From the NCBI GenBank assembly GCA_905221615.1, contig CAJNDT010005915.1, positions 189,501-253,500 of the forward strand: 64,000 nucleotides of DNA. Direction: 5' to 3'. Made by a program: the position numbers and the translations under genes. The DNA comes from Symbiodinium sp. CCMP2592 (taxonomy: Eukaryota > Sar > Dinophyceae > Suessiales > Symbiodiniaceae). The notes beneath the pieces are model-generated. The model was not told the DNA's origin, did not search any database, and worked only from the letters and a program-made list of their open reading frames with translations. This document shows, one piece after another, positions 1-64,000 of this stretch (position 1 is its first letter; each line of letters starts with the position of its first letter).

Positions 1-197
1 GGGCTGCCTTAGATGTTCGGTTGGCGCTCCACAAGCCGCACAGGGGAACTACGGACCCTGGACATAGGGGCGGAGTTCCAGATTTTGTCGGGAGGGAGCG
101 AGGACCGAGACACTTCTGAACAGAGTGTAAGAGGCCCTCACCGGGCGAGGGCTGGTGAAGGGGCTCGCTCTCTGGTGGGTGAGTGTACTGGGTTGGG

Positions 198-333
198 TCA
201 CCGGCTTCCTAGAGGGAAGTGAGGCGACCAACGAGCGAAGCTCGCTCGGCACCAGCCACCTCGACAGAAAAAGCTTGCAGTGTCCGCGTGCGGGGTGGTA
301 GGGCGCGGGCATGCGAACGTGTCCGGTTGTTAT
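198..333. repeat. Direct repeat, copy 1 (136 bp)
   Basis: This segment recurs at 996-1135 in the same orientation with about nine substitutions and one 4-nt indel. It contains a small perfect hairpin (CGAGCG / CGCTCG). On the minus strand both copies read the same open peptide of about 31 residues, beginning near PYHPARGHCK. The identity of the repeated unit is unknown. Confidence 0.8.
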
Positions 334-995
334 GCCAACCGATACGTTTGCCGGAGGCTGGATGACTCACTTCACGTGACCGCTTCCGAGCCGTGGCTCG
401 AGGGTGCCTCCGGGAACCAGGCGGGGTCTCCACCCCCCCTGGGCCGTGAAGGCACCAAGGGGAAAATCCGTTTTCTCCCACCCGCCCAACCGTGGCATGC
501 GGATTTTCATTGCTTCAGTTTCTTCCGAGCAAAGCTGGGGGGAAACCACGGGGAATCCCAGGGAGACTCATCAACGAGGCTCCATTAGGGGATAAACCTT
601 GCTAACCTCTTCGGGTGAAGCTCGGCGTTATCCCTAGGCGCTCGAGGCGTGCCCCTCCAAGCTTGGACTCCCTACGGCGTGGTGCGGCTTGTGGTGGAGC
701 TGGAAGTTTTAGGGTCTCCGGGGTCCCCTTCCCCCGTTGACGCCCTGTGGGCTACCTCTTAACGGGTGCTCCCGGCTGACCTCCTTTCGGGGACGTGGAC
801 ACCCGGGGGAGCACCTAGGACCTCTAATAAAAAGGGGGGGTTGCTCATATGCTCTAAATGTACCCGCCTTGGTACTGAAGTGGAGAAGCAAGAAGTGGGA
901 GGCGAGGAGAAGACAGGCGGGCCCACTGGCGAAGGCCGGTGTCGGGCTCATTCGGCTCCTCGTCTAAAGTTGAAGAGAGGTTGAGCTGTAAGCTT

Positions 996-1135
996 TCACC
1001 GGCTTCCCAGAGGGAAGCAGGTGAGGCGACCAACGAGCGAAGCTCGCTCGGGACCAGCCACCTCGAGAGAAAAACCTTGCAGTGTCCGCGTGCCGGGTGG
1101 TAGGGCGGGGGCACGCGAACGCGTGCGGTTGTTAT
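996..1135. repeat. Direct repeat, copy 2 (140 bp)
   Basis: Second copy of the 198-333 repeat. It has a 4-nt insertion (CAGG) after the shared GAGGGAAG. The roughly 660 bp between the copies is GC-rich, with G and C runs, and shows no recognisable gene. Confidence 0.8.
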
Positions 1136-1295
1136 TCTGGTGCTCTCATTTGTCGGCGAAGTGCCTGCTAGTGAAAAGCTCTGCCTGCCAGGTCCAGGTC
1201 CAGTCGGAAGCTGTCGCGGCCTTTATCTTGTCATGCTGTGATTGCATTCCGGAAACGGACACCACTCGACTGTAATGTAGGGACTCTCAGACTCT

Positions 1296-2886
1296 CAGGC
1301 GTGCTTTGACATTTCTACACCGCGGAGCATCAAGTCACCATGGGCAGAGAGCCCGGAGGCGGGGTTCTGCCAGCGCGCCCGCGCCGCCGTTGCACGAATT
1401 TGCCGGATGCCAGGCTGCTCCAGTGGCTGAAGTGGCTGGAGCAGAGCAATCGGGACTCTTGGCCGAGAACAGGCCCGGGACTTGAGTACGGCTAACCCAG
1501 ACAAAGCTGGCCCGCCAATTGCACAGAGATGAGCAGTCAAGATGTGGGGTTTCATTGAGCGACCTCAAGATCTCATGGGGCACTGCAAATCAATCTGCCT
1601 CTCCAAGCTGGCTCGGCTTCAAAACCACGCTGCCACACCCAAGGAATTTCGTGGTCTTGCCATGTCTCCTTGTGCTACTGTAGACAGAGCTGGCTGCTCA
1701 ACTGAGACCCGCTCTCGCAAGCTCTTATGTCTTCATGGCGGCGACCTCCCACTTTAGGCTCTCTGTCCGTTGCTGGATCATGCGCTCTAGCTCGCTCTGT
1801 CTCCCTCCCACAGGGTCGCCCCACAACAGTGCCCGCGAGCCAATGTCTCGAACGGACTTCGGGCGCACTTGTCTACTACCAATGACCATCATCCAAGGGC
1901 ATCCAAGAGCACCTGGCAGCCCAAGCCCAACATACTATAACCCATCCCGGAACACCCCTGACGTTGTCCGGACCACCGGTGCAAAATGCGCACCACATTG
2001 TGGCTGTAGCACGGCGGGAACGCGTATCGCAAACTATGCGTGGCACTCTGCCGGGATCGCAGTTCATGAAGTTTGAGAGCACCAAGCCACACTGGTTTTT
2101 GAATTCGGCTTCCCGGGCTGCGGAAAGAACACGGCTTTTGTCCGAAACTTGCATCGCACCACCGCCTAAGCCACGGAACCGGCGCGGGCGCATACAGCGG
2201 GTGCTTCGCAGGATCAGAGATTTAGTCCCTTTGCTTGAAGGGCAAGAACCCCACAGTAGGACTGCACAAGGGGGACTGTCTTCCATTGTCATTTGTCTCT
2301 TGATCAAATTGTAGTTGTATGACCTCATGATATCGAAACCGTCCAAGTATGCTTTCGAACATTTCTGCAATCGAAGGTCGAACAGCTGGAGTTTGCAAGG
2401 TGGGCAGAGGCTTGGTGATGAATATCAAAGTCCAAGCGACGACGGTCTGCCGGGAACCTCCAAGCGAAAGAACTTGTGGACGGCATGCCGGGACAGCTCA
2501 ATTTTGCCAACCGAGAGCACCATCAGCTCCGTGCGAGCCACGAGCCACGGCGGCCTTGTCGTGCCGCATGCTTCTTGACGTCGTCGGGAGGTCGGAAGTC
2601 GTCGTGCGTCACTGTGCGCAGCTGAGCTCAAAAAGACGTCTACGAAGTGACCTTCTCGCGACTCTCATCCGAATTGAAAGTCCATGTCGCCTTGTTTGTT
2701 TGCTCGATCTTTTCGCTTCGCCTAAATGAATGCTGCGTCCAACGAGAAGTCTTGCTCCGTGCTTTCAGGCTCCTGTCACCGACTTAAGTTATAAGTTATA
2801 ATCAGTCAAGTTCCCCGCTTGGCTTTTGTGCATTTGGGGATGCCCAGGTTGACCGCGCTTTAGGCACGAATGGTTACCAGTACTAG
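1296..2886. other. No confident gene
   Basis: Open frames occur on both strands but none carries a motif I recognise. A plus-strand stretch near 1350-1490 (Ala/Pro-rich) and a minus-strand stretch near 2230-2430 look mildly protein-like and could be exons. Neither can be assigned. Confidence 0.4.
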
Positions 2887-3040
2887 TTTCCGAGGCTGTT
2901 GCGTGAGCGACTCTCTGCTTTCGAGGAGGAGAAGGCTGAATTCCTCTTGCTCCTGCTAAACTTCAAACAGCTCGAGAGACTGCGGCTCAACTGCCACAAC
3001 CCGGTGTCCAGGCAACTTCCCTCCAAGCTTTACGCGAACA
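2887..3040 (+). CDS. Exon-like segment, helical, unassigned
   Basis: An open plus-strand frame of about 50 codons reads as an amphipathic Leu/Glu/Arg-rich helix (EEEKAEFLLLLLNFKQLERL, then RLNCHNPVSRQLPSKLYANK). It follows a TAG acceptor-like site and ends at a GT dinucleotide near 3040. It is too short for a family call and resembles a coiled-coil or helical-repeat exon. It is called coding only from composition and an uninterrupted frame. Confidence 0.4.
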
Positions 3041-3059
3041 AGTGATGCTGCTTGCCAGC

Positions 3060-4490
3060 CAGTTGCTCAGTCCTGATGCCTAAATGGCGAAAGGTGCACT
3101 CATGTCGGCAGCAAGCTGATTCTGCAGTCGAGATTCGTTCGAATTGAGGAATAGCGCCTCGTCATGCTCAGGAGAGAACTACGATCTCAAGCATGGAGTT
3201 CGCCAAGCCGAGGCCGGGATTGCTCACCCAAGCCCATTTGCAGCACTGCGTCCAGCATCACTAAACACGCTGCTGGAGCAGCACGGTGAAGTTGGCGATT
3301 TGTGGGAAGTTTGCTGTGAAAGCATGGGAAGGCGCCCCTCGTGCAAGCCAAGGAGCATCGTTTGTAGACACTGCGGTGATGAGCCACGTTCTGTTTGGCA
3401 TGGAAGGTTTGTGAGACACCAGGGAAAGCCGGAAGGTCCTAAGGATGAGGTAAGGTCGTAGGGTCTAAACACTACGTTGGCAAGCATCGCAGCATCCCTT
3501 GATTCCTTCCAGGAGGTGCCTGCCGGCTCGGGAGCTGCATCCGAAGGCGCCCAGCACATGCTCTGCATGGTTTTTGGCCTCTCGGTCTCCAAGTCGGATA
3601 AGGGCAATGAAGTATGTGGAAAGAAGAACAAAATCCTGCAGGCTTCCAGCCCCAAGGCCTGTGCCAAACAGGTCAAAGACAACAAACCTGGAAGCCCAGG
3701 AAGCGGCAGGAAGCAGCTTCATTTGCTGCACCCGTCAGTGTTCGCTACATGAAAGCCAAAGTCTCACTGCGAACTTGGGACAGGTTGTGCAGCAATTTGA
3801 CTAGCCGAGCTCTAGCAGTGTGTGCTAGCTGTGCCAATCCATGTCCTGCAGGTGACCAAAGGTGGTGGCAATGCCGGCTCGAGCTTGGTGATACTTCGGG
3901 GGCACGGCTCAAGATGAAGTTCGGATCCATTGGCTTGAGCGAAACAAGGGCACATGTCTACGCTAATCATTTCGCGCCAGGCTGTCTGCCATCTTTTCTC
4001 CGTTCTTGACTGTCTCGGCCCCGGGCGTGCAAGAGCGAGAATCCGTGTCGTTCCGCCGGGTGCTTCCGAGGAAGGAGACATGCGTGAAATCCATGCGCAG
4101 CTCGGGACTCTGTCGCAGATTCGCAGTCCCCGAGGAGAGCGCAGCTGCAGCGCTCAGGTCTCGCTTGGACGAAGCCGACGGCCGAAACGAGGGCTGATCC
4201 GATTGCTTCTCCAACCAGTCAGTGTGACTGAGTGACTGACTTTTCTTTCCGCTGATGCAAAACAAGCCATACCATGCAGCGCATTGCGTGCGGTTGGGGA
4301 ACCTGTTTGAGTGCAGTTGCGTACCACAGCCATGGATGCAGTTCAGAATCTGTGGATCACAGGACATCCGCAATCGCTCCTTGCGCCCTGGTGGCTTTTT
4401 CGATTCCTGGGACTTCCGGACATGGGCAGCTGCGGGCTTAATTATGCATTGCACAGGACACCAGCTCAAGACTGGTTTGTTGCAAGCAGC
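3060..4490. other. Unassigned region with scattered coding-like stretches
   Basis: Short plus-strand frames near 3480-3750, 3850-3910 and 4330-4500 have protein-like composition and follow CAG acceptor-like sites. They cannot be joined into a gene or assigned. No RNA gene was seen. Confidence 0.3.
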
Positions 4491-4559
4491 TTGAAGCGGG
4501 ACAGGGGTAAAACAAAATTAAATACGGATCAACAAAATTAAATAAGGATCAAAAAAATT

Positions 4560-4990
4560 AAAGCACCAGAGACGGCAGGAAGGAAGGAAGAAAAGAAAGC
4601 CTCGCAAGCAAGCAAGCAAGAGAGAGAGAGAGTGAGAGCCCGGGCGCGGGCGCTGATCCGCCCCTACGCCCGGCAGAGAGTGAGAGAGAGAGAGAGAAAG
4701 CAAGAAAGGAAGGAAGACAGAAAGAAAGCAAGAACGAAAGAGAGAACGAAAGAACAAACGAAAGAACAAACGAAAGAAAGAACGAACGAAAGAACGAAAG
4801 AAATAAAACAACAAAGAACGCAAGAAATAAAGAAAGGAAGGAAGGACGGGAGTATGAAATGAATAAAGAAAGAACCACAGAAAGAAAGAAAAGGGATGAA
4901 CGAGCGAAATAAAGAAAGAAATCCAGAAGAAACAAGCAACATTGGAAAAGACGAAGGAGAAAGAACATGAAATAATCACAGAAAGAAAGG
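4560..4990. repeat. Purine-rich GAAA/GAAC low-complexity tract
   Basis: More than 400 bp of GAAAGAAA, GAAC and GCAA short repeats on the plus strand, interrupted only by a GC-rich patch near 4640-4675. The long antisense frame of Phe/Leu/Ser here is a consequence of the repeat, not a gene. Confidence 0.9.
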
Positions 4991-4999
4991 TACGAGCAA

Positions 5000-5330
5000 T
5001 AGGATACTACATAGGCGAGTATACTACAATATAGTTATATACCATAACATAATATAACATAATGTAACCTAATGTTATATAATATACTAATATTATGTTG
5101 TATATGTACACACTATATTGTACGATGTTACAATGTACTACACTATAAACTAAGATGTTGTTTTGTTCTATGTCATATTCTGTTCTATTGCATCGTTGTC
5201 TTTTATTTTGTTATTATATGCTATAAGAAGCAATGTTATGTTATGTCAGAAAATGTCACGCTATTCTTGTGATGTCGAACCATCTTATGTCGCTCTTATG
5301 GTTTACTATGTTATATTAAGTTAGGTGTTA
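5000..5330. other. AT-rich spacer
   Basis: AT-rich sequence with imperfect TATAATATAACATAATG-like repetition. Nothing coding was recognised. Confidence 0.6.
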
Positions 5331-5589
5331 ACGGAAGAAGAGACACGAACAGGCACGGAAGAACAAAAGACCCACCGCCGCAGTTGTCGAGCCGTGCAAG
5401 CTTGATTCAAAGAGTGTTTTCGAAGCCCATCAGGCGATCGTTGTGTCTGCAAATGGGCCCCGCGCTGTTTTAAGCCCTGCAGGGTTGCTTTGAAGCATAT
5501 GGCCTTTTATGGCCCTTCTTGAAACCCATCACACGAGCATTGTGTTTGCAAATGGGGGGGGGCTCCGCCCTTGTAGATACATGCTGAAC

Positions 5590-5790
5590 CAGAACCGCCA
5601 AATGAGGGGGCGTGTTTGAGATAGATGATGAAGCGGAATCGCCTCTGAGGGGGCGTGTTTAAGATATAGGGTGAGCCGGAGTCGCCAAACGAGGGGGCGT
5701 GTTTAAGATACATGAGGAACCGGAATCGCCGTGTTTAAGATATACGCTGAACAGGAAACGCCAAATGAGAAGGCGTGTTCTAGACATATG
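5590..5790. repeat. Tandem repeat, 43-44 bp period
   Basis: Five copies of a unit centred on GAGGGGGCGTGTTTAAGATA followed by a GAACCGGAATCGCC-like stretch. The shared CGTGTTT lies at 5611, 5654, 5698, 5730 and 5774. The fourth copy has lost about 12 bp. Confidence 0.85.
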
Positions 5791-5794
5791 AGGG

Positions 5795-5796
<2 letters not shown>

Positions 5797-5833
<37 letters not shown>

Positions 5834-5895
5834 GCTACTACTACTGCTACTACAACTACAACCACAACCACAACCACAACGCCAACAACAACACG
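5797..5895. repeat. Trinucleotide microsatellite (ACT)n then (AAC)n
   Basis: A run of ACT triplets with a few GCT interruptions grades into ACA/AAC and CAACCA units. Confidence 0.95.
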
Positions 5896-5904
5896 ACTAG
5901 GCAA

Positions 5905-6115
5905 CGTATGTTTTCCTTCTGAAAACCTGAAGAAATGACACTAACGCCAGACGTAATAGGAAAATAGTGTTTTTCACAAGAAAAACCAATGAACACTTAA
6001 AGAAATAACACGGAATCTGTAGGAAAATCGTGTTTTCCCAAGGAGAAACCAAGCAAATCGTCAGGAAATGAAAGAGCATCCGTAGGAAAATAGTGTTTCC
6101 CTTTGGAAAAACTCA
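5905..6115. repeat. Tandem repeat, about 63 bp period
   Basis: Three clear copies of GTAGGAAAATAGTGTTTTCC (starting near 5950, 6016 and 6079), plus a degraded first copy near 5905. A GAAATGACA-like stretch lies between copies. Confidence 0.75.
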
Positions 6116-6515
6116 GGAATTGCTGTATTTAAAATACTTTAACTTTTTGTTTTGATGCCCCTGCACCGGGAATTGCCGTATATTAAATGATGTATTTTTT
6201 TATCCTTATTCTAATCTTTTTAGATCCTTCCATTTAGTTTTGTTCGATTCTTATTTAATGTTTTGTTGATCCCTCACTGAAGCCCAAGCTCCTATCGGTC
6301 TGTCTGTCTGCACAACCCTCCATGTGCACACCATGCACGTTTATGCTTGTTTACGTTTTCGCACATGCACCGGCCCACGCTTGCACCAGACATGCACATT
6401 ATCGTACGTATCTTTGTACAGATTTCGAAATCTTCATCTACATTAACCATACAATTAACTAATTCATCATGAAATATCTGTCTCTCCAATGTTACTGGTA
6501 GATATGACATGCATG

Positions 6516-6720
6516 ACCAACATATATATATATATATATATATGTCTATACACATACATGCATGTGTGTATATATGTATATATGTATATACGTATATATG
6601 TATATATGCATATATGTATATGTATATGTATATGTATTTCTATTCATGTGACATCGTGAAAAGATGTAAATAAATAAATAAATATATATATATATATATA
6701 CGTACACATGATTGCAGTAT
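6516..6720. repeat. AT-rich microsatellites
   Basis: (AT)n at about 6522-6543, TATATG/TGTATA arrays to about 6640, then AAATA and (AT)n to about 6702. Confidence 0.95.
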
Positions 6721-7586
6721 TTGTACATACGCATGTGCATGTGCAGATTTCGTTGTGGACATGATACCTTCTGCAACTTGAAGGTGCATGCTTGGAAGCA
6801 TGCCTGCCTGCATGCATGAAGCGCCTGTGTCAGCCTCTAGATGTCTCCAGTAACAGTATGTAGATAGTTTCATCACGATATATGCAGGTGCACGTTTCTC
6901 CGGGTCCATCCATGTGCCAAATTTCCTGCGTGCATGTTTATGCGTCAATTTTGTTGCTCTGGAGGAGAACTCAATCCTGCTGGCTTAGTCAAGGTCTTGA
7001 AGTTGGTGCTCACGCTTGAAAGAACAGGAGTCGGTGCTGGATCTCCATGTGCTTGGCGGTGGGTGGGCGATCGTAGCGTGAGAAACTGTGGCTTTCGTGG
7101 CCCGCTTCTACGTGTTGAGGGTCTCTGCTCGCGAGCCGATAGCGCTCTGACCATCGGAAGTCTTCGATTCGAGCGAACGATGGGTGGGCCAGTCGAGTGC
7201 ACTCCGCCGCAGCGAACAGAGCATCATCTGTCTTTCGTGTTAGTGCCAGCACTGCATCTAAGGATGGTAGGTTTCGTAAGTGGTTGGACTATTTTCGTAG
7301 TCCTTACAGGGCGTTCGGCTTCAGCAAAGCTGCAAGCTGTTCAAAGACTTTCGGTGTTTGGTGGCCGGGTAGGAAGCACATGCACAGCCAGCAAGGAATC
7401 TCGACGTAACTCATGAGAGGAGAAACCATCCCGGGCAGGACTTTACATGAACTTACTTGACCAACTCCCCCGAAATCGTATGCTGAGTTTTGCTGCCTCA
7501 CGTGTGAAGCCTCCTTTTTCTCATCAATCCTCTTCTTGCAGCCCGACATAATTGGATTGGGCGGTGCCCACGTAGGGGAGAGAGAG

Positions 7587-7890
7587 ATGAGCACTGAGTG
7601 TCCCTCGTTGTTCCGGATTGAGGTTGTTGCATTCCTGTTTGTGGATGCTTGGGTGTCCAACCTGTTGCTCAAGGACGCCAGCCTCGTGGAGCTATGTTGA
7701 ATTGAGTGATCAGAAGCCTGTCGAGGAGTTCTCTGGCGTGACCAGGGGCATCTGCAAAGCCGCATCCGTGGCAATCGTGTACCTTCCTGTTTTCATTTCA
7801 GACATCACTCGTCATGAAGACTCGCCTGAACCGCTGCTTCGCTCGATGTGCTCGTTGTTGCAGAGCGATATGCTCTGTGCCAGAATGCTA
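7587..7890 (+). CDS. Two exon-like segments, unassigned
   Basis: From an ATG at 7587 a 37-codon frame reads MSTECPSLFRIEVVAFLFVD and continues to a stop at 7698. A second coding-like stretch (HEDSPEPLLRSMCSLLQSDM) follows a strong acceptor-like TTTTCATTTCAG ending at 7801. They may be exons of one gene but the junction phase could not be fixed. Function is not recognised. Confidence 0.3.
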
Positions 7891-8049
7891 CAGTGACAGC
7901 AATCACGTCTCACTAGCAGACGTCGGCCTGGAATCCATATCTCACTGCAGAAGCTTCCCAAGTCCGCGCGACAGCGGAAACGAGGCGCTTGAAAGCCCAT
8001 GCAAAGCCAGAAGCATGTACATCTGCTAATCTTCCCGTCCTGTGGACGC

Positions 8050-8158
8050 AAATGGCATTCCTGCGGCGCCTGTCGGCCGCGGGCGGTGCTCCTTGGAGGG
8101 ATATACTCTGCACAACATCACCCTCAGTGGATGAGGCAAGCATGCACCATTTCAGCTG
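8050..8158 (+). CDS. Short open frame, possible first exon
   Basis: An ATG at 8050 opens 35 codons beginning MAFLRRLSAAGGAPWRDILC, with coding-like codon use. Several overlapping plus-strand frames follow to about 8700, including one of 159 codons at 8226-8705 that contains a Trp/His-rich stretch. None has a recognisable domain. Confidence 0.25.
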
Positions 8159-9097
8159 ACATCATGTGGTGGAATGTGCATGACGTTCAATGGGCTGCAT
8201 CAAGACGGCTAGCAACGCTACATGAATGCAGCTTTCAAGTAAGGATGCACCACACAGTAGCAGTTGGATTGCATTGCTTGGCAGCGCTTTGTTTGGCCTG
8301 TGGCATCAGAAGCATCACATCCGCAGGCTGGTTTTATGGCTGGACCATGGGGCGAGTGCCTGGCAGAGGCCACATGCTCTGCAAGAAACCGGCCCTTTCA
8401 TTCTGAGTCACATGGAGGCCACCGTCTGCGAACACACCGAGTCTAATCGGGGTCAGGCCGGAGAGGCTGGAGCAGGGCTGGGACGTGGCACAGTGCTCAG
8501 AAGCTCTCCGGAGACGGCCTCTAAACGCGGAGAACAGGTCATCGACTTCCTGGTCAGCTGCGGCCATCGTCACTTCGTAAAGGCTGCAGATAAGCTCGAA
8601 AGGCGGGTTGGTGCTGGCAACGGTGATGATTTTATTTTTTCTCTGATGTGGCAGGGCAACGCACAAAGCAATGCGAAACGGGGGAATTCACGCCTGTCCA
8701 CCTGATGCGAAGGTTCCTGAGGCCGAAAAAACTTGACTGCAAATTTCGTTCACGATTCCGATTTACTGTGCGATCAGATTCTTCAGATGATGTTGCACTC
8801 CGGAGGTCTGGAGGGTTGCGGGACACGGTCTCGCCCAGGCATGGCATGCAGTTGAGCTTGTAGCCATCCAACGTCGAGGGTGTAACATACTTCTATCACA
8901 ACAAGAGTCCACACTGTTCATGCAGCTTGTACTTCAGTCATTTGCCCATCGATGTGGTTTCTGTTGCAGACTTCTCAACCAGTTGAAGCACAAACTGCAC
9001 TCGCGGCCGGATACACAACACCATTGAGGCGGAGTGTTGAGCATAGCCGTGGCTGCTTGCATAGGCATTCAAACTGACTTGCTTCTTGCGTCACAGG

Positions 9098-9190
9098 AAA
9101 TTAATGATATAGTGATGCAACAGGAATCTGTGATCCCGGCTGGTGCCTTAGACTCCGGTCGACGTCGTAACGAAACATGCAGTAGCAGGG
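9098..9190 (+). CDS. Exon-like segment, unassigned
   Basis: After a TTGCGTCACAG acceptor-like site the frame reads EINDIVMQQESVIPAGALDS. It is coding by composition only. Confidence 0.25.
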
Positions 9191-9705
9191 CGAGTATGCG
9201 GTGTCTCCGGTGCCAGCTGGGGCAGAGATGGGCGGGAGCAAGATGATCGGTGAGTAGGAAATCCTCCTCCCGCGTGCATGCTGCTTGTTCTAGCCCCTCG
9301 ATCTCCTGGAGCAGTCCATTCGATCAAACCGCCACTTTTACGACCACCGCCAGACCGTCACCACCACAGGACCGTTATCATCACAGCTTACCCCGCAGAA
9401 CCCCAACCAGTGAAAGGAACACCTAGAGATACCTAGAGTCCCCACACTCCAGGACCATCCAGACTCCCAAGATCTCCCAAGACCCACGATCAGCACTCCA
9501 GACCATGCAATTAGGCGAAACAAGCATCCCACCCAAAGTGGGCACAGACTGTGGAGCACTACACTCTCGAATTCGCGAAATTCTTGAACACCTCAGAACG
9601 CACGTCCTTGTTTTTTTTGAATCACTTCAAGCCTCTGGCAGGCTTAGCCGTATCCCTTTGATCCTGGAAGGTCGGGATATCCAACAGGAAACAGATCGGG
9701 CAGCT

Positions 9706-9792
9706 CCAGCAGCTCAAGCTCAAGATCGAGCTCAAGCTCAAGTTCGAGCTCGAGCTCAAGCTCAAGCTCAAGCTCCAGAAGCAGCTCCAGAG
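9706..9792. repeat. AGCTCA hexanucleotide repeat
   Basis: Imperfect tandem AGCTCA/AGCTCG units. They give Ala-Gln repeats on the plus strand and Glu-Leu repeats on the minus strand, both artefacts of the repeat. Confidence 0.9.
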
Positions 9793-10159
9793 GCACGCGC
9801 TCAGTTGCGCACAGGCAGTCGCGGAGCTTCATGAATCTTCAAATTTTTACCAATGTTATATAAGCGACCATTGACCATTCCTTTCGCTATGAGAACCTTG
9901 AGTATGAAAGTGGCGGATAGTCGAAGTTCAAGCATCACGGTACTTCAGGTCTTGATCCCGAGACCAAATCTGCTTGCCGGAGTGCGCCGCAGAACGGCAG
10001 GACTTCACCTGTACTGGGGGATGTTCGCCTTGTTACTTGCAGTTCAGAGATCATTCACATTCTTGGTTGTTGACCAGTTCCGTGGACATGTCCTAAATTG
10101 TCTTGCGTGCGTCTGCTGGTCGGTCTGCCCCAGATGCTGGTTGGCATAGCTTCGAGCGT

Positions 10160-10260
10160 GAGGATAGACATGCTGCTGGAAGTGCACGTTTCGGAGCTTC
10201 CCCTTGGCGTGGTTGCAGAACTTTCGAAACGAGGCGAATTCAACGCCGCATTGCAGAGCA
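10160..10260 (+). CDS. Exon-like segment, unassigned
   Basis: The plus-strand frame reads IDMLLEVHVSELPLGVVAEL then SKRGEFNAALQ, with coding-like codon use, ending near a GCAG. No family is recognised. Confidence 0.3.
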
Positions 10261-10382
10261 CCTCAGTGAAACTGACATGTCCCCCAGCTTGGTTGCTGTC
10301 AAGGTGCTGCCATAAGCTCAGCGACACTGCTCAAAACCAGTTTCCATTCAACATGGCTGGCCCTTTGGCTGCAATGCTCTAG

Positions 10383-11007
10383 ATGTGCTGCCCGGCAACC
10401 CGCATTGCGCGAGTTGTGCGTGTTCTGGTTATTTAGGAGGCCTGGATGTTCCAGAGATTAATGGAAATACGGAGGGCATGTGACACACGTCACAGGAAAA
10501 CGTTGAAGTTCCCAGTTGTGCCAGGGAGACTTTTGTCTATGAGAGTGTGAGCAGACGGCATGCAGGGACCGGAGGTCTCTGTTGCAGGCGTTGAAAAGAA
10601 GCACACTGCTTGAGCTCAGGTAGATGTCGAGCCGCCGTTGCAGGAGCAGAGCTCAAGTCAATTTGTGCGAGAATGTGGCTTCATTAGCGGAACTACGTGT
10701 TCGAGTCTCCGTTTAGTCTGAGGTGCTGTAATGCTGAGCTCTCGTCACGGTGGTATGAAGCATCACTCCTTGACCTGGCGGCTTCCGTTTGATCGTTTGA
10801 GAGGCCTTGCTTTTTACCAACACTCGCTCTTCCGCCTCGCGAACGTCAGAGCTGTTTCTGAACTAAGCTGAACAATGCATGCATACTGCCACTGTAGGAA
10901 ACTCATGGGAAAAGGGCGCTGAAATTAGGAACCCAGTGGGCATTAGCTTGTCTGGAACCATTCAAGACGTATCTAGATTGATCCGTGAGAAAAAGGGCCC
11001 ATAAAAG
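10383..11007. other. No feature seen
   Basis: No long open frame, repeat or RNA gene was recognised in this stretch. Confidence 0.5.
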
Positions 11008-11493
11008 TTAGGGCCGATGCGTCTTTTTCCGTCCAACAAACCCAGCAACGTCCCCGCCTAAGAATTCTCTGCGAATCTTAAGCTTGGAGACCGTGACTAG
11101 GTTTACGCCGCAGGATTGCATAGCCTTAATGACATACGTTTTCTTTATAAGGGCAAACCGCGACATTGGCATTCCCGGAGTCAAGAAGCCCCCAATAAAG
11201 CCATGCTTGATCACAAAGTCAGTTACTAAATCCACGACATCCTGCTGCCATCATCGACATTGGGTACATACCACTCCGGCCGTCATAGCCGGTAGATTCT
11301 TGGGCGTAGAACCCCAATTGATGTTTTCAAGCAAGACGTCACGATAGAAAGGCATATACATGCAAGCTTGCCCCAAAGCTGCATCGTATCGAGGATTTGT
11401 TTGACAAACGTGGTCCTGCAACACTCTGAGAATAGGAAGACCCCTTTGCAGACATTCCCACTTAGGGGATGTTTGTTCACTACAAATCCTCAA
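11008..11493 (-). pseudogene. Minus-strand coding remnant downstream of RNase H
   Basis: Two minus-strand frames, 11251-11493 and 11008-11235, lie in the same phase and are separated by one TGA. Together they make about 160 codons with protein-like composition (for example VTDFVIKHGFIGGFLTPGMP). They follow the RNase H fragment on the same strand and may belong to the same retroelement. The family is not recognised. Confidence 0.35.
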
Positions 11494-11578
11494 TGCGCAG
11501 CTGGATTGAAACCCGTGGGACTACATCGCTCGAAATAGGATGATTGGTACTTTCATGGCGGCGCCACGATGTGGAAAC

Positions 11579-12157
11579 CTAACGAGTTTGCAAATCAACG
11601 GCATCGCGGATCTCAGACAAAAGCAGGTCAGGTCGTTTACCATGCAACTCACGAGCAACAGATTTAGCAAGCAATTCAGCTTTGTGGTTGAGATCCGTCC
11701 ATTGCGGCGGTTGAACGGATGATGTGCCCGATATATGAGCTTTCACTTTGAAACAACATACCGTATCGTTCAAACGGCCACCCATCAACTCGAGAACAAG
11801 CTTCCAAAGGTCGGCGTTGTCAACAGAACCAAGTAACGAAGGTTCCCAGTTGTTTGTCGCGAGCCACGACAAAGTATTAACAACACAAGCACAACCACTA
11901 CCAATACGGATGTTACCACAAGAGTGTTTCAGGGCCAGCGCCATTGCCCATGTTTCCGCACGCTGGAAAGAAGGATATAGCCCTGGAAGCTCTTGTCTCA
12001 CCGTAGTGCCATCCTCAAAGACGACGGCGGATGCCCCCGATGATGACAAGTACCAGCGCTCACGAAAACACGACCCATCAACGAAGGCCAATGAACACGA
12101 TACACGATGAAGAGGAATGTCCAGGTTGAAAGCTCGGGCTGTTTGCAGCTGTGTTCT
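11579..12157 (-). pseudogene. RNase H domain of a non-LTR retrotransposon (remnant)
   Basis: The open frame runs from a TGA at 12158-12160 to 11579. It reads an RNase HI fold as found downstream of reverse transcriptase in LINE elements: FVDGS near its start (first catalytic Asp), QRAETWAMALALK (catalytic Glu), then VVNTLSWLATNNW, FKVKAHISG and LNHKAELLAKSVA. The Asp expected just before the VVNTL helix is not seen, and the final Asp position reads Glu, so activity is doubtful. No reverse transcriptase motif is recognisable upstream on this strand (12160-12900). This is therefore probably a 5'-truncated or decayed copy. The flanking 12.1-12.5 kb minus frames may be shifted remnants of the same element. 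Confidence 0.7.
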
Positions 12158-12529
12158 TCAAGCTTCGCCGTGACTCAAAGATTATGCCAGCGTACCACGA
12201 ATCGTCCGGCATGGAATGGAGCGGATGCCTGCTTGGTAGGTCGTGTGTCTTCGTGCTGCTTACACGATTTGAACAACTGTGCATCGTCTTCGACACGGCG
12301 ACATGTGGAGAGGCCTTGCTGATCTGCCTCTGATCAGCTACTGTCACAGTCACATGCAATCCATCTAGATCTAGTGTAAAGCAGTTGAAGAACTGGCGTA
12401 CGTGCCCATCCTCTTAGGCTGCCGCGACAATCGCGCCAATATGTTCTCAATTCACGGCTGGTGCCCAAAGGTGGGACCGAATACTTGTAGCGGCTGGATT
12501 GAATGGCCACTGGCCGAGTGCAGCGCAAA

Positions 12530-13660
12530 CGTCCGCTCAGAGAGTCTCTGGCCCGTGGAAGTCAACGTGATCAGGGCTTATCCATGTCGAAGAAGATCCG
12601 CGTGGAAATGGATCAGGTAGACGGGCGTGGCAATCGGTACTCGGTGCTGACAGAACCGACCATGCGTACGGACAGCCGACAGGCAGGGCAGCACAGGCAC
12701 AAACCGCGAGGGAAGCCCAGAAATACAAGCCTTGAGCTGAACGTTCAAACTATCTGTGAACAATGTGTTAACGAGTTAACGATGTCCTTCTTGCACATGG
12801 ACCAACCCTGCAGTTGTGCATCGGAGGGTGCATGCAAGTAGATCCACGGTGCCGCGATGCGCTAGCCTGAAAGCCTTCCGCGAACCTGGAGCACGCATCA
12901 GTCACTTTGGCTAAATGGTGCGGAGCTTCGGATTTAGTAGGTGCTTGACGCGAGTTCGGCTGGGTGACTACTTCTTCGTGCTGCTCCGAATTAAAAGGAA
13001 GGGTGCTGCAAAACTCGGAAACTGCAAAATCCCAAAGGCCTGCGTTTCAAGCTCCAATCGCCCAATGCCATCGAACGAGGTGGAGTATCAGAGCAACTCA
13101 CAACCCTTGATCGACTGTCCACTGTCCACTTTCCTCATTGAAGTGGACTTCGGCGTGTCACATTTCTCCGTGGGACGAGATGGATCGGAGATGAGTTTAG
13201 AAAGCGAAGAATCGCGACGGCGCAAAGCCGGTTTCAAGATCTTGCCTCGTCAAGGATCTGCATCACATGCTGCATGTGCCTGGTGTGCCGGGCCGCATCC
13301 GCTTCAGCGTGAGCGTCTAACCGTCTAACCAGCCCGGGGATCGATAAGTCAAACCAGGGCCTTCAGAAGCCAAGCAAGTGATTGCATACGTAGTATGCTA
13401 GGACTCCGTTAGGAAGTTGCAAGCATCAGCCAGGACTCGAAAGGGCACTCCAGAGTCATTGTGCAAATTTTGGGGGCGGAGGCCTGCAAACGTAATCTCG
13501 GATGCCCAGCGACGCCAGCAGTTGGGAGCGCATGCACAGGTTGGAGATCATGCCCCGGCGTTTTTCATCTCTGCTAAGCAGATCGAGCAGGCGATGCGGC
13601 TGGCTCGGAATTCAGGCCAGCAAGCCTCCACTGTACTAAGACGATTGCTGAAGCCCTCAC
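12530..13660. other. No confident gene; possible N-terminal exons of the downstream kinase
   Basis: Open plus-strand frames at 12503-12841 and 12915-13328 are unremarkable. Near 13630-13668 a frame reads IAEALTLLR and ends at a GT. Joined to 13719 in phase it would give a plausible APH N-lobe helix. The rest is unassigned. Confidence 0.3.
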
Positions 13661-13718
13661 TTTACTTCGTGCTGTGGCGCGCTTAAGCTCTGAGCCTGAA
13701 CGGAGCCACCTCCAGCAG

Positions 13719-15230
13719 GACTTCGAGTTCCAGATGTTATTCTCACCGGCTCCTGCGAGACACCAATTGGCAACTTAGACTTCATTGTGCAGGAGTTCAT
13801 CGTCTCGCAAACAGTAGAGGCCGGCGGTAAGGCTTGTGTCGGGAATGAAACCTTTTCGAGCACGAACCACTGCAGTGGACAAGTACATACTCAAGTGGAA
13901 CAGCGTATCTGCTTTTAATGAGGCCTTGTTTCTTTCGCTTGGTGATATGCATTGCATGGATGCCGCTAGCTGTCAATCAATGTCAATGAATCCTTCTTCG
14001 GCAGGACATCGTGAAAGCACCTCGAGATGAGTGGCATCGTCTGGAAGCCGAGATCCTGACTACACTGAAGAAGGCTCCAGTTGAGCCTGCTGATGCATCT
14101 CCGTTGCATCTCGGACCCGTTTAGTGTTCTGCATAACTAGCAGAATGGCCAAAGCGAAGCGATCTCCTATAGGCTTTACTTCAAGACGCTCAGCGAGTAC
14201 TTGAATTGGCTGCTCGAAATGGTACCACAAAAGCTTCCAGCAATTGCAGAGGCGATCAACGGCTACCGTGTTTGTTGGAAAGGGAGAGCTTAGCTTCCGT
14301 GTCCGTGAGGCCTTGAATCGCTTCCTGCGCGAAAGTTGTTGCCTGAGCGGCCCTCTGTGGCAAAGGTGAACTTGTTGTGATGTGCTGTCTGTGTGTCGAT
14401 GCGCAGCTTCAAAAGGTCCAGCAACGGAGTCGGGACGCGCCATACTCATGCACCAAGACATCAACAATGGAAATCTGCTTGCTTCAAAAGTGGACGAGGT
14501 GCAATGGATTGAAGATTCGGTGCGCTGGGTTCCGACATGTGTCAATCGCGATTTAGTTTAGTCTCTGCAAACAGACGATTCCCACATGGATGGTTGATCT
14601 GCTTCGGCCGCCACCGCAGGCATGGAAGCTAGACGCTGTGATTGATTGGGAGACGGCAGTTGCTGGTCCAGAAGAGTTGTGCGAGCGGCCGAAGCAGGCA
14701 CCGGACCGTTTTCCGGTGTCAAACTGCTTGTGCTTCGTGCAGACAAGCGACAGGAGCGATGGCGGATCGCCTTAGCTTTCGGAGACGTCGTGAAGGCGGG
14801 TCGCCCGAAAACTGAACTCTGTAGAGCGGCAATGTTTCTGTCCAGGGAGCCTGGCTGGCTGATCGCATGGCAATGGGTGATTTGCCCCGCTGTGTCCTGG
14901 AGGACAACGGGCAATGGGGCTGGGGCACCGCCGTTTGCCATCTTGTGTCGCTCATCCGACCTACGCTGACGGCAGGAATTGGTCGAAGACTACACAAGGT
15001 CTGCTAAGAAGCTTCATCGCAGGACCACTGCTCCGTGGAGCAACGAAGATGTCTTCGTCTCCAGGGGTGCCGCATGCAGATCGCAAGTTTTGAAGGAAGA
15101 AGCTGAGCTACCAGCCCTGGGCGAGTTTGTTGCAGCAATGCCGCGCTGGAGCTCGACAATCACGCTGAGCACCTGAGCTTTTCCGACGAGACAAATTCCG
15201 CAAAGACAACCGGTTTACAAACGTCCAGCA
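13719..15230 (+). CDS. APH-family phosphotransferase (kinase-like fold), multi-exon
   Basis: Aminoglycoside phosphotransferase-type small-molecule kinase; the substrate cannot be read from sequence. Exons, with several junctions agreeing in phase: 13719-13826 (LRVPDVILTGS, then LDFIVQEF, the hinge region), 13876-13964 (AFNEALFLSLGDMHCMDA, the helix before the linker), about 14005-14080, about 14141-14267, 14407-14519 (catalytic loop ILMHQDINNGNLLAS, an HxDxxxxN motif), 14620-14697 (metal-binding VIDWETAVAGP, the APH counterpart of DFG), 14846-14929 (GAWLADRMAMGDLPRC) and 14976 onward (ELVEDYTRSAKKLHRR). A last coding-like stretch at 15136-15230 begins NAALELDNHAEHLSFSD. Introns are 40-150 bp and include GT-AG (13827-13875, 14268-14406, 14520-14619) and GC-AG (14698-14845, 14930-14975) types. 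The N-terminal glycine-rich lobe and the true stop were not found. Choline-kinase-like or ACAD10-like relatives are alternatives within the same fold. Confidence 0.78.
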
Positions 15231-15249
15231 TCATTGCAGCTGCTGATGG

Positions 15250-15420
15250 GCTCTTGCTTGAGCATGCGTGCATGCTCTTCGTACCGCCTTCATACCGGAG
15301 TACTTGCCTGGGAGGTACTTCGTGTCACTGTTATACTCCAAGGACGGCGTGCCAGGATGCTCCTGTATATATTATATGACATTGTAGTCCATGTCAGAGC
15401 AGGCATCGATGCTCTCCTGG
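15250..15420 (+). CDS. Exon-like segment downstream of the APH-type gene
   Basis: The plus-strand frame reads HALRTAFIPEYLPGRYFVSL then LYSKDGVPGC, with clear coding composition. It may be a C-terminal exon of the preceding gene, but no phase-matched junction was established. A second frame here is also open, so this is tentative. Confidence 0.3.
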
Positions 15421-15429
15421 CATACAGGA

Positions 15430-16234
15430 CAGAAAGAGTAACCCCAGGCTAACATGGATGGCGATTGGGGCCTATGGCTCAAACAGCTCGGTCTTGCTTG
15501 CATGGTGCCAGGTCTTTGAAAGAGCAGAGAGCACTTACACTTTCATTTCTTCGCGTGCCAAGGTCATGCTCAGCTCCTTGCTCTTCAGCATCTGCTGATG
15601 GTGAACTCTGAACATGCCAGCATGAAGCCTCAGGAATTCAGCTTAGCCTCAAAGTGGGCTTCCGCGGCTGCGCGCACGTAGCCATCCTTACCATAGTTAC
15701 ATCTATAGCTACTGAGACACATCACCGGCATCAGCGTTGCGGAAAGAATTCTGTGTCCTCTGTGGAGCTCATGCTCGACAAATGCAGGTAAATCAACTAG
15801 TGTGGAAGCTGAAGCCAAATTGGACCAAATTGTGATTGACACCTGTACCTTTATGTGCTTTCTCTCCGGAAACCTGGTTAAAGTTATAAAAACAAGTTAC
15901 GTTTTGCACGCCCGCATGCATTCGACGTGAAACTAGGGAGATCTGCGGAGCTCAGAGCACTTACAGGCTGTGCAAACACGCCTACATCTGATCAAGCTCG
16001 GTCTCTTTTCCTGAATTCTTGCTTAAGCGGACTTGGTGTTGCTGCAGTTCGACTCGGGAGATGCCTGTCGTAGAAGACATAGTCAGGTTGAGCCAGGAGA
16101 CATCATCACTGCCCCAACCCAATGCAAAAGCCACAGGCGTGCATGTTTCCCGAACAACTGAAGACGGCAGGCAGTATCCGATGCTTGCAGTACATATCAC
16201 AATTCGCTTGTCCCGCCCAGCAAGCATGTATTAG
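15430..16234. other. Unassigned; exon-like frames on both strands
   Basis: Near 16060-16190 the plus strand reads EMPVVEDIVRLSQETSSLPQ, while the antisense of the same bases is also open for 81 codons. The coding strand cannot be decided. Nothing else was recognised. Confidence 0.3.
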
Positions 16235-16355
16235 CTTCGTCCAGTAATTTGCCGTTTGCGGCCGCACTTCTGTCCAACCGCGATGGTGGTCTCGTGGATG
16301 TGTTCGAACAGAGCGTCGGGGGACAGGTGTTTACCATCTGGAGGATCGAAAAATG
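16235..16355 (+). CDS. Exon-like segment ending in a stop, unassigned
   Basis: Following TTAG, the frame reads NLPFAAALLSNRDGGLVDVF then EQSVGGQVFTIWRIEK and a TGA near 16353. Strong coding composition suggests a terminal exon. The parent gene is unknown. Confidence 0.35.
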
Positions 16356-16836
16356 AATCTGAACAAGCAAGCACAAAATCTGTTCAAGGGTTTCCGTGAA
16401 CACGAACAAATCGCGAACATTCATGCAAGGACCGTCTTTCGGGCGCCGGGTCAGCGGTGCCTGGGCCAAAGCCACGACTGCTTGCAATGGACGAAGCAAA
16501 CGTGCACAGATCAAAGCGGGTTACAGTGACGACGTTGGATAAGAAACTCCTGTATCCGAGGCAGTGTGCCCTGGATTTCTTATTTAGATAGCGCTCTCTT
16601 CAGGGTCAGAATTGATACCCGCCAGGTTTAGGGTACCCTGGACTGATTGGAGACGTATCGTGCGCCTCTGACGCCGTCCAGGGCTCAACTTGGACGAAGA
16701 GCCCGGGGCGGCAGTAAACCGCCTGTTAGAGGATGGCGATGTTCAGATCATGGATCCTCCACCGCCTCCGCCTCCCCTTTCGGCCAGCTACCCTGTGCAG
16801 CAAAGGCTTCACAACTTCTGGCGAATTCGAAAACTG

Positions 16837-17169
16837 TCGCCGATTTGCTGTGCTGCACAGCCCTCTTCGGCTTGCAAAATCAGGAAATAAGAAATCCAGG
16901 GGCTGGATTTCTTATTTCCTTGGTTTTGGCAGCACCAAAAACCAGGAAATAAGACATCCAGCCCCTGGGTTTCATATTTCCTGGGTGTTGGGGGGGACCA
17001 AAACACAGGAAATAAGAAATCCAGCCCCTCGATTTCTTATTTCCTGTGTTTTTAGGACGCCCGCAAACCCAAGAAATAAGACATCAGCCCCTGGATTTCT
17101 TATTTCCTCTGCTTTTGGTCGAAATCCATATCAAATCTTCAACCTTCCGAAACTCTCGCCGATTTGCTG
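16837..17169. repeat. Cluster of four tandem palindromes between direct repeats
   Basis: Four copies of a 39-bp palindrome lie at 16882-16920 (perfect, 18-bp arms, 3-bp loop), 16944-16982, 17007-17045 and about 17071-17108, a 62-64 bp period. The arm is AGGAAATAAGAAATCCAG. The block is bracketed by a 14-bp direct repeat (TCGCCGATTTGCTG at 16837-16850 and 17156-17169). Arm fragments also occur near 16570 and 17445-17470. It resembles foldback/MITE-derived sequence or an intron-associated repeat. Confidence 0.9.
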
Positions 17170-17762
17170 CAGGAACCCTAAACCCGTCCATTGGGGTTTC
17201 CGCTAAGTTTTACGGCTCTAAGTGCTGTACGTACTCATTATTATCCCCTTCAGCCTGGTGCTTCAAATCCCGAGGCCTTCAGCCCAAATTTCAAGGTACT
17301 GTAACGTGTTTAGGGTCCTGCGCTTCTGGTCTTGGGGGCAGCATTTAAGAAATTGGATAAGACATTGGGTTTCGGGGGTAGGGGACCCTGAACTTCTTGT
17401 TTCCTTTTGCTTGGTTGTGGGAGATTCTAGCACATGTTCGCCCAAATCCAGGGGCTGGATTTCCTATTCAATGTTTTTTTATCCAGCGCTGTCGCTGCAG
17501 TAGGGGTTAGACAGCGTTTTCCTGTGTAGCCGTGAAAACGCAAGAACTAGCCCTCGGGGCAAGTGTTTCCCTTTAAGACAAATGTTCCAGCCAAAGTTTA
17601 GTGCCGGCCACAGGAGCCAACAAGTGCTGAGGAGAAGTCAATTTTAAGGCAAACACTTCCTCAACCTCCAGCGTCGGATGACCATCTTTTAATGTATGTA
17701 GATAGCAACATGCGTTTCCAGTGAGAGTTACGTCGCAAGTATTTCGCCTGTCCTCCGATGCA
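17170..17762. other. No gene seen
   Basis: Apart from another fragment of the palindrome arm (about 17445-17470), no repeat, motif or convincing exon was recognised. Confidence 0.4.
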
Positions 17763-19125
17763 ATGCACCTGCTCCTCATCCGGCACGGCCAGTCCAATAA
17801 CAATGTCCTTGAGGCACAATGACAATAAAGAATCAATGCCTTCCTATTGCGGAGCTCTTTGGTGCCCTTGTACTTTTCAGGCTGAACATGGCGCAGGAAG
17901 CGCATTCAACAACAAGAGGTCCATTGATCCTCCTCTGTCCGACCTCGGCATTCTTCAGGCGTCAGCTGAGTCCCGCCCCAGTTGCCCGCTTTTCCGAAGA
18001 GCCACATTGTCGTGCCCGTCCTCACAGGCAGAACTTCTGGGGAAGCGCCTTGGAGCCCAACTTCGCAGGCCCCAAGGGGCCTTGGGGTTTGCAATCGCAA
18101 AAGAGCCCTTTGCAAGTGGTGCGAGTCTGTGCTGCAAACGGCCCGACATGGTCAGTTCGAGAAAGAGATTGAAGCTGATGTGCAGCAGCATGACGTGCGT
18201 CTCTTACACTACCACGTCCTAGAGAGATCATTCTATTTGCATGTCTTTTAGGCGAGCTCTTCAGACGATCGAGCCGTTGGCGAAGGAGCTGCAGCTGCCA
18301 GTGAAGGTGCACCCGGATGTTCATGAAGTCAAGGCGAGCCGACCTGCAATGTTGAGTTCTGGGGTTCCCCGGCTGACATCCTGCAGCACGTGCTTGCGAA
18401 CAAAACCAGGGCTTCTACAATACGAGCGGAGAGGGGCCCGCTCCGGCCACAGCTTGCAAAATCATGACACAACACGGCAGGAGTGAGTGCGGCCAAGAGA
18501 GATCTTCGCATCCGAAGTCCAAGGTCTGTGGCTCAGGAAAGCAAGCGATAGAACGGCAGTTTCCAGGCGGTTGGGATTGGCTCTCGTATGGCTGCTAGCT
18601 GTTGATGCGTGTGTTCAGCCATGGTCACATGCTGCTCGACCTTCACGGTTATCCATCAGGTGACATGTCTCCTTCGCTCTGCATGGCACGTCCATACCAT
18701 AAGCATTGTAGCTCGTGCATTCGTGATCGTTCGTGATTCGGTTCACCTCCTAGCATGTCCGAGCATTCGATGCTTCAGCTTGGAGGTTTCGATGCATCCT
18801 TGATTCCAGATGGCCAAGGAGCTGCACCAGGTAGGATGGAATGGGCCCAAGCATCAAAGGCGGAGTAATCAGGACCAGAGACGATTGCGGAGGTCCGGAA
18901 GACTTGGGGAGATGTTCGAAGCCTTCCAGGGCCGTCGAGCCTCTTGAGTACAGCCTGGACTTAGGCCGCAGCACGAGGTTCACGACTCGTGAAGATGCTG
19001 AAGAGCTGGGCTAAATCAGGCCATGATGAGGACAGTCTACTTGAACGCCGCTGTCGTTTCCTTCTTACGCATCCAGGACATTCTGGTCATTGTCTCGCAT
19101 AACGATTTCCTTAGCTTGCTTGGGC
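17763..19125 (+). CDS. Histidine phosphatase superfamily (phosphoglycerate-mutase-like), multi-exon
   Basis: Branch-1 histidine phosphatase, a phosphoryl-transfer enzyme using two catalytic His; the substrate is unknown. Exon 1 is 17763-17813 (MHLLLIRHGQSNNNVLE, the RHG catalytic motif). Exon 2 is 17881-17958 (DPPLSDLGILQ). Exon 3 starts at 18028 (AELLGKRLGA). Another is 18252-18333 (RRALQTIEPLAKELQLPVKV then HEVK, the substrate-loop Arg region). One starts at 18410 (GFYNTSGEGPAPATACKI). One lies near 18537 (IERQFPGGWDWLSYG). Exon 18879-19014 ends TTREDAEELG. Exon 19077 onward reads DILVIVSHNDFLSLL, the second catalytic His. The order and motifs match the family. The introns at 17814-17880, 17959-18027 and 18334-18409 are 67-76 bp, all GC-AG and all phase 0. 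Linking exons between 18070 and 18250, and between 19014 and 19077, are incompletely resolved. Confidence 0.8.
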
Positions 19126-19787
19126 GCGGCTCTGAGCGGCTGAGCTTTCCGCAGATTCTATTGTTGGGGTTTGGAAGGCGACTCTTGCTGGTTCCTTCGG
19201 CGGATGCAGCGGTCGATGTCGCAGCGACCGAGCCGGAGCAGCTCTTCAACGAGAGCCCCTAGGATTCCTTGGATGCCGCAGGCCCGAGAGCTATCGAAGC
19301 TCAGAGTCCCGTCAGACGCCGTTTGCATGATCAGCGAATCAGCGCAGCCAAGGTTACTGGCCGATGAACAACACAGGCGTCAGCCACTTCGTTCTCGGTT
19401 TGAGGCAGTCGGCAGGGCTTTCGCATTGTCTGCATCTGTGCTTGCCGTTTCGGGGCGAGATCTGTGCTTGATTTCTGCTTTTGTCGCTACCGATGGGGGA
19501 TAATTCCTGAAAGGATTCAGCCATATTCAGCCTGTGTTTGCTGCAGGCCGCCGGCTGGAGCATACCAGGTGGACGTCTACCTGCAACACAGCAAAATAAA
19601 TCATTAGATTGGTGTGGTGGAGTTCTGAACAACCTTTCGTGCATCATGTTCTAGTTTTAGATTCTAGCGGTCTGCCGTGCCAGTAACGGAAGGACTCGCA
19701 GTCAGTAGGGTGGGTGTTTTACTTTTGTACTTATTGGGGAACCTCATGCCGTCATTTGTCAAGCACGACGAAGCCGCATGAAGCCCC

Positions 19788-19910
19788 AGGCTATATTGGA
19801 ACCGCAGCGACCACATGAGTGAATGCGAAAGAAGCGGGGTCCAGCTCAAGAACATCGGATTTACTGAATCCGCTGAGTGGGCTCGGGTGCCTTGCCAGCA
19901 AAGTAGCGGG
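19788..19910 (+). CDS. Probable last exon of the histidine phosphatase
   Basis: The frame reads PRLYWNRSDHMSECERSG then VQLKNIGFTESAEW. The N-R-x-D-H pattern resembles the C-terminal NRtdHL stretch of many phosphoglycerate-mutase-like proteins. It lies about 650 bp beyond the VSHNDF exon, so an intervening exon or longer intron is implied. It could instead belong to another gene. Confidence 0.4.
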
Positions 19911-20109
19911 AGACTAGCTGCTGCAGCTCAGATCCAAGTGAGTCTTCGCACGTCGGATTATGTCAGGTTGGTAGAGGTGGCAGCAAGCGATATCACCTCT
20001 TCCGCGAGTGTGCGGTGGTGCACTGCCATGGCTTTTGGAAGGCAGAACACTGCCTCGCTTCCTCTCCCTCTCAGAGAATCCGAGCCTGTGTAGCTGTAGC
20101 TAGCAGATT

Positions 20110-20700
20110 TCTCTGTTGTCAGGCATTTAGACATGCTGGCCCAGCTTCCGCAACCCCATAGCGCCACAGATCGTCCCGTTTGTAGGGCAAAACTAGCAGG
20201 GCAGAAACGACACGACGAGACGACGAGGAATCCATGCATTGCAAGCGCTGCGAACGAACTGCCGTGTGCAGCAAGCTAAAGTGATGTAAATGCAGCTAAG
20301 CCGTATGCAGAGGGTGGACACTAGACTAAGAACCAGAGTCCAACAAAAGAAATCCATGAAGACAAATGCAACAAAGCGGTGAAATCATACGTCGATCTCA
20401 CACAGGTTGAAAAGCAACAAGCAGCCTCCGGCTTCCCGAAAACCCTGCCGTTCTGAGCAACGACGCCGTAAGTCGCATCGGTGCTGGAGACATGGCTTTG
20501 CCCTCATTCCGCGCTTCGCATGTCCGTGACTCCGGGTCGACGAAGTCTCGCGATAGCTGACCCCGACTACGCTAATCTAATTTCCACCGAAGCCATCAAC
20601 GAAGCGTGGTCCCTGCCCAAAACTATTTCCTGATATGCATGCAGTGATGAAATGATTGATGAGAAGAAGCTGGAGTCAACCAGCCGAACGGGAGATCTTG
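20110..20700. other. No feature seen
   Basis: No repeat, RNA gene or convincing coding stretch was recognised. Confidence 0.4.
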
Positions 20701-20874
20701 TAGATCTGCCGAAGTCCTGGACCTTTGTCGACGGCCGCAAATGACCAAGCTTGCATGGTGTTGCTGCCGGGGTTCGCCAATGGGATCATTGAAAACTTTT
20801 GCCCTTTGAAGCATAAAGGAATACCGGAAGGACGGAGTGTCAGTCGCCCAACTAGTGCTTGTCTTGGCTTGGCT
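20701..20874 (+). CDS. Exon-like segment, unassigned
   Basis: After a TTGTAG acceptor-like site, 58 codons are open with strong coding composition (NDQACMVLLPGFANGIIENF then CPLKHKGIPEGRSVSRP), ending at TAG. The family is not recognised. The antisense frame of 202 codons overlapping it looks less protein-like. Confidence 0.4.
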
Positions 20875-21297
20875 TAGCAAAGTTCTGGTGCCCAGTTGTA
20901 GCCATTGTAGCCTGGTTTGAGGTGTTATCGACGTGTGTTGTTTTTGTCTTGGCAGAAAGTCGCGAAGCTGTGCTGTTGATAGGCAAAGAGACTTCCGCCA
21001 TGTTCGGTTATGTTCGGTTGAGTGTTGCGCTGGGCCCTGTTTTGCAACCGCTTGCAACCGCGTGCAGGGTGTCGCAGCTTCTGGCATGGCTGCTCTGGTG
21101 GTTTTGCTGCTTGCCATGTCGCCGCGACGCAGACCGTGACTGCTGTCAAGAAGCAGTTTTGCAGCATTGCGTACTGCAGCATCAACTGCACGTGCTGGCT
21201 GGCATCCATTGAAAACTTGCTGGTGGTCCACACTTCCGTGTGATTTCCATTACCATGAATCCGACATGCCTTTGCACAAGCACCTACCATCGGTTTC

Positions 21298-21600
21298 GTG
21301 TCGGCTGAAGCGCCAGAAATCCAGCACGGGAATGTCTCAAGAACAACTTGGATTGCGTTGTCCATCACATCACCTGCTGAGACAATCAGTGAGAATCTTG
21401 AGAGGTTCCGGGGTCCCAGGTCTACTCAGGTCGGTACTCGGAGGTCGCTCATCGTTGAGCTTACAACCTATATTCCGCACGGTGCGCTCACAAGTGTTTG
21501 CAGACATCTCTCGGTCTCCGAGTCTCCTTCAGAAGCAGATGATGCTCCGTCGTGGCCGTTTCCCGTCTTCAAGCAGGGGCTGCATGCCGTCGCAGGGTAG
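21298..21600 (+). CDS. Open frame of about 100 codons, unassigned
   Basis: Protein-like plus-strand frame (SAEAPEIQHGNVSRTTWIAL through SWPFPVFKQGLHAVAG) ending in TAG. The annotated start is a GTG, so it is more likely an exon than a whole gene. The antisense frame 20925-21368 is also open, which weakens the call. Confidence 0.3.
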   Translation: MSAEAPEIQHGNVSRTTWIALSITSPAETISENLERFRGPRSTQVGTRRSLIVELTTYIPHGALTSVCRHLSVSESPSEADDAPSWPFPVFKQGLHAVAG

Positions 21601-21878
21601 ATGGAGAGAAGCAGTTGGGTCAGTGGCATGTGGTAGCAGTATAACAGCCCCACTGAATAAGGATGTACAAGATTGGGGAAGCTACTTCAGGGAGACACAT
21701 CGAGGTTGGGCAAGCCAGCTTCCAGGCTTTGCTCCGACCAGCCACTGTATATAGACGAAAGAAGGTTTCAGGTGAGAAGTGCTAGATGTCTTCTTCGTGA
21801 TGACGCCATGGTGGAGACAGGGAGATCCATAAGGCGCATGGATTCTGAATTCTGAGTTCTGGGCTTTTTGCTGATTCA

Positions 21879-22424
21879 GTGGATAGCGCACTTGCCAGTG
21901 GAGACTGTGCGGCTTGCAGGATAGATCTTCTTGCGGATGGCGATCTTTGCGGAGTAGCTCCCGGGCAGCACACGGTGCTTGAGGCACAGCGCCGTAGTCG
22001 AAGGAGGAGCCTTGTAAACTGCCTTCGCTCACTTCGCTCACTTGCTCCAGGCAGCAAATGGCAAGTTGCTACAGGCTCTGCGGCTCAAAGATTCCTTCTT
22101 CGCCTTGCGCTGTGGACGCGTGCAGACTTTCCAGGCTCCGCTATCGCTTGTTTTGAGCACTCTGCGGGCCCATTGCGATCTCGGACCCATGCATTGCGAC
22201 CTTGCAGAAGACTCGTAGACATCCCCAACGAACAGGGGAGCCCCGAGCAGCGGTGCCAGTCAAGCGAGTGTGACGAGAGACAGCAGGTTTCACGCCGGTT
22301 GCCGTCAGCTTCGGTGGTCATCTACCCGCCTCCTTTCGGGCCTTTATCCGAGGCTCCATGCAATTTGCATGATCCGGGAAGCACGTCGCGTTGCAGCAGG
22401 GTCTGGATGCCACTTGAAGTCTAA
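21879..22424 (+). CDS. Open frame of about 180 codons, unassigned
   Basis: The plus-strand frame begins after a GATTCAG acceptor-like site (SALASGDCAACRIDLLADGD). It is Arg/Ser/Cys-rich and contains no recognised domain. It may be an exon or chance. Confidence 0.25.
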   Translation: MDSALASGDCAACRIDLLADGDLCGVAPGQHTVLEAQRRSRRRSLVNCLRSLRSLAPGSKWQVATGSAAQRFLLRLALWTRADFPGSAIACFEHSAGPLRSRTHALRPCRRLVDIPNEQGSPEQRCQSSECDERQQVSRRLPSASVVIYPPPFGPLSEAPCNLHDPGSTSRCSRVWMPLEV

Positions 22425-22759
22425 GTTGTGCAAATCGGATATGGGTTGACGCCACGTCTGTCGACTGCATGAGACGTTCGTGAAGCGTTCGACGAATGTT
22501 CCTTCTCCACTGGGGATAGCCGACATTCGAGGACCGGAGAGGTACGGCCAACGTTGCTCAGCACAACGAGCACATGCACACACGCACTCACCTCTCACTC
22601 GCTCTATATACACCCTGCACACCAGCGGCAGCGAGGAGCCACACGACAAGGCAACTCGATAGTAACGCGGCCAGCGCTGGCACAACCCTGGCGAGCTTCT
22701 TGCTGCGGATGTGAGCACGTCCCGTCGAGCAACGGTAGACGAGCACGGCAGGGGCAAAG

Positions 22760-24100
22760 TGTCGAAAGCGACAGCCGGAAAGCCTCGGCTTTAGCGGCAC
22801 GTCAATACTCGTAGCGGGGACATTTAATGGCTTACTGGGTGCTGCAGAATGTGCGACTCCGGCAGGTCGAGTGCACACAAGCCAGGAGCTCTGGGTGAAG
22901 TGTCAAGTGAGACTGCACACAGATCTCACGTGAATTTTAGGGCTCTAGAGCCAAGGTCCTCGAGCGTGCCAAGAGCTTCATTGGCTTAGATGTTCCACAG
23001 GCCCGACCCTGGTAGCCCTTTTGCAGCCTGCCTGTCTAGTCTGGTCGCCAGTTGATTGAAAGGCCTCTGAGACATCTTCGGCTTCAGTGTTTGGATTTAA
23101 GGATCCCCCTCGCGAGGGTTGCAAGACTTCATGGTCGAGCAAGGCAAACAAAGAATTGCTCTTGAGGAATTGACTTGTCGTTCCTGGTTACAAATTCCAT
23201 GTGCAATTGCTAGAGTTGAGGCTGAGGTAAGCGTCGCTGGCGCGGTTGATTCTCCAGAGTTCCGTTAATACGTTCGTGGCCTTGTGCCATGTAAGCTCCA
23301 GTGTTGCTTTAGCCGTTTACGAGTAGCAGTAGTTCCACTGACTTATGCAGATACATCTTACAGCACCCTCCTAGCAGCGGGCTGGTCACTTCGGTATGCT
23401 CTCGAGTAGATCTAACGTACTGGTTTCGTTTAAGCACCCCATTGACGCTTTGGATGTCTTCAGCGGCTGTCACAAAGGACGGTCACTAAAGGACACTTGG
23501 TGGCTGACAAGTCGAACGGTTACCTGCTTGAGGTTGCCTCTTGATATGGCTGTGGGTCCTACTCGCTGACGGTAGCATCGTAGAGACTGCAAGCGGCAGC
23601 GGCACGTACGTGAACTTTCTTGAAAGTCGATGGGGTAGTACATAAGGACAAGATCTAGAAACATCTCGGTGATGAGGGGGTTCATGAACCCAGACGCCAA
23701 ACGGACATCAATAGAAGGGTGAAAGTTACCTAAGAGGCGCGGTGGGTGGATCTGAACTACGTAAGTCGCAGGAACCTGGTTCAGATTTTAAAACAGGTTT
23801 GCATCAGTCAGCACAACGGGTAGCAGCCGGGTAGCAACAATTCGTTAAAGTTGAAACCACCTCGATTCAATTCGGCGCGTGTCGTGCTACAAATGAACTG
23901 ACTTCTTTTCCGGACTTCGCTCTCGGTGGTAAGTCGACTCGACTGAAGCAATGAGCCAGGAATGAACTGCAACACTGAAAAGACTAAGGGGGGCTTGTGA
24001 AAGAACGAATCGAAGCCTGCGGTCTTCACAGGTCCGAGACCGCCTGCGAGAGGCAGGACTGACAGCCGGCAACGAGGCCTCTGGTCGTAAGTGCATTCCG
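22760..24100. other. No gene seen
   Basis: No convincing open frame, repeat or RNA gene was recognised. Confidence 0.4.
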
Positions 24101-24103
24101 CTG

Positions 24104-24388
24104 TTGCACGAGAGCATTCGTGATAGAATAATGGCACTCCAGGTTTTGGCAGAGAGCCTGATCACCTTCTGCATCACTGGCATGTCGTGCCCCTGGAATG
24201 TTGCAGAAGGTTTTTTGTGGGATCAATCCACCTTAGCGCCTCATAGCACCACAAGGTGTCGTATCTGGAATGTCGAGGAGGCTCACAAGCTGACAAGGAC
24301 GGGACGGTTGGATGTTGCTTTTCATGCAACGTTGTTTGCTTTTGCACGCCTTGGGGGTAACAGTTTCGTTTGGCATGGTGTGGCATGA
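24104..24388 (+). CDS. Open frame of 95 codons, unassigned
   Basis: Protein-like plus-strand frame (ALQVLAESLITFCITGMSCP, later RLDVAFHATLFAFARLGGNS) ending in TGA. It starts at TTG; an internal ATG lies near 24131. No family is recognised. Confidence 0.3.
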   Translation: MHESIRDRIMALQVLAESLITFCITGMSCPWNVAEGFLWDQSTLAPHSTTRCRIWNVEEAHKLTRTGRLDVAFHATLFAFARLGGNSFVWHGVA

Positions 24389-24510
24389 AGCCATTGCTCA
24401 AAGTTTACAGATTCGGATAGCGACAGCAGCTCAAAGGACCGTGCTTCGGTCCGGTCCGGAATGCGAGGCAGAGCAGTCTTTACCCAGCTGAGCACCAGCA
24501 ACCCCACATG

Positions 24511-24703
24511 CTAGTCGAGGTCACAGACATCGAAGTGATGGCCTGATGGCCCGAACTCCGGCAATTCTTGCTCCGTTGCACCTGAGATTCCAGCCAGAAG
24601 CAACAGCGCCATATTTGAAGCCGGCGTGGCATCGATCGCCAAGCCCGTATTCTCCCCGACGATCCTTTCCCCGTCCATTCGGGTGGGGGTTTTTAGTGCG
24701 CAT
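24511..24703 (-). CDS. Open segment on the minus strand, unassigned
   Basis: The minus-strand frame reads MDGERIVGENTGLAIDATPA then SNMALLLLAGISGATEQELP to a TAG. Codon use is strongly coding-like. The plus strand of the same bases is also open for 94 codons, so the strand is uncertain. Confidence 0.35.
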
Positions 24704-24875
24704 GCCTTGGGGGACGCCAAGCTCGAGACAATAACCTTGAGAAACCAGAAGAAGAGAAGAAGCGGAGTTACGGAAGCAAAGGGGAGCCTGAGCTTGTGTA
24801 TTCGCCGTTGGGTGCGTCGCTCAGGCAGAAGCACGGAAGGGGTGGGGCGAGACAGCATCCAATCTTTACGAAGAG

Positions 24876-25148
24876 TTGACCTGTGCAGAGACAGACTTCC
24901 AAAGTGAAGTCTCCGCTGAATGCTTGCACGATCCTGCGCCTGTCGCAAAATGTCGCAAAGCCGCGCAGGCAAGTCGCGCTGAATCCGGAGCGTTCACAGC
25001 AGGAGCCTTTGCAGGCGCGAGTGACCAGTCACGAGTTCCCAAGAAATCCCAGCTGATCACGAGCCACCTGCAGGCCTTTGCGCTGCCAAGGCCAGCTGCG
25101 ACATTTGCTCTTGAGAGTTTTCCCGTCATTTGGTTGCAGGCCCGATGA
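24876..25148 (+). CDS. Open frame of 90 codons, unassigned
   Basis: Ala-rich plus-strand frame (FQSEVSAECLHDPAPVAKCR and on to FALESFPVIWLQAR). The antisense is also open (24866-25291). No motif is recognised. Confidence 0.2.
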   Translation: MTCAETDFQSEVSAECLHDPAPVAKCRKAAQASRAESGAFTAGAFAGASDQSRVPKKSQLITSHLQAFALPRPAATFALESFPVIWLQAR

Positions 25149-25639
25149 CTTGGCAAACGTGGATGATAGCGCAGGCACAGATCGATTCTTGCAGTTTGGC
25201 AGCTTCGCCATGTGACATAGTGATTCTGTGCAGCAGCTGGAGGGCTTTCATTTGAACCATGGTTGCTTCGGCGGCAAGGGTGTCTTTGCAACCTTTGTCG
25301 ACAGGCTCATATAGCTATTCCGATGTGCAGCGGTCGAGACGGCTACAATTGATTAGGCAATCCAAGACACAACCCGGGTCTTTGAACTTGAAAATGGTGG
25401 TGCATGGAACTTGCAAAACTGAGATATTTCGCATGAGTCACGAACAAACATGCGCTTTGACATGTGACCGAACATGCTCAACAATGCGAGGAAATGTCCG
25501 TTAAGGCCGTTAAGGTGCGCAAACTATAGACCGTGCTTTCGAAGATGGACCGCAACGCATAAGAATGCGAAGGTATGCATTTTGATGGGCCCTGGCTCGC
25601 TTTGGTGGCGTTTTCGTATTTTAGAGGCCCGGATTTCCC

Positions 25640-25881
25640 AAGTTGGCCACATGTCGCCATGTCTTGGCCACAGTGTTCTTCCGAAGCACAGACTCGGGGG
25701 TGCCACACTCGAAGCAGCCCATGGTCTGAACCTCGTCGTCTTGCATCGCACTGCACCAGGCGACCGGAATCCGTCATTGACGCGAGCGAAGGCTGTATTC
25801 TCGGCAGAGAGACCCTCGGCAGCCGTTGAAGATATTCTTCCGCGCACTGAAGCAGCACCATGCTTGCACCAGCTCAGCTGA
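25640..25881 (+). CDS. Exon-like segment, unassigned
   Basis: Plus-strand frame with coding-like codon use (GGATLEAAHGLNLVVLHRTA then PGDRNPSLTRAKAVFSAERP) ending in TGA at 25879. No family is recognised. Confidence 0.3.
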
Positions 25882-26450
25882 TGTTCTGCACTCAGGTGGC
25901 TTGCGCACAGTCCCAGACAAGCTTCAGGACTTTAGTCTCCAGCTAGCTGCACTAGCTGTCAGCACTCGATACTTGATACTGTCCTCTGTCCGCCTCATGC
26001 GGTGTAGCCTGGATGACGTTACAGTAGCATTAACGTCGTTTCATTTAGTCGGGTGAGTGGTCAACGGCACCGTGAGCCGAGATGTCGGGGCCACTGTTTG
26101 CGACGCTTTCCGTTTGCAGAAGCTGTCAGCTTATGCCAAGAAATACGCTCTGAGACAGTGAGCCGTGAGCACGCATAGCGATCTGCTCGAGCCGATGGAC
26201 ACCAACATAGAGACGCAAGCTAATCTGCACATCCTCCAGATGTGTAGAATAATTATCCATCCCTTTTCGAAGTTGCAAGAAACTGGAAGTCCGTGGAAGT
26301 ACAATGGTCGGCTATGAAAATTTCCGTTGACGGCTATAGGAGAAAGCTATCTCCACCGCTATCCACGTCGGTTGTCGTGGGTGGCCGGCTCATGTAGCAT
26401 GTAGCGTTAGTTTGAGTCAGTGTGAGTCTTGTCTCTGCCCAGGCCTGCAG

Positions 26451-26553
26451 CGCGGGTGGCTGGAGCTGCTGCCGCTATGACTGTCGAGGGCTATGCGCGG
26501 CTGTGGCACCATTCAGATGCAGAGCGCAACATGCACGCACCATGTGCCTTGTA
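26451..26553 (+). CDS. Exon-like segment, unassigned
   Basis: Open frame reading VAGAAAAMTVEGYARLWHHS then DAERNMHAPCAL and a stop. It is coding by composition only. Confidence 0.3.
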
Positions 26554-26639
26554 GAAGTCGCAGTCCTGCTTCGTGCGCTACAAGCATCACGCCTATGGCT
26601 GCAGTATCTGAGTAAGCTGCAGGTAGAGACAACTATTAT

Positions 26640-26892
26640 TGTGCTTTTAAATCAGTATATATTTATGTTGGCGTAGGTGAAGAGCTTGCGCGCAAAGATG
26701 GTGACAGCCATGCAATCTCGGACGGAATGACTTTCCGGGATCCCTCAAATCGTTGCGCTTGCGCCAGGTTGTACAAAGAAATTGGTCGGCATTGCGAGTC
26801 ACTCGACAGAATGACTAGAGCAGGAGGGGAGTTGACAGTGACTTGCCTTTGGACTGCTGCGACAGGTCAACTGTATTTTTGTTACTGGCCCT
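26640..26892 (+). CDS. Open segment, about 84 codons, unassigned
   Basis: Plus-strand frame (EELARKDGDSHAISDGMTFR, later RLYKEIGRHCESLDRMTRAG) ending at TAG. It is charged, with no motif recognised. Confidence 0.3.
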
Positions 26893-27468
26893 AGCTCCAG
26901 ATGCGGATGCTACGGTGAAAAGCATCGCAGCTCGTGCTCAACTGCACAAGCATACAGCAAGCAAAGCGTGATGCATGAAACTATCCAGCAGGCATCATGA
27001 AATACTGCGCAGCTTTGGGATGGTCCGGACGCGGTGTACTGGTGCGAAACTAATGTAGCACGCGGCTCCTTGTGTGAATGTGGAGATATTTCAGGCAGCT
27101 CGAAGGGAAGAACATCAGCTCGGAGCAATTCACGGCTCAGATCTCAGCAGTCGGACAGAAAGCACAGGCATGACACCGTAAACATGGAGTGTCCGAGTAT
27201 CTCCGCAGCTGCAGTTCGGTTAATACTTGGAAGTCGTGCTCTTGTGTGACTCAGGAGCGAATTTGCGAGAGCACCGTGAGCTCTTCTGGCCGGGCTATTG
27301 GAAGCTTGGCGGGAGCCGCGGTCGGTCAGGCCCAGCGCGTCAGCATGCCAAAAAGCACCACGTATAGCCGCGGATACACGCATTTCTGAAAGTTTTGCGC
27401 TTTGACCCTCCCCGTGAGGCCTCGATTCCCGTGCCCGTGGTCGGTGCAGTGATCGGTGGAGTTGCAGG

Positions 27469-27772
27469 CTCACGGGCTCACTAGCTATTTTTCGGAGCGG
27501 CTTCAGCGGAGAGGACATGTACTACTGCATGTTCTGCAGGTGCCGCTTGTGGTGGTTTCTATGCCAACAGTCTGGTCCGTGGTGCTTGGCGATTATCAGG
27601 CCATCTATAACTACTATGCGTTCTTTGGTTGATATCTAATAGCTAATTACACATACCATTTGCACTGGCAGCATCTCGGTGCAGACACATACCATTTGCC
27701 CTGACAGCAGTTCGGTGCAGGCGGCAAGGCGAAAGGTGGCGACGACATCGTCAGATGCGACATCCCTGCATG
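27469..27772 (+). CDS. Two terminal exons joined in phase, unassigned protein
   Basis: The first segment, 27469-27627, follows GTTGCAG and reads AHGLTSYFSERLQRRGHVLL then VVVSMPTVWSVVLGDYQAIY and NYYAFF. It stops at a GT donor (27628). The second, 27721-27772, reads GGKAKGGDDIVRCDIPA and a TGA. Joining donor 27628 to the acceptor at 27720 keeps the frame (phase 1). A 36-bp tandem duplication inside the intron has doubled the acceptor. Upstream, 27250-27345 and 27390-27483 read small glycine-zipper-like stretches (SGRAIGSLAGAAVGQ, VVGAVIGGVAG) that may be earlier exons. The family is not recognised. Confidence 0.4.
27649..27720. repeat. 36-bp tandem duplication ending in a splice-acceptor-like site
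   Basis: Copies 27649-27684 and 27685-27720 share ACACATACCATTTGC and end with TCGGTGCAG. Four positions differ. Confidence 0.9.
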
Positions 27773-28128
27773 ATTATTTCGTCTGACGGTAAGGTTGAAG
27801 CGTTGAGGGTTGCAACATTGAGCTTTGCACTGAGCAGGTTCAAGCCCAGTAGTTATGCATTCATCCAAAACCCGCTTGCAATGCCAAAGCTACAGTCAGA
27901 AGAGACTGCCCAAAGCTGGAAGTGCCGTCAGCGAATGTAAGCTTTTGAACTCCAAAGCGCATGCAAAGCATGCAAAAGTCTTCTTCGCACAAAACAACAG
28001 AGCAGGTTGAGCATGCGACCACCGACAGCAGCAATCACGCTTTCGACAGTTTGGAGAAGGCTTGCTGGTTCAGTATCAACTAACTGCCCGGGGAGGTCAC
28101 GTGCCAAACCTCTCTGGTGCTGTCGGTG

Positions 28129-28252
28129 CAGGAGGCTTGCTTCGACAATGTGGTACAAGACTTCGTTTGCTCGACGAAGCTCTTAGAGGCTGGCGGGGGT
28201 GTCTCGACCGATCGTGCGTACCTTGCCGTTCAAATGGCATCACTGCGATGAG
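28129..28252 (+). CDS. Exon-like segment, unassigned
   Basis: After TGCTGTCGGTGCAG the frame reads EACFDNVVQDFVCSTKLLEA then GGGVSTDRAYLAVQMASLR. Strong coding composition over 40 codons. Another open frame (28199-28429) overlaps its end and may be the next exon. The family is unknown. Confidence 0.4.
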
Positions 28253-28930
28253 CTGTTTTGTCAGTCTATCAGCCGCGACTCTAGGAACCTTTCACCAATG
28301 TCCCGCCTTTCCTTCACCTCTGCAAGGACACCCATCAGGCCATTCAATTCCAGGGGGAATCGGCGGATCTCCTCTGACTGCCGAGGCAGGTTCCCAGGTT
28401 CCGTCGCATTTCCAAGCCGATTAGTCTGAGATCACAGAGTCATCCCACATAAGCAATAGCTTTGGCAAGAATCGGGAACTGGTGAAGCACACAGCCGATT
28501 CAGAACAAGCATCGGGACCCTGGCCCAAGGTGCCCTGTATTTCTCTCGTTCGGAGCCACTTTTTGTGCACTCTGCAAGAAAGACATCTGAGCCGACATTG
28601 CCAGAGATTTTGGCGTCACTGTCTCGGCAAGTCACGCTCCGAATTCATTGCATACATGCATTCGTGTCATCTGTACCACTTGTGGGTTTGTGTTTGTAGC
28701 AGCATCTTGTACTCATGGTTTTTCAGCATGCTATTCTGTTATTCCTTAGTGTCTGCATATATAAGTTCCCTGGACAAGACTGGACTCCCCAGGGAGCCAG
28801 TCGGGCAGCACGTGTGGTTCTACCATGATAGATGGATATGCATTCGCATGAGCCCCTCGCCTCAAACGAACTAAGTCAGGAATCCCCGGGCATGCGATGA
28901 AAGCCCTTTAGAATCTCATCGGCTTCTTCT

Positions 28931-29248
28931 GTGGCAGTGCTACTGGAAGCATGTCATGTTGAAGATTGCGTTGATTTCTTGCCCTCAGGAGCCTGTGACC
29001 CTGTGACTGCACTTTTCAAGCTGCGCAAGCGCACTGGCTGTACTGCCAAGACGTCTTTTGTCGAGAAACTTGCCAAAGTCGCAGCCACTTTTCCTGAAAG
29101 TGCAGTCCAAAACGTAGTAATGCGGTTACAAGAGCGTTGCAAGCTTGTTTTCAGCTACTGTGGCAGAGAGGGCCCAGCCTTCTCGTTGCCTGCCTTGGGA
29201 CAGCTCGTGCTTCCATGGCTCAGAGAAGTGGTTTGGCCACGGGTCTGA
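28931..29248 (+). CDS. Open frame of about 106 codons, unassigned
   Basis: Protein-like plus-strand frame, first codon GTG, with helices (FVEKLAKVAATFPESAVQNV then VMRLQERCKLVFSYCGREGP) ending in TGA 107 bp before the next gene. It is more likely an exon of an upstream gene than an independent one. No domain is recognised. Confidence 0.4.
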   Translation: MAVLLEACHVEDCVDFLPSGACDPVTALFKLRKRTGCTAKTSFVEKLAKVAATFPESAVQNVVMRLQERCKLVFSYCGREGPAFSLPALGQLVLPWLREVVWPRV

Positions 29249-29355
29249 CATGCAACGTGCCAGTTTTCGTCGACTTTTTCCGATGCTTAGAGATGCATAC
29301 AAGAGCGTGACAAGCCTCGACCAGGAAAGCGTAGTCAGTTGTTCGAGACATAACG

Positions 29356-30063
29356 ATGGGATCTTCTCGCGGCATATTCTTGATCGGTGTGGTGCTCTGC
29401 ACAGCCAGATTGTGCTTCCCGACTTCATTTGCAGGCCCATCGAGACCTGCACGAGGGCAAAATGAGTTCAAACTGCGGGCAATGGGTTCTGAGTATCACA
29501 CGGATCAGGATGGTCTGCATGACAGGGCATTGCTCGCAGGTTTCAGCGCACCGGCATTCAAGCCGAGATTCAGCCGCGTCCATCGGTCTGCAGGATTCGG
29601 CGGGAGCGGCTTGAGCGGAAAGTGGGGCTGCTACAAGACGGAAGGAGACATCGATGCATACTGGAAGGCTGCTGGCCTGCCATGGCTGGCACGGAAAGGC
29701 TTGCAGCTAATGGACTGGGGTGCCGGAAAGAACCAGAATGTTCGAGAGTTTGCACAAGCAGCAGATGACATCGAGATGGATTATTCCTTCCAGGGCCCAG
29801 GGCTTGGAGGTCTTGGCTTCACAGAAAAGTACAAGGTGGGCAATGGAGTCCAGGAGATCACCCGCATGGGCGGTGCTAAGATCCTTGTGGACCCTGTGTG
29901 GGAGTCAGACTCCGTCTTGCGGGTTACGCCACTCAGCTCAATTCAAGTTCCGATTCTGCTTCGCAGCTTGGAGCCAAAGCCTGACATGTCCGAGGAACAT
30001 GAATCCTGCGAAGCAGACTCAGGGCTGGACAAAGTCAGTCCTTGGAGGCGAGGCATTGGCTGA
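29356..30063 (+). CDS. Fatty-acid-binding/lipocalin-like protein with plastid-type leader
   Basis: A 235-codon frame from ATG. Residues 1-20 contain a hydrophobic signal-like stretch (GIFLIGVVLC), followed by FPTSFAGPSRPAR. This resembles the bipartite signal-plus-transit leader with an early Phe used for plastid import in peridinin dinoflagellates; the location is inference. Residues 86-195 resemble a cytosolic fatty-acid-binding/lipocalin beta barrel: GKWGCYKTEGDIDAYWKAAG fits the G-x-W ... Y-x-K-x-x-G start, followed by LARKGL, DYSFQGPG and GVQEITRMGG. The C-terminal 40 residues look less like the fold. A second frame (to 30274) stays open past the stop, so an intron or frameshift near 29940-30070 is possible. 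Confidence 0.5.
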   Translation: MGSSRGIFLIGVVLCTARLCFPTSFAGPSRPARGQNEFKLRAMGSEYHTDQDGLHDRALLAGFSAPAFKPRFSRVHRSAGFGGSGLSGKWGCYKTEGDIDAYWKAAGLPWLARKGLQLMDWGAGKNQNVREFAQAADDIEMDYSFQGPGLGGLGFTEKYKVGNGVQEITRMGGAKILVDPVWESDSVLRVTPLSSIQVPILLRSLEPKPDMSEEHESCEADSGLDKVSPWRRGIG

Positions 30064-30069
30064 GGGCAA

Positions 30070-30274
30070 TCACTGTCTTCGTCCCTACGTACATGATGCG
30101 ACCCCCGAATGCGCCATGGTTAATATGCACAGAATGAAAGCACTGGGGAAGATCATGCGGTTCTACAGATTCTACAGTGTGCAGGGGAAAGCAAAGTCAG
30201 AGAGTGAATTTGTCTGCGAGATGGATCTTCCGAGCTGCGATCCTAAATCCAAATCTCTCGGAGGACACCGTTAA
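30070..30274 (+). CDS. Possible C-terminal exon of the FABP-like gene
   Basis: In a different phase from 29356-30063, the plus strand stays open from about 29720 to 30274. Its last part reads NHCLRPYVHDATPECAMVNM then SESEFVCEMDLPSC. It may be a downstream exon. No phase-matched junction was identified. Confidence 0.3.
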
Positions 30275-30348
30275 ACTTAAACCGAGCCTATCCGCTGCCC
30301 CGGTACCGTTGACCGTGCAAAGCTGCAAGTTCGCACTTCCCTGTCGCC

Positions 30349-30366
30349 TCTCTCTCTCTCTCTCTG

Positions 30367-30405
<39 letters not shown>

Positions 30406-30412
30406 CGCATTG
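30349..30412. repeat. (TC)n microsatellite
   Basis: About 60 bp of TCTC with a few TCTG interruptions. Confidence 0.95.
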
Positions 30413-30419
30413 TGTACTT

Positions 30420-31195
30420 GTCTTCTCTCTGGCCCGCGCGCGAATCCTCAAAGCTTGCTGGCGACGAGCACAGCTGAAATCGAAATCAGCCACAGCTGGT
30501 TGCCACGACATCGAGGGAAAGCCGTCACTGTGCTCTCGGGCCATGCCATGTGATGCTGTTAAAGAAGTCGCATGCCACGGGATCGCACTTAGTGGTCAGA
30601 ATCGCGCACTGTATCAATTGAACTGCTGTCACATAGCTCTGGCTGGACAGGACACTTGGCTTCCTTAGGATGTTGTGTTGTCCTTCTGAGCCCACGGCCC
30701 ACCTCTGCCTTCGCTTCTCAGCAACTGAAAGGATGCTCGGGAACTTCTCAATTCGAGAATGCGCTGCTTTCTGAGCTCGGTGTGGTTGTATAATGGACAC
30801 GGGGAAGTCCTGTTGCCAGTGGTTGGAGTGAGAAGTGGGTGGATGAGGGAGCGTAGCAGAATTCTCTAGCGCTGTGCGAAGCTGGCAGTCGCCTGGGTGA
30901 CTGTAGAGGTAGCAAGGACGAAGAAGCAAAGAAAGAAGCCAGCGAAAGTGAGGCTGCTGGTGGTGGGGAAGTGACCTGGCAATACTGGCAGGTGTTGTCG
31001 CAGTGTGCCCTTGCGCTGTTTGCAGATCGTGAGGTCATCGATGTTCATCGGTTTTACATTGAGGAGGCAGGCTCCGAATGCGTGCCCCGCCTAGTTGGAA
31101 GTTATGGACTGTTTAGAGGACAGCCTCGTTCTCGAAGCTGACTCGTCGCCATCCGGAGGGCCAGTTGTGAAGTGGTTCCTGCGCAAGCTTGAGTA
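30420..31195. other. No gene seen
   Basis: Open frames on both strands lack recognisable motifs or persuasive composition. Confidence 0.35.
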
Positions 31196-31196
31196 G

Positions 31197-31460
31197 TTGA
31201 GGCTCGATGCTTCTTTTCCTTTGGGCCAGAAGCTGCCTTGCCACAAGAACGGTGCCACAGCAGTAGTGATGCTGATTCAGGTTCTTGGCATCTCAATTCA
31301 CAAAAGGCCTTTCGGAGTGCTGTGTCAAGTTCATCCAAATACAAATACTGCATTTTTGATTGTATCTGCACTGTACACTGCAGTCATGAGCTGCGGCACC
31401 TTTTGCGTTCCCAATGCCATTCCAGACAATGAAGCCTTTTTACAGGGATTGCACTTGTGA
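31197..31460 (+). CDS. Open frame of about 88 codons, unassigned
   Basis: The frame opens just after a TAG and reads LDASFPLGQKLPCHKNGATA, later a hydrophobic stretch (TAFLIVSALYTAVMSCGTF), then a TGA. The start codon is TTG, so it is probably an exon. The family is unknown. Confidence 0.35.
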   Translation: MRLDASFPLGQKLPCHKNGATAVVMLIQVLGISIHKRPFGVLCQVHPNTNTAFLIVSALYTAVMSCGTFCVPNAIPDNEAFLQGLHL

Positions 31461-31687
31461 GGGCAGCTATTTCACCCAATGTTTTATATGACGGGTTGGA
31501 GCAAGCCTATAGCTTTCCATTCTCCTGATCGCGACCAAAAAGACCGAAAGCTTGCATCAAGGCGACGGCGAAGAAAACGATAGCGGCGATAACGGCCCTA
31601 GCTGTTCCTCCGCAGACTGGACCAAAGGGTAAGCAAAGAGAAAGCCCTTAGGGCCTGAGAAAGGGGCTCGGTCGTGCAACGAGTGCG

Positions 31688-32707
31688 ATGGCTCTTGCGT
31701 TCACGGCCCCAGGGTCGGCGGCATACCCCAAAGTGACGCAGTGGAAGAGTGCAGCAAGCGGAAGTGTTCCAAAGACTCCGTCTACCCACAGCGGCCGCGG
31801 CCAGAGTGTCATGGCCATCTCCATGGCGACTTTGACATTTGTTGGAAAGATGCAGAAGAGGCCGACGCCATCCGGCACCAACATGCTCTCTGAAACAGCT
31901 GAGACACCCGAAAGCCCCAGCAAGAGCAACAACACGTATGCCTACAATTTGGTGAAGCTCTGCCTGGTGATCACCTTGGTGCCTTTCCTGTTCTGCTTGG
32001 GCAACTTCTCCTATGATCGGTCTTTGAGTGACTTCGACCTTGAGTATGGGCCACACCTGTCTCATCCAGCTTTGAGGACCACCTCAACCATCCAGGCCAT
32101 CATGGTATTCGCCGCTTTGTTCTGGCGTGAGAAGAATCGCAGCGATCCAATTGACAGACTCTTTTCTTGGCTCTTTGTGCCAGAAGCTGTCACACATATC
32201 TTGCTGCACTTTTTTAGCCATCATTTGCCATATGCAAACTTCGCCTTTGCTTACGCATTCAGTGCTGGAATTGCGCTTCCGGGCTTTCTGTCGCTGCTCT
32301 GCTACGTGCCGAAAGACAAGAAGTTGCCTTGGGCGTATCTCGTGCTGTATGTAGCAACACAGATTCCGATTGTTGCGGGGTTAACCAACATGGTGGGCCC
32401 GGCGAAGATGAGATTGAATTATGCAAACATCAACACGGCATGCATTACATCCCCCTTCTTCTACGGCATCCTGAAGCGATGGAATGATGTTCCCAAAAGT
32501 CCTGTGATCCTTGCTACATTGACCATAAGCTACCAAGTTGCCATGGGCATCATGGGCCCCATCACAGGTGCTTCGGATCTAAAGCTTTATGATCCATCGT
32601 GCATCTTTCAACATGGAGTGGTGGACATCGGCTTTGGGATTGCGTATGCCGTGTCGATCATTTGTGGCGTTTTCAAGCCCGGTGTTCCACGACCTGCATG
32701 GGACTGA
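31688..32707 (+). CDS. Intronless polytopic membrane protein, 339 aa, unknown function
   Basis: A single uninterrupted frame from ATG. Residues 1-80 are polar and Ser/Thr/Pro-rich, compatible with a targeting presequence or disordered cytosolic tail. About seven hydrophobic segments follow near residues 87-107, 130-146, 158-176, 183-206, 214-234, 272-291 and 310-330. Short charged loops separate them (REKNRSDPIDR, VPKDKKLP, KRWNDVPKS). No transporter signature is recognised. The lack of introns contrasts with the kinase and phosphatase genes in this window and could reflect retroposition. The antisense 155-codon frame at its start is a shadow. Confidence 0.75.
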   Translation: MALAFTAPGSAAYPKVTQWKSAASGSVPKTPSTHSGRGQSVMAISMATLTFVGKMQKRPTPSGTNMLSETAETPESPSKSNNTYAYNLVKLCLVITLVPFLFCLGNFSYDRSLSDFDLEYGPHLSHPALRTTSTIQAIMVFAALFWREKNRSDPIDRLFSWLFVPEAVTHILLHFFSHHLPYANFAFAYAFSAGIALPGFLSLLCYVPKDKKLPWAYLVLYVATQIPIVAGLTNMVGPAKMRLNYANINTACITSPFFYGILKRWNDVPKSPVILATLTISYQVAMGIMGPITGASDLKLYDPSCIFQHGVVDIGFGIAYAVSIICGVFKPGVPRPAWD

Positions 32708-32719
32708 GAGCAGACCAGG

Positions 32720-33930
32720 TCCCCAGGTTGCTAAAGATATTCAAGCACCGGAGGCGCATGGTGCTTCGTTGCAAAAAGGAGCTCAAGCCTTGGCTGTGCA
32801 AGGTGGTGTGAACAGGGCGGAGTGCCAGCACACATGTCTATGTTTTTGCCGGATTGCTTCAAGCTTATCACTGCATAACATGTGCTCCTAGTGGCTTAGC
32901 TCTGCGATGCTGTGGAACAACGCAACAAAGTGCGACGCTGAAGCCACGACTCGTGCTGGCTGAGCAGATTGTCAGATCGATTGCCACGACTCGCCTAAAC
33001 ATGAGTCCAACAGTGCGCAAATCTGCTTGTTGCCTCGCGGTGCCTGGACTATACAGATTGCCCAAGATGGCGATGGCACGCGTACCAGAGTGTGAGGCCA
33101 GGGTAGCAAGTCAGTGCAACTCTTCGCTGGGCCTCGAATGCTATTTCGGAAGCATGCACGGCCCGTAAGTCCAAACCTGTGCACGATTCAGAACAAGTTG
33201 GCGTCACAATCTAAACCGGACCTTGAGATGTCACAAGATGAATAAGCCGACGTCCTGAAATGAGCTGCTCAAGCAGTTTGCAACATGCCAGGTTTGCAAC
33301 GAGAAGATTCATCTGCCGCCCCGCTTCGAGGCTCCATGCAGCGTATCGTGCGGAAGGACTGCAGCATGACCTCACCTGCTTCTTTGTGAATGCAACACCC
33401 CGGACCCCGACCCTTCCAGTGCCGCCTGACCATCGACTCACAGTGAGTAGATGTGCCTGGCACCCTACGTTTCCTGCATACCGCTGTGAGTGGACATTTC
33501 AATGCCCGATTTTTCAATCTGGGAACAGTCGAGGATGCCGAATAAGTTCGCGAACAATACCGAAAGAGAGGTGCCAACTCACCCGCAAACATAAACACAG
33601 AAGGACTGCTTTGGTGAGAACCGTACTGGCAGACGGCGAAGTCTACTAGCTTGAAATTTCGGGTGGTAGACGTTGAGATGAGAGCTGGTTGGCAAACCAC
33701 CTTGGCAGTCCTTGAGTACTTGAGAACTTCTAAGCAAGAAGTTCCAGACAGCACGTTTCATGCAGCATAAGGCTGAGTTTCCTGCAGAGAAGCAGGGAGG
33801 GCGTAGTCGAGCAAGCATTTCCCGGTATCAAAGAAGCCTCCTTCATGCCGATACGCGCCTGAGGGGACTCGAATTTTGAGGGGGCAGCGAAGGCGGAGGG
33901 GGGCAGATCACAGTAGTCGTTTTCGATGAA
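32720..33930. other. Unassigned; weak frames only
   Basis: Plus-strand frames at 32940-33168 and 33260-33649 and a minus frame at 33211-33441 are open but show no recognised domain. No repeats were seen. Confidence 0.3.
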
Positions 33931-33936
33931 CTGCAT

Positions 33937-34020
33937 GTGTGTGTGTGTGTGTGTTTGAGTTTATCACTTATTGTCAGCATCTTATGTGTGAATGTATGTG
34001 TGTGTGTGTATGTGTGTACA
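33937..34020. repeat. (TG)n microsatellite
   Basis: (GT)n at about 33936-33955 and again near 33998-34017. Confidence 0.95.
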
Positions 34021-34039
34021 ATATCAAGAGCGAAAAAAG

Positions 34040-34640
34040 CACATGAACATAAACTTTTGGTATTGGGACGACATAGTAGGGACCGGCAGCCAGAAGGCAG
34101 GCCCCTGCCAGTTTACAGGTCCTTGTGTGCTGTGCGGGAACACATAGATCGCAGCTTGGGAATAGTAGCATATTCCACTCGCGAGGCGAGGTTGTAACAG
34201 ACAGGCCTTCTCACTGCATATACAGTCGACGCAAGTGCTACCATTATGTAGAGTGGTTTTTCTTGTGTTTTTGGCGACCCACATAAACTTTTTCAAGCCA
34301 TCCCTGCACGAAGCCCGTGCGTCCCGAGCAAAAAGGTTTGATACTTTTTTGGGGGAAGGGTGCTTTGCCTTGTTGTTGCAGGCACATAAACTTTCTTAGG
34401 CGCTGATTTCTCCGGACGGAAATTTCCCGGCATCGAATCTCAACAGCGTTGTTCAGCACTAGGTCTTTCCATCGAGTGTTACAACAGTGCTGGTGGGAGG
34501 TGTTTAACCATGACGGTAACTGTATGCAAAACATGGATCAACTCTTGCCTGTAACCTTGCCTTCGACCTGTGCACACTGCACATCCGGTGCCCTTGTTTC
34601 CTTCACTTGTTGGTGTCTGCGTTGATGTCTTGCCGACTTG
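34040..34640. other. No feature seen
   Basis: No convincing coding stretch. ACATAAACTTT recurs three times at irregular spacing (near 34043, 34281 and 34383). Confidence 0.4.
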
Positions 34641-34645
34641 ATAAT

Positions 34646-34656
34646 AAATATATGTG

Positions 34657-34688
<32 letters not shown>

Positions 34689-34731
34689 TGTTTATATATA
34701 TATATATATATGGTAACCCCCCCCCCAGGAC
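34646..34731. repeat. (AT)n microsatellite joined to a poly-C tract
   Basis: Long (TA)n followed by TGGTAA and a C run. The same junction occurs inverted at 37418-37440. Confidence 0.95.
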
Positions 34732-34990
34732 CAACCTCGACCATTGTCCTGCTCACTACTGTCTTCACAGCGTCATGGATAAGAGCCGAAACCACTGTAA
34801 ATATCGATGGTGTTTGTGTTCCCGTACAAAGTTTGCACTCTCGACGCCTCTTGACAGACTGGCAAAAAACAGGGTTCAGTTTTATGGACACCATTTACAC
34901 TCTGGGTGCGTCTTGTCGGAGTGGTAAAAGTCAGAGTCCAGTTTGTGTGCCTCATCCTTTATTAATTATCGTCATCTTGTCAAAGTCTTA
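34725..34990. repeat. Diverged duplicated segment, copy 1
   Basis: Starting at CCCCCCAGGACCAACCT, this stretch aligns loosely with 37624-37810: shared GCCGAAAACCAC-like, AAATATCGAT-like and AACAGGGTTCAGTTTTATG-like blocks. Each copy is followed by an AT-rich TATTAG-type array. Confidence 0.6.
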
Positions 34991-34999
34991 TTCTTAGTT

Positions 35000-36620
35000 T
35001 CAGTCTTAAAAAAACAGTGTTAACATTGGTCTTGACTTAATTTTGTTCTAAGTTTTAACCTTAATGATTGTGAGTAGTAACCTTAATATTTTGCTAGCGT
35101 TAGCATTAGTATTTGTTTTGTGTCATTACTAATTTTAGAAGTTCTAACACTGCTGCTGGTATCTGTCCAATAGTATTATTCGTTTGATTAATGTTCCTGT
35201 TAGTGCTGATGCTGGTGTCAGTGTCAACGTCAGTGTTAATCTTAATATTAATATGAGTATTAGTGCTCCAGTTTTAGTTTAATATATGTCTAAAGCAGTG
35301 TTAGTGTTAGTGTTCGTGTTAGTATTCGTATTAATATTAGACGTGGGCTGGGCCTTAAAAACTTAGTCTTAGTACATTATGTGTATCAGTATTCATATGT
35401 GTATATTCAGTATATTGGTATATAAACAAAACATGTATATTAACAAAAACAGTTTTCAGTATACTCGTATATTGGTATATTAAAATGGTCTATTGGCATA
35501 TCAGTTTCCCAGTATATTAGTATACTATTTTATTAGTATATTAGTATAATACTATAACCATACATATTGGTAAATTGAAACATTGAGTTTTTAACAATCT
35601 GATGCATTCATTTTCTTGTGCCTTATTCTGATGTGTTCTTTAGTATACATTACAAAAGCGATATTGACATTAATATGATGTTTGTAAATTCATATTGGCA
35701 TTGATATTAATATGAGTATGTAATAATCTTTCTATATTTGTATGAGCACAAATAATTTTACTAGTATTATGCATGTTAGTACTAGCCGAAGTATTAGTGT
35801 TCATACTAATATCAAAATTGTTCTAAAGAGACTATTAATGTCGGTATTCGTACTGAGAATAGTTTTGTTAAGAACATGAGCATAAATACCCGTAGGAATA
35901 TTCATACATATGCTTGTATTGGTATTAATACTCGTATTAGCATGAGTACTAGCATTAGTACGTATCTAGGCATGACGATTCTTATATGAATATAAAAGGG
36001 GAACATGACTGTTAGTATTCGTAAGAACATTAGTTTTCCTATACATTAATGCTAACTAATATTACTATGCATATTAGTATTGGCAAGAACATTAAAATTC
36101 GTGTTCACCTCAGTTCTAAAATTGGTATTGGTACAATTTTTTCAATACTAGGAGTAGATACTAGTAGTAGTAGAATTAAAATTAGCATGAACAAAACATG
36201 CGTTGGTATTCGTCGGAATATGAAACTTGAGGTTACTCTTCGTATGAGTTACTAGTACTACTGGAAAACATGCCAATGCTGATATAAATACGAATGCTAA
36301 CATTCATGTATGAGCATTTTATTATGCACGCTCGCACTAGCCTTAATGCTAATATTATCATGACTATGAGTACTCCGAAAATGAGTAATTTCACGAATAT
36401 GCGTAGCCAATATTCATACTAGCGATAATACTAGCTATAGTATGTATATTAGTATTCGCATCAAGACTATTCTTACAATGTACATGATTTCTAGTATTCT
36501 TGGGAAAATCAGTATTCATACTAGCATTACTATCAGTTTCACCAGTAGTATTACTATAAGTATTAGTACTCGTACGAGTATTATAGTTTTCAAAATTTTC
36601 AAAATAATATCAATATTATT
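35000..36620. repeat. AT-rich degenerate TATTAG/GTATTC array
   Basis: About 1.6 kb dominated by short variants of TATTAGTATTCGTATTAG and TTAGTATA with a rough 6-bp rhythm. No coding potential is implied by the few open frames inside. Confidence 0.75.
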
Positions 36621-36689
36621 ACAAGTATCAGTTGCACAGACCCGTCAACCGGCGACGTCGCGAGGTCGAGTTCCCTAAATTCTCTAATC

Positions 36690-37170
36690 ACTGCTTCCAT
36701 GCCTCGAATTTACAGAATGCGTGAGTTCCTGCAGACTCCCTAAATCCCTAAAGTCTTTACATACCCTAATTTCCAGCCCCATGTGTTGGTTTTAGCCCAT
36801 TGCCTAACTTTCCTGACTCCCAGCCAGGACCATGTGTTGGATTTAGGGAATTCCCTAAATTCCCTAAATTCCCTAATTTCCCTTAATTCCCTGAATTCCC
36901 TAAATTCCCTAATGCCCTAAATTCCCTAAATTCCCTAATTCCCTACCCCATCTGTTGGACTTGGGGAATTACCTAATTCCCTAAACTCCCTAAATTCCTT
37001 AAACCTAACCCTTATAGGGAATTCCCTAATTCCCTAAATTCCCTAAGTCCTTACCCCATGTGTTGGATCCAGGGAATTCCCTAAATTCCCAAATTCCCTA
37101 CCCCATGTGTTGGATATAGGGAATTCCCTATTTCCCTAAATTCCCTAAATTCCCTAAATTCCCTACCCAT
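36690..37170. repeat. Telomere-like CCCTAAATT array, forward orientation
   Basis: Many copies of the 10-bp unit AATTCCCTAA. They are interspersed with a second motif, CCCCATGTGTTGGATTTAGG, near 36780, 36830, 36950, 37050 and 37100. Confidence 0.9.
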
Positions 37171-37204
37171 GAACGGAAACCACTGAATCTGATCCATGGG
37201 GGTC

Positions 37205-37407
37205 AGAATTAAGGAATTTAGGGAATTTAGGGAATTTAGGGAATTTAGGGAATTTAAGGAATTTAGGGAATTTAGGGAATTTAGGGAAATAGGGAATTCC
37301 CTAAATCCAACACATGGGGTAGGGAATTAGGGAATTTAGGGAATTTAGGGGAATAGGGAATTCCCTAAATCCAATGGGTAGGGAATTAGGGAATTTAGGG
37401 AATTCAG
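37205..37407. repeat. Telomere-like TTTAGGGAA array, reverse orientation
   Basis: The same 10-bp unit in reverse complement (GGGAATTTAG), separated from the forward array by about 35 bp of unique sequence. The pair could fold back as a large imperfect hairpin. Confidence 0.9.
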
Positions 37408-37430
37408 GGTTGGTCTTGGGGGGGGGGCTA

Positions 37431-37470
<40 letters not shown>

Positions 37471-37639
37471 TACCCCCCCCCCCCGGGGGTTATCCACCCT
37501 TTTTGGGCACCCGCCCGCTCTACGTGGGGTCCTCCCACCGGCAGCCGTTTCTTTATCCATTGGCGGGCCGCCGTGCGGAGCACGGCCATGCCTGCTCACA
37601 CACCCGCCCGCTCTACATAAAGACCCCCCAAGACCAACC
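37408..37639. mobile_element. Small element with 16-bp terminal inverted repeats (MITE-like)
   Basis: GGTTGGTCTTGGGGGG at 37408-37423 is the exact reverse complement of CCCCCCAAGACCAACC at 37624-37639. Inside are an (AT)n hairpin flanked by G10 and C12 runs (37418-37484) and a 16-bp direct repeat (CACCCGCCCGCTCTAC near 37508 and 37603). No coding capacity. The TIR half-site also occurs at about 34725. Confidence 0.6.
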
Positions 37640-37810
37640 TAGAACATATCAGTGTTCACTTGTGTGCACGTCGACGCCGAAAACCACGCAAATAGCGATA
37701 GATTTCGTGAAAGTGGACAGTATCTACTAATCTACTATCTCGATGGAGGTGTTAAGAACAGGCTCCAGTTTTATGTGTTTGTAATCATCGTGATAAGTGT
37801 CGATCTTACT
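37624..37810. repeat. Diverged duplicated segment, copy 2
   Basis: Counterpart of 34725-34990, sharing ACCAACCT, GCCGAAAACCAC and CAGTTTTATG blocks. It is followed by the second AT-rich array. Confidence 0.6.
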
Positions 37811-37819
37811 AATCGGATT

Positions 37820-38530
37820 AATACAGCATAATGGTGTTAGTGTTTGTCTCCATCTGAGTATTGCTATTACAACTAAGAAATGTATACTAGATCAGTATAT
37901 TCGTATGTTTGTATATTGTATATTGGTCTATGAATAAGTTAGCATATTCGTGTTTAATTATTGGTGTATATTCATATTTCTACCGATATACATATGACCA
38001 TGATGATTAGTATTCGTAAGAGTATTCATGTCATTAGTCATTTCATTTATGCTCGTATTAGCATTAGTATTATGCATATTCGTATTAGCCTGAGTATTCG
38101 TGTTAAGTTTTGTACTAATGTTAGTATTAGAAAGCGATTTAGCAGTAATATGAGTAACAAGTATTGAGGCTAGTCTATAAGAACATGAGGATTAGTACCT
38201 GCTATCAGTATTCGTAATTGTATCATTTTTGGCATTAGTATGTAGATGAATAACTGTATTTATATTATCATTACTATTACTTTCACATCTGTGCGTGTAC
38301 GACCATTCGTGTTAGTTTTGGTATGAAGACTAGCATCAGTTTTAGTATGAGGAATACTAGGACTATTAGAATTCGTAAGAGTGCTAGTGTTCTTATGGAA
38401 ATCAATGTCAGTACTAGCATTAGCACTATTTTAAATGCCAGTAGCAAGATGAATATGAATATCAACACTTTTATTCGTAGCAATATTGCCACCTTGATGT
38501 TAGTATCAATACTAGTTGTTGTTATTGGTA
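37820..38530. repeat. AT-rich degenerate TATTAG/GTATTC array, second copy
   Basis: Same composition as 35000-36620. After it, a CAGATCCGCCAGCCGGCGATG block near 38776 matches CAGACCCGTCAACCGGCGACG near 36636. In each case CCCTAA-type repeats follow. Confidence 0.7.
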
Positions 38531-38944
38531 TTCATTGGCGCGTGAGTAACCTAGGAGCTTCACGCAAAATAAACATGTGCGTAAATGCAATCCTCATTAC
38601 GGCCTTACGAAGAATGCACATGTTTCTGGCTTGGTCCCTTCTTCGGCTTATGCCTATAGCCTATGATTGTATGAACAGAACTACAGTACAACAGGAAGAT
38701 GTTCAACACAGATGTTTTCCGGATCCTTTTGCAGTATCCTAATATAGAAAAGGAAGGCAATGGAGCTTGCCTAGATCAGATCCGCCAGCCGGCGATGTCC
38801 CGCCGTCGTACCCGTGGTCGCCGTCGTCACTACATTGTATCCGTATCCATCACTTAATCATACACGACATATATAACTTTTGTTTGTGTATTATCGTACT
38901 TGATCATACTAGTTTCTGAAAGTCCGTTCATGTTCTCCCATTGC

Positions 38945-39099
38945 TAGATTCCCTAGTTCCCTACATTCTCTAAACTCCCTACATTGCCTAGTCCCCGCCT
39001 CCCTGTATTGGATTTAAGGACTTCCTTGGTTCCCTAGATTGCCTAATGAATGCGCTGTGTTGGTTTGAAAGACTTGCTTAGTCCCCCTAGCTTCCCTAA
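38945..39099. repeat. CCCTA-type repeats at the left flank of the retroelement
   Basis: Degenerate TTCCCTAGTTCCCTACATT units interrupted directly by the 5' end of the LTR element. Similar repeats resume at 53425. Confidence 0.75.
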
Positions 39100-39104
39100 C
39101 CTTC
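39100..39104 (+). repeat. Target-site duplication, left (CCTTC)
   Basis: Five bases immediately before the 5' LTR, identical to 53399-53403 immediately after the 3' LTR. A 5-bp duplication is typical of copia integration. Confidence 0.85.
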
Positions 39105-39203
39105 TGTTTTGTATGTATTTGTACGTATGTCTACGGACCTACTGTTGCATTGGCTCAAGACAAAAAGGTGTGCGCAGTTTTGTGCTGTCGTGCACTAACT
39201 ATA
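39105..39203 (+). repeat. 5' LTR (99 bp)
   Basis: Begins TGTTTTGTATG and ends AACTATA. It matches 53300-53398 at 95 of 99 positions without gaps. It starts with TG but ends TA rather than CA. No TATA box was recognised. It contains TTGGCTCAAG (39150-39159), the last ten bases of the dinoflagellate spliced leader, possibly by chance. Confidence 0.9.
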
Positions 39204-39216
39204 GGTTATCAGCCGT
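39204..39216 (+). promoter_or_regulatory. Putative primer-binding site
   Basis: GGTTATCAGCCG directly follows the 5' LTR. It resembles the TGGTATCAGAGC initiator-methionine-tRNA primer site of copia elements, with one extra T and mismatches. Position supports the call more than sequence. Confidence 0.5.
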
Positions 39217-39273
39217 AGGCTAATCGAGCCATAGCTTCCAGGTTGCTCCTGAAACCCTGCAGGTAACACCGGA

Positions 39274-39816
39274 ATGGAGGACACTACGGAACCCGTGCCA
39301 ACGGGTATCTCAGATATTACTTTGGCAACTGATGAAGCAAGTGAACAAGGTTTTCCTCCATTAATGCCAACAGGTGAAAGTCATTTGCCGAGTGACGGAC
39401 TGGCAAGTGTTCAACATGATGCAGCGTACTCACCGATTGATTCGTTGCTTAGGGAACGTGTCCCTACTACGCCAGGATCTATTACACCTGTGACGCCGGT
39501 AGGAATACCTGGACCATTGGCTCATGCTACGGGCGTGCCCAGCCCTATTACACCGATTTATTCGCCTCACCTTCATCAAGCAAGCCTCACCCAGAACTTA
39601 CAGGTTGTCGATGCCAGGCAAGTGGTGGTTAATCAGGACACCTCTCCGATGGTCGCCTTTGCCGCCGAGGCACGACACAATCAGATTATCGGCGAATTGG
39701 GAGCAGAACATCAGGAGCAGCTCCGTGCTATGTACAACAGTGGGCTTGCAGAGGTAACCAAGTTAAGGAATGAACTAGGCAATGCTAACAGTGCACTGTC
39801 GATTCAGAGATCTTAA
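39274..39816 (+). CDS. gag, N-terminal segment
   Basis: First ATG after the leader, 70 bp from the LTR. It encodes 180 residues: an acidic Thr/Pro-rich N-terminal half (TPGSITPVTPVGIPG), then a helix (IGELGAEHQEQLRAMYNSGL). A TAA at 39814 ends the frame. The sequence beyond continues as coiled coil in the same and then a shifted phase, so the stop looks like decay. No homology is claimed beyond position and composition. Confidence 0.6.
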   Translation: MEDTTEPVPTGISDITLATDEASEQGFPPLMPTGESHLPSDGLASVQHDAAYSPIDSLLRERVPTTPGSITPVTPVGIPGPLAHATGVPSPITPIYSPHLHQASLTQNLQVVDARQVVVNQDTSPMVAFAAEARHNQIIGELGAEHQEQLRAMYNSGLAEVTKLRNELGNANSALSIQRS

Positions 39817-39889
39817 ATGGGTCAAGGTGAAGCTCGTTTCCAGCAAACCGAAAGCGCGAGGGAACTCGCTGTCCTTGAAGCTAAGACGC

Positions 39890-41764
39890 AGCCCGTAGAG
39901 CTATAGAGGAAGCTAACAGCAATGCCAGGCGCCTTCGCGCAGTGGAAACTTCTGCCCGTCAGAGCGATGCATTGCGATCACATGAGGTCGCTGACATGTC
40001 AGCTCGGATGGATGAACTGATGAGGCAGCTTCAGGCCCAGCGTCAGCAGACTGAGGTATTGATTCAGCAAAATAGTGCTCTGAGCTCCAAGGTTCGTGAT
40101 TTCGAGGCTAGAGATGCTGCTTTGAAGATGCAAGAGGGAATCCCTATGGGCCTCCACCCAGTATTCCTGTTCACCGCATCTCCACTCCTAAGCACGGAGG
40201 TGACACTCCGACAGAACAGGCGTCGGACGCCGGAAGGCGAACCCCTCCGGAAGGTTCTAGTCCTGGTGGCGGTGGTGGCGGACCCGATGGTAATGGCCCC
40301 AGTGGCGGTGATGATGACCATGATCGTCACAATCGGAAGTCTAAGAAGGATAAGAAGCACAAGAAGAAGAAGTCGTGCAGGCGACGTAGGCGTGATCCTT
40401 CATCTTCCCCATCTAGTTCCAGCAGCAGCTCTGGTGATTCGAGTTCTTCCTCATCCCGCATTGATAAGAAGACTATGAAGAAGCTCCTTAAGCGGATGAG
40501 TGAAGCCGTTGGTGATCGTGGTGAGAAACCCGATAAGAAGGACAAGCCCAAGGTGAAAGAGGCTGAGAAGATCACCTTCCCCAAATTCCCACAGCCAGAA
40601 AGCTATAGGAATTGGAGGCTAAGGGTCCGTGAAGCGACCGTTGCCACATCCGATCGCCCTGATGATGCCTTTTCGTGGCTCTCCAAGGTTTGGGAGAAAG
40701 ACGTTAAGGAGGATGATCTTCGCGACCCGGAAGGGTTCGTCACCTTGGATGCTAAGGTTCTATCGGCGGTCACTAACATCCTGGAAGGGCCCTTTGCCAG
40801 ACAGGTCGATACCTTCAAGGAGCGAGAGGCAAATGCGGGGAGACTTGTTCGGGGGTCGCCAAGTGCTTTTCAAGTTGGACAATTTCTTCTCTATCAACGC
40901 ACAGCATGGTTCGAAGATCTCTTGTCAGTCAAGATGGTCAACGAGAAGCTTGAGACGTTCATGCATAACTTGGAAACTGGATTGTCAGCGATCCAGACTA
41001 CCCCAGATGAGAACTTCCTTGAGCCCTTGTTCCATAGGCAGATCAAGCGCTTTAAAGATCTCGCACATGACATCAACATCTATGAAAGGGCTACACCAGG
41101 GCAGCCAGAGAAGACCTACAAGTTTTTGTATGATGCGGCTACAAACTACTTGAGTCGCAAGCGTCTTGAACGCAACCGGGAACGGATTGCCAAGCAATAT
41201 GGTGCCGATGGGAAACCATCTGCCCCCGCTCCCAAGAAGAAGTTTGTCCCTAAGAGATTTTGGTTTGACTTCGTCCAGAACGGTAAGTGCAGCAAAGGAG
41301 ACAAGTGCAAGTACAAGCATGAAGTCCCTGAGCAGAGAGGCCGGTCGCATTCAAGAGGTGGAGGCCGCACTCGCTCGCCATCCGGCAACAACAATGACGG
41401 AAAGCCCAGAGAATGCAAGTTCTGGAAGAGTGGGCGGTGCAAGAAAGGCCAGGAAGTGCATGCACATTTCTCCACACAGGCAAGCCAAGCGCTGCTGCGA
41501 CGTCACAAGGCGGCTCTCAGGGGGGAAGACCAGGAAGCGCGGGCAGCAAAGGGAAAGGCAACAAAGGCCATCGTAAGTCGCGGTCCAACTCGAAGGGCTC
41601 TCAAGGGTCGAAGAACTCTAAGGGCAGCAAGGGTTCGGACAAGCGAAAGGGTCCTAAGCCTCCAAAGTTCCTGCTGCAGTCTGCATCCTAGGGGCATTGA
41701 TCGCCGCGGCATCGGGTACCCAAGCCGACGCTGCTTACGCATTCCGGAAAGATATGCCCGATAG
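39890..41764 (+). CDS. gag body: coiled coil, basic/Ser-rich linker, capsid-like region, CCCH fingers
   Basis: Coiled coil at 39890-40135 (MDELMRQLQAQRQQTEVLIQ), then a frameshift. From about 40140 the frame is open to 41764: Pro/Gly-rich, then Lys-rich, then a Ser-rich stretch, then a helical region (FPKFPQPESYRNWRLRVREA to NYLSRKRLERNRERIAKQYG) that corresponds to a copia-type gag core. Near 41266-41320 FVQNGKCSKGDKCKYKH resembles a CCCH finger, followed by Arg/Ser-rich sequence and a second start, CKFWKSGRCKKG (41414-41449). There the frame breaks and the final Cys and His appear in another phase (ACTFLH). Copia gag normally has a CCHC knuckle, so CCCH-like fingers are unusual. A Lys/Gly/Ser-rich tail (41500-41690) reads in the shifted phase. 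Confidence 0.7.
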
Positions 41765-42010
41765 TCGTGGTGACATGTCATCTACCTTTTCGTGTGCTTT
41801 GCCAGCTATACGTTTCGACGACAATCCGATGCTCATCAACATCCCACTGACGGAAAGATGTTGCCTACAGGACCCGAGCCCCGGAGGTACTTGAAGTCCT
41901 TCGGTGGGGAACCTCCTAGACCTAGTCGACAGGACATTAAAGATGCACTGACGACTGCCAAGATGCTTAAGGCAACCCTGGATGCATATGGTTCCGGTAC
42001 AAGGGCTTAA

Positions 42011-42313
42011 TGCGGTTATGAATGTGACACAGAGTTTGGTTGCGACAAATGCATTCCCAAACACCTTGAAGCTACCTGTGTTGCAGCTACCAAAGCGGAA
42101 GCCCAGCAGCTCGACATCGAGTGGATCGCAGATACCGGCAGCGCACAGGACTTGGTGTCTCAGGGGGATCTCGGATCATTGAGAAGCCATCGTTCCCAAA
42201 ACCCAATCGGCGTCGTGAAGGCCAATGGGCCTAGCACGGCTGAGATTCAGTCCAACGTTGCGGTTCCTTCACTAGTCACTAGGCATAGACAGCCATCCAT
42301 ATGTGTTGCCTAG
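42011..42313 (+). CDS. Retropepsin-like protease, N-terminal half
   Basis: Open frame with GYECDTEFGCDKCIPKH, then WIADTGSAQDLVSQGDL at 42122-42175. DTGS (42131-42142) is the aspartic protease active-site motif. It ends at TAG after the frame has switched. The C-terminal half (VLPSTPSVLSVGYRCMEEG) continues at 42303 in another phase, implying a 1-nt shift near 42290. Confidence 0.75.
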   Translation, partial: CGYECDTEFGCDKCIPKHLEATCVAATKAEAQQLDIEWIADTGSAQDLVSQGDLGSLRSHRSQNPIGVVKANGPSTAEIQSNVAVPSLVTRHRQPSICVA

Positions 42314-43676
42314 CACGCCTTCTGTTCTATCCGTGGGTTACAGATGCATGGAGGAAGGGTTCGATTTCGTTTGGAGATCGGGTACCAGACCCTACTTTCA
42401 GTGGCCTAGCGGTGAGCGGATCTACATGGATGTGAAGGATTACGTCCCCTACCTCAAGTCTTGGAAGGAAGGTGTGGCGGTACCTGCGAGGCGGAAGCCC
42501 CTGCCTAAGGATGATCAGAAGACTGATCTGGTTCTTTCGCTTGAAGAGGCTGAGGGATATGCAAGGGAACTTCGGATCAATGGCGACTTTCGTCTGGGAT
42601 CGTGTTACAAACTTTTGAGATTGACTCCGTTCAAGCCAACAGGGAATTCGAGGAGAATGAAAGCTACTGAGAATGACGACTCGGTTGAAGATGAAGTTGG
42701 CAGGGATTACATAATCATTGGTGCTTGGACTTTCAGCGGGATGACTGGGGTCACAAAGTCTGTTGATCGTCATGCTCAGCTGATCAAGTACCTGATCGCC
42801 TTCATGAAGTCAAGAGGGTTGAAAGATACCTTTACGTCCATCTGCGTCAACCACGGTGGCAATCGCAAAGTTCATCGAGATTTGTTGAATCATGACAACT
42901 CGCTCAATCACACTCTAGGTGTTGGGAGCTCTCAAGGTGGATCCGTTTGGGTTGAGCAGAAGGATGGATTTCCCGTATTTCGCAGAGAAGGTGTAGCTGG
43001 TGGAAAGTCGAAGTGCGTCAAGGTTACGGGGGGGCTTGAAGTCAATGGGAGAGTCTATGACACTCATGATCGAATGTTATCCTTCCACCCCAAGCTTTGG
43101 CATCAGGCACAGCCTTGGACAGGTGATCGATGGACCATCACGGCATATACCATTCGGGATGTAGATGGTTTGAGCTGGGAACAATCTAAGTCATTGATGT
43201 CGCTAGGGTTTCAGTTGAATTCGGCAAGACGTTTACCTTTTGTTCCATCTTTGATCACCGGCGACAGCGATGAAGGGCTCACCATGTACGACTTCGCAAA
43301 GAAGAAGAAGAAGGCTGAAGCTGAGAAAGCTAAGGTTCCTGAACCAGCGCCTCCGTTGATGAAGAGTAAGGCCAAGTCTAAGCCCAGTAAGCCTGATGCC
43401 GGGCGGAAGCCTGAGCCCGCGCCTGCTGAGGGTGCTGACATGTCTGATCTTTTTGATATGGAGGATCATTTCGATGAAGCCGGGGAGTTGAAAAATGCTG
43501 AGGATCAGCCACCTCCTCCTCCTGTTCCCGCTGAGGCAAGCAAGCTTTCGAAAGGAGAGAAGGTTTTACGCGAAGAAGCTAAGAGTAAACATCATCTGAT
43601 GACCCACGTTCCGAAGAATCCCGTGCCAGACAGGAAAGATGTTCAAGCCGCCTTCGTATCAAACGAATGGTTCTAG
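42303..43676 (+). CDS. Protease C-terminus plus 2OG-Fe(II) oxygenase-like domain
   Basis: The 457-codon frame opens with the protease tail (residues 1-60: SVLSVGYRCMEEGFDFVW then YVPYL). Residues 95-290 resemble a double-stranded beta-helix dioxygenase: HRD at 191-193 (iron-binding H-x-D), GGSVWVEQ, then FHPKLWHQAQPWTGDRWTIT with the distal His at 267 and an Arg at 276. The 9-residue spacing fits the 2-oxoglutarate-binding Arg. Residues 330-430 are Lys/Pro-rich linker. HHLMTHVPKNPV near the end matches the HH half of the integrase HHCC zinc motif, after which the frame shifts. An enzymatic domain between protease and integrase is not a standard copia component. Substrate and activity are unknown. 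Confidence 0.7.
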   Translation: MLPSTPSVLSVGYRCMEEGFDFVWRSGTRPYFQWPSGERIYMDVKDYVPYLKSWKEGVAVPARRKPLPKDDQKTDLVLSLEEAEGYARELRINGDFRLGSCYKLLRLTPFKPTGNSRRMKATENDDSVEDEVGRDYIIIGAWTFSGMTGVTKSVDRHAQLIKYLIAFMKSRGLKDTFTSICVNHGGNRKVHRDLLNHDNSLNHTLGVGSSQGGSVWVEQKDGFPVFRREGVAGGKSKCVKVTGGLEVNGRVYDTHDRMLSFHPKLWHQAQPWTGDRWTITAYTIRDVDGLSWEQSKSLMSLGFQLNSARRLPFVPSLITGDSDEGLTMYDFAKKKKKAEAEKAKVPEPAPPLMKSKAKSKPSKPDAGRKPEPAPAEGADMSDLFDMEDHFDEAGELKNAEDQPPPPPVPAEASKLSKGEKVLREEAKSKHHLMTHVPKNPVPDRKDVQAAFVSNEWF

Positions 43677-44223
43677 GTTCATTGAGGCTGAGAATTTCGG
43701 CGACCATCTTACTGGGGATCATTTCATCGTCTACCGTGACAACGAGGAAGAGATTAGGGATTCGCGGTTAGCTTGGGTCATGAAGGACGTGGCAACAGGT
43801 TTCCTCGCGGCATACCCCTCCGGACGGAAGTCCCAGGACGAGTGCTACAAGGCGCTCAACCATTTCGTTGCTAACAATGAAGATGTTGGCATCTTCTGCA
43901 GTGACAATGCTCCTGAGATCAATGGGGCAGTAGAAGAAATGGGTTGGAAGCATGAGCATTCTAAGGCCTACATCCACCAGTCTAATGCCATGGCTGAGCG
44001 TGCAATCAGGACTGTGACGGAAGGCACCAGAGCAAATCTGGAGCAAGCTGGCCTGGCTCATGTTTACTGGCCTCATGCTTTACAACATGCTTGTGTTGCT
44101 CACAACATAAGTCATCCCAACGGTACGAAGTACTCATCATGGACATTGCGTTTTGGCAAGGACCTTCCATGGGCCGTTGATTCCGTTTGGATGCCGAGTA
44201 GACTATTGGGTCGGTACTCGTGA
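43639..44223 (+). CDS. Integrase catalytic core
   Basis: DDE-type integrase core: GDHFIVYRDNEEEIRDSR with the first acidic position, CSDNAPEINGAVEEMG (second Asp), and NAMAERAIRTVTEGTR (catalytic Glu). These are spaced as in retroelement integrases. The upstream zinc-binding CxxC reads CQTG here, so the HHCC motif is damaged. The frame is lost near 44160-44215 and continues in the overlapping frame. Confidence 0.85.
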   Translation: MFKPPSYQTNGSRFIEAENFGDHLTGDHFIVYRDNEEEIRDSRLAWVMKDVATGFLAAYPSGRKSQDECYKALNHFVANNEDVGIFCSDNAPEINGAVEEMGWKHEHSKAYIHQSNAMAERAIRTVTEGTRANLEQAGLAHVYWPHALQHACVAHNISHPNGTKYSSWTLRFGKDLPWAVDSVWMPSRLLGRYS

Positions 44224-44749
44224 ACAGCGGAAGCTACAAGGGTATGAAAGATTTGAGAGTTCATCAGAACATGGAATCTATATGGGTTATCACTTCCAAT
44301 CAGGAATGCGCTGGCGAGAAGAGATGTCGGTGGTTCCAATATCAAAGCTTAATGGAAGTGATTTCTACGAATACCACAAGCCCATTAAGGTACATCAGTT
44401 GAAAGTGCCCGATGGTGAGTTCACTTTCCCCATGATCGACCGTTACAACCGTGTCCGAGATGGGCTAGCGCATGATGCCATTGAAAAGCCTGTCGTTGAA
44501 TCTCTGAGAAATCAGGATGCGGAAGCAGTCGTTGAACCTCCTGGGGACGGTGAGGCTAAAGTAGAAGTACCCAAAGTTATTGATCCCAAATCAGGTGACC
44601 TCGTGGAAATGCCCGAAGGCGACCGTTACTACGACTCCGGTGGAACTCTTGGTAGAAGATACGGAGGGTCTAGGGTTCAAAGAAGCCGGACAGCATTCCT
44701 TCTCATATATGGGTTAACTTGTCCAAGAGGCAGAAAGATAAGGCGATAG
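44153..44749 (+). CDS. Integrase C-terminal region and linker
   Basis: Continuation in another phase: PLIPFGCRVDYWVGTREQRK, then SEHGIYMGYHFQSGMRW, the copia-type post-core region with its G-x-x-x-GY feature. An acidic Pro/Val-rich linker follows (residues 100-170). The frame shifts again near 44700 into the reverse-transcriptase frame. Confidence 0.75.
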   Translation: MARTFHGPLIPFGCRVDYWVGTREQRKLQGYERFESSSEHGIYMGYHFQSGMRWREEMSVVPISKLNGSDFYEYHKPIKVHQLKVPDGEFTFPMIDRYNRVRDGLAHDAIEKPVVESLRNQDAEAVVEPPGDGEAKVEVPKVIDPKSGDLVEMPEGDRYYDSGGTLGRRYGGSRVQRSRTAFLLIYGLTCPRGRKIRR

Positions 44750-46734
44750 CGGAGGAAGCAGCGAAGATCGCTAGGGAACATCATGAAGGCGCCGATCGAG
44801 CAGGTGGTGGATCGTCAAGTTCAAGGCCTGCTGCACCGCTTGGGGCTTCCCGTGATCGATGGAAAATTAAAGGCAACAAGTTGATACGGTACCATTGTGT
44901 CCCTAGGCGAGAGCTGTTCTCCCCTGATATCACCGATTGTCCCGTTCCTACTTCCAGGGTCAAGCCTACCAGAATATTGCAGATCATCCCTGTGGGAACT
45001 GAGGACACTGTCGCTGATGAAGATGATTGGACAAACCCACGTAGAAGGAATAAGAAATTACATTTTAGATGGACCGGTAAAACCATCTTCGAGATCCTGC
45101 CATTGGGTACTAGCAGTGCTCATTTCGTGGTGGAGCCCTTTCCGACTATGCCAACGATCCCGTGTAACGGTGAACATCGAGAGAAGATTGGTCATGATCG
45201 TCAGTTCACACAATCTGAGCTGGAAGTTATTATGGCACTAGTAGCTCGTCCAGTTGGCAAGAAGGAGCTCGCGGAGAATAGTGATGCCCAGAAATCGCTC
45301 GACGTTGAGTGGGACAAGCTTATGCAAAAGCGAGCCTGGGATATGGATAACCCACGGGAATGGTCAGAGATCTCGGCGGAAGCCGTCAGACGGTGTCGCA
45401 AGGCTCATGTCGGACGTGCTTTCGAAATCTGGGTAGAAAAGGGAAGCGAACTCCCTAAAGGAAATCCCCTGAGGAAATTCAAAGGCCGGACGGTCTTTCA
45501 GGGTAACAATGTCCAGGACGAAAGCAGCAATGCCGCCTTATTCTCTGAGCTAGGATCAAGTCCTGCTTCGATGGAGGCTGGCAAGGTGCTGGATGCGTAT
45601 GGGTCCCAGCCTGGTTTCGCCTGTGAACAGGCCGACGGTAAGCAAGCTTACACTCAGACGACGTTGAAAGGTGCCGAAACTTGGGTTCGATTGCCAAGGG
45701 AGCGGTGGGCTAAGTCCTGGGTTAATAAGTTCAAGGATCCGGTCGTTCGGCTTTATCTTGCGCTGTATGGACACCCTGATTCGGGGGGCTTCTGGGAGAA
45801 GCATTGTGAGCAGAGACTCAAACAAGTGGGTTTTGATCTTCTGTTTCCTTCTTCATGGCCTTCGGTTTTCTTCCATCCTAAGCTTCGCCTACTATTAGCT
45901 GTCTATGTTGATGATTTCAAGATGGCTGGACCTGCCGAGAACATGCAGGAAGGGTGGAAGCTGATCGGGTCCAAGATTGACATGGACAGCCCGACTCCAC
46001 TTGGAAGATACCTGGGGTGTGAACATGTTGAGAAGAAGAAAGTTCAACTGGGAACAGCTGACCATCCCTTTGCCCACATCTTCGACAAAAGCATTCCTGA
46101 CCCTGCAGCCAAACCGTCGGTCCCGGCTACATCCCAGGATTACACGGAGTACTATCCTGATGAAGGTGTCATTGTGCGCCATCATATGCAGCCTCGCAAA
46201 GCTAAGTATGCTGTTAGCGCTGCGGAAGCAGACGTCCTGAACATCGGCGATCTACGATTGACCGAACGTCAGCTTCTTGGAAGTACTTCTCCAGAAGAAC
46301 AATGGGATGATGGTTTCCGGGGGGGCAAGGCTTCAGGACTTTGGACGGGAACCACTTATCTGTTTGATCGTGGTCTTGACAAGCATCATGCCGTGGCTGC
46401 TGTTAAATGCATTCGTGACAAGAACACTGCAAAGAAGGAAGCTAGAAAACAGGCTTTCTATGACATCAGCCAGCTATCTGACGGCAAGGGATGCATGAAT
46501 AAACCCGTCAGCATCATCGAGTATGACATGAAATCATTTCTTGAACAAGCTGTACAAAAGTACAAGGACCTTGCTGGCCCCAAGTACCACACCCTTAAGT
46601 CAGCCTCCACTCCGTTCGTCGACGAGAAGATCGCGAGGCCCATCGACGATGAGGCCGAGGCAAAGTGTGAGTTGGCGCCTATCGCTAGCCGAGTTCTGAT
46701 GAAGCTTTTCTTTGCTGCCAGGATGGCTCGTTAA
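44719..46734 (+). CDS. Reverse transcriptase (copia type)
   Basis: A 671-codon frame. After a linker, RT motifs appear in order: SLDVEWDKLMQKRAWD, FKGRTVFQGNNVQDE, ACEQADGKQAYTQTTLKG (first catalytic Asp region), LYLALYGHPDSGGFWEKH, and LAVYVDDFKMAG with YVDD at 45904-45915 (residues 396-399). The thumb and connection end at LMKLFFAARMAR and a TAA (46732-46734). RNase H continues in the same phase, so this stop is a point mutation within one polyprotein frame. Confidence 0.93.
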   Translation: MSKRQKDKAIAEEAAKIAREHHEGADRAGGGSSSSRPAAPLGASRDRWKIKGNKLIRYHCVPRRELFSPDITDCPVPTSRVKPTRILQIIPVGTEDTVADEDDWTNPRRRNKKLHFRWTGKTIFEILPLGTSSAHFVVEPFPTMPTIPCNGEHREKIGHDRQFTQSELEVIMALVARPVGKKELAENSDAQKSLDVEWDKLMQKRAWDMDNPREWSEISAEAVRRCRKAHVGRAFEIWVEKGSELPKGNPLRKFKGRTVFQGNNVQDESSNAALFSELGSSPASMEAGKVLDAYGSQPGFACEQADGKQAYTQTTLKGAETWVRLPRERWAKSWVNKFKDPVVRLYLALYGHPDSGGFWEKHCEQRLKQVGFDLLFPSSWPSVFFHPKLRLLLAVYVDDFKMAGPAENMQEGWKLIGSKIDMDSPTPLGRYLGCEHVEKKKVQLGTADHPFAHIFDKSIPDPAAKPSVPATSQDYTEYYPDEGVIVRHHMQPRKAKYAVSAAEADVLNIGDLRLTERQLLGSTSPEEQWDDGFRGGKASGLWTGTTYLFDRGLDKHHAVAAVKCIRDKNTAKKEARKQAFYDISQLSDGKGCMNKPVSIIEYDMKSFLEQAVQKYKDLAGPKYHTLKSASTPFVDEKIARPIDDEAEAKCELAPIASRVLMKLFFAARMAR

Positions 46735-47940
46735 GATTTACTTCGGGCTGTCCAGGGATTGGCTAGCAGAGTAACCAAGTGGTCTGCTGAATGCGATCGG
46801 GCTCTTCGCCGTTTGATGTGTTATGTCAATGCCACTCTTGACTTGAAGTTGAGGGGATTCATCGGTGACCCGTTTGACCAGTGCAAGATTAGGTTGTTTG
46901 CGGATGCAGATCATGCTGGTGAACATGATAACAAGAGCACATCAGGATGCTTCGAAGCTTTGGTAGGGCCCAGCACGTACTTTCCTTTGGCGGCTTACAG
47001 CAAGAAGCAAACCTCAATTTCGATCAGTTCTACCGAGTCCGAGGTCGTTTGCGCAAACATAGCTTTGAGGACTGTTGGTTTGCCATCCTCCGCTTTATGG
47101 AGTGTGCTCCTGAAGGGGGGTTCAGACGCATCAGAGCCGTGCGCACCCCGGAAGGGAGATGCCTGTGCCTGTTTGGCCAAATTTCCAGATCAGGATGTAG
47201 CTTCTCAGGTGCCAAAGACCGGTAGACATGAACTTATTGATTGTCGAGTAGCTGTTCTTTCAGGCGGTGATAGCATACCTGAACCCGTTGAGCTTTCATC
47301 CCATCCTCTTCGAGATGTGTGGTTGCTCCGGGGGGACAAATGGTCCAGAACAGAAGAAGCTGTTGCTTGGGAAGAGCTCGAGGATGCCTCCTACATGGTT
47401 CCGAAGGATGCTAAAGCCATTCTGTGCCTGTACCGGAAGTCATCATTGGAGTATCGTCGCTCTGCGGAAGCAGAAGCCGAATTGAATTATGAGGCTTACA
47501 AGCTCCGTCATGGACCTGGCGACTTCGAGTACACCGATGATGCAAAGATCAGATCCGAACATTCATTGATCATGCCCGCGCCACATTGCATGCAACCTGT
47601 GATGTTGGAAGATAACCAGGCCACTATTAGGATCATGGAGTCCGGGAGATCACCAGCATTTAGGCACACTGTTAAAACCCAAAGAATCAATCTCGGATGG
47701 GTATCGGAACAGTTCAGGAGGAAACACTATGACCTCGCGTACATTAGTACCTTGTTGCAGTCTGCCGACATATTGACTAAGCCATTTACCAACATTGACA
47801 AATGGAAGAGAGCGATTCTCCTCATTGGCCATGTCTATGTCAAACCATCGAGGCCTGCTTCGCCGATCGTCTTGCCTGACAACCTCGAGAAGAGGATCGA
47901 GCCCGAGAACAACGGGGTTCGGGACATGATCCGTCGATAA
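46735..47940 (+). CDS. RNase H domain with a large internal insertion
   Basis: In phase with the reverse transcriptase. Numbering from 46759, the copia RNase H landmarks are FADADHAGEHDNKSTSG (49-63), SSTESEV (90-96), LEDNQATIRI (283-292) and SADILTKPF (335-343). The E and D motifs are normally about 50 residues apart. Here about 190 separate them because of a roughly 140-residue insert (about 120-275). The insert contains CACLAKFPDQDV, VWLLRGDKWSRTEEAVAWEE and a Glu/Ala-rich helix; I do not recognise it. The core motifs on both sides are intact. Confidence 0.85.
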   Translation, partial: DLLRAVQGLASRVTKWSAECDRALRRLMCYVNATLDLKLRGFIGDPFDQCKIRLFADADHAGEHDNKSTSGCFEALVGPSTYFPLAAYSKKQTSISISSTESEVVCANIALRTVGLPSSALWSVLLKGGSDASEPCAPRKGDACACLAKFPDQDVASQVPKTGRHELIDCRVAVLSGGDSIPEPVELSSHPLRDVWLLRGDKWSRTEEAVAWEELEDASYMVPKDAKAILCLYRKSSLEYRRSAEAEAELNYEAYKLRHGPGDFEYTDDAKIRSEHSLIMPAPHCMQPVMLEDNQATIRIMESGRSPAFRHTVKTQRINLGWVSEQFRRKHYDLAYISTLLQSADILTKPFTNIDKWKRAILLIGHVYVKPSRPASPIVLPDNLEKRIEPENNGVRDMIRR

Positions 47941-47968
47941 TTGTAGCAGTAAACCATCTCTTGTTCGA

Positions 47969-48547
47969 GTGACTCACATGGACCTTCACAACACTCAGAC
48001 GAGTAGGGACTTGCTCAAGGTCGTGAAAGGCTATGCCAAGGCAAATGTTCCGATCATCGTTTGGGTTGACCTGCGCTTTGCGGGGGGTCCTGATGACCGC
48101 AAACACTTCGGCAAGCTATGGTCCTCTTTCGGCAACTTAAGCACCGGATTGGACAGGAATAAATGTTGTTATGTGTTGATTGCTCCTTGGGACCACTTCT
48201 CATGGAAGATGGATCGAGTTATCAAATGGTGTTCCAGTCATGAGTGTACGAGTTTCGAGATCCTTGATGACGAAAGATCAGGCAATTTAGGTCATTGGAG
48301 ATTGCATACTTCCTACAAGAAGTTGCCAATTGAAGTGATGAACAATTTTCATGGCTGTAAACTCAAGAACATTTTCGAGCCACAATTTCCTGCACGACAA
48401 GCTGCTGTTGCGGTACAAGCTATTTTGAGTGAAGACTTCCTAGAAAGCACAGCAGTCATGGCATCCCCCTCCCTGCCTTTGATCTCGATCAAGGAGCGTC
48501 GCCGCCGCATCGAGGCTTTCCGCAGGGCTCTTAAAGACCCTGATTGA
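47969..48547 (+). CDS. Retroelement downstream ORF A, unknown
   Basis: Starts 28-40 bp after the RNase H stop (first ATG at 47978). It encodes about 190 residues with an alternating alpha/beta look (VPIIVWVDLRFAGGPDDRKH, NKCCYVLIAPWDHFSWKM, CTSFEILDD). No domain is recognised. It ends 4 bp before the next ORF, implying a shared transcript. Confidence 0.55.
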   Translation: MTHMDLHNTQTSRDLLKVVKGYAKANVPIIVWVDLRFAGGPDDRKHFGKLWSSFGNLSTGLDRNKCCYVLIAPWDHFSWKMDRVIKWCSSHECTSFEILDDERSGNLGHWRLHTSYKKLPIEVMNNFHGCKLKNIFEPQFPARQAAVAVQAILSEDFLESTAVMASPSLPLISIKERRRRIEAFRRALKDPD

Positions 48548-48551
48548 AGCG

Positions 48552-49088
48552 ATGGCCTTTGAAGAACCTGCGTATTTCAAAGACGCATACGGGACCATCA
48601 AGGAGGCGTACCAGTACAAGCTGGTGGAGCCTACGGAGTCTGATCCGCCAGAGGCCCTCTTTCTCGGCGAGTGGATTGGTCTGCGGAAGCAGTACCCGTA
48701 CGCAGGATTCCAATTCCCTCTCCTGTACGAGATGTGGCACCGCCACCTTAACAGCCCAGCTCATCAGGGAATGCCGGTTGAGGGCTTTGAGTCCCATGGT
48801 GATTCCCTCCTGACGGAGTGGACTGAACTTGTGAAGTCCTACCTCCGTGATCTGGCTTATGTGGGGCATGCCACAAATGCAGAGAGGGCGCTCAAGGCAA
48901 CGGAGCCGTTTGATGTGTGCCATCGGGCATACGTGCTATCGCAGGAGACTCTTGGGTATCGTGAGTTGATGCCGGCAGCAACTGCGTTGCTTCACACGGT
49001 TTACACGCCTGCCCTGCGCCGCATTGAGCACCAGGAATGCCCAGCTCCTACTTCATCATTGGGGGCGACAGTTCCTTGGCCTTGGTAA
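48552..49088 (+). CDS. Retroelement downstream ORF B, unknown
   Basis: 178 codons from ATG, mostly helical and rich in aromatic residues (YPYAGFQFPLLYEMWHRHLN, HRAYVLSQETLGYRELMPAA). The end overlaps the next frame by about 50 bp. The phase change near 49030-49050 suggests the two were once one protein. The function is unknown. Confidence 0.5.
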   Translation: MAFEEPAYFKDAYGTIKEAYQYKLVEPTESDPPEALFLGEWIGLRKQYPYAGFQFPLLYEMWHRHLNSPAHQGMPVEGFESHGDSLLTEWTELVKSYLRDLAYVGHATNAERALKATEPFDVCHRAYVLSQETLGYRELMPAATALLHTVYTPALRRIEHQECPAPTSSLGATVPWPW

Positions 49089-49866
49089 CGAGAGATGGCG
49101 GTCGCGTCCAAATGAAAGGGACGATGGAACCGTCACTCCGGGAGGAGATGACCAAGGACATCCGCATGGATGGGTGCTCAGTCGTTATGCGCTGGGGAAA
49201 GGGGCTGGGAGATATCGTGTGGCACGTGGAGCAAGAGCTCAACCGAGTCCAGAAGTGGATGAAGGGGCAGGAACCGCTCGCACCGGAAGGTGTCGACATT
49301 ATCATCCAGTGGGGTGGTAATGACGTCTATGGCGAGTATGGTTACAAGGGCTTTTCCTTCCACATGCGCAATGCCTGGGTTCGTGTTGACGATGCGTTGC
49401 ATGACACGCTTTCCAGTTGGGACACAAAGGCACTCAAGGCTGTCGAAGACGCGAAAGATGCCTTGGTTCGCCTCTCATCCCGGAAAGGAGTGTCCTCAGT
49501 GACGCTTGTTGCTGGCCCCCACAACAGGGAATTCTATGGTCTGCCCGACCCGAGGTCTATGACCTGGAAATGGCCCGCCACACCGACGAGGTGAAGGACC
49601 GAGGCATCAGAATCGTCGACCCACAGGCCCTCATCCTCGCGACGGAGCGTTATGATAACTTCCATATGGAAGCTACCCATGACAACGTGAAGGTCACCGC
49701 CAACTGGTTCTTTCACCTTTGCTCGGCCATCATGTTCGAGCGATGGTTGGTGAAGCACGCGATGGAGCTAAAGGCCAATTCGCGCGGCATCCTCTTTCAC
49801 AACCATTTTCATCTCGGACTCGGCTTGGAAGAGCTCGACATCCCTCCTACCACGGACATTTGCTGA
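49037..49866 (+). CDS. SGNH/GDSL-hydrolase-like domain (frameshifted)
   Basis: The frame at 49037-49594 reads YFIIGGDSSLALVTRDGG with GDS at residues 10-12 (block I nucleophile), MRWGKGLGDIVW with a block II-like Gly, and DIIIQWGGNDVYGEYG with GGND at 93-96 (block III Asn). A 1-base shift near 49545 moves the protein to the frame ending at 49866. There ERYDNFHMEATHDN supplies D-x-x-H (D at 49654, H at 49663), matching block V. All four SGNH blocks are therefore present in order. The family includes esterases and lipases. Some non-LTR retrotransposons carry esterase-type domains in ORF1, but the role in this element is unknown. Confidence 0.6.
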
Positions 49867-50304
49867 TTCCGGCAGAGGCCGAGCAGGTGACCTTTCCACC
49901 TGAGGCGCCGCCTATCCAGCGCTTCCCCGAGGAGGAGATTGTCCTCAATCAGCCGATCCTCAGCTTGGAAAAGCTTGACGAGCTCGAGGGTGTACCGCCT
50001 CTACTGACTACGTCAACGAAGTGGCGAAGGAGTCAGAGGAGCTCACGGTGGAAGACATGGTGTCTCGCAATCCAAATCCGGAGGACGAGCACCTCACCGT
50101 GGAAGCGGTCGACCCCGGCTCGGAGATGGAACAGATCGTTCGCAATATGATCGAGTCTGTGAACCTGGTCATGACGGATCAAGAGGCAGAAGAGGTCGCC
50201 CAGGAGAAGGGTGTTGCTCCCTATGAGTTTGTTGAGCCCAATGTCACAGCCACATCTGTCGTGGATGGTGAGGCAGTTTCTACGATTGCCACATCTCTGG
50301 TCCG
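49860..50304 (+). CDS. Acidic linker between hydrolase-like and phosphotransferase-like domains
   Basis: Two more phase changes. 49866-50010 reads HLLIPAEAEQVTFPPEAPPI then EIVLNQPILSLEKLDELEGV. 50021-50300 reads SEELTVEDMVSRNPNPEDEH then GSEMEQIVRNMIESVNLVMT. Acidic and Pro-rich, probably disordered. Confidence 0.5.
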
Positions 50305-51416
50305 ATGGCTGTTGATTATGGCACAGACGATGTTGAGGAGCATCCCCGTGGGAGCGGTGGACCCATCTGGCTTACGCCAGAGCAGCTGCCTGATGTCAAG
50401 GGTCGCATGGGTTACTTTCGTCTCACTGAGATGGAGTGTGTTTCGTTGGGCAAGAAGCTGTCGTGGCACTTGCGTGGGCACGCCAAGGACAAGGGATTTC
50501 GCACTGTGGAGTTCGACGAAGAACAGGCTGCAGAGATCGGCGATGTTTTGAAGGTTATCAGCAAGCAATGGTCCCGCCTGACGGTGATGACCATCATTGA
50601 CCTCTTGACGTCCGATCACTGCGACAAAGGCCGGTTCGAACTCCAGGCGGAAGCCTTGGACGAGGATACGCGGTTAGGCCGGGGCACGAACTGGCACTTC
50701 ACCCGTATCAGAGCCTGGTCCAAGGCCACAACGCCTGCCTGCTCGTCCTCGACAGCGATCCGCTGAAGATCACTGTCAAGCAGTGGGCCTTCGACGACAA
50801 TTGGACCCCTTCCAAAACTGAGCTCCCGCTCACGGGGCCCTACCCGTACCGGGCAACGGCATTCGATGTTATGCCGAAGCTGGCCTATCACGCCACCTAT
50901 TGGCGTAACTTCACAAAGATTGTGAACTCTGGCCTCATCCCGGGAGGGAAGATGACGTCGAAGGGGAACAGCGGAAGGCCCTTCAACATGTTTGCGCTGG
51001 AGCCGCAATGGGACAACCAAGGTGCCCGCCCAGGTGCCCAGCTCGAGTTCGTCATCGACTTGCAGCTCGCTGCGTGCGACGGCTGCCGATTCTTTGAGAC
51101 CAAGGCTGGAGCACTTCAGACACCGGATTGGGTGAGCAACCGGGCCATTCTGTATGCCTATGATCGGTCGACCCAGGAGATGATTTGGGCTAGCCGGGCA
51201 TACGAACCAGCGCAGAAGCGCTTGGCGCAGGCGTGCAAAGACAAGAGCCCCAACACGCCAATATACGGCGAGCGGGGTCACCAGGAGCTGATTGACGCGA
51301 ATGGCTATTGCTACAACTTCATATTGTGGCAGGCCGGGGGTATCGCAACTTCAAAACCTGGAAGGACGCTGCTAAGGCATGCAAGGACGTCTATGACCTG
51401 GAGTTCTTTCCGATGA
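50305..51416 (+). CDS. Tpt1/KptA-like RNA 2'-phosphotransferase domain (frameshifted)
   Basis: The frame at 50305-50766 has LGKKLSWHLRGHAKDKGF (cf. LSxxLRHxA at the start of Tpt1/KptA) and DKGRFELQ (107-114; cf. the D-K-x-R-F-x-L winged-helix end). After a 1-base shift near 50700 the other frame reads SLVQGHN (cf. IRAxQGHS), then LAYHATYWRNFTKIVNSGLI (cf. YHGTxxxxxxxIxxxGL), continuing to 51330. Canonical Tpt1 removes the 2'-phosphate from spliced tRNA using NAD+. Several usual active-site residues differ here: the LRH His, the RAxQGH Arg and the GRxHxH motif. It may be altered or inactive. About 150 residues of alpha/beta sequence follow (FVIDLQLAACDGCRFFETKA). Confidence 0.6.
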
Positions 51417-51856
51417 GCATGTGTGGTCTAGACGTTCGCATCCCGGAAGGGCATGCCTTGCAAGGCTCTGAGTCAATGTACCAGATGGTTGTTCATGTGG
51501 CGCCCAGGCACCCCCATCACAAGTGCAACGACGAGTCGGATTGGCGTCGCCAGGAGAATGTGAGCATTCCTTCATTTGCCTGCCCGGCTTGCGGTACATC
51601 CAATGTCGACGGCACCATCTGCTGCTACAGATGCGAGGCCCGTCTGGAACCGCACTCCGACATCAGCATGGCCCTGGAGAATGTGCGTGCCAAGCAGGTT
51701 GCCGCTCGGAAGAGTGAGCCCCTTGACTATCGGGCTTTGCAACCAAGTGGCGAGGTCAATGCCAACAGGGCCACAGGGCACAAAAGGAACGCAGCGCAGG
51801 ATGCGGCCCAGCTGCGGTTCGACAGCAAGCCGCGAAGTACCTCGGCAAGGCTTTGA
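51308..51856 (+). CDS. Zinc-ribbon-containing segment
   Basis: The frame changes at a G-run near 51340. It then reads RNFKTWKDAAKACKDVYDLE and FACPACGTSNVDGTICCYRC, a CxxC-(n)-CxxC zinc ribbon at about 51580-51640. A basic tail (KSEPLDYRALQP, GHKRNAAQDAAQLRF) follows. A C-terminal zinc ribbon could serve nucleic-acid binding. Confidence 0.5.
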   Translation: MLQLHIVAGRGYRNFKTWKDAAKACKDVYDLEFFPMSMCGLDVRIPEGHALQGSESMYQMVVHVAPRHPHHKCNDESDWRRQENVSIPSFACPACGTSNVDGTICCYRCEARLEPHSDISMALENVRAKQVAARKSEPLDYRALQPSGEVNANRATGHKRNAAQDAAQLRFDSKPRSTSARL

Positions 51857-52380
51857 AAGCGGGCTCTCGCACAGTCATGGAGAGACAATCCCGTGATCCT
51901 TTCATGGCCTACAACAATGCGCGGTTCGGCATTTCTATTACTGGGCTGGAGCAGTTGATGATTTTCGCCCGCATCAGGATTGCCAACCCACCGAGGTCTC
52001 GCCAGATGATCGCCGATCGCACTGGCTTTGATGGCGCAGCCAAGGTAAGCTTCTCATTCCCACCGGAAGGTGAGGACCTGACCCTTACGAATCACTGTTA
52101 TGTGGCGTTTGTGGACAGGTTCTACAAGTTGGATGAAGCTGCTCTCCTGGCATTTGCAGTTCACCGCAACGGCTTTGTCATGGAGATCCTTGGATTTAGC
52201 GGCCGCATTCTGAAGCCGGCAGGACCAGTGGTCCAGATCTTGGCGAGAATCGTGGGATTCTTCAGGACGAGATCCGGTATGCTGTTGAACGTGGCGAGCA
52301 GGTGCCTGAGTTGGTTTTGCCAGCCAATGAAGAGCTCCGCGCCCCGGAAGGGCTGGCCTCTCTGGGGGATAGACAGCTGA
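51853..52380 (+). CDS. Retroelement downstream segment, unknown
   Basis: Overlaps the previous frame by 4 bp. Protein-like (RFGISITGLEQLMIFARIRI, DEAALLAFAVHRNGFVMEIL) up to about 52280. After that the sense moves to the next frame. Confidence 0.4.
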   Translation: MKAGSRTVMERQSRDPFMAYNNARFGISITGLEQLMIFARIRIANPPRSRQMIADRTGFDGAAKVSFSFPPEGEDLTLTNHCYVAFVDRFYKLDEAALLAFAVHRNGFVMEILGFSGRILKPAGPVVQILARIVGFFRTRSGMLLNVASRCLSWFCQPMKSSAPRKGWPLWGIDS

Positions 52381-52981
52381 ATGAGCTTCTCATCAACACA
52401 AAGTTCGCAAGGCAGCTCCCTGGCACCAAGAGTGTCACTGAGAGGGTCGGCTACGCCGACCGGGCGGGGACCGCAGAGAGAGGCAGATCTGCTCAGCCAG
52501 CGATTCCAAAGGCCCAGCCTACTACCAGCCCAACCGGCGGTGCACAGCGTGCTGGCTCAGTGCCTTCGAAGCCAAGGGCTCGCCCACGAGTGGCGGCTAC
52601 GCGCATGAAGCCGACGGAGCCAAGCTACCCGCCACCCGGAAGGGATGTCCGCCACCCGGAAGGGATGTGCCCGAATCGTCAAGCGATGCACCCATGCGTC
52701 CTCCCGAGCCAAAGTGGCCTCCACCAACGACTCTGGTCGTGGATTCAACGGGGAACCCTATTGACCCATCGCAGCCTCGCCAGTTCTATTTTACTCGGCA
52801 TGATTCGCTGCTTTGGGCACGCCTCAAAGCGTCTCGGGATAAGAACGTACCAAGAGGCATGGAAGATCGTGCAGTACCAGCCTTCAATGACTTGAACGAC
52901 TTCCACCTCTTGGCTCCGGAGCACGTCGGGTACTACATCTCTGGATGGAAGGAAACCCAAAACGGGATCCGCCTGTGCTGA
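52302..52981 (+). CDS. Retroelement last segment, Pro/Arg-rich tail
   Basis: LVLPANEELRAPEGLASLGD then a low-complexity Pro/Ala/Arg linker, with a short direct repeat (GCCACCCGGAAGGGATGT twice near 52630-52670). A second phase (52667-52981) ends RQFYFTRHDSLLWARLKASR to HLLAPEHVGYYISGWKETQN and TGA. The function is unknown. Confidence 0.45.
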
Positions 52982-53284
52982 CTGCCGCGTCTTGTGCAGT
53001 TCGGTAGCAGCTTAATTTGCTTTTGCAGGCTCATTTCTTTTGCATTTCTCCACCCTGACGGGTTGGACGTGTAAGAGTAGTTTATCTGCCCCATGTCCAC
53101 CATTTCGCCTCCCTGACGGGACGGCCTATGTAAAGGGCCGAACCAATGGGACTTTCTATGTCAGGAGTGTTGAGATCATTACCAAGAGCTTCTTTACGCC
53201 TGAGGTGTAAAACAGTCAACGTTTCGCATTTGCAACGTGTTGGTAGCATACTGTACTTCTACTTCCGCCTCTCTTCGCTGCCCT
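52982..53284 (+). other. Retroelement 3' untranslated region
   Basis: About 300 bp without coding potential. It contains two similar CCCTGACGGG(A/T) boxes near 53056 and 53112. Confidence 0.6.
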
Positions 53285-53299
53285 AAGAGGCGCGGGGGG
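53285..53299 (+). other. Polypurine tract
   Basis: AAGAGGCGCGGGGGG directly abuts the 3' LTR, as expected for the plus-strand primer. Two C residues interrupt the purines. Confidence 0.65.
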
Positions 53300-53398
53300 T
53301 GTTTTGTATGTATTTGTACGTATGTCTACGGACATACTGTTGCATTGGCTCAGGACAAAAAGGTGTGCGCAGTTTTGTGCTGTCGGGCATTAACTATA
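53300..53398 (+). repeat. 3' LTR (99 bp)
   Basis: Partner of 39105-39203, with four substitutions and no gaps. Confidence 0.9.
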
Positions 53399-53403
53399 CC
53401 TTC
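53399..53403 (+). repeat. Target-site duplication, right (CCTTC)
   Basis: Identical to 39100-39104. Confidence 0.85.
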
Positions 53404-53424
53404 GCACCCATCTCTTGGATGAAA

Positions 53425-53525
53425 GGAATTCCATAAATTCCCTAAATTCCCTCATCCCTAATCCACCGAAAAGAATTTAGGGAATTCCATAAATTCCTGA
53501 AACCTTAACCCCATGTAGGGAATTG
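53425..53525. repeat. CCCTAAATT-type repeats at the right flank of the retroelement
   Basis: AATTCCCTAAATTCCCTCATCCCTAATCC and a reversed GAATTTAGGG, then ACCCCATGTAGGGAATT as in the 36.7-37.4 kb array. This shows the element split a pre-existing array. Confidence 0.75.
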
Positions 53526-53665
53526 AGCCGGCTTGAAATTCAAGCCGGTTTCACGCCGTTCAAGCCGGCCAGGTGTGGATGAGCCCGGCTTGAGATTGCT
53601 GAGTAGCGAGCAGATGGCTTCAAATGGCTAGTGAAGCTTCGATGCGGGACTGGGTGGCTTGAAAT

Positions 53666-54126
53666 GGCTTGAAACCGGCTTGAGTTTCAAGCCGGCCCAC
53701 CGAAGATTCAAGATACCCCAGAAGATTTTGACAGGAATCTTCAATCTTGGATGGGCCGGCTTGAAATTCAAGCCGGTTTCAAGCCATTTCAAGCCGCGCA
53801 GTTCCAAACCCACCCGGCTTGAAATGGTTTGAAACCGGCTTGAATTTCAAGCCGGCCCATCGAGGATTGAAGATTTCCGTAAAAACTTTCTGGGGCATCT
53901 TGAATCTTGCATCTTCAACCCTCGATGGGCCGGCTTGAAATTCAAGCCGGTTTCAAGCCATTTCAAGCCGGGTGGGTTTGGAACTGCGCGGCTTGAAATG
54001 GCTTGAAACCGGCTTGAATTTCAAGCTGGCCCATCCAAGAGTGAAGATTCCTGTCAAAACTTTCTGGGGCATCTTGAATCTTGAATCTTCGGTGGGCCGG
54101 CTTGAAACTCAAGCCGGTTTCAAGCC
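53666..54126. repeat. 461-bp near-perfect palindrome with nested palindromes
   Basis: Left arm from GGCTTGAAACCGGCTTGAG at 53666; right arm ends at 54126 with its reverse complement; centre near 53896. The arms contain several copies of GCCGGCTTGAAATTCAAGCC, itself palindromic, alternating with a GAAGATTCAAGAT stretch. More half-copies lie at 53527-53650. No coding role. Confidence 0.85.
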
Positions 54127-54129
54127 GTC

Positions 54130-54580
54130 TCCAGGACCTTGAGACAGACAGGGCACGGAATCAAAAAACAAAAGTTTGGGCAACAGCAAAAGAGATTACT
54201 TCGTCTGCGATCGGCAGGGGCAGGACACACCAGACTCAGACACACAGGACTCAGAGCCCAAACAGGCGGATAACTCGGGGGGGTACCATATATATGTATC
54301 TCTCTCGATCTCTTTCTTTCAGTATATCTACACAATACAAATACAGACACGTGTCACTTGTCTCGGACTTCGCTCACTCATGCTGCGGAATGGTGCTCTT
54401 CTCTGGGAACATGATGAGAGTCATTCGGCTACAGCTGGAGGGCAGGCTCAGGTCGTGAACGTGTCTGTCACAAGAAGAAAAGGAGAATGGCATAGCAGTA
54501 CCTTTTCTGCAATTCGACTGGTACTTCCATCATCTCGCGCCGAAGCTCTGTGACAGTTCCTCAGCGATCGCACGGCCGAA
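54130..54580. other. Spacer with a short (AT)n/poly-G junction
   Basis: A GGGGGGGTACCATATATATG junction near 54278-54297 resembles those at 34.7 and 37.4 kb. Otherwise nothing was recognised. Confidence 0.4.
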
Positions 54581-54589
54581 GTTCCCGGC

Positions 54590-55164
54590 ATGGCTGCGGA
54601 TATGTTGATGCTCTCTTATGAGAATGTCGAAGGGCATTCTGCATTCTGCACGCAGGATCTGTCATTTGGACTGCACCCGCGCTTATCTGCAGACTCAGAA
54701 TGTCGCATCCTTCGAGGAAGCTTCAGTGATCTGCCCATGTGCATCGTTCAGGTGCGGCTGCTTAAGGTGTGTGCATTGATTTTGACATTTCAGGATGGAG
54801 CGACACGATTGATCGACTGCCCCTGTGGCAAGGCATGCCACGGGTGGCGGTTCCCGGTTGTCACGTCGAAATGCCTGTCCTCATGGCTCGATGCAAAGCA
54901 TGCCAGGGTGTCTATGCTCCTCGCTGCACCGTGTGTGGATGCAGCTTGCTGCCACCAACTCCAGTGATGCAGACACTTGGCATTACGGCCGTTACGGCTC
55001 TCCAACGGCGCACTCCACAAGATGCTACTTGCGTTGACGTCAGGACCTGCGCAGCACCATGTGGGCGAGCCTTGGCGCACAGGGCATGCATGGATGCTGC
55101 TGGGGCCTCAGGGAAGCTGAGCCATAGCGCAAAGCCCGCGAAGCCAAGATGGCATCAGACCTGA
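54590..55164 (+). CDS. Candidate two-exon gene with a Cys-rich zinc-ribbon-like segment
   Basis: ATG at 54590 opens MAADMLMLSYENVEGHSAFC up to CIVQ and a GT (54752). A TTTTGACATTTCAG acceptor-like site ends near 54793. Beyond it two frames are open. One reads CKACQGVYAPRCTVCGCSLL, a CxxC-x7-CxxC zinc-ribbon pattern, and runs to 55164. The other, in phase with the first exon, reads LIDCPCGKACHGWRF to a stop at 54965. Which is used is unclear. Confidence 0.35.
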
Positions 55165-55825
55165 GCAAAGCTGCGCTAGATTGCCGCTAGATTCCCAGCT
55201 GGGGCCAGAGCAACTGTTTCGAAGGTTTCGGGCACAGGGAGCTAGACTCAGAGGAAGGGCTTCAGACATCAACTGCATGCGGCTACATGTCCAAGCTGCA
55301 ACTCGAAAACGATCTTCCAGACGATGCGCGTTGATACCTCCTTCGAGGAAACCATTGTGAGGGGCCCAAGAAAGATTATCACAATGTGCGAAGACTTCTG
55401 ACTTCCGTGAGCCGACCAAAGCCAAGGATCTTTCGCTGCATTGTTTGGGGCATTGCCAAGTGTTCCAGGGAGGAGGAATTGAAGTGGAAGCGTTTCTCAA
55501 CCCTGGGCGTGTCATAGGAAGAACATGCAAAACCAAAGTGATACTTGTGAGTTGTTTGATTCGTTTTCGTGTTTTCTGACTGAAGTGCTGGCATTGCGGC
55601 ATTACGCGACCCTCAGGTCGAATTCCTAGCCTGAAGATCCTCAAGATCTGTTGAACGTGAGCAGAGCCGAGGTCCAAAAATTTGGTGCTCGAAGAGATTG
55701 CCAACTCTGCAGGAGAGGGGAATACGGTGGGGCTCCCCCCATGAGCTCGGTTCGTCTTGAATCGCCCGTGATAGGAGGCCATGGATGTTCTGACTCCAAC
55801 CTGCATGGCCGCTGATTGTACATAT
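55165..55825. other. No confident gene
   Basis: A 232-codon minus-strand frame (55108-55806) is the only long one. Its composition is not clearly protein-like and it has no motif. Confidence 0.3.
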
Positions 55826-56042
55826 GCAGGCTTCTGCCAGTCAACCAGACATAATTTATGTTTCCGCTACTGGCCGCGCACAGCCTGTAGCTCGGATGTT
55901 GATCAGATCGAAACCTCTGGTCATTGTCCCTGGAAAAGCTGTGCAGCAACAACATGTAGCCGGACAGCCAAAATTCATCTTTGCGACTCTTATCTGCAAC
56001 GTGCTACATGGGGCCTCGCCAGACGGACAAATCCTGTGCTAG
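55826..56042 (+). CDS. Exon-like segment, unassigned
   Basis: After ACATATGCAG the frame reads ASASQPDIIYVSATGRAQPV then KPLVIVPGKAVQQQHVAGQP to a TAG. Strong coding composition over 71 codons. An ATG overlaps the acceptor-like site, so it could also be a small intact ORF. The family is unknown. Confidence 0.4.
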
Positions 56043-56049
56043 AATGCAT

Positions 56050-57340
56050 TGGGCACGGAAGAGCAGCTTGTTTTGCGCGGTTCTGTTTCAGAGGCACATT
56101 CCGGTGGCATTCTCAAGGCATGAGCATAGGGTACAGATGACAGCAGATCTCAACAGATTTTGCCGATCATTGTGCCACTCGCAGCCAGCTCAATAAAACC
56201 CATAACCAACTCAAAGTTTAGATCTTTTGCCAAAGCAAATTGCCTCTTTGTCAGCCAAATCGGCCAGTTGTCAGGCCCGAAGTCCAGGCCTTAGCAGCCT
56301 TGGCATGGAGGTGACAGGCCGCTTTGAGGTGAGTTTGACATAGTTTGACCCTTCTTACACCGGTGAAACTGGAACGACTTCTTTCAGGGCTCTCTGACGT
56401 CCGAATGTCATGGCTGAGCAGGTGGCATGTCACAGAAATGACCGCCACAACATTTGAAACACAACCTCCTACAGCGCACGACAGCGCAGCATAGGCAGAG
56501 GCTGTAACGGTAACGCCGCCACTGGAGAAGGCAAGGACTCAAGGCCCGACTAGAGTCGACGGCACGGGAGTCTTGCGCCCCACCCCTGACAAGCCTGGCT
56601 CACGCATGCCCCGTGCACTAGCTGAGTGCTCGCACCCGTCAATGGCAACAAGACCCTGCAGCTCTCTGTCATTCCCGCTGCGCGGTGGCTGCCCTCGCTC
56701 GATCTTCTCTCCGGCGCGACTCATGGCACGCCAACTGGAACGACTGCTGCATGCAGTAGCACAATATACACTGCAAGGCACAGGCCGAGGTCTGCATCCT
56801 TCTTGCAGTTCGAGCGCACGCGCAACGGCCAAACAGCATGCCACGAGACACCTTGAGCGTTGCAACTCAAGTCTCGCTACATGTCGGTTGCAGCCTTGGC
56901 AAGCACGGCACTGGCGACAACCGACAACTCTGTTGGCTGCTAGGGGGGCTGCGGGTGAAAGCCTAATAGATGAAGAGGAACTGCCCTGAAGCAAAGGTCA
57001 CCCCGGACAACCCGCGGTGTACTTGAGAAATATCTCGGCAGCTTGAAAGTAGTGTGTGTGGCCATCGCTTTCAGTTCCACTCAGCTGGTGAAGCCTTGCA
57101 TGCGTCTTACTGCGTGCATGTACCAGATGTTTGCCCAAATGTGTGCAAAAGTTCTGAGGTGCCTGTCATGGCGCCACCAGAGACTGACAAGGAACACCAG
57201 GGACATCAGGGCAAGATACAGCACGTTGTGACTTGCATCTGACTTCGCTAGCCCGATCGGTGCACGGACTGAAGTAGCCCTTTCGTCATGCTATGTCTAC
57301 ATCTACATGACCTTATACTGTGAGCATATGAGATTGCTGC
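56050..57340. other. Unassigned
   Basis: Overlapping frames of 138 (+) and 151 (-) codons at 56540-56994 are Arg/Cys/Ser-rich with no motif. Nothing else was seen. Confidence 0.3.
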
Positions 57341-57352
57341 TGTAAAGGCTGC

Positions 57353-57619
57353 ATGTTTGGGACCGCGAAGGCAACACAAGTGCTAACGAGGGTCCTTTGG
57401 CGCCAGGCTACAGAGAAAGAGCTTCAAAGGATACGCCGGTTGCCGGAGAATCGGGTGCGGCCGAAGTCTGGAGCAGTGTCTGCAATCTGTAGTCATGATG
57501 CAATCTGGCAAGGGGAGATGCCCGCACATCAAATTGCAGAGGCTGTTCTTGCAAAGTGTCAGATTTGCCTTGGCGCAGGTGTGCCCAAACTGTTTGAAAG
57601 AGGAAAGCCTGGGATTTAG
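57353..57619 (+). CDS. Small open frame, 88 aa, unassigned
   Basis: ATG-initiated frame (MFGTAKATQVLTRVLWRQAT, then PAHQIAEAVLAKCQICLGAG) with coding-like codon use and a TAG stop. The antisense frames are also open. It may be a small gene or an exon. Confidence 0.35.
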   Translation: MFGTAKATQVLTRVLWRQATEKELQRIRRLPENRVRPKSGAVSAICSHDAIWQGEMPAHQIAEAVLAKCQICLGAGVPKLFERGKPGI

Positions 57620-57778
57620 TGCAGTTTGCACAACGTTCAAGACGCCAGAGGCCTAAGCAGAGCCCGTAATATTGTAACAAGCCCAGTCAGCTGAGTTCGT
57701 AAGCATCCTCTGAGGTTCATCTGCCATGACTGCAAATCTGCTCATCAGAGTTTCTCACATCGCTGCAAGAGCATCCAG

Positions 57779-58704
57779 ATGAGTGTGTGGACATTGGAGG
57801 AGGTTAAGGCTCGAAGTGTAAGCAGTGAACAAGTGATTTGTGCTGACTTCGACAACAGCCCTTGATTTTGCATGTCGAAGCATCGCGGCAGGCTCTCGAC
57901 GACTGCAACGGTGGCGGAAATGCCGCGGCCGTGCGCAAGTATCTCGGGAAAGTGACACCAAAAGACCGCGCGAAGCAGGCAGATTGGTAAAGTGCCAGCC
58001 GATATGCACAAGACACAGGGGAGTTCGCAGTACCCTCTCTCTGCAGGGCAGTACCCTCGAGCTGTACAAACGATTCATTCAGCCCTTCTCTTAGCTGAAG
58101 CTGAAGTGCAGTTTCGTCCCGGTAGCAGACCTGCAAGAGCTGGAAGAAGATTGGATTGCCAACTACCATCCCATGCGAGTCGCATGGAAACCTGAGGCGA
58201 GCTTACGTTGACCAGCGATGGGCGGACGATGAGCCGGAAGCTTCTGTCCCGGAGGCGAACCAGACCCATCTTGCAGTGAGCGTTGGAGCACGGACGAAAT
58301 CGCAAAGTGACCTGTCCTAAGTCGCAGGCACCTCAAGTACTGCCGGCACCTTCGTCGCCAGAAACAACGCCAGCTTCCAAAACTGATGGCCGCGAAGTGC
58401 AAGGGCACCTGAGCTCAAAAATGCACGATCCAAGGGAGGAGTCCAAGTCCCGACCTAGGTGCGACCCTGGTTTTGCTTTTTGCGTGCTGCAATTGCTTCG
58501 CTTCTGGCTGTGCTCATTCATGCAGCATGCCTTAACACCTTCAGGAAGGGCCGTCATCGCACACGCCTCAGATTAATCCTTTCGATTGGTAGATGTTGAC
58601 TGCATTCAGTGTGTGCTTGAAGATATTGAAGATCCTGTTCGAATATCTGCAGTTTCACACCTTGCCTCAACCATGCTGCACTTCATGGAGCAGCGAATAG
58701 CTTG
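57779..58704 (+). CDS. Multi-exon gene, unknown, ending in HEAT-like helices
   Basis: Exon 57779-57832 (MSVWTLEEVKARSVSSEQ) joins 57892-57986 (ALDDCNGGGNAAAVRKYLGK) by a 59-bp GT-AG intron in phase 0. A GTAAAG donor and an acceptor near 58049 then join in phase to TLELYKRFIQPF. Further coding-like stretches: 58104-58200 (VADLQELEEDWIANYHPMRV), 58200-58319 in a +1 phase (VDQRWADDEPEASVPEANQT), 58330-58457 (SPETTPASKTDGREVQGHLS), and 58593-58704 (DCIQCVLEDIEDPVRISAVS then HLASTMLHFMEQRIA). The last has the look of a HEAT/ARM helix pair. The phase change near 58195 has no room for an intron. The protein family is not recognised. Confidence 0.5.
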
Positions 58705-58723
58705 ACTAAACAGCTCTCAAGGC

Positions 58724-59074
58724 ATGCAACGTACAGACTTGCCCTTCCCGCAAACCCTGATATCAATATCAGAACGCTACATAATGTGGCTACAGAGTCC
58801 GGATCGCGAGTTGGACTGCAAGAAACATATTGTCATTCATGAGACGCCCAAGTCTAAAGCCCGTGTCCACGCCAAAACCGGTTGGACAACTCTGCGGAAA
58901 GTCGCTTCTCGATGCTCAGAAGTGGTGGTCATCCATCCAGATTCCGTTAACCCGACGCCCGACCTCAAGCGCATTCTTCCGCGCAGCACTCTCGATCAAT
59001 CATCCCTTGCGCGTCTTCAAGACTCAGCTTCTATGCCCCCATGCCCCATCGACCATCAAAGCGGGGTAGGCTAA
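58724..59074 (+). CDS. Open frame, 116 aa, unassigned
   Basis: ATG-initiated frame with strongly coding-like codon use (SISERYIMWLQSPDRELDCK, TTLRKVASRCSEVVVIHPDS) to a TAA. It lies 20 bp after the previous gene's last segment. It may be its downstream exon or a separate small gene. No domain is recognised. Confidence 0.45.
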   Translation: MQRTDLPFPQTLISISERYIMWLQSPDRELDCKKHIVIHETPKSKARVHAKTGWTTLRKVASRCSEVVVIHPDSVNPTPDLKRILPRSTLDQSSLARLQDSASMPPCPIDHQSGVG

Positions 59075-59848
59075 TTAATTTCTATCAGTTGACTGAGCCC
59101 AAGTCCTCGTTCTGAGGCAAAAGGAGAGAAAAGGCTGCCAACCTGCAGCTTGAAGCTTATTTCTGGTGAGGCCAAGAAGGTGGCCCTCTTTAAGTCTTTT
59201 CTCCTTGTCTTGAGGTCGGACTCGGCGCAGGCACTGCGACCACTTCGCCAATGGTTGCGATGTGAAGCTGAGTCGGAGTGCCCTGCTTGCAGGACGTGAA
59301 TATAAGCAGCCTTGCGATCGCAGGTGGCTCCAGATGGTCTGTGGCAGCATGATGTGCCCGGCAACGTGCTGAGCATGCGAGATGTTCGTGCCTGGAAGTA
59401 GCAACAAAGTCGTCGAAGCAGGGGCTTCCAGAAGAGGCATTAAACAGAGTCGACATCCGCACTGTGCAGTAACAGTCTCTTGGCTTTCCTCTCTCCAACA
59501 AACTGCTCCTAATTAGATTCTTCTCACAACTGAATTGCTCTCATCTGGAGTTTCGAGGCCACTTTGTAATCGGTCTGGAGATAATCGTACTCGGCCACGA
59601 GTTCAAGCTGCAGAGCAACGTCCCAGCCGAAACAGTGCATGCCACATCGGCCAGAATAGACCTGGCAGAGACAATTTCAGCACAGGTGTCCAAGACTCCG
59701 AACAGCTACTAAGTGACTACTACTGCACCGGTCCTGCGGAAGTGTTCATGGATCGAATACTCACAACTCCTATGCAAGGTACACATCCGCCCCCGCAAAA
59801 CCAAAATACCATCAGGATAGTCGGCTACTTGGAAGGGTTTACGACTTC
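59075..59848. other. No gene seen
   Basis: Overlapping minus-strand frames at 59071-59501 and a plus frame at 59535-60017 lack motifs. The latter is overlapped by the methyltransferase gene. Confidence 0.35.
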
Positions 59849-61885
59849 ATGCCTCGCCTCTGGCTGTTTGCCCCACGGCGATGGGCGTGCTGTACGACAT
59901 TGGCCTTCAACTTGTGGCTGCAGGCGGACTCCGCGACTGAAGCATCTGTCAGGGATTTTGCACTGCCTGTGCTGGATGGATGGCATTCACAATATGGTCA
60001 GGACAAGACAATTTTGAGGTGGCTGTACAATGAAGAGGCCTCCGATGCTGCTTATGACCTGATGCATGGGCGAAAGCATCGACAGGGCGTATTTATCGAG
60101 CTCGGTGCCGGTGACGGCCTCGCCGGCAGCAACACTTTAGCTTTCGAGCAGAAGCTAAACTGGACGGGGCTCTTGATTGAGCCAGTGCAGCACTTTTATG
60201 AGAAGCTCCGGGTCAATCGCCCAGCAGCAACCTGTGTGCATGCTTGCGTTGCGGGGGCGACAGGTCCAAAAACGCTTGCAGAGAGCGGGTTCAACAGTGG
60301 TACAACCGGCCGCCTTGTTACATCGAGCGATCTGGAAAAGCTTGTGGACATGACATGCCAAACGTTGGGCGACCTGATCGACAAGCACCTTGGTGAGATG
60401 GGGCGCCATATAGACTACCTTTCGCTTGACACTGAAGGTACTGAATTGGAAATCCTCGCGACGTTCGACTTTAACAGATACCAGGTGGACGTAATGAGCA
60501 TTGAAGTCGACGATGCTCTTCCAGAAGAGATGTACGCTCGCTTAACTCGCTTGCTCGACCGGAGGGGCTTCCGTTTCCTGGAGCGGTTGCTGGTGGATGA
60601 AATTTGGATTCGGAAAACTGGACTGGAGCCAGACCCGACGTGCCTCTACCCATCCCTGCAGTTAGGTCCGAATGTCGCAGACTTTTCTTGGGCTAGCCTG
60701 CGGAAGGCCTTGACGTCGTTGCGAGGTGTGTTGCTTAAACGACCATTCGATACCTTGGATGTGAATGTTCTAGCTGGCAAGGAGGCCTTGGCTTTGAATC
60801 ATTTCCTCTACAAGTGGATGGAGGAAGATTTGCAGGATTGGGAAAGGACGTGTCCAGCAGGAATGTTGACTCTGGGTCTCGCCTTCGTGCTTCTGCACAA
60901 CCGCTTCGGTGACACCACCCCCGACAAATGGAGTTTGGCCAAGGAGCTTCGCCAGCAGTCGGTGTTCCACCACACGGAGCGGATCCTTAGACTACAACAT
61001 GTCTCGGACTATGTAGGTCAAATCCGGGAGTCGGAGCTGTCAGCGACCCCCTTCAGTTTCCGTTTCCCCTTAGGCAAGGCATGGCACTCGACCAGTTTTC
61101 AGCAACTTCTGGAGGCAAGATGGCCGATTTTCGGTCTGCTGGATGTCGTGGCGAAGCGCATGGGGAAGTCTGGGCACTTGATGGAGAAAACCGAATACCG
61201 AGGAATCGAGGAGCACAGGCCAGTCCCTTTGCCTGCGATGCGCTGCCAGCTCGAGGTTGCTCCACAAGACGACCTAGTCCGAGTGGCGCACAAAACGCCA
61301 CTCATCCGCAGGGGCAAGCACCGATCCACGCAAAGCTTGCTCCTGGATGCCGATGGATGTAGTCTTCTTGGAATTGCTGCAGCGAACTTTCACCAAGCCC
61401 GAAATGAAATCCACAGGCTGGTTCAGAATGAGGCTTCCAGGTTCATGACCTTTGACATCTTGCACAACTGGACAGCAACCTGTTCGGATCAGAGGTCTCC
61501 TGAACTGTGCGCTGCAGACTCGAACGAAAAGTGTGCGGCTTTGCAGGATGATCACAGACGCGTCTCAAAGGCCTGCTTGCGTGTTCACCGGTCGAAACGT
61601 TCGACCCTGCGACTTCGACGTAGGATTCGTCTTCGAAAGACACGTGCAGGATTTTGGATAGAGGAAGGGGAGAGGCTTTTTCGAGAGTTTATTGCAAGGT
61701 ACGACCTGCAAGCGGCGATGTGGGCAGCAGGTCAATTCGAGCTTGCACCTCACACAGACCGCCGTGTGACATTTGGTACGTGGCCAGCGACGGAGGAGGT
61801 GAAGCATCGAGCGACGATGTTCGGGATATTGAATTCCCTTCAACAGGACTTGTTCTTTCCAGATGATCTGCTGCCGCCCCTATGA
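59849..61885 (+). CDS. FkbM-family methyltransferase, intronless, long C-terminal extension
   Basis: 678 codons from ATG. SAM-dependent O-methyltransferase of the FkbM type (Methyltransf_21). HSQYGQDKTILRWLY precedes motif I, VFIELGAGDGLAGSN (81-95), then WTGLLIEPVQHFYEKL (105-120) and HIDYLSLDTEGTELEIL (187-203), ending VDEIWIRK at 256. The N-terminal 30 residues (LWLFAPRRWACCTTLAFNLW) could be a signal anchor. Residues 260-678 are not recognised. Residues 570-610 are unusually Arg-rich (RSKRSTLRLRRRIRLRKTRA), and another phase of the same bases looks more protein-like, so a compensated frameshift is possible there. Such proteins often act on glycans, but the substrate is unknown. No introns are seen. 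Confidence 0.85.
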   Translation: MPRLWLFAPRRWACCTTLAFNLWLQADSATEASVRDFALPVLDGWHSQYGQDKTILRWLYNEEASDAAYDLMHGRKHRQGVFIELGAGDGLAGSNTLAFEQKLNWTGLLIEPVQHFYEKLRVNRPAATCVHACVAGATGPKTLAESGFNSGTTGRLVTSSDLEKLVDMTCQTLGDLIDKHLGEMGRHIDYLSLDTEGTELEILATFDFNRYQVDVMSIEVDDALPEEMYARLTRLLDRRGFRFLERLLVDEIWIRKTGLEPDPTCLYPSLQLGPNVADFSWASLRKALTSLRGVLLKRPFDTLDVNVLAGKEALALNHFLYKWMEEDLQDWERTCPAGMLTLGLAFVLLHNRFGDTTPDKWSLAKELRQQSVFHHTERILRLQHVSDYVGQIRESELSATPFSFRFPLGKAWHSTSFQQLLEARWPIFGLLDVVAKRMGKSGHLMEKTEYRGIEEHRPVPLPAMRCQLEVAPQDDLVRVAHKTPLIRRGKHRSTQSLLLDADGCSLLGIAAANFHQARNEIHRLVQNEASRFMTFDILHNWTATCSDQRSPELCAADSNEKCAALQDDHRRVSKACLRVHRSKRSTLRLRRRIRLRKTRAGFWIEEGERLFREFIARYDLQAAMWAAGQFELAPHTDRRVTFGTWPATEEVKHRATMFGILNSLQQDLFFPDDLLPPL

Positions 61886-62990
61886 CTGAGAAAAATATCG
61901 AACCAGCTTTGCTCCTCAGCGATTGCAGGTCTGAGGGTGTGGTTTTCGGACTCCAACGCGGTGGTGCTGTCAGAGCTGTGTGGCTGCGGCCGTTTGGGTG
62001 GGAGGGGTGGGAGGGGGGCAGCAAGCAAGAACTTGGGTAACAGAAGCATGAGTCATCAAGAAAGGCCTTGGCTCGACCGTGAGCAGTTGTTCACGTGGGA
62101 GCTTGATGCAGCTGAAGAGTTCCAGCATACCTCGCAATCGAGCACAGCTCTAACACCGTGATACCTACCTGTCTGCAACTGTCCCGTCCAAGATCATTTT
62201 TTCTGCTGCTGAAGAACATACGAGTAACTAAAGTACTCTGGGACAGCCACTCCATTCTCATCTGAAGGTCTTCTGAAAGTTCTCACAGGAAGTCGTCGAA
62301 GCGTGCAGGGAGTGTGCGGTGTGCTGGCGCTGGTTGTTGGCAGATGTGGTTGCAGCCCTGCAGGTTGAGAGATGTTGCTCCCGTGTGCCTCGCCCAAGGT
62401 CAGTCTCCGAGCCCGCTAGGTCTTGAGCAGGTGCGGTTGTGACATTCTGACATGACGCTCTGTCGGCTGAGAGACTTTTGCGGGACTCCCGTGCTGACGC
62501 ATGTTGTTGGTGCCTGTTGTCAGGAAAGCCGTTATGGAGCTTACGGCAGGCAAGCTCGGGCGAAACCTTGAATCATTTGTTTAAGCTTTACAGACAGATC
62601 CCCAAAAAGCCTTCGCTGGCAGCAGTCAGGTTCTGCACAAAGATGCAACAAGAAGAGTTGTGACTATAGGGCATACGGAACGTCCTGGTCCTCACGCCAA
62701 CATCCTGCCGCTTACACATGGCTTGCGAATCTCAGGGTTGACTTGCATGCAGGAGAGAGGAACATGCTGCGCACGCAGTGCAATTTTTTCAAGGGCCAGG
62801 ACGGGTACAGTCAAGACAAGCAACAAATGGCAACACTATGGAGATGTGCATCAGCTGAGCTCGCCCTCTAGGCCTTCACGAACACTATGGCAGCAATCCC
62901 GAAGAGACACATCGAAAGTGCGGTGCCCAGTGCTTCCCGCGCACGTTCATGAAGCTCGTAGCAAGAGCCCTGACGTGATCGCACCGCCGC
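61886..62990. other. No confident gene
   Basis: A short plus-strand stretch at 62050-62160 (SHQERPWLDREQLFTWELDA) is coding-like. Nothing else was recognised. Confidence 0.3.
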
Positions 62991-62996
62991 AACGCA

Positions 62997-63240
62997 TCTC
63001 ACAACGTGGAGGTTGCTTGGAGCACTGCCACGTGTGGCTCCGCAGTCGCCTCCGCTCTCGACTGCCGGGCCTGGGGACCCGGCAGACGCAAGAAGAAAGG
63101 CCTAGGAATCGACTCCTTTCAAAGAACTGGCTCCGGCTCTTTGCCAGGTCGTCGACAGTGTGGTCAACACCCACTTCGAAGGTGCAGAGAAGTTGGTATT
63201 GTTGGTCAAAGCACTTGCTGACTTGTCTGGTTTCGGAGTC
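62997..63240 (+). CDS. Two adjacent exon-like segments, unassigned
   Basis: The first reads VEVAWSTATCGSAVASALDC then WGPGRRKKKGLGIDSF up to about 63145. The second, after CTTTGCCAG (ending 63147), reads VVDSVVNTHFEGAEKLVLLV then KALADLSGFGVYP and stays open to 63645. Both have coding-like codon use. The junction between them and the protein family are unresolved. Confidence 0.35.
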
Positions 63241-63699
63241 TATCCGCAGGGAGTGGCGCTTCCGCTAGTTCTGGCCTCATCCGTGTGTAACCGTGTACTG
63301 CACAGCTGTGGGAAAACACTTCCTGGGACGAAGTATGAAGTCTCTCACTCCTGTAAGTTGTTCCACATTTGTGCATCTAAAGAATCTACAGGCTCAAGCA
63401 TTTTGCTTGAGCATTCACATTCTCAATTCCCACGGAGGATGAACCACGAAGGACAGGCTCTCCAGATGGCAGAGGCCATGCGAAACGGAGACGATTGGCC
63501 CTTGGCAAGTCTCGGAATCCCGGTCTCCAGACAGTCCAGACGAACTGATACTCAGCACCCAGATGATCGATCAGCATGTCCCATGTTGATCATCGGGAGG
63601 CAGTGGCAGTGGGGAGTGAAAGGAATGAAGCGAGACGAGGAGTAGCGGAGGAGCGAGCTGAAGATGAGAGTGACAGAAGTGGAGAGAACGTGAGAAAGA

Positions 63700-63730
63700 A
63701 GGGGGGAGGGAGAGAGAGAGAGATCCATAG
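63700..63730. repeat. Short (GA)n microsatellite
   Basis: GGGAGAGAGAGAGAGA tract. Confidence 0.85.
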
Positions 63731-63854
63731 TCCAATACACTGCCTTACTCTAGCCGGGGGATCGATGCTGTTTTCACGCCTCTCCAAAAAACCCCATAAC
63801 ACATGGGGGGCCAATATGGCCGGGGGGCCTCAACAGCCCCTTACGCCCTGCGGA

Positions 63855-63885
<31 letters not shown>
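63855..63885. repeat. (GA)n microsatellite
   Basis: About 30 bp of GA directly upstream of the spliced-leader-like 12-mer. Confidence 0.95.
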
Positions 63886-63890
<5 letters not shown>

Positions 63891-63897
63891 GCTCAAG
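63886..63897 (+). other. Partial dinoflagellate spliced-leader relic
   Basis: TTTTGGCTCAAG equals the last 12 bases of the conserved dinoflagellate spliced leader (CCGTAGCCATTTTGGCTCAAG). Truncated leader relics mark genes derived from reverse-transcribed mRNA. Here the 5' part is replaced by the GA repeat. Any gene following it runs off the window. Confidence 0.55.
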
Positions 63898-64000
63898 GCC
63901 GTGAGTGCTCAAGGTCCGAGCCACGTATAACTACTGAGGGAGGACCTCAAACCAGAAAGGAGAGCCTCCGAGAGCTGTGCCGATCTGCGAGCATAGTGTG

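Follow-up and report, generated by a model that had tools for sequence, protein, structure and literature searches.

A predicted 2-oxoglutarate/Fe(II) oxygenase domain within Ty1/copia-type polyproteins of Symbiodinium

Does a retroelement polyprotein of Symbiodinium sp. CCMP2592 include a 2-oxoglutarate (2OG)/Fe(II) oxygenase, and if so, on what would it act? The question is raised by a frame of 457 residues (42303-43676, +) in the window, by which we mean the whole stretch of 64,000 nucleotides that was analysed. The first-pass annotation, made from the letters alone, proposed that residues H191, D193, H267 and R276 of this frame belong to an oxygenase-like domain between the protease and the integrase of an LTR element. 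All four were confirmed in the frame, at 42873-42875, 42879-42881, 43101-43103 and 43128-43130, respectively. The window copy alone would have left the oxygenase reading a guess. Its full-length frame gave no Pfam match at E 1, and the copy cut to the domain matched PF13640 (2OG-FeII_Oxy_3) at 16.6 bits (E 0.016), below the cut-off of 27.

The window element and its relatives

The frame lies in a damaged 14.3-kb element, which is assigned to the Ty1/copia type because its reverse transcriptase frame (44674-46731, +) matches RVT_2 (PF07727, E 2.8e-8, 34.1 bits, cut-off 31.6; the scan began at 44719). The element is bounded by 99-bp LTRs (39105-39203 and 53300-53398, both +) that pair with four differences in 99 bp, the 5' LTR starting with TG. 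The same five bases, CCTTC, lie beyond both outer ends (39100-39104 and 53399-53403); paired LTRs and a target-site duplication were seen for this copy, a member of family A (see below), only. Between the LTRs, all on the forward strand, we found a Gag-like frame with a CCCH zinc finger (40475-41764 including the stop codon; PF18345 zf_CCCH_4, E 2.7e-7, 30.9 bits, cut-off 29), a DTGS motif without Pfam match that we take to be that of an aspartic protease (42131-42142), the oxygenase domain (42540-43256, residues 80-318 of its frame), an integrase-like frame recognised by eye (43603-44220; Pfam at E 1 gave nothing for the frame 43639-44220), the reverse transcriptase and an RNase H-like frame, also by eye and without Pfam match at E 1 (46735-47937). 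The window copy is broken, in that the DTGS motif, the oxygenase and the integrase-like stretch occupy three different frames.

Several other features of the window were observed. The LTRs are only 99 bp long for an element of 14.3 kb. The 5' LTR contains TTGGCTCAAG, the last ten bases of the spliced-leader pattern, and the 3' LTR is one base off. The 21-base dinoflagellate spliced leader occurs 429 times in the 1.098-Gb assembly (217 forward, 212 reverse; reversed control, 0), which makes a dinoflagellate host very likely, and is absent from the window when up to 3 mismatches are allowed. Inside the LTRs and downstream of the RNase H-like frame, two overlapping frames (50272-50763 and 50601-51413, +) match the halves of PF01885 (Tpt1/KptA, RNA 2'-phosphotransferase; model parts 4-68 and 97-175) at E 0.002 and 0.00039, both below the cut-off. 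A frame at 49028-49591 (+), to which Pfam has no match at E 0.5, carries GGDSS and GGND motifs and by eye resembles SGNH hydrolases. Outside the element, imperfect repeats, both inverted and direct, form clusters at 53524-54134, 36671-37409 and 16874-17120.

A protein search of the 1.098-Gb genome returned at least 99 matches (93 of 6455 candidates scored), which grouped at about 92%, 42% and 40% identity and were designated families A, B and C. Open frames of 1,500-4,886 residues hold many of these matches, and others fall in frames that are shorter or broken. Searches with a family C query and with a query from a second class of retroelement, described below, returned at least 150 matches each (4785 and 5089 candidates, respectively), in many diverged groups. 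By sequence patterns, no relatives were found in viral contigs or prokaryote genome contigs, and none in phages by tblastn.

For six copies (L009-L014), pieces of 8.7-9.9 kb were retrieved. A single stop-free frame spans the CCCH finger, the oxygenase and RVT_2 in three of the six (L011, L012 and L014); in the pieces of L009, L010 and L013 it is broken into two parts. RVT_2 scored 36 bits in the long frame of L012, above the cut-off, and 26.9 bits in those of L011 and L014, below 31.6. The L012 frame carries DTGS at position 951, the oxygenase motif VHKD at 1194, an integrase-like stretch at about 1461 (by eye) and YVDD at 2226. Because all of these stand in one frame, the oxygenase is part of the polyprotein, and the proposed order of protease, oxygenase and integrase is supported. 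In Pfam the integrase stretch matched SH3_retrovirus only (E 0.018); protease, integrase and RNase H were assigned by eye. Upstream of 96 of 101 scored copia reverse transcriptase matches (2132 candidates) there is an oxygenase match on the same strand, at a distance of 2.3-3.4 kb in 93 cases; the other five have none among the coordinates compared. Judged by sequence, the polyproteins of several copia-type families regularly include the oxygenase module, between protease and integrase.

The copia type was also considered for three further families, D, E and F, and found no support; in family D, a Tpt1/KptA domain stands near the expected site of RVT_2. The match is in locus L098 (G000:C106:20600-21900), at residues 223-410 of frame 1-1299 (36.8 bits, cut-off 26, E 5.3e-9), some 2.4 kb downstream of the oxygenase and roughly at the place that RVT_2 occupies in families A-C. 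Family E has an integrase-like stretch by eye, without a Pfam match.

Conservation and family assignment of the domain

The domain was extracted from 66 loci, the window and 65 that were fetched. One with six stops (L025) was dropped, which left 65 open rows, 51 of them distinct; L014 was unused, being the same copy as L002, and the rows of L026 and L027 come from copies broken elsewhere. Nine columns are invariant across all 65 rows: H191, D193, N196, N202, G213, W216, H267, G274 and R276. The four residues named at the outset are all among them, a positive result for their conservation in related elements; by chance this would occur with P = 6.2e-6, taking 150 as a round figure for the aligned columns. 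Because many rows are near-identical copies, the weight of the conservation rests on the diverged families, the distant ones being 21-37% identical to the window copy. In the window, the iron motif H191-x-D193 and N196 at D+3 read HRDLLN (42873-42890, +), and the distal H267 and R276, presumed to be 2OG-binding, are spaced by +9 in HQAQPWTGDR (43101-43130, +). Six residues beyond R276 is Y282 (43146-43148, +), a position with Y in 56 rows and F in nine.

The ratio dN/dS over the domain was 0.03-0.17 in 12 of 14 pairs, consistent with purifying selection; the exceptions were L082/L083 (0.37, with 9 nucleotide differences) and L010/L012 (saturated). Along the frames of two pairs it was 0.01-0.12, which places the oxygenase under constraint similar to that on the other parts. 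Compared with family C, families A and B have reverse transcriptases of 68-73% identity (65-77% for some partial copies) and oxygenases of 35-49% identity. The reverse transcriptase being the more alike, the oxygenase therefore changes faster outside its fixed residues.

Four copies with 33-37% identity to the window copy (L010, L011, L012 and L016), scanned singly as domains, all exceeded the PF13640 cut-off (27.2-28.4 versus 27 bits). Within whole long frames PF13640 was found in L011 only, at 22.3 bits and below the cut-off, L012 and L014 being unlisted. Nine of 11 members matched PF13640 at E<=10 (best 3.2e-6), and the domains of families B and C match it rather than Tet_JBP (PF12851), to which the window copy has no match either. 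When 22 diverse members were scanned at E 0.1, six matched Tet_JBP, three PF13640 and none AlkB. The family D domain has no Pfam match, and those of E and F matched Tet_JBP at chance level (E 0.08 and 0.16). NCBIfam gave no match, and PHROGs matches to seven families (the best, DNA endonuclease V, at E 0.013 with 5 of 11 members) were taken as chance. The proposal of a 2OG/Fe(II)-oxygenase-like domain is thus supported, since relatives of the window copy are recognised by Pfam's curated 2OG oxygenase models. With these matches and the invariant residues in hand, we regard the domain as very probably of the 2OG oxygenase type, and its fold would be the double-stranded beta-helix of such enzymes.

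The suggestion that the domain might be AlkB-like fared otherwise. PF13532 was matched by none of 11 members at E<=10 and by none of 22 at E<=0.1, and profile A1 aligned by hhalign with host AlkB homologues over the first half only (E 0.34); membership of AlkB was rejected. Host genes of the two kinds (L029-L049) are represented by 36 listed genome matches to 2OG-FeII_Oxy_3 and 13 to AlkB. The PF13640 genome search that gave the 36 (from 37 candidates) returned none at the known element copies, which it presumably missed at first look. Profile A1 aligned with the host PF13640 genes at E 0.051, the HxD, GG, H and R positions coinciding; the superfamily motifs are the same, and the profile similarity of the host PF13640 and AlkB genes to the element domain is weak.

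Against PDB, the best matches of the second-class profile A2 were TET2 chains, at a nonsignificant E of 1.1-1.2, with a LysR regulator next (1.4). In this alignment (E 1.1) AHRDTHNL stands in register with AHRDLHNM of TET2, and LHATLP with LHATTP. Profiles A1 and A5 had no PDB match at E 10, and profile A6 matched 3v9f only (E 0.97). Profile A7 matched 3v9f at E 2.5e-5, an anti-CRISPR protein at 0.38 and TET2 at 1.1-1.2. We rejected 3v9f as a structural relative, since the match is a repeat artefact made of eight weak pieces, the best at E 5.6.

Further inspection of the fixed residues bears on the TET/JBP comparison. The N at D+3 after HxD, present in 65 of 65 rows and in the AHRDLHNM of the TET2 chain, is one that we take to define TET/JBP enzymes (HRDLHN in TET2). 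We also take it that N1387, Y1902 and H1904 of TET2 touch the base and that H1904 reads cytosine. The counterparts of N1387 and Y1902 are N196 and Y282, and that of H1904 is I284 in the window and other residues elsewhere. The H1904 counterpart is not kept, and 5-methylcytosine as the substrate is therefore not implied. On these comparisons the oxygenase appears nearer to TET/JBP than to AlkB, the TET/JBP likeness itself being weak. We call it TET/JBP-like and do not file it as a TET/JBP member, because the PF12851 cut-off of 34.9 bits is reached by no second-class member (best, 29.6 bits).

The domain in a second class of retroelement

Of 155 candidates from a Tet_JBP profile search of the genome, 150 were scored and at least 30 matched at E<=0.01, the best of them at 29.6 bits; these are repeats in open frames. 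In a protein scan the second-class domain matched PF12851 at E 3.6e-6 (26.7 bits). The order in this class is a Gag-like frame with a cysteine/histidine cluster, the oxygenase, a methyltransferase-like stretch and a weak RVT_1 match, followed downstream by a YDD motif and an RNase H-like tail (both by eye). The RVT_1 matches have E values of 0.00032-0.006, in four frames of L070, L066 and L068, none above the cut-off. The methyltransferase-like stretch, whose motifs were recognised by eye, directly follows the oxygenase and reads EVFSG...APPCGTASRARE...LENP. By eye, such a stretch likewise follows the oxygenase in another subfamily (L085 with L097), where Pfam gave one chance-level match only; no DNA methylase family in Pfam matches the methyltransferase-like stretches.

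We also observed that in three of four copies (L050, L055 and L057, of which L065, L070 and L067, respectively, are longer pieces) the Gag-like and oxygenase parts share one reading frame, with a stop codon between them. A frame break takes its place in the fourth copy, L051. The stop codon in these RVT_1-type elements is perhaps read through.

The second-class and copia-type oxygenases matched each other by BLASTP at 62 bits (E 6e-17) and by hhalign at 98.3% (E 2.2e-14). As a control the query was shuffled 500 times; 490 shuffles gave a match, none above 23.9 bits. As far as such alignments can tell, the oxygenase domains of both element classes are homologous, that is, related by descent. 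A maximum-likelihood tree of 31 rows, rooted at the midpoint, resolved two groups, each with 100/100 support: 14 rows of families A-F and 17 of the second class. Several long branches in this tree were flagged, and their placement is unsure.

Candidate activity, rival explanations and 5-hydroxymethyluracil

The domain is likely to be active in the open-frame copies, and a pyrimidine in nucleic acid is its somewhat favoured substrate. We propose as the best overall explanation that the copia polyprotein includes a 2OG oxygenase that oxidises a pyrimidine in nucleic acid, and we give this a probability of about 0.55. In such a scheme the element protease would cut the polyprotein, and the oxygenase, released or still tethered, would have integrase and reverse transcriptase as neighbours in the particle or pre-integration complex. 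Fe(II) would be bound via H191, D193 and H267 and 2OG via R276, and the methyl group of thymine or 5-methylcytosine may be hydroxylated in TET/JBP fashion, in element cDNA or in integrated copies. The oxidised pyrimidine could then mark or unmark element DNA against host silencing, which would be the benefit to the element.

A rival reading is a protein hydroxylase (prolyl, lysyl or asparaginyl, of the PHD/P4H kind) whose target would be Gag, capsid or a host factor. In its favour, the family matched by copia members, PF13640, takes in protein and small-molecule hydroxylases, P4H/PHD-like enzymes among them; the H-to-R spacing of +9 fits such enzymes, and the host PF13640 genes align with all four motifs in register. 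That alignment is weak at E 0.051, however, the second class prefers Tet_JBP, and the invariant N at D+3 and the methyltransferase-like neighbour favour nucleic acid, so that we hold protein hydroxylation to be a minor, if genuine, possibility. An AlkB-type demethylase clearing m6A or alkyl damage from element RNA would have the closest functional precedent on an LTR element, an orchid Gypsy oxygenase that demethylates m6A in vitro (PMC9289625). Against it stand the lack of PF13532 matches and the half-length alignment with host AlkB homologues described above, and we think it rather improbable.

That the domain is a former enzyme, now a structural or spacer part of the polyprotein, would agree with the differences among families in most columns beyond the nine. 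Four catalytic positions unchanged in every open row, across families only distantly identical to the window copy, argue against such a loss, which seems to us very improbable. That H, D, H and R came together by chance in an ordinary linker might be suspected from the window copy, which by itself falls below the Pfam cut-offs, but this is scarcely credible beside relatives above the PF13640 cut-off, the Tet_JBP match, the homology between two element classes and the conservation itself. Pyrimidine oxidation remains the reading that we prefer, and we compare it with known systems.

The first-pass annotation called a dioxygenase module in an LTR-element polyprotein not standard. This holds, with a precedent in print for an oxygenase on such an element: a Ty3/Gypsy retrotransposon of the orchid Phalaenopsis encodes an AlkB-type 2-ODD oxygenase in a separate frame (PMC9289625). 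Both are LTR retrotransposons with a 2OG/Fe(II) oxygenase kept through amplification. The orchid element, however, is a Gypsy element with PF13532 AlkB in ORF2, and the element here is of Ty1/copia type with the domain inside the polyprotein between protease and integrase; in the portion of that study drawn on here, plant Copia-type elements showed no domain gain (PMC9289625). The dinoflagellate domain also differs from the orchid AlkB in being PF13640- and TET/JBP-like and in occurring in several diverged families. Fungal DNA transposons carry TET/JBP dioxygenases, and the consulted part of the report found no retrotransposon doing so (PMC12730594, Kojima 2025). The likeness lies in an oxygenase on mobile elements that is passed between element lineages; the fungal carriers are DNA transposons, whereas ours are retrotransposons whose TET/JBP likeness is below the Pfam cut-off (PMC12730594).

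Dinoflagellate retroelements with a DNA-modifying domain are themselves known, since Symbiodinium retrotransposons carry cytosine methyltransferases (PMC5890265). Those elements have a methyltransferase, not an oxygenase; Copia elements were without any DNMT domain, and the main text, as far as it was covered, does not mention oxygenase, 2OG, TET or AlkB (PMC5890265). Kinetoplastid JBP1 and JBP2, which make 5-hydroxymethyluracil (5-hmU) in DNA, are 2OG oxygenases that possess an HxD motif along with a critical Arg (PMC11065753). They share the 2OG oxygenase motifs, a likeness drawn from their description, and are not described as element-borne in the part of that source used here (PMC11065753). 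We found no report of dinoflagellate retroelements with this oxygenase domain in the literature covered, subscription papers being mostly outside its scope. Oxygenases on mobile elements are thus already known; here the domain is within the retroelement polyprotein of the copia type and in a second class.

In dinoflagellate DNA, 5-hmU replaces 12-70% of thymine; TET-family enzymes in general are given as its likely source, the account used here not naming the dinoflagellate enzyme (PMC6723414). In Breviolum minutum, 5-hmU is enriched over most repeats except some LINEs and most strongly over Maverick (PMC11071213). The enrichment fits a role of repeats, its strongest signal being on a DNA element and not on copia. 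It is conceivable, though we think it unlikely, that retroelements are one source of 5-hmU, their TET/JBP-like oxygenases hydroxylating thymine in their own and neighbouring DNA, and that the enrichment over repeats reflects this. If the proposed activity is true, retroelements would carry base-modifying chemistry within the very protein that copies and integrates their DNA, and the families found here are concrete candidates for expression and assay.
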